NCBI GenBank assembly: GCA_000961805.1
Contig: LADV01000144.1
Span: 1-5,444, forward strand
Direction of reading: 5' to 3'
Source: Peptococcaceae bacterium BRH_c23
GTDB lineage: Bacteria; Bacillota_B; Desulfitobacteriia; Desulfitobacteriales; Desulfitobacteriaceae
Length of the DNA: 5,444 nucleotides
In this document: positions 1 through 5,444 of the stretch, piece after piece
Position numbering within the stretch: the first letter of the stretch is position 1
How the letters are laid out: each line of letters begins with the position of its first letter
Notes under the pieces: model-generated
The model's database searches: none
Seen by the model: the letters and a program-made list of their open reading frames with translations, nothing else
Told to the model about the DNA's origin: nothing
Program-made: the position numbers and the translations under genes

Positions 1-107
1 GCCAAGACGATAAGCGGACGAGCTTATCGCCACACTGCAACCCATTACGCATACTCCTGCAGTGTGGATTGGCAAGGCACCGTGATGGCGAGAAGGGACC
101 TTCCAGA
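1..107 (+). other. Possible 3' fragment of the structured repeat (third copy)
   Basis: The plus strand folds into a closing stem (gccaa at 1-5 with ttggc at 70-74) around two hairpins. One is an eight-base stem (cgataagc with gcttatcg, about 8-29) and the other a nine-base stem (cacactgca with tgcagtgtg). It is followed by a stretch with ccgtgat, then agaagg, then acct. The complete repeat has the same order of short words (ccgtgat, agaagg, acct) at 3074-3095, also just after a hairpin. The match is short and gapped, so shared ancestry is only a suggestion. It competes with the minus-strand reading frame in the same place. Confidence 0.25.
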
Positions 108-142
108 AAGTTATACCTTCCGCTGATAGAACAAAATGCCAC
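1..142 (-). CDS. Partial hypothetical protein, 5' end only (cut by window edge)
   Basis: An open frame starts at GTG (142-140) and stays open for 47 codons to the window edge. The start is supported by a nine-base match to the consensus ribosome binding site (GGAGGTGAT on the minus strand, 154-146), with seven bases between GGAGG and GTG. The visible peptide begins VAFCSISGRYNFLEG and has four cysteines, at residues 4, 22, 28 and 37. I recognise no family. It lies 237 bases downstream of hutP on the same strand, behind a strong terminator, so it could be a gene whose expression depends on read-through. Against it, the plus strand here folds well and resembles the 3' part of the structured repeat at 2842-3134, so the open frame may be accidental. 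The product is unknown. Confidence 0.4.
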   Translation of the reverse strand, partial: MAFCSISGRYNFLEGPFSPSRCLANPHCRSMRNGLQCGDKLVRLSSW

Positions 143-145
143 CGC

Positions 146-154
146 ATCACCTCC
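146..154 (-). promoter_or_regulatory. Very strong ribosome binding site
   Basis: Minus strand GGAGGTGAT is nine consecutive bases complementary to the 3' end of 16S rRNA, seven bases ahead of a GTG codon. Such a long match is uncommon by chance and is the main reason to accept the frame cut by the left edge. Confidence 0.5.
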
Positions 155-164
155 CTTAATTAAG

Positions 165-215
165 ATAAAGAAAAAGACAAAGAGAGCCCTTAATTTTAAT
201 AATTAAGGGCTCTCT
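165..215 (-). terminator. Intrinsic terminator downstream of hutP
   Basis: A perfect 15-base-pair stem (181-195 with 201-215) has a five-base loop. On the minus strand it is followed by a T-rich tract (tttgtctttttcttt, 180-166). The plus-strand side has no T tract, so it mainly stops minus-strand transcripts coming from hutP. It sits just before the ribosome binding site of the next minus-strand frame, so it could act as a switch rather than a simple end point. Confidence 0.85.
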
Positions 216-290
216 AAAACACACTTTTCCGCTCCAAATCACTAATCGATTTGGTGCCCGGTTATGAAATTGTACGCTTCTAAAAGTTTT

Positions 291-341
291 CTATATCACT
301 TTGACACTTTAGTACTCTCTTACTCTAAACACTTTGTACTA
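291..341 (-). promoter_or_regulatory. Periodic NAG triplets, candidate HutP RNA-binding region
   Basis: On the minus strand (the hutP transcript sense) three triplets TAG, AAG, TAG occur at 341-339, 334-332 and 327-325, with exactly four bases between them. This is the spacing reported for HutP recognition of NAG triplets in the Bacillus subtilis hut terminator region. It is followed by GAG, GAG, AAG, AAG, TAG at 325-323, 317-315, 309-307, 301-299 and 293-291, with an exact period of eight. The array lies between the hutP stop and the terminator at 181-215. Binding is inferred from the pattern only. Confidence 0.45.
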
Positions 342-379
342 AATCCCACAATCATTTGCCACTATTAAGCTTACTCTAA

Positions 380-820
380 TCAAAGATGCATAACTCCCAA
401 TCCTACACGAGCGTGCTCTAAGAGGGGATGAAGGGAAGAACGACCATAAATTGCTACCGCCAGCCATTCAGAATCCGTCACTAAACCAACTTTTAAAGCA
501 AAACTGGCATTGCTGTTGGTATGAATAAAAATACTGTTACTAGCTTCTAATGTTGCATGGATCAGTGCATGAATCTTCCGGTCTTCTTTTGGAATAACAC
601 CTGTGTTAAACGCGGTTGCCATTACTGAATTCGTGAGCTTTCCGGTATGTTGAAGATTCGCTACCGTTCCACCAATTTCCGTCACACCACAACGAAGGTT
701 AAACGATTCAACAAAGGATTTCTTAAGCTTTTCCTCTTCCTCTCTCGTCTCTGTCAACGCAAGAAGTATTGCTGACCGCTCTAAGGAAGGTCTCACTTTT
801 TCTGTTAAAGGAACTTTCAA
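380..820 (-). CDS. hutP: HutP family RNA-binding antiterminator
   Basis: HutP proteins are histidine- and metal-dependent RNA-binding antiterminators. In Bacillus subtilis HutP binds NAG triplets at a terminator ahead of hutH and lets transcription continue. This 146-residue product is close to the 148 residues of the B. subtilis protein. Its HALIHATLEA block (His84, His88) and the LEH of the C-terminal LEHARVGLGVMHL block (His136) match the metal-binding His73, His77 and His138 of the B. subtilis protein. LAVAIYG matches the IAVSLYG strand. I chose the TTG at 820-818 because GGGAGG (832-827) lies six bases upstream. The longer TTG start at 847 has no ribosome binding site and follows directly on a terminator. 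The gene has its own promoter and leader terminator. No hut genes are visible, so its regulon here is unknown. Confidence 0.88.
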   Translation of the reverse strand: MKVPLTEKVRPSLERSAILLALTETREEEEKLKKSFVESFNLRCGVTEIGGTVANLQHTGKLTNSVMATAFNTGVIPKEDRKIHALIHATLEASNSIFIHTNSNASFALKVGLVTDSEWLAVAIYGRSSLHPLLEHARVGLGVMHL

Positions 821-849
821 AGCATGCCTCCCTCTCCGTTTAGTCAATA

Positions 850-889
850 GAAAAAGCCGCCAGATTGTCTCTCAGACATCTTAGCGGCT
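850..889 (-). terminator. Leader terminator (possible attenuator) of hutP
   Basis: On the minus strand AGCCGC (889-884) pairs with GCGGCT (860-855). An inner stem of TGTCT with AGACA, extended by TCT with AGA across a bulge, completes the hairpin, and TTTTT (854-850) follows. The hutP ribosome binding site begins 18 bases further on. Because a strong promoter lies upstream at 955-927, this hairpin is inside the hutP 5' leader and may be an attenuator. It could also simply end read-through from murJ. A short competing stem (CGGC 898-895 with GCCG 888-885) would break the terminator stem. Confidence 0.7.
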
Positions 890-926
890 CCATTGCCGAA
901 TGTTTAATCACTAGGTGATATTCAAC

Positions 927-955
927 ATAGTACCTGATAAATTGCCCTTTGTCAA
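927..955 (-). promoter_or_regulatory. Sigma-A promoter for hutP
   Basis: Minus-strand TTGACA (955-950) and TACTAT (932-927) are separated by 17 bases. The -35 is a perfect consensus and the -10 matches four or five positions. Transcription would begin near 920 and run about 70 bases before the ribosome binding site, through the leader terminator. A small inverted repeat (ATCAC, CTA, GTGAT, about 918-906) lies just after the expected start and could be an operator or a leader hairpin. Confidence 0.75.
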
Positions 956-1040
956 CGCAAATAGAAGGCCCATCTGTTATAATACTGATTAATACATTAT
1001 ACATAAGTCATACATCAGTTCTTGGCTAGTTTACTGATTA

Positions 1041-2606
1041 TCATGCTCCCAGTTTTCGTCGTACCAAACCCATCGCCTGCTCAAACTCTTGCATCCTCAA
1101 AAACTTCGCCAGCACTGCAAAGACAATGGCCCCGATGGCCGATCCAGTTACTAATACCGTTAGAGATGCTATCGTACCAATACCAATCACCGAAGTTAGC
1201 CACTGCATCCATACCCAGATCACAACCGCCATCAGAAGCGAAGCTACTAAGGATTTCAGACTAGTCCCGAACATAGCCCAACCATCCATTTGACCTATCT
1301 TCTTGCGCAGAAGGTAAAACAAGAGAAGCATATTCACAAACGCAGCAATCGTTGTGGCAAAGGCTAAGCCCCCATGAGCCAGCGGACCAATCAATAAATA
1401 CATGGCTAAAATATTAACAGCCATTGCAATAATTCCTAAGATTACGGGTGTCCAAGTATCCTGAAGAGCATAAAAAGCCCGCGGCAGAATCTGAATCACC
1501 GCTTGTGAAGTTATTCCAATCGAAAAATAAAATAAAGGAATCGCCATCATTAAAGTATCATTCGCTGTAAACTGACCATGCTCAAACAAAACCCGAATCA
1601 AGGGAAAACGCAAAACGATCATGCCCACCGAAATCGGAAGGGTTATAAAAATTACCATACGAATGCCATTTGATAATGTCTGCCGAAAATCATCCCACTT
1701 TTTTAAAGCCGCTTGTTCCGTCAGCGTCGGAAAAGTCGCGACCGCAATAGCTAAAGCAAAGATCCCTACCGGCAACTGGAAAAGACGATAGGAATACCAG
1801 ACTGCCGTAATACTGCCCGGAAACATCATCGACCCAAAGTTATTATTGACCACCACCTGAATTTGGTTCAGAGAATAACTGAGAATAATAGGTACAGCCA
1901 AGGCCCCGATTAGGCGGACACCCGGATGCCGCCAGTCAATGATCGGATAATAACGGATTCCCACTTTCCGCAAAGCCGGAATTTGAACAGCAAAATTAGC
2001 GATCGCCCCAAAAACAACCCCAAAGGCAAAGCCAGAAATGCTGTCAGGCTTTGCCGGATTTGCCAGAATCGTCCCAAAAAAGATAACACTCGCATTGTAA
2101 AGCACGGTTCCCACTGCAGAGGGCCAAAAAATCTTATAAGAATTTAAAATCCCCATCGTCAATCCGCTTAAGGCCATAAATAAAGGCTGCAGCAAGAGAA
2201 TTCGAGTCAAGTGGGTGGCTAGAACCATGTTTTCAGGCTCAAATCCTGGAACCACCAGACGAATAAAGTGGGGGGTAAAAAAAAGCCCCACTAAAACAAA
2301 CACCCCAAGGGTAAGCAAGATCAAATTCACAACAGAGCTGGCAACCCGCCAACCCTCATCCTCATTACCTTTGGCAATATATTCAGAAAAGACAGGAATA
2401 AAGGCGGCACTCAAAACTCCGCCCACTAACAACCAATATAACAAATCAGGAAGAACAAACGCCGTATTATAAGCATCCGTTACTCCGCTCTGTCCATAAA
2501 AACCCGCCATCAAGGTTTCTCTTAAAAAACCTAAAATCCTAGAAATCAATTGAGCAGCCATTAAAAATCCTGCTGCTTTAACAAGCGTTCGGTTGGTTGA
2601 TGACAT
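1041..2606 (-). CDS. murJ: Lipid II flippase MurJ (MviN family)
   Basis: MurJ moves the peptidoglycan precursor lipid II across the cytoplasmic membrane. The 521-residue product has the usual family length and many hydrophobic segments, consistent with the 14-helix MOP fold. Near the N terminus the family pattern is clear: ISRILGFLRE at about 21-30, TDAYNTAFVLPDLLYWLL from 43, then VGGVLSAAFIPVFSEY. The frame is open for 72 codons further upstream, but that extension is encoded by the repeat and contains a likely promoter. ATG 2606-2604 is preferred because MurJ proteins begin close to this SRxLGFxRE block and a GAGG sequence (2620-2617) lies ten bases upstream. ATG 2669 and ATG 2630 are weaker alternatives. 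The gene follows spoIIP on the same strand, and no convincing terminator is seen before the hutP promoter. Confidence 0.93.
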   Translation of the reverse strand: MSSTNRTLVKAAGFLMAAQLISRILGFLRETLMAGFYGQSGVTDAYNTAFVLPDLLYWLLVGGVLSAAFIPVFSEYIAKGNEDEGWRVASSVVNLILLTLGVFVLVGLFFTPHFIRLVVPGFEPENMVLATHLTRILLLQPLFMALSGLTMGILNSYKIFWPSAVGTVLYNASVIFFGTILANPAKPDSISGFAFGVVFGAIANFAVQIPALRKVGIRYYPIIDWRHPGVRLIGALAVPIILSYSLNQIQVVVNNNFGSMMFPGSITAVWYSYRLFQLPVGIFALAIAVATFPTLTEQAALKKWDDFRQTLSNGIRMVIFITLPISVGMIVLRFPLIRVLFEHGQFTANDTLMMAIPLFYFSIGITSQAVIQILPRAFYALQDTWTPVILGIIAMAVNILAMYLLIGPLAHGGLAFATTIAAFVNMLLLFYLLRKKIGQMDGWAMFGTSLKSLVASLLMAVVIWVWMQWLTSVIGIGTIASLTVLVTGSAIGAIVFAVLAKFLRMQEFEQAMGLVRRKLGA

Positions 2607-2649
2607 ATCGAGTAAACCTCTTCTCCCCATCGCCTTATCTACCACCCGA

Positions 2650-2658
2650 ATTATAGCA
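2650..2658 (-). promoter_or_regulatory. Extended -10 promoter for murJ
   Basis: The minus strand reads TGCTATAAT, a perfect extended -10 motif, 44 bases upstream of the chosen murJ start. The -35 region is only T-rich (tttttt), which is acceptable for an extended -10 promoter. Its position inside the upstream extension of the murJ frame supports the shorter murJ start. Confidence 0.5.
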
Positions 2659-2697
2659 TTTTTCGCCATGCTAAAAAAGAGAAACCTAAATGAATTA

Positions 2698-2734
2698 GGG
2701 CTAAGACTTCCTCCCTTAACCACTCTGCCAAAAT
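2698..2734. repeat. Left direct repeat, copy of the spoIIP 3' end
   Basis: This 37-base stretch matches 3117-3155 in the same orientation, with one substitution and a two-base gap. The right copy contains the last codons and stop of spoIIP, so this left copy is a detached duplicate of that gene end. The two copies flank the composite repeat, and the left copy stops exactly where the REP-like hairpin begins. Confidence 0.85.
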
Positions 2735-2763
2735 GCAAGACAAGAACCGTCCCTGCACTTGCA
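2734..2763. repeat. REP-like hairpin, copy A
   Basis: A 30-base unit begins with tgcaag and ends with cttgca, its inverted complement, around a core containing caagaaccgtccc. A second unit at 5221-5250 is identical at 27 of 30 positions in the same orientation. The minus-strand core gggacggttcttg resembles short palindromic repeats common in Peptococcaceae genomes, from memory of the family. A further perfect eight-base stem with a three-base loop follows at 2773-2791. Confidence 0.7.
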
Positions 2764-2841
2764 TACCGTGCCTTTGCGTCAAAGACGCAAACAGTCTTCA
2801 AAGAGCTCTCGTCGTCCCCCACCCGGCGACCTCACAGGCCA

Positions 2842-3134
2842 GAGGAAGTTTCTTAGCTTAATGAGCATGTGAGAGGAATCGCGTCAATGAGCGCAGGCGA
2901 TAAGGCGTGAAGAAACTCAACGGGACTTGTCCATGGATGGACTGATGTCGCGGTGCCAAGGATGGCAAGGAGCGACGCACATGCAGAAAGCCCAGAGGTT
3001 TTGAGTTTTAGCCTTAGCGACAAGGGAATAGCGATGGAACACGATAGTCTCCTGTGGAGAGTATCGCCGAAGCCGTGATCCCAGAAGGAAGACCTACAGG
3101 CGTAGGATGTGCGAATGGGCTAAGAAACTTCCTC
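2842..3134 (+). ncRNA. Structured RNA-like repeat element, copy A (complete)
   Basis: This roughly 290-base noncoding element is closed by a perfect 16-base inverted repeat (2842-2857 with 3119-3134). Internal helices include 2891-2894 with 2904-2907, 2913-2920 with 3001-3008, 2947-2951 with 2972-2976, 2954-2957 with 2964-2967, 3042-3052 with 3056-3066, 3080-3083 with 3116-3119 (which overlaps the closing stem by one base) and 3093-3097 with 3102-3106. Its first 80 bases and the stretch 2979-3014 recur at 5323-5444. The helix 2913-2920/3001-3008 is kept there by two compensatory double changes, which argues for a conserved RNA fold. A G-U pair in the 2891-2894 stem and purine-rich joints favour the plus strand as the RNA. 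I see no clear promoter for it. Its size, repeat character and lack of a reading frame fit a HEARO/omega-RNA-like or other mobile structured RNA, but I cannot assign a family. Its 3' end overlaps the last codons of spoIIP. Confidence 0.6.
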
Positions 3135-3155
3135 CCTTAACCACTCAGCCAAAAT
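3117..3155. repeat. Right direct repeat, containing the spoIIP stop
   Basis: This 39-base stretch is the partner of 2698-2734. On the minus strand it encodes the last residues of SpoIIP (ILAEWLREEVS) and the TAG stop, so it is likely the original copy. It also supplies the 3' arm of the inverted repeat that closes the structured element. Confidence 0.85.
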
Positions 3156-4271
3156 CTCTGCCACAGCCTCAGCCGCTCCATTTGCCTCCTCCAACGTATT
3201 TAACTGACTCCCAAACTCCAATAACAACCCTCCGTCAGAAAGATGCTGGTTATACCGTGCATCCGTAGCATAACTAATATTGGGAGCAAAGAGTCCAGGA
3301 TACTTCTTTTCTCCCAAAGCCATGAGTTCTTTGGCTAACGCTTCATTCTTCTGCCAGTGCGGATTCATTTTGCCAATGACCACCATAACCCGGCTGGTCT
3401 TTTGCCCCTTTACAATAACCGTTGACTTAGAGAACCCACGAGGAAGCCCATCCCGATGAATGTCTATTAAAAACTCCAGCGAAGGATAATCTTTCGTCAT
3501 TTGGGTTGCTGTAACCACCGATTTGCTATACGCTTTCATAAAATCGACTGCATCATGTATTTGTGTCGAATGGACGGCTCCGACTCCATTCCGTTCAAGC
3601 GCTTTCTTCAAAGTTTCACCCACTGTCACTACATCTCCGTTTTCCCCCTGCAGTCGTTCCAGACCCCCATCCCCTGCATAGCTCTCACTATTATGTGTAT
3701 TATAAATTCCCACTTTCACTTCTTTTGCCCCAGGAATCAAAGTATCTTGGGGATCAGTATCCTCATTCCCTGTGGGTACTTGAGTAGCAATTGGCTCAAG
3801 AATGGGTCCTTCAAACTCCGGGTCATTAGGGTTGTATGCCCACCCCAACCATACTGGACCTTGTGGCGGATGGGAAAAATAGCCCAAAAAAAAGGTTCGC
3901 GGATCCGAGATATTGACACCGGTTAATAAGAACAGACTAACCGCTACTCCCTGATGCCTAGCCAAGTCTACACGAGCGCGTTCTGGTTGAGAATAACCTG
4001 GAGCTCCTTCCAATAAAATTGCTTCAAAAGGAAATGATTGTTGAGTCAGAAAATGAACAAATTGAAGAGAACTCCCGCTGCGCAGAGCATAAACTAAACC
4101 TAAAATAACCAAGAAACTCGCAAGCCCCAATAGAAACCCACGCATCCAAGCTTTAATCGTCCAAATATTAAATTGTTTTTTTTGCCGATGATAAAAATCT
4201 TCCCGTAACAAAGGACTTGTCCCCCTTCCTCTTATTGAAGAAGTATGAGGGACAAGTCCACTGTAGAACAT
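3120..4271 (-). CDS. spoIIP: Stage II sporulation protein P (SpoIIP), cell wall hydrolase
   Basis: SpoIIP is a membrane-anchored amidase/endopeptidase. It works with SpoIID to thin septal peptidoglycan and drive engulfment during sporulation, and in known species it is made in the mother cell. The 383-residue frame has one membrane segment at about 44-63, a variable linker, and the C-terminal SpoIIP domain. That domain contains THNSESY (192-198), IDIHRD (269-274), IGKMNPH (299-305), YPGL (324-327), YNQHLS (340-345) and LLLEFGSQLNT (349-359). The His, Asp and Glu residues in these blocks fit the family's metal site. The start is uncertain. ATG 4271 has no ribosome binding site and is followed by an 11-base inverted repeat. 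TTG 4211-4209 has GGAAGGGGG nine bases upstream and would give 363 residues. The last codons lie in the duplicated repeat arm, but the protein appears intact. Confidence 0.92.
   Translation of the reverse strand: MFYSGLVPHTSSIRGRGTSPLLREDFYHRQKKQFNIWTIKAWMRGFLLGLASFLVILGLVYALRSGSSLQFVHFLTQQSFPFEAILLEGAPGYSQPERARVDLARHQGVAVSLFLLTGVNISDPRTFFLGYFSHPPQGPVWLGWAYNPNDPEFEGPILEPIATQVPTGNEDTDPQDTLIPGAKEVKVGIYNTHNSESYAGDGGLERLQGENGDVVTVGETLKKALERNGVGAVHSTQIHDAVDFMKAYSKSVVTATQMTKDYPSLEFLIDIHRDGLPRGFSKSTVIVKGQKTSRVMVVIGKMNPHWQKNEALAKELMALGEKKYPGLFAPNISYATDARYNQHLSDGGLLLEFGSQLNTLEEANGAAEAVAEILAEWLREEVS
4213..4259. repeat. Inverted repeat across the spoIIP start region
   Basis: A perfect 11-base stem (ggacttgtccc, 4213-4223, with 4249-4259) encloses a 25-base loop. 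It lies inside the first 20 codons of the longest spoIIP frame. On the minus strand the purine-rich ribosome binding site for TTG 4211 falls in the loop and 3' arm, so folding could limit translation. No T tract follows, so it is not a typical terminator. It may be a small inserted palindrome. Confidence 0.6.
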
Positions 4272-4278
4272 AACAATT

Positions 4279-4314
4279 GCATTTTCATTGAAAAAGAATG
4301 GGAAAGGAAAATGC
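4279..4314. repeat. Short inverted repeat between holin-like gene and spoIIP
   Basis: Eight perfect bases (gcattttc, 4279-4286, with gaaaatgc, 4307-4314) flank a 20-base loop in the 52-base gap. Neither strand has a proper T tract after the stem, so a terminator is unlikely. It may be chance in AT-rich DNA. Confidence 0.3.
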
Positions 4315-4323
4315 TAAAGCACC

Positions 4324-4653
4324 CTAACGAAGGGTCGTTGGAACAAAGCTATCCACGATCCCAATGACGAGAGAAGCTAATAAAGCACCGATAATCGAGA
4401 CTGTCATGTACCCAGGAATAAGAAACTGACTAAAGTAAATTACCACTGCAGCAGTAAGAAACCCAATCGAGCCCCGTCCCCAGCGAGTAATTTTGTCTCC
4501 AAACACTTTTTCAATTCCGTAACCGACTATCGCTATCACCGCTGCAGCGACCAACGCTCCCATGAACCCATTCACACGAAGTCCGGGAACAATCCAACTT
4601 ACTAATAACAGAACCACTGCCGAAACAATAAACCTCACGATCGCTCCTAACAT
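4324..4653 (-). CDS. Small membrane protein, phage holin 4_2-like family
   Basis: The 109-residue product is almost entirely hydrophobic, with about four membrane segments. It starts MLGAIVRFIVSAVVLLLVSW and includes PGLRVNGFMGALVAAAVIAI, a short basic loop (KITRWGRGS) and a C-terminal segment ending DSFVPTTLR. The pattern of a PG(L/F)xVxGF motif after the first segment, and its near-repeat PGYMTVSIIGALLAS later, is typical of the phage_holin_4_2 (PF04020-like) family of unknown cellular role. The name does not imply a phage here. ATG 4653 is chosen because GGAGGG lies six bases upstream. An ATG six codons earlier would place that ribosome binding site inside the gene. It lies 52 bases upstream of spoIIP on the same strand and may be cotranscribed. 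Confidence 0.85.
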   Translation of the reverse strand: MLGAIVRFIVSAVVLLLVSWIVPGLRVNGFMGALVAAAVIAIVGYGIEKVFGDKITRWGRGSIGFLTAAVVIYFSQFLIPGYMTVSIIGALLASLVIGIVDSFVPTTLR

Positions 4654-4697
4654 TTTTGACCCTCCAATCATTTATTTAGCTTTATTGAGAAAGTGTT

Positions 4698-4726
4698 TTA
4701 ATAGATACAAGGTTTAGTTTATACAA
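4698..4726 (-). promoter_or_regulatory. Possible sigma-A promoter for the holin-like gene
   Basis: Minus-strand TTGTAT (4726-4721) and TATTAA (4703-4698) are 17 bases apart, each matching four of six consensus positions. The start codon lies about 45 bases downstream. The region is very AT-rich, so chance matches are likely. Confidence 0.4.
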
Positions 4727-4767
4727 TATCAGGCAATTTATTAATATCATTTATTTCCTATTATTCC

Positions 4768-4796
4768 TTGATAAATCTGCGCCTAGATGTTAAAAT
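4768..4796 (+). promoter_or_regulatory. Sigma-A promoter for rpsT
   Basis: TTGATA (4768-4773) and TAAAAT (4791-4796) are separated by exactly 17 bases, each one mismatch or so from consensus. Transcription would start near 4803, giving a leader of about 45 bases before the GTG start of rpsT. Confidence 0.75.
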
Positions 4797-4847
4797 GTAG
4801 TTTGTGTAACAATACAAGGAATAAATAACCAAAGGGGGTGACTATTA

Positions 4848-5120
4848 GTGCCAAACATTAAATCCGCGATCAAAAGAGTTGAGTTGGCAAAAGTTCGCAC
4901 GATTAAGAATGCTGCAGCGAAATCTTCTTTACGAACAACCCTTCGTCGTTTCGAAGAATCAATCAGCACAGATTCCGAGACTGCAGCACTTGCTTTGAAA
5001 AAGGCAACTCGTGCTTTGGATAAAGCCTCCTCCAAGGGTTTGATTCATAAAAATCTTGCTGCTCGCAAGAAATCTCGTCTTAACAAAAGATTTAGCAAGC
5101 ACTTTGCCCAAGTTAGCTAA
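4848..5120 (+). CDS. rpsT: 30S ribosomal protein S20
   Basis: S20 binds 16S rRNA early in small-subunit assembly. The 90-residue, strongly basic product starts MPNIKSAIKRVELAKVRTI, the canonical S20 opening, and continues with alternating Lys/Arg-rich helices (RKKSRLNKRF near the end). Length and composition are normal for the family. Translation begins at GTG (4848-4850), with AAAGGGGGTGA six bases upstream. Non-ATG starts are common in rpsT and tie in with autogenous control in Escherichia coli; whether that holds here is unknown. The gene is divergent from the holin-like/spoIIP cluster. It has its own promoter and ends in a strong palindromic terminator, so it is probably monocistronic. 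Confidence 0.97.
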   Translation: MPNIKSAIKRVELAKVRTIKNAAAKSSLRTTLRRFEESISTDSETAALALKKATRALDKASSKGLIHKNLAARKKSRLNKRFSKHFAQVS

Positions 5121-5124
5121 ACAT

Positions 5125-5176
5125 AAAAGCTATAAAAAAAGAAAGCGATCGATCGCTTTCTTTTTTTATAGCTTTT
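5125..5176. terminator. Perfect palindromic terminator after rpsT
   Basis: A 52-base perfect palindrome begins four bases after the rpsT stop. The arms 5125-5150 and 5151-5176 are exact reverse complements. Each arm carries an A or T tract, so the stem should stop transcription from either strand. On the plus strand the compact GC-containing core (gaaagcgatcgatcgctttc) is followed by ttttttt. Confidence 0.92.
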
Positions 5177-5220
5177 TTAGATGTTGAGATCTCCCCAAGC
5201 GCATTTTTGCATTTGCAAAA

Positions 5221-5250
5221 TGCAAGTCAAGAACCGTCCCCGAACTTGCA
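5221..5250. repeat. REP-like hairpin, copy B
   Basis: This is the second copy of the 30-base unit at 2734-2763 (three differences), again with tgcaag and cttgca ends. It is bracketed by a 12-base direct repeat, ccaagcgcattt, at 5195-5206 and 5251-5262. That may be a target duplication or part of the unit. A weaker tttgc/gcaaa stem enclosed by gcgc/gcgc follows at 5255-5283, in the place of the second hairpin of copy A. Confidence 0.7.
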
Positions 5251-5322
5251 CCAAGCGCATTTGCTCAAGAACGCAAACAGCGCCACACACACCCCGTCCC
5301 TCTCCCGTTCGACCCAAGCCTA

Positions 5323-5444
5323 GAGGAAGTGTCTTAGCTTAGCGAGCACGATTAGTGGAATTGCGTCAATGAGCGCAGTCGATCAGGCGTTAAGAACCGC
5401 AACTGTTCACATGCAGAAAGCCCAGAAGTTTTGCGGTTTAGCCT
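5323..5444 (+). ncRNA. Structured RNA-like repeat element, copy B (cut by window edge)
   Basis: This copy starts with gaggaagtgtcttagctta and follows copy A over about 80 bases (2842-2920). It then skips about 55 bases of copy A and rejoins it at acatgcagaaagcccag. The 5395-5402/5431-5438 helix (aaccgcaa with ttgcggtt) replaces the aaactcaa/ttgagttt helix of copy A, with both pairs changed on both sides. The 3' half lies beyond the window. The start lies 102 bases after its REP-like hairpin, against 108 in copy A, so the two parts travel together. Confidence 0.6.

Follow-up and report, generated by a model that had tools for sequence, protein, structure and literature searches.

What is the noncoding repeat that occurs twice in the window (the whole 5,444-nt stretch of DNA analysed here), and how did it come to lie where it does? 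The initial annotation had proposed a two-part mobile unit, a REP-like hairpin followed by a structured RNA. Besides its two copies, A and B, the window contains a HutP-like ORF (380-847; assigned from a weak match), murJ (about 1041-2606, minus strand), spoIIP (3120-4271, minus strand), a 115-aa ORF with no family assigned (4324-4671) and rpsT (4848-5120). The core element of copy A, 293 nt long with two inserted modules, lies at 2842-3134 on the plus strand and was delimited by its match to a covariance model (R1, see below), by its fold z score and by its helices. The match to R1 scored 87.5 bits over 2842-3067 and stopped within the second module, and the fold of 2842-3134 had a z score of -5.1, equalled or bettered by 0 of 200 shuffles. 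Copy B, also on the plus strand, lies 3' of rpsT and is cut off by the window end (5323-5444; 130.9 bits with R1). By eye, the element stands 3' of seemingly the same gene end at two further loci, L002 and L022.

Anatomy of the two copies

The minimal core consists of six helices in 176 nt (all parts of the element given below are on the plus strand). In copy A, its ends are joined by P1, a perfect 16-bp terminal helix that the initial annotation had missed: the 5' arm (GAGGAAGTTTCTTAGC, 2842-2857) is fully complementary to the 3' arm (3119-3134); in reverse complement, the latter supplies spoIIP with its final codons and its stop. The resulting overlap of copy A with the 3' end of spoIIP (3120) had escaped notice as well. 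Further inward are P2 (2865-2868 with 3109-3112, including one U-G pair), P3 (2878-2880 with 3033-3035), the small hairpin P3b (GCG-TCAATGAG-CGC, 2881-2894), P4 (2896-2906 with 3011-3021, with two purine-purine mismatches in copy A) and P5 (2913-2920 with 3001-3008). P5 is the helix singled out earlier as being kept in copy B through two double changes, and this was confirmed on the sequence: it reads AAACTCAA/TTGAGTTT in copy A and AACCGCAA/TTGCGGTT in copy B (5395-5402/5431-5438), and is perfect in both. The apical loop CACATGCAGAAAGCCCAGAGGTT (2978-3000) is conserved, most positions being at least 70% identical among 61 diverse rows of the alignment A3 described below.

Two optional modules, likewise overlooked in the initial annotation, account for the extra length of copy A over the minimal form. 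M1, consisting of two hairpins in the apical loop (2924-2977), is missing from 176-nt copies; M2, of the form ACGA..hairpin..GGAT, is inserted in the 3' strand (3041-3108). Pieces of both modules were found elsewhere, alone and also one inside the other, and in one genome of the host class (G043) M2-type modules also interrupt the core. Two other hairpins of the window were noted beside these modules: one at 1-90 (GACGATAAGCGGACGAGCTTATCGCC..GTGTGGAT), of which a near-identical module is nested in loci L025 and L050 (by eye), and an imperfect one at 4208-4264 (GGACTTGTCC../..GGACAAGTCC) over the spoIIP start, which has GACTTGTCC in common with M1.

Upstream of the core, both copies have a REP-like hairpin (2734-2763 in copy A; 5221-5250 in copy B, with AAGAACCGTCCC inside) and a second hairpin (TTGCGTCAAAGACGCAAAC, 2774-2792 in copy A; weaker in copy B, near 5261-5279). 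The core starts 108 nt (2842) and 102 nt (5323) from the start of the REP-like hairpin, and the same order of parts in both copies was thus correctly described. As a two-part unit, the arrangement held for copies A and B but was looser elsewhere. Among 50 distinct copies from the named loci and the window, 24 were preceded on the same strand by the REP-like hairpin, at a distance of up to 200 nt (one on the other strand), and the second hairpin was likewise found with 24. A leader of the CGACCC..AAGCC type, which lies immediately 5' of P1 and is degenerate in copy A (2821-2841), was present within 30 nt upstream of 47. At L097, the leader region is an expanded tandem array with a unit of about 15 nt (CCCGTCGTACCAACT; by eye), and at L024, L041, L050, L056, L059 and L060 several copies were seen by eye to carry, at their right end, a repeat of the 3' arm of about 25 nt.

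Copy A is also flanked by a direct repeat that the initial annotation did not mention. Its left copy (2698-2734, plus strand) corresponds to the 3' end of P1 plus the 3' end of spoIIP, its right copy lies at 3117-3155, and the two match at 92% with a 2-nt gap and at 97% across 29 nt. We scored 77 arm pairs for long duplications, some copies being read in both directions, and a high score against its own flank was obtained for the window alone; the two other high scores were REP matches. The direct repeat is absent around the other copies tested and is therefore probably a local duplication. The same comparison led us to reject the idea that long target-site duplications generally accompany the element.

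A class-wide family under selection for its fold

To find further copies, an exact search of genome contigs was made with an 18-mer taken from the loop that the core copies share, which gave 69 stretches: 57 from Desulfosporosinus, one from Heliobacterium mobile and 11 from unrelated bacteria. Twenty-seven distinct copies with both arms present and shorter than 185 nt (175-179 nt) were aligned without structure (alignment A1, which omits longer, end-less and divergent copies), and the covariance model R1 was built from these Desulfosporosinus sequences. A search of the window and 58 loci, 59 sources in all, with R1 gave 79 matches at E ≤0.001. The model matched in all 12 genomes searched, with 81, 49, 35, 30, 29, 26, 15, 14, 14, 11, 10 and 3 matches, and in 61 of 82 genomes of the host class, where 33 candidates per genome were scored with stricter filters. 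In a thinly scored phylum sample (9 candidates per genome, again with stricter filters), 9 of 299 genomes had a match; six of the nine are class members and three are not among the 82. No match was obtained in the 11 unrelated genomes that contain the 18-mer only by chance (0/11). Absences in these searches are soft, because R1 was built from Desulfosporosinus and few candidates were scored under the stricter filters.

These results show that copies A and B are members of a large family of folded repeats of about 175 bases in Desulfosporosinus, heliobacteria and relatives. The proposal of a multi-copy noncoding element is strongly supported, up to 81 copies being present in one genome, and Rfam 15 gains a large structured repeat family that it lacks. 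Motif strands are mixed in G025 (12 plus and 8 minus at 3.9-4.55 Mb) and in G077. In G025, 20 of the 30 matches lie within about 0.6 Mb (3.92-4.55 Mb) of one 4.87-Mb contig, C1, which holds all 30. Scores differ widely among the copies in other genomes, so many copies may be old.

Selection on the fold was examined in A1 and in a larger alignment, A3, in which the model guided the alignment of 83 matches drawn from 69 sources. In A1, 92.8% of cells pair (86.5% in shuffles), and two-sided changes were seen at 18 pairs, compared with 9.3 in shuffles and 2-7 in slid controls. One of the five measures did not go beyond the shuffles in A1: there were 36 further pair types versus 32.9, and 41 of 500 shuffles were as high. 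In A3, 91.9% pair (62.2% in shuffles), and two-sided changes occur at 44 of 45 pairs (36.4 in shuffles). The fitting of A3 to the model biases these percentages toward it; A1 was unfitted. The covariation score of A3 was 0.682, against 0.188 in shuffles and at most 0.088 in slid controls, and the score was reached by 0 of 500 shuffles in A1 and in A3 alike. The helices of the core covary beyond chance, as would be expected of a structured noncoding RNA.

Individual helices contributed differently. P1 reads GAGGAAGT.. in the main Desulfosporosinus set, while a few further Desulfosporosinus copies and other lineages have different P1 sequences; in A3 it has two-sided changes at all 16 pairs and is 92.1% paired. 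That the closing helix is rewritten between lineages and yet remains paired is direct evidence for the importance of the fold. In P2, two-sided changes were found in both alignments. In P5, A1 contains seven double-change sequences at pair 76/116 and nine at pair 78/114. P3b is the least variable helix, with two-sided changes at two of its three pairs in A3 and none in A1.

The strand under selection was judged from G-U and A-C pairs. In A3, 73 of the 83 rows pair to at least 75%, and from these we used the 61 that are less than 90% mutually identical. G-U pairs outnumbered A-C pairs by 92 to 18 in these rows and by 18 to 7 in the unfitted A1. When both neighbours of a pair had to be Watson-Crick pairs, which fixes the pairing register, the numbers in A3 were 36 and 9 (p=7e-5). 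This excess indicates selection on the motif strand in folded, single-stranded form. The earlier claim of selection on an RNA fold is upheld to that extent, but the G-U excess does not separate RNA from single-stranded DNA (ssDNA).

Placement at gene ends and spread

We determined the position of the copies relative to genes in two sets. For the first, the neighbours were mechanical ORFs no shorter than 100 aa; it drew on 71 copies from the named loci and the window, of which 53 were scorable (the window itself was mis-scored, because its match ended at 3041). Both neighbours were oriented opposite to the motif in 34 of the 53, both in the same direction in 13, and mixed in 6. At most 40 nt separated the 3' end of the element from a convergent stop in 27 copies and from a codirectional start in 3; no copy had its 5' end that close to a codirectional stop. 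The second set was class-wide, used ORFs of at least 90 aa, had 61 of 67 copies scorable and has at least one locus in common with the first. Here, both neighbours were opposite in 30 of 61 and the same in 13; the 3' end was at a convergent stop in 21 and the 5' end at a codirectional stop in 4, the remaining counts being 6 and 2. Copies are thus placed preferentially just 3' of stop codons, with the motif strand antisense to the gene and its 3' end toward the stop.

At spoIIP, the element has a coding effect: in some species, the gene takes its last codons and stop from it. We compared 34 spoIIP loci. In six, the protein ends in ..EEVS* or ..EEAS* within the reverse complement of P1; three have the element further on, one has a remnant-like stretch, and no element was seen in the 150 nt 3' of the spoIIP stop of the other 24. 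In the spoIIP tree, the five other carriers fall within an eight-row clade (support 100/97) that excludes the window; the window is grouped with two species whose site is empty (94/89, not starred). A single ancestral insertion was rejected, since the tree needs at least two insertions or repeated loss; as the window stands outside the clade of the other carriers, this gene end has probably been occupied more than once or the element lost from it repeatedly.

Of the 49 matches in G043, 21 copies were examined. They include one set of 13 identical and 1 near-identical copies and another of 5 identical and 2 near-identical copies, which sit, in opposite orientation in the two sets, in a larger frame with its own hairpin; at locus L226 the frame lacks the core and is a clean hairpin. 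Because the copies are inside this frame, the recent multiplication there is that of the frame with its cargo. The suggestion of mobility is supported indirectly, by identical copies at many G043 sites, albeit within a larger frame, and by the patchy occupancy of spoIIP. Movement of the element by itself is plausible. Across loci L190-L239, the frame (GAGTCAGACTYCCATGC..CAGGGCAGGAGTCAG) is MITE-like and either lacks the core or contains it, in one orientation or the other. Its left-end 16-mer occurs at 43 places, often beside short tandem tracts of the AGGAGTCAG type. On contig C3 of G043, what looks like hutI stands between the frame and the core.

A gene accompanying the element was sought at 10 low-copy loci. 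Of the 20 flanking proteins, 19 belong to ordinary families (FliI/FliJ, Hsp33, EF-P, CbiC and similar) and one is unassigned; no partner gene was common to these loci, and neither IscB nor TnpB was among the 20. An ORF-carrying, autonomous form was rejected on gap length, the element halves being at most 571 nt apart in the loci examined; one 5' half lay at a locus edge without its partner. The element had no match in phage and plasmid records (blastn) or in IMG/VR (exact 20-mer).

Among genome-wide candidates for a mobilising enzyme, the reverse transcriptase domain RVT_1 was found in 67 of 82 genomes and gave no match in G004 (29 copies), G060 (15), G078 (21) and G076 (12); derivation from a group II intron or retroelement is not supported by its lack in these four multi-copy genomes. 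A TnpB-type domain was found in 32 of 82. Heliobacterium mobile (G004) matched none of Y1, RVT_1 and the TnpB zinc-ribbon domain, and the enzyme was not found among these three families. Together with the bias toward stop codons and the nested modules, this absence makes it a pointed question which agent mobilises or maintains a folded sequence of 176 nt that can reach dozens of copies in a genome.

Nature of the folded strand and nearest known systems

The explanation that we favour, with moderate confidence, is a family of noncoding, non-autonomous repeats, folded in single-stranded form and placed preferentially 3' of stop codons. The family and its fold are well shown, and the folded strand is likely to be RNA rather than ssDNA. 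The single strand of about 176 nt would fold as a long branched hairpin, with P1 joining the ends and P2-P5 stacking inward, and its conserved apical loop (CACATGCAGAAAGCCCAGAGG) is a likely, though putative, binding site of a trans-acting factor. The folded strand may bind a protein, and the repeat may spread through a host or foreign enzyme by way of a single-stranded intermediate. The modules M1 and M2 are optional insertions and nest in one another. No conserved promoter was visible by eye upstream of the copies. A more elaborate proposal, which we regard as speculative and unlikely, is a selfish class-wide RNA whose folded transcript would direct its own insertion 3' of stop codons through a single-stranded intermediate, and would grow by taking hairpin modules into its loops, the enzyme being other than RAYT, RVT_1 or TnpB.

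The G-U excess also fits ssDNA of the motif strand, appearing as G-T over A-C on one strand, and to that degree counts against an RNA-specific reading. The motif strand might then be a structured substrate for a recombinase or transposase, like attC or the ends of IS200/IS605, with no functional transcript; we consider this a possibility of real weight, albeit clearly a minor one. In integron attC sites, the pairing of the ends is conserved and their sequence is not, the sites lie 3' of stop codons in cassettes, and the antisense strand folds. The element resembles them in all three respects, and its terminal helix keeps pairing rather than sequence. The location of its modules in hairpin loops also agrees with an ssDNA substrate. 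However, its core of 176 nt and six helices is longer and has a long conserved loop, its neighbours are ordinary chromosomal genes such as spoIIP and rpsT instead of cassettes, no GTTRRRY-type core was apparent by eye at the ends of P1, and 11 genomes with at least nine copies have no Y1 transposase. The copies might alternatively be kept because they are useful to the host, if their reverse complement formed a strong hairpin 3' of the stop that blocks decay or ends transcription. The 27 copies close to a convergent stop and the six spoIIP genes with a stop supplied by the element agree with such a role, but we think it improbable: the pairing asymmetry favours the opposite strand, presence at spoIIP is patchy, and a plain hairpin needs no conserved loop.

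The two relationships suggested by the initial annotation are not supported. A REP family moved by RAYT transposases would account for the REP-like hairpin upstream of 24 of 50 copies and for the abundance of Y1 transposases in some genomes (14 matches in G002). Nevertheless, Y1 and element presence are unrelated (38/23 versus 14/7, Fisher p=0.80; rho -0.01), Y1 is missing from 11 genomes with at least nine copies, no Y1 match was obtained in Heliobacterium mobile with its 29 copies, and in 48 of 90 cases a REP site is more than 400 bp away from any intact element start, all of which makes mobilisation by RAYT very improbable. Membership in HEARO/omega RNAs or another known Rfam family deserves almost no credence. 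HEARO RNAs are likewise multi-copy, structured and often without an adjacent ORF, but Rfam scans with an E limit of 5 or 10, or at gathering level, gave no HEARO (RF02033) match, and the 20 flanking proteins at the 10 low-copy loci included no IscB or TnpB. Over the element, Rfam 15 gave matches at chance level, the best being TwoAYGGAY (17.3 bits, cut-off 43, E 7.5), and at gathering level in 16 loci it gave only T-box, purine and PyrR, all outside the element. The best match in the window was the rpsT terminator hairpin, as a microRNA (38.1 bits, cut-off 47). A perfect 26-nt inverted repeat with a U tract forms this terminator-like hairpin 3' of rpsT, at 5125-5176, and its microRNA matches in Rfam are below threshold.

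The noncoding, non-autonomous family that we favour is apparently undescribed so far: a literature search with narrow terms, largely in open papers, found it nowhere described. MRSC motifs, REP families and bcr1 come nearest to it. The bcr1 element of the Bacillus cereus group, a chromosomal repeat of about 155 bp with a predicted RNA fold and mobile-element traits, is alike in fold and mobile traits, as generally described, but differs in host group. MRSC motifs (mobile/repeat sequence candidates), from an ncRNA survey of 50 genomes, are structured, have many copies per genome and inconsistent gene orientation, and are thought to be selfish, their RNA or DNA form being left open (PMC11109978). 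The element is like them in being a structured motif with many copies per genome; MRSC-65-2, the example given from the 250 motifs, differs in having UYCCGG repeats and in occurring in diverse phyla (PMC11109978). The main text of the survey lacks the string 'helio' and has 'desulf' a single time, in Desulfobacteraceae (PMC11109978). GTAG and CGTC REP families are intergenic, possibly non-autonomous single hairpins of 20-40 bp, and 'firmicutes', 'desulf' and 'heliobacter' each occur 0 times in the text of their description (PMC3733652). The 176-nt core with six helices does not fit a GTAG-tagged hairpin of that size, whereas the adjacent AAGAACCGTCCC hairpin is REP-like.
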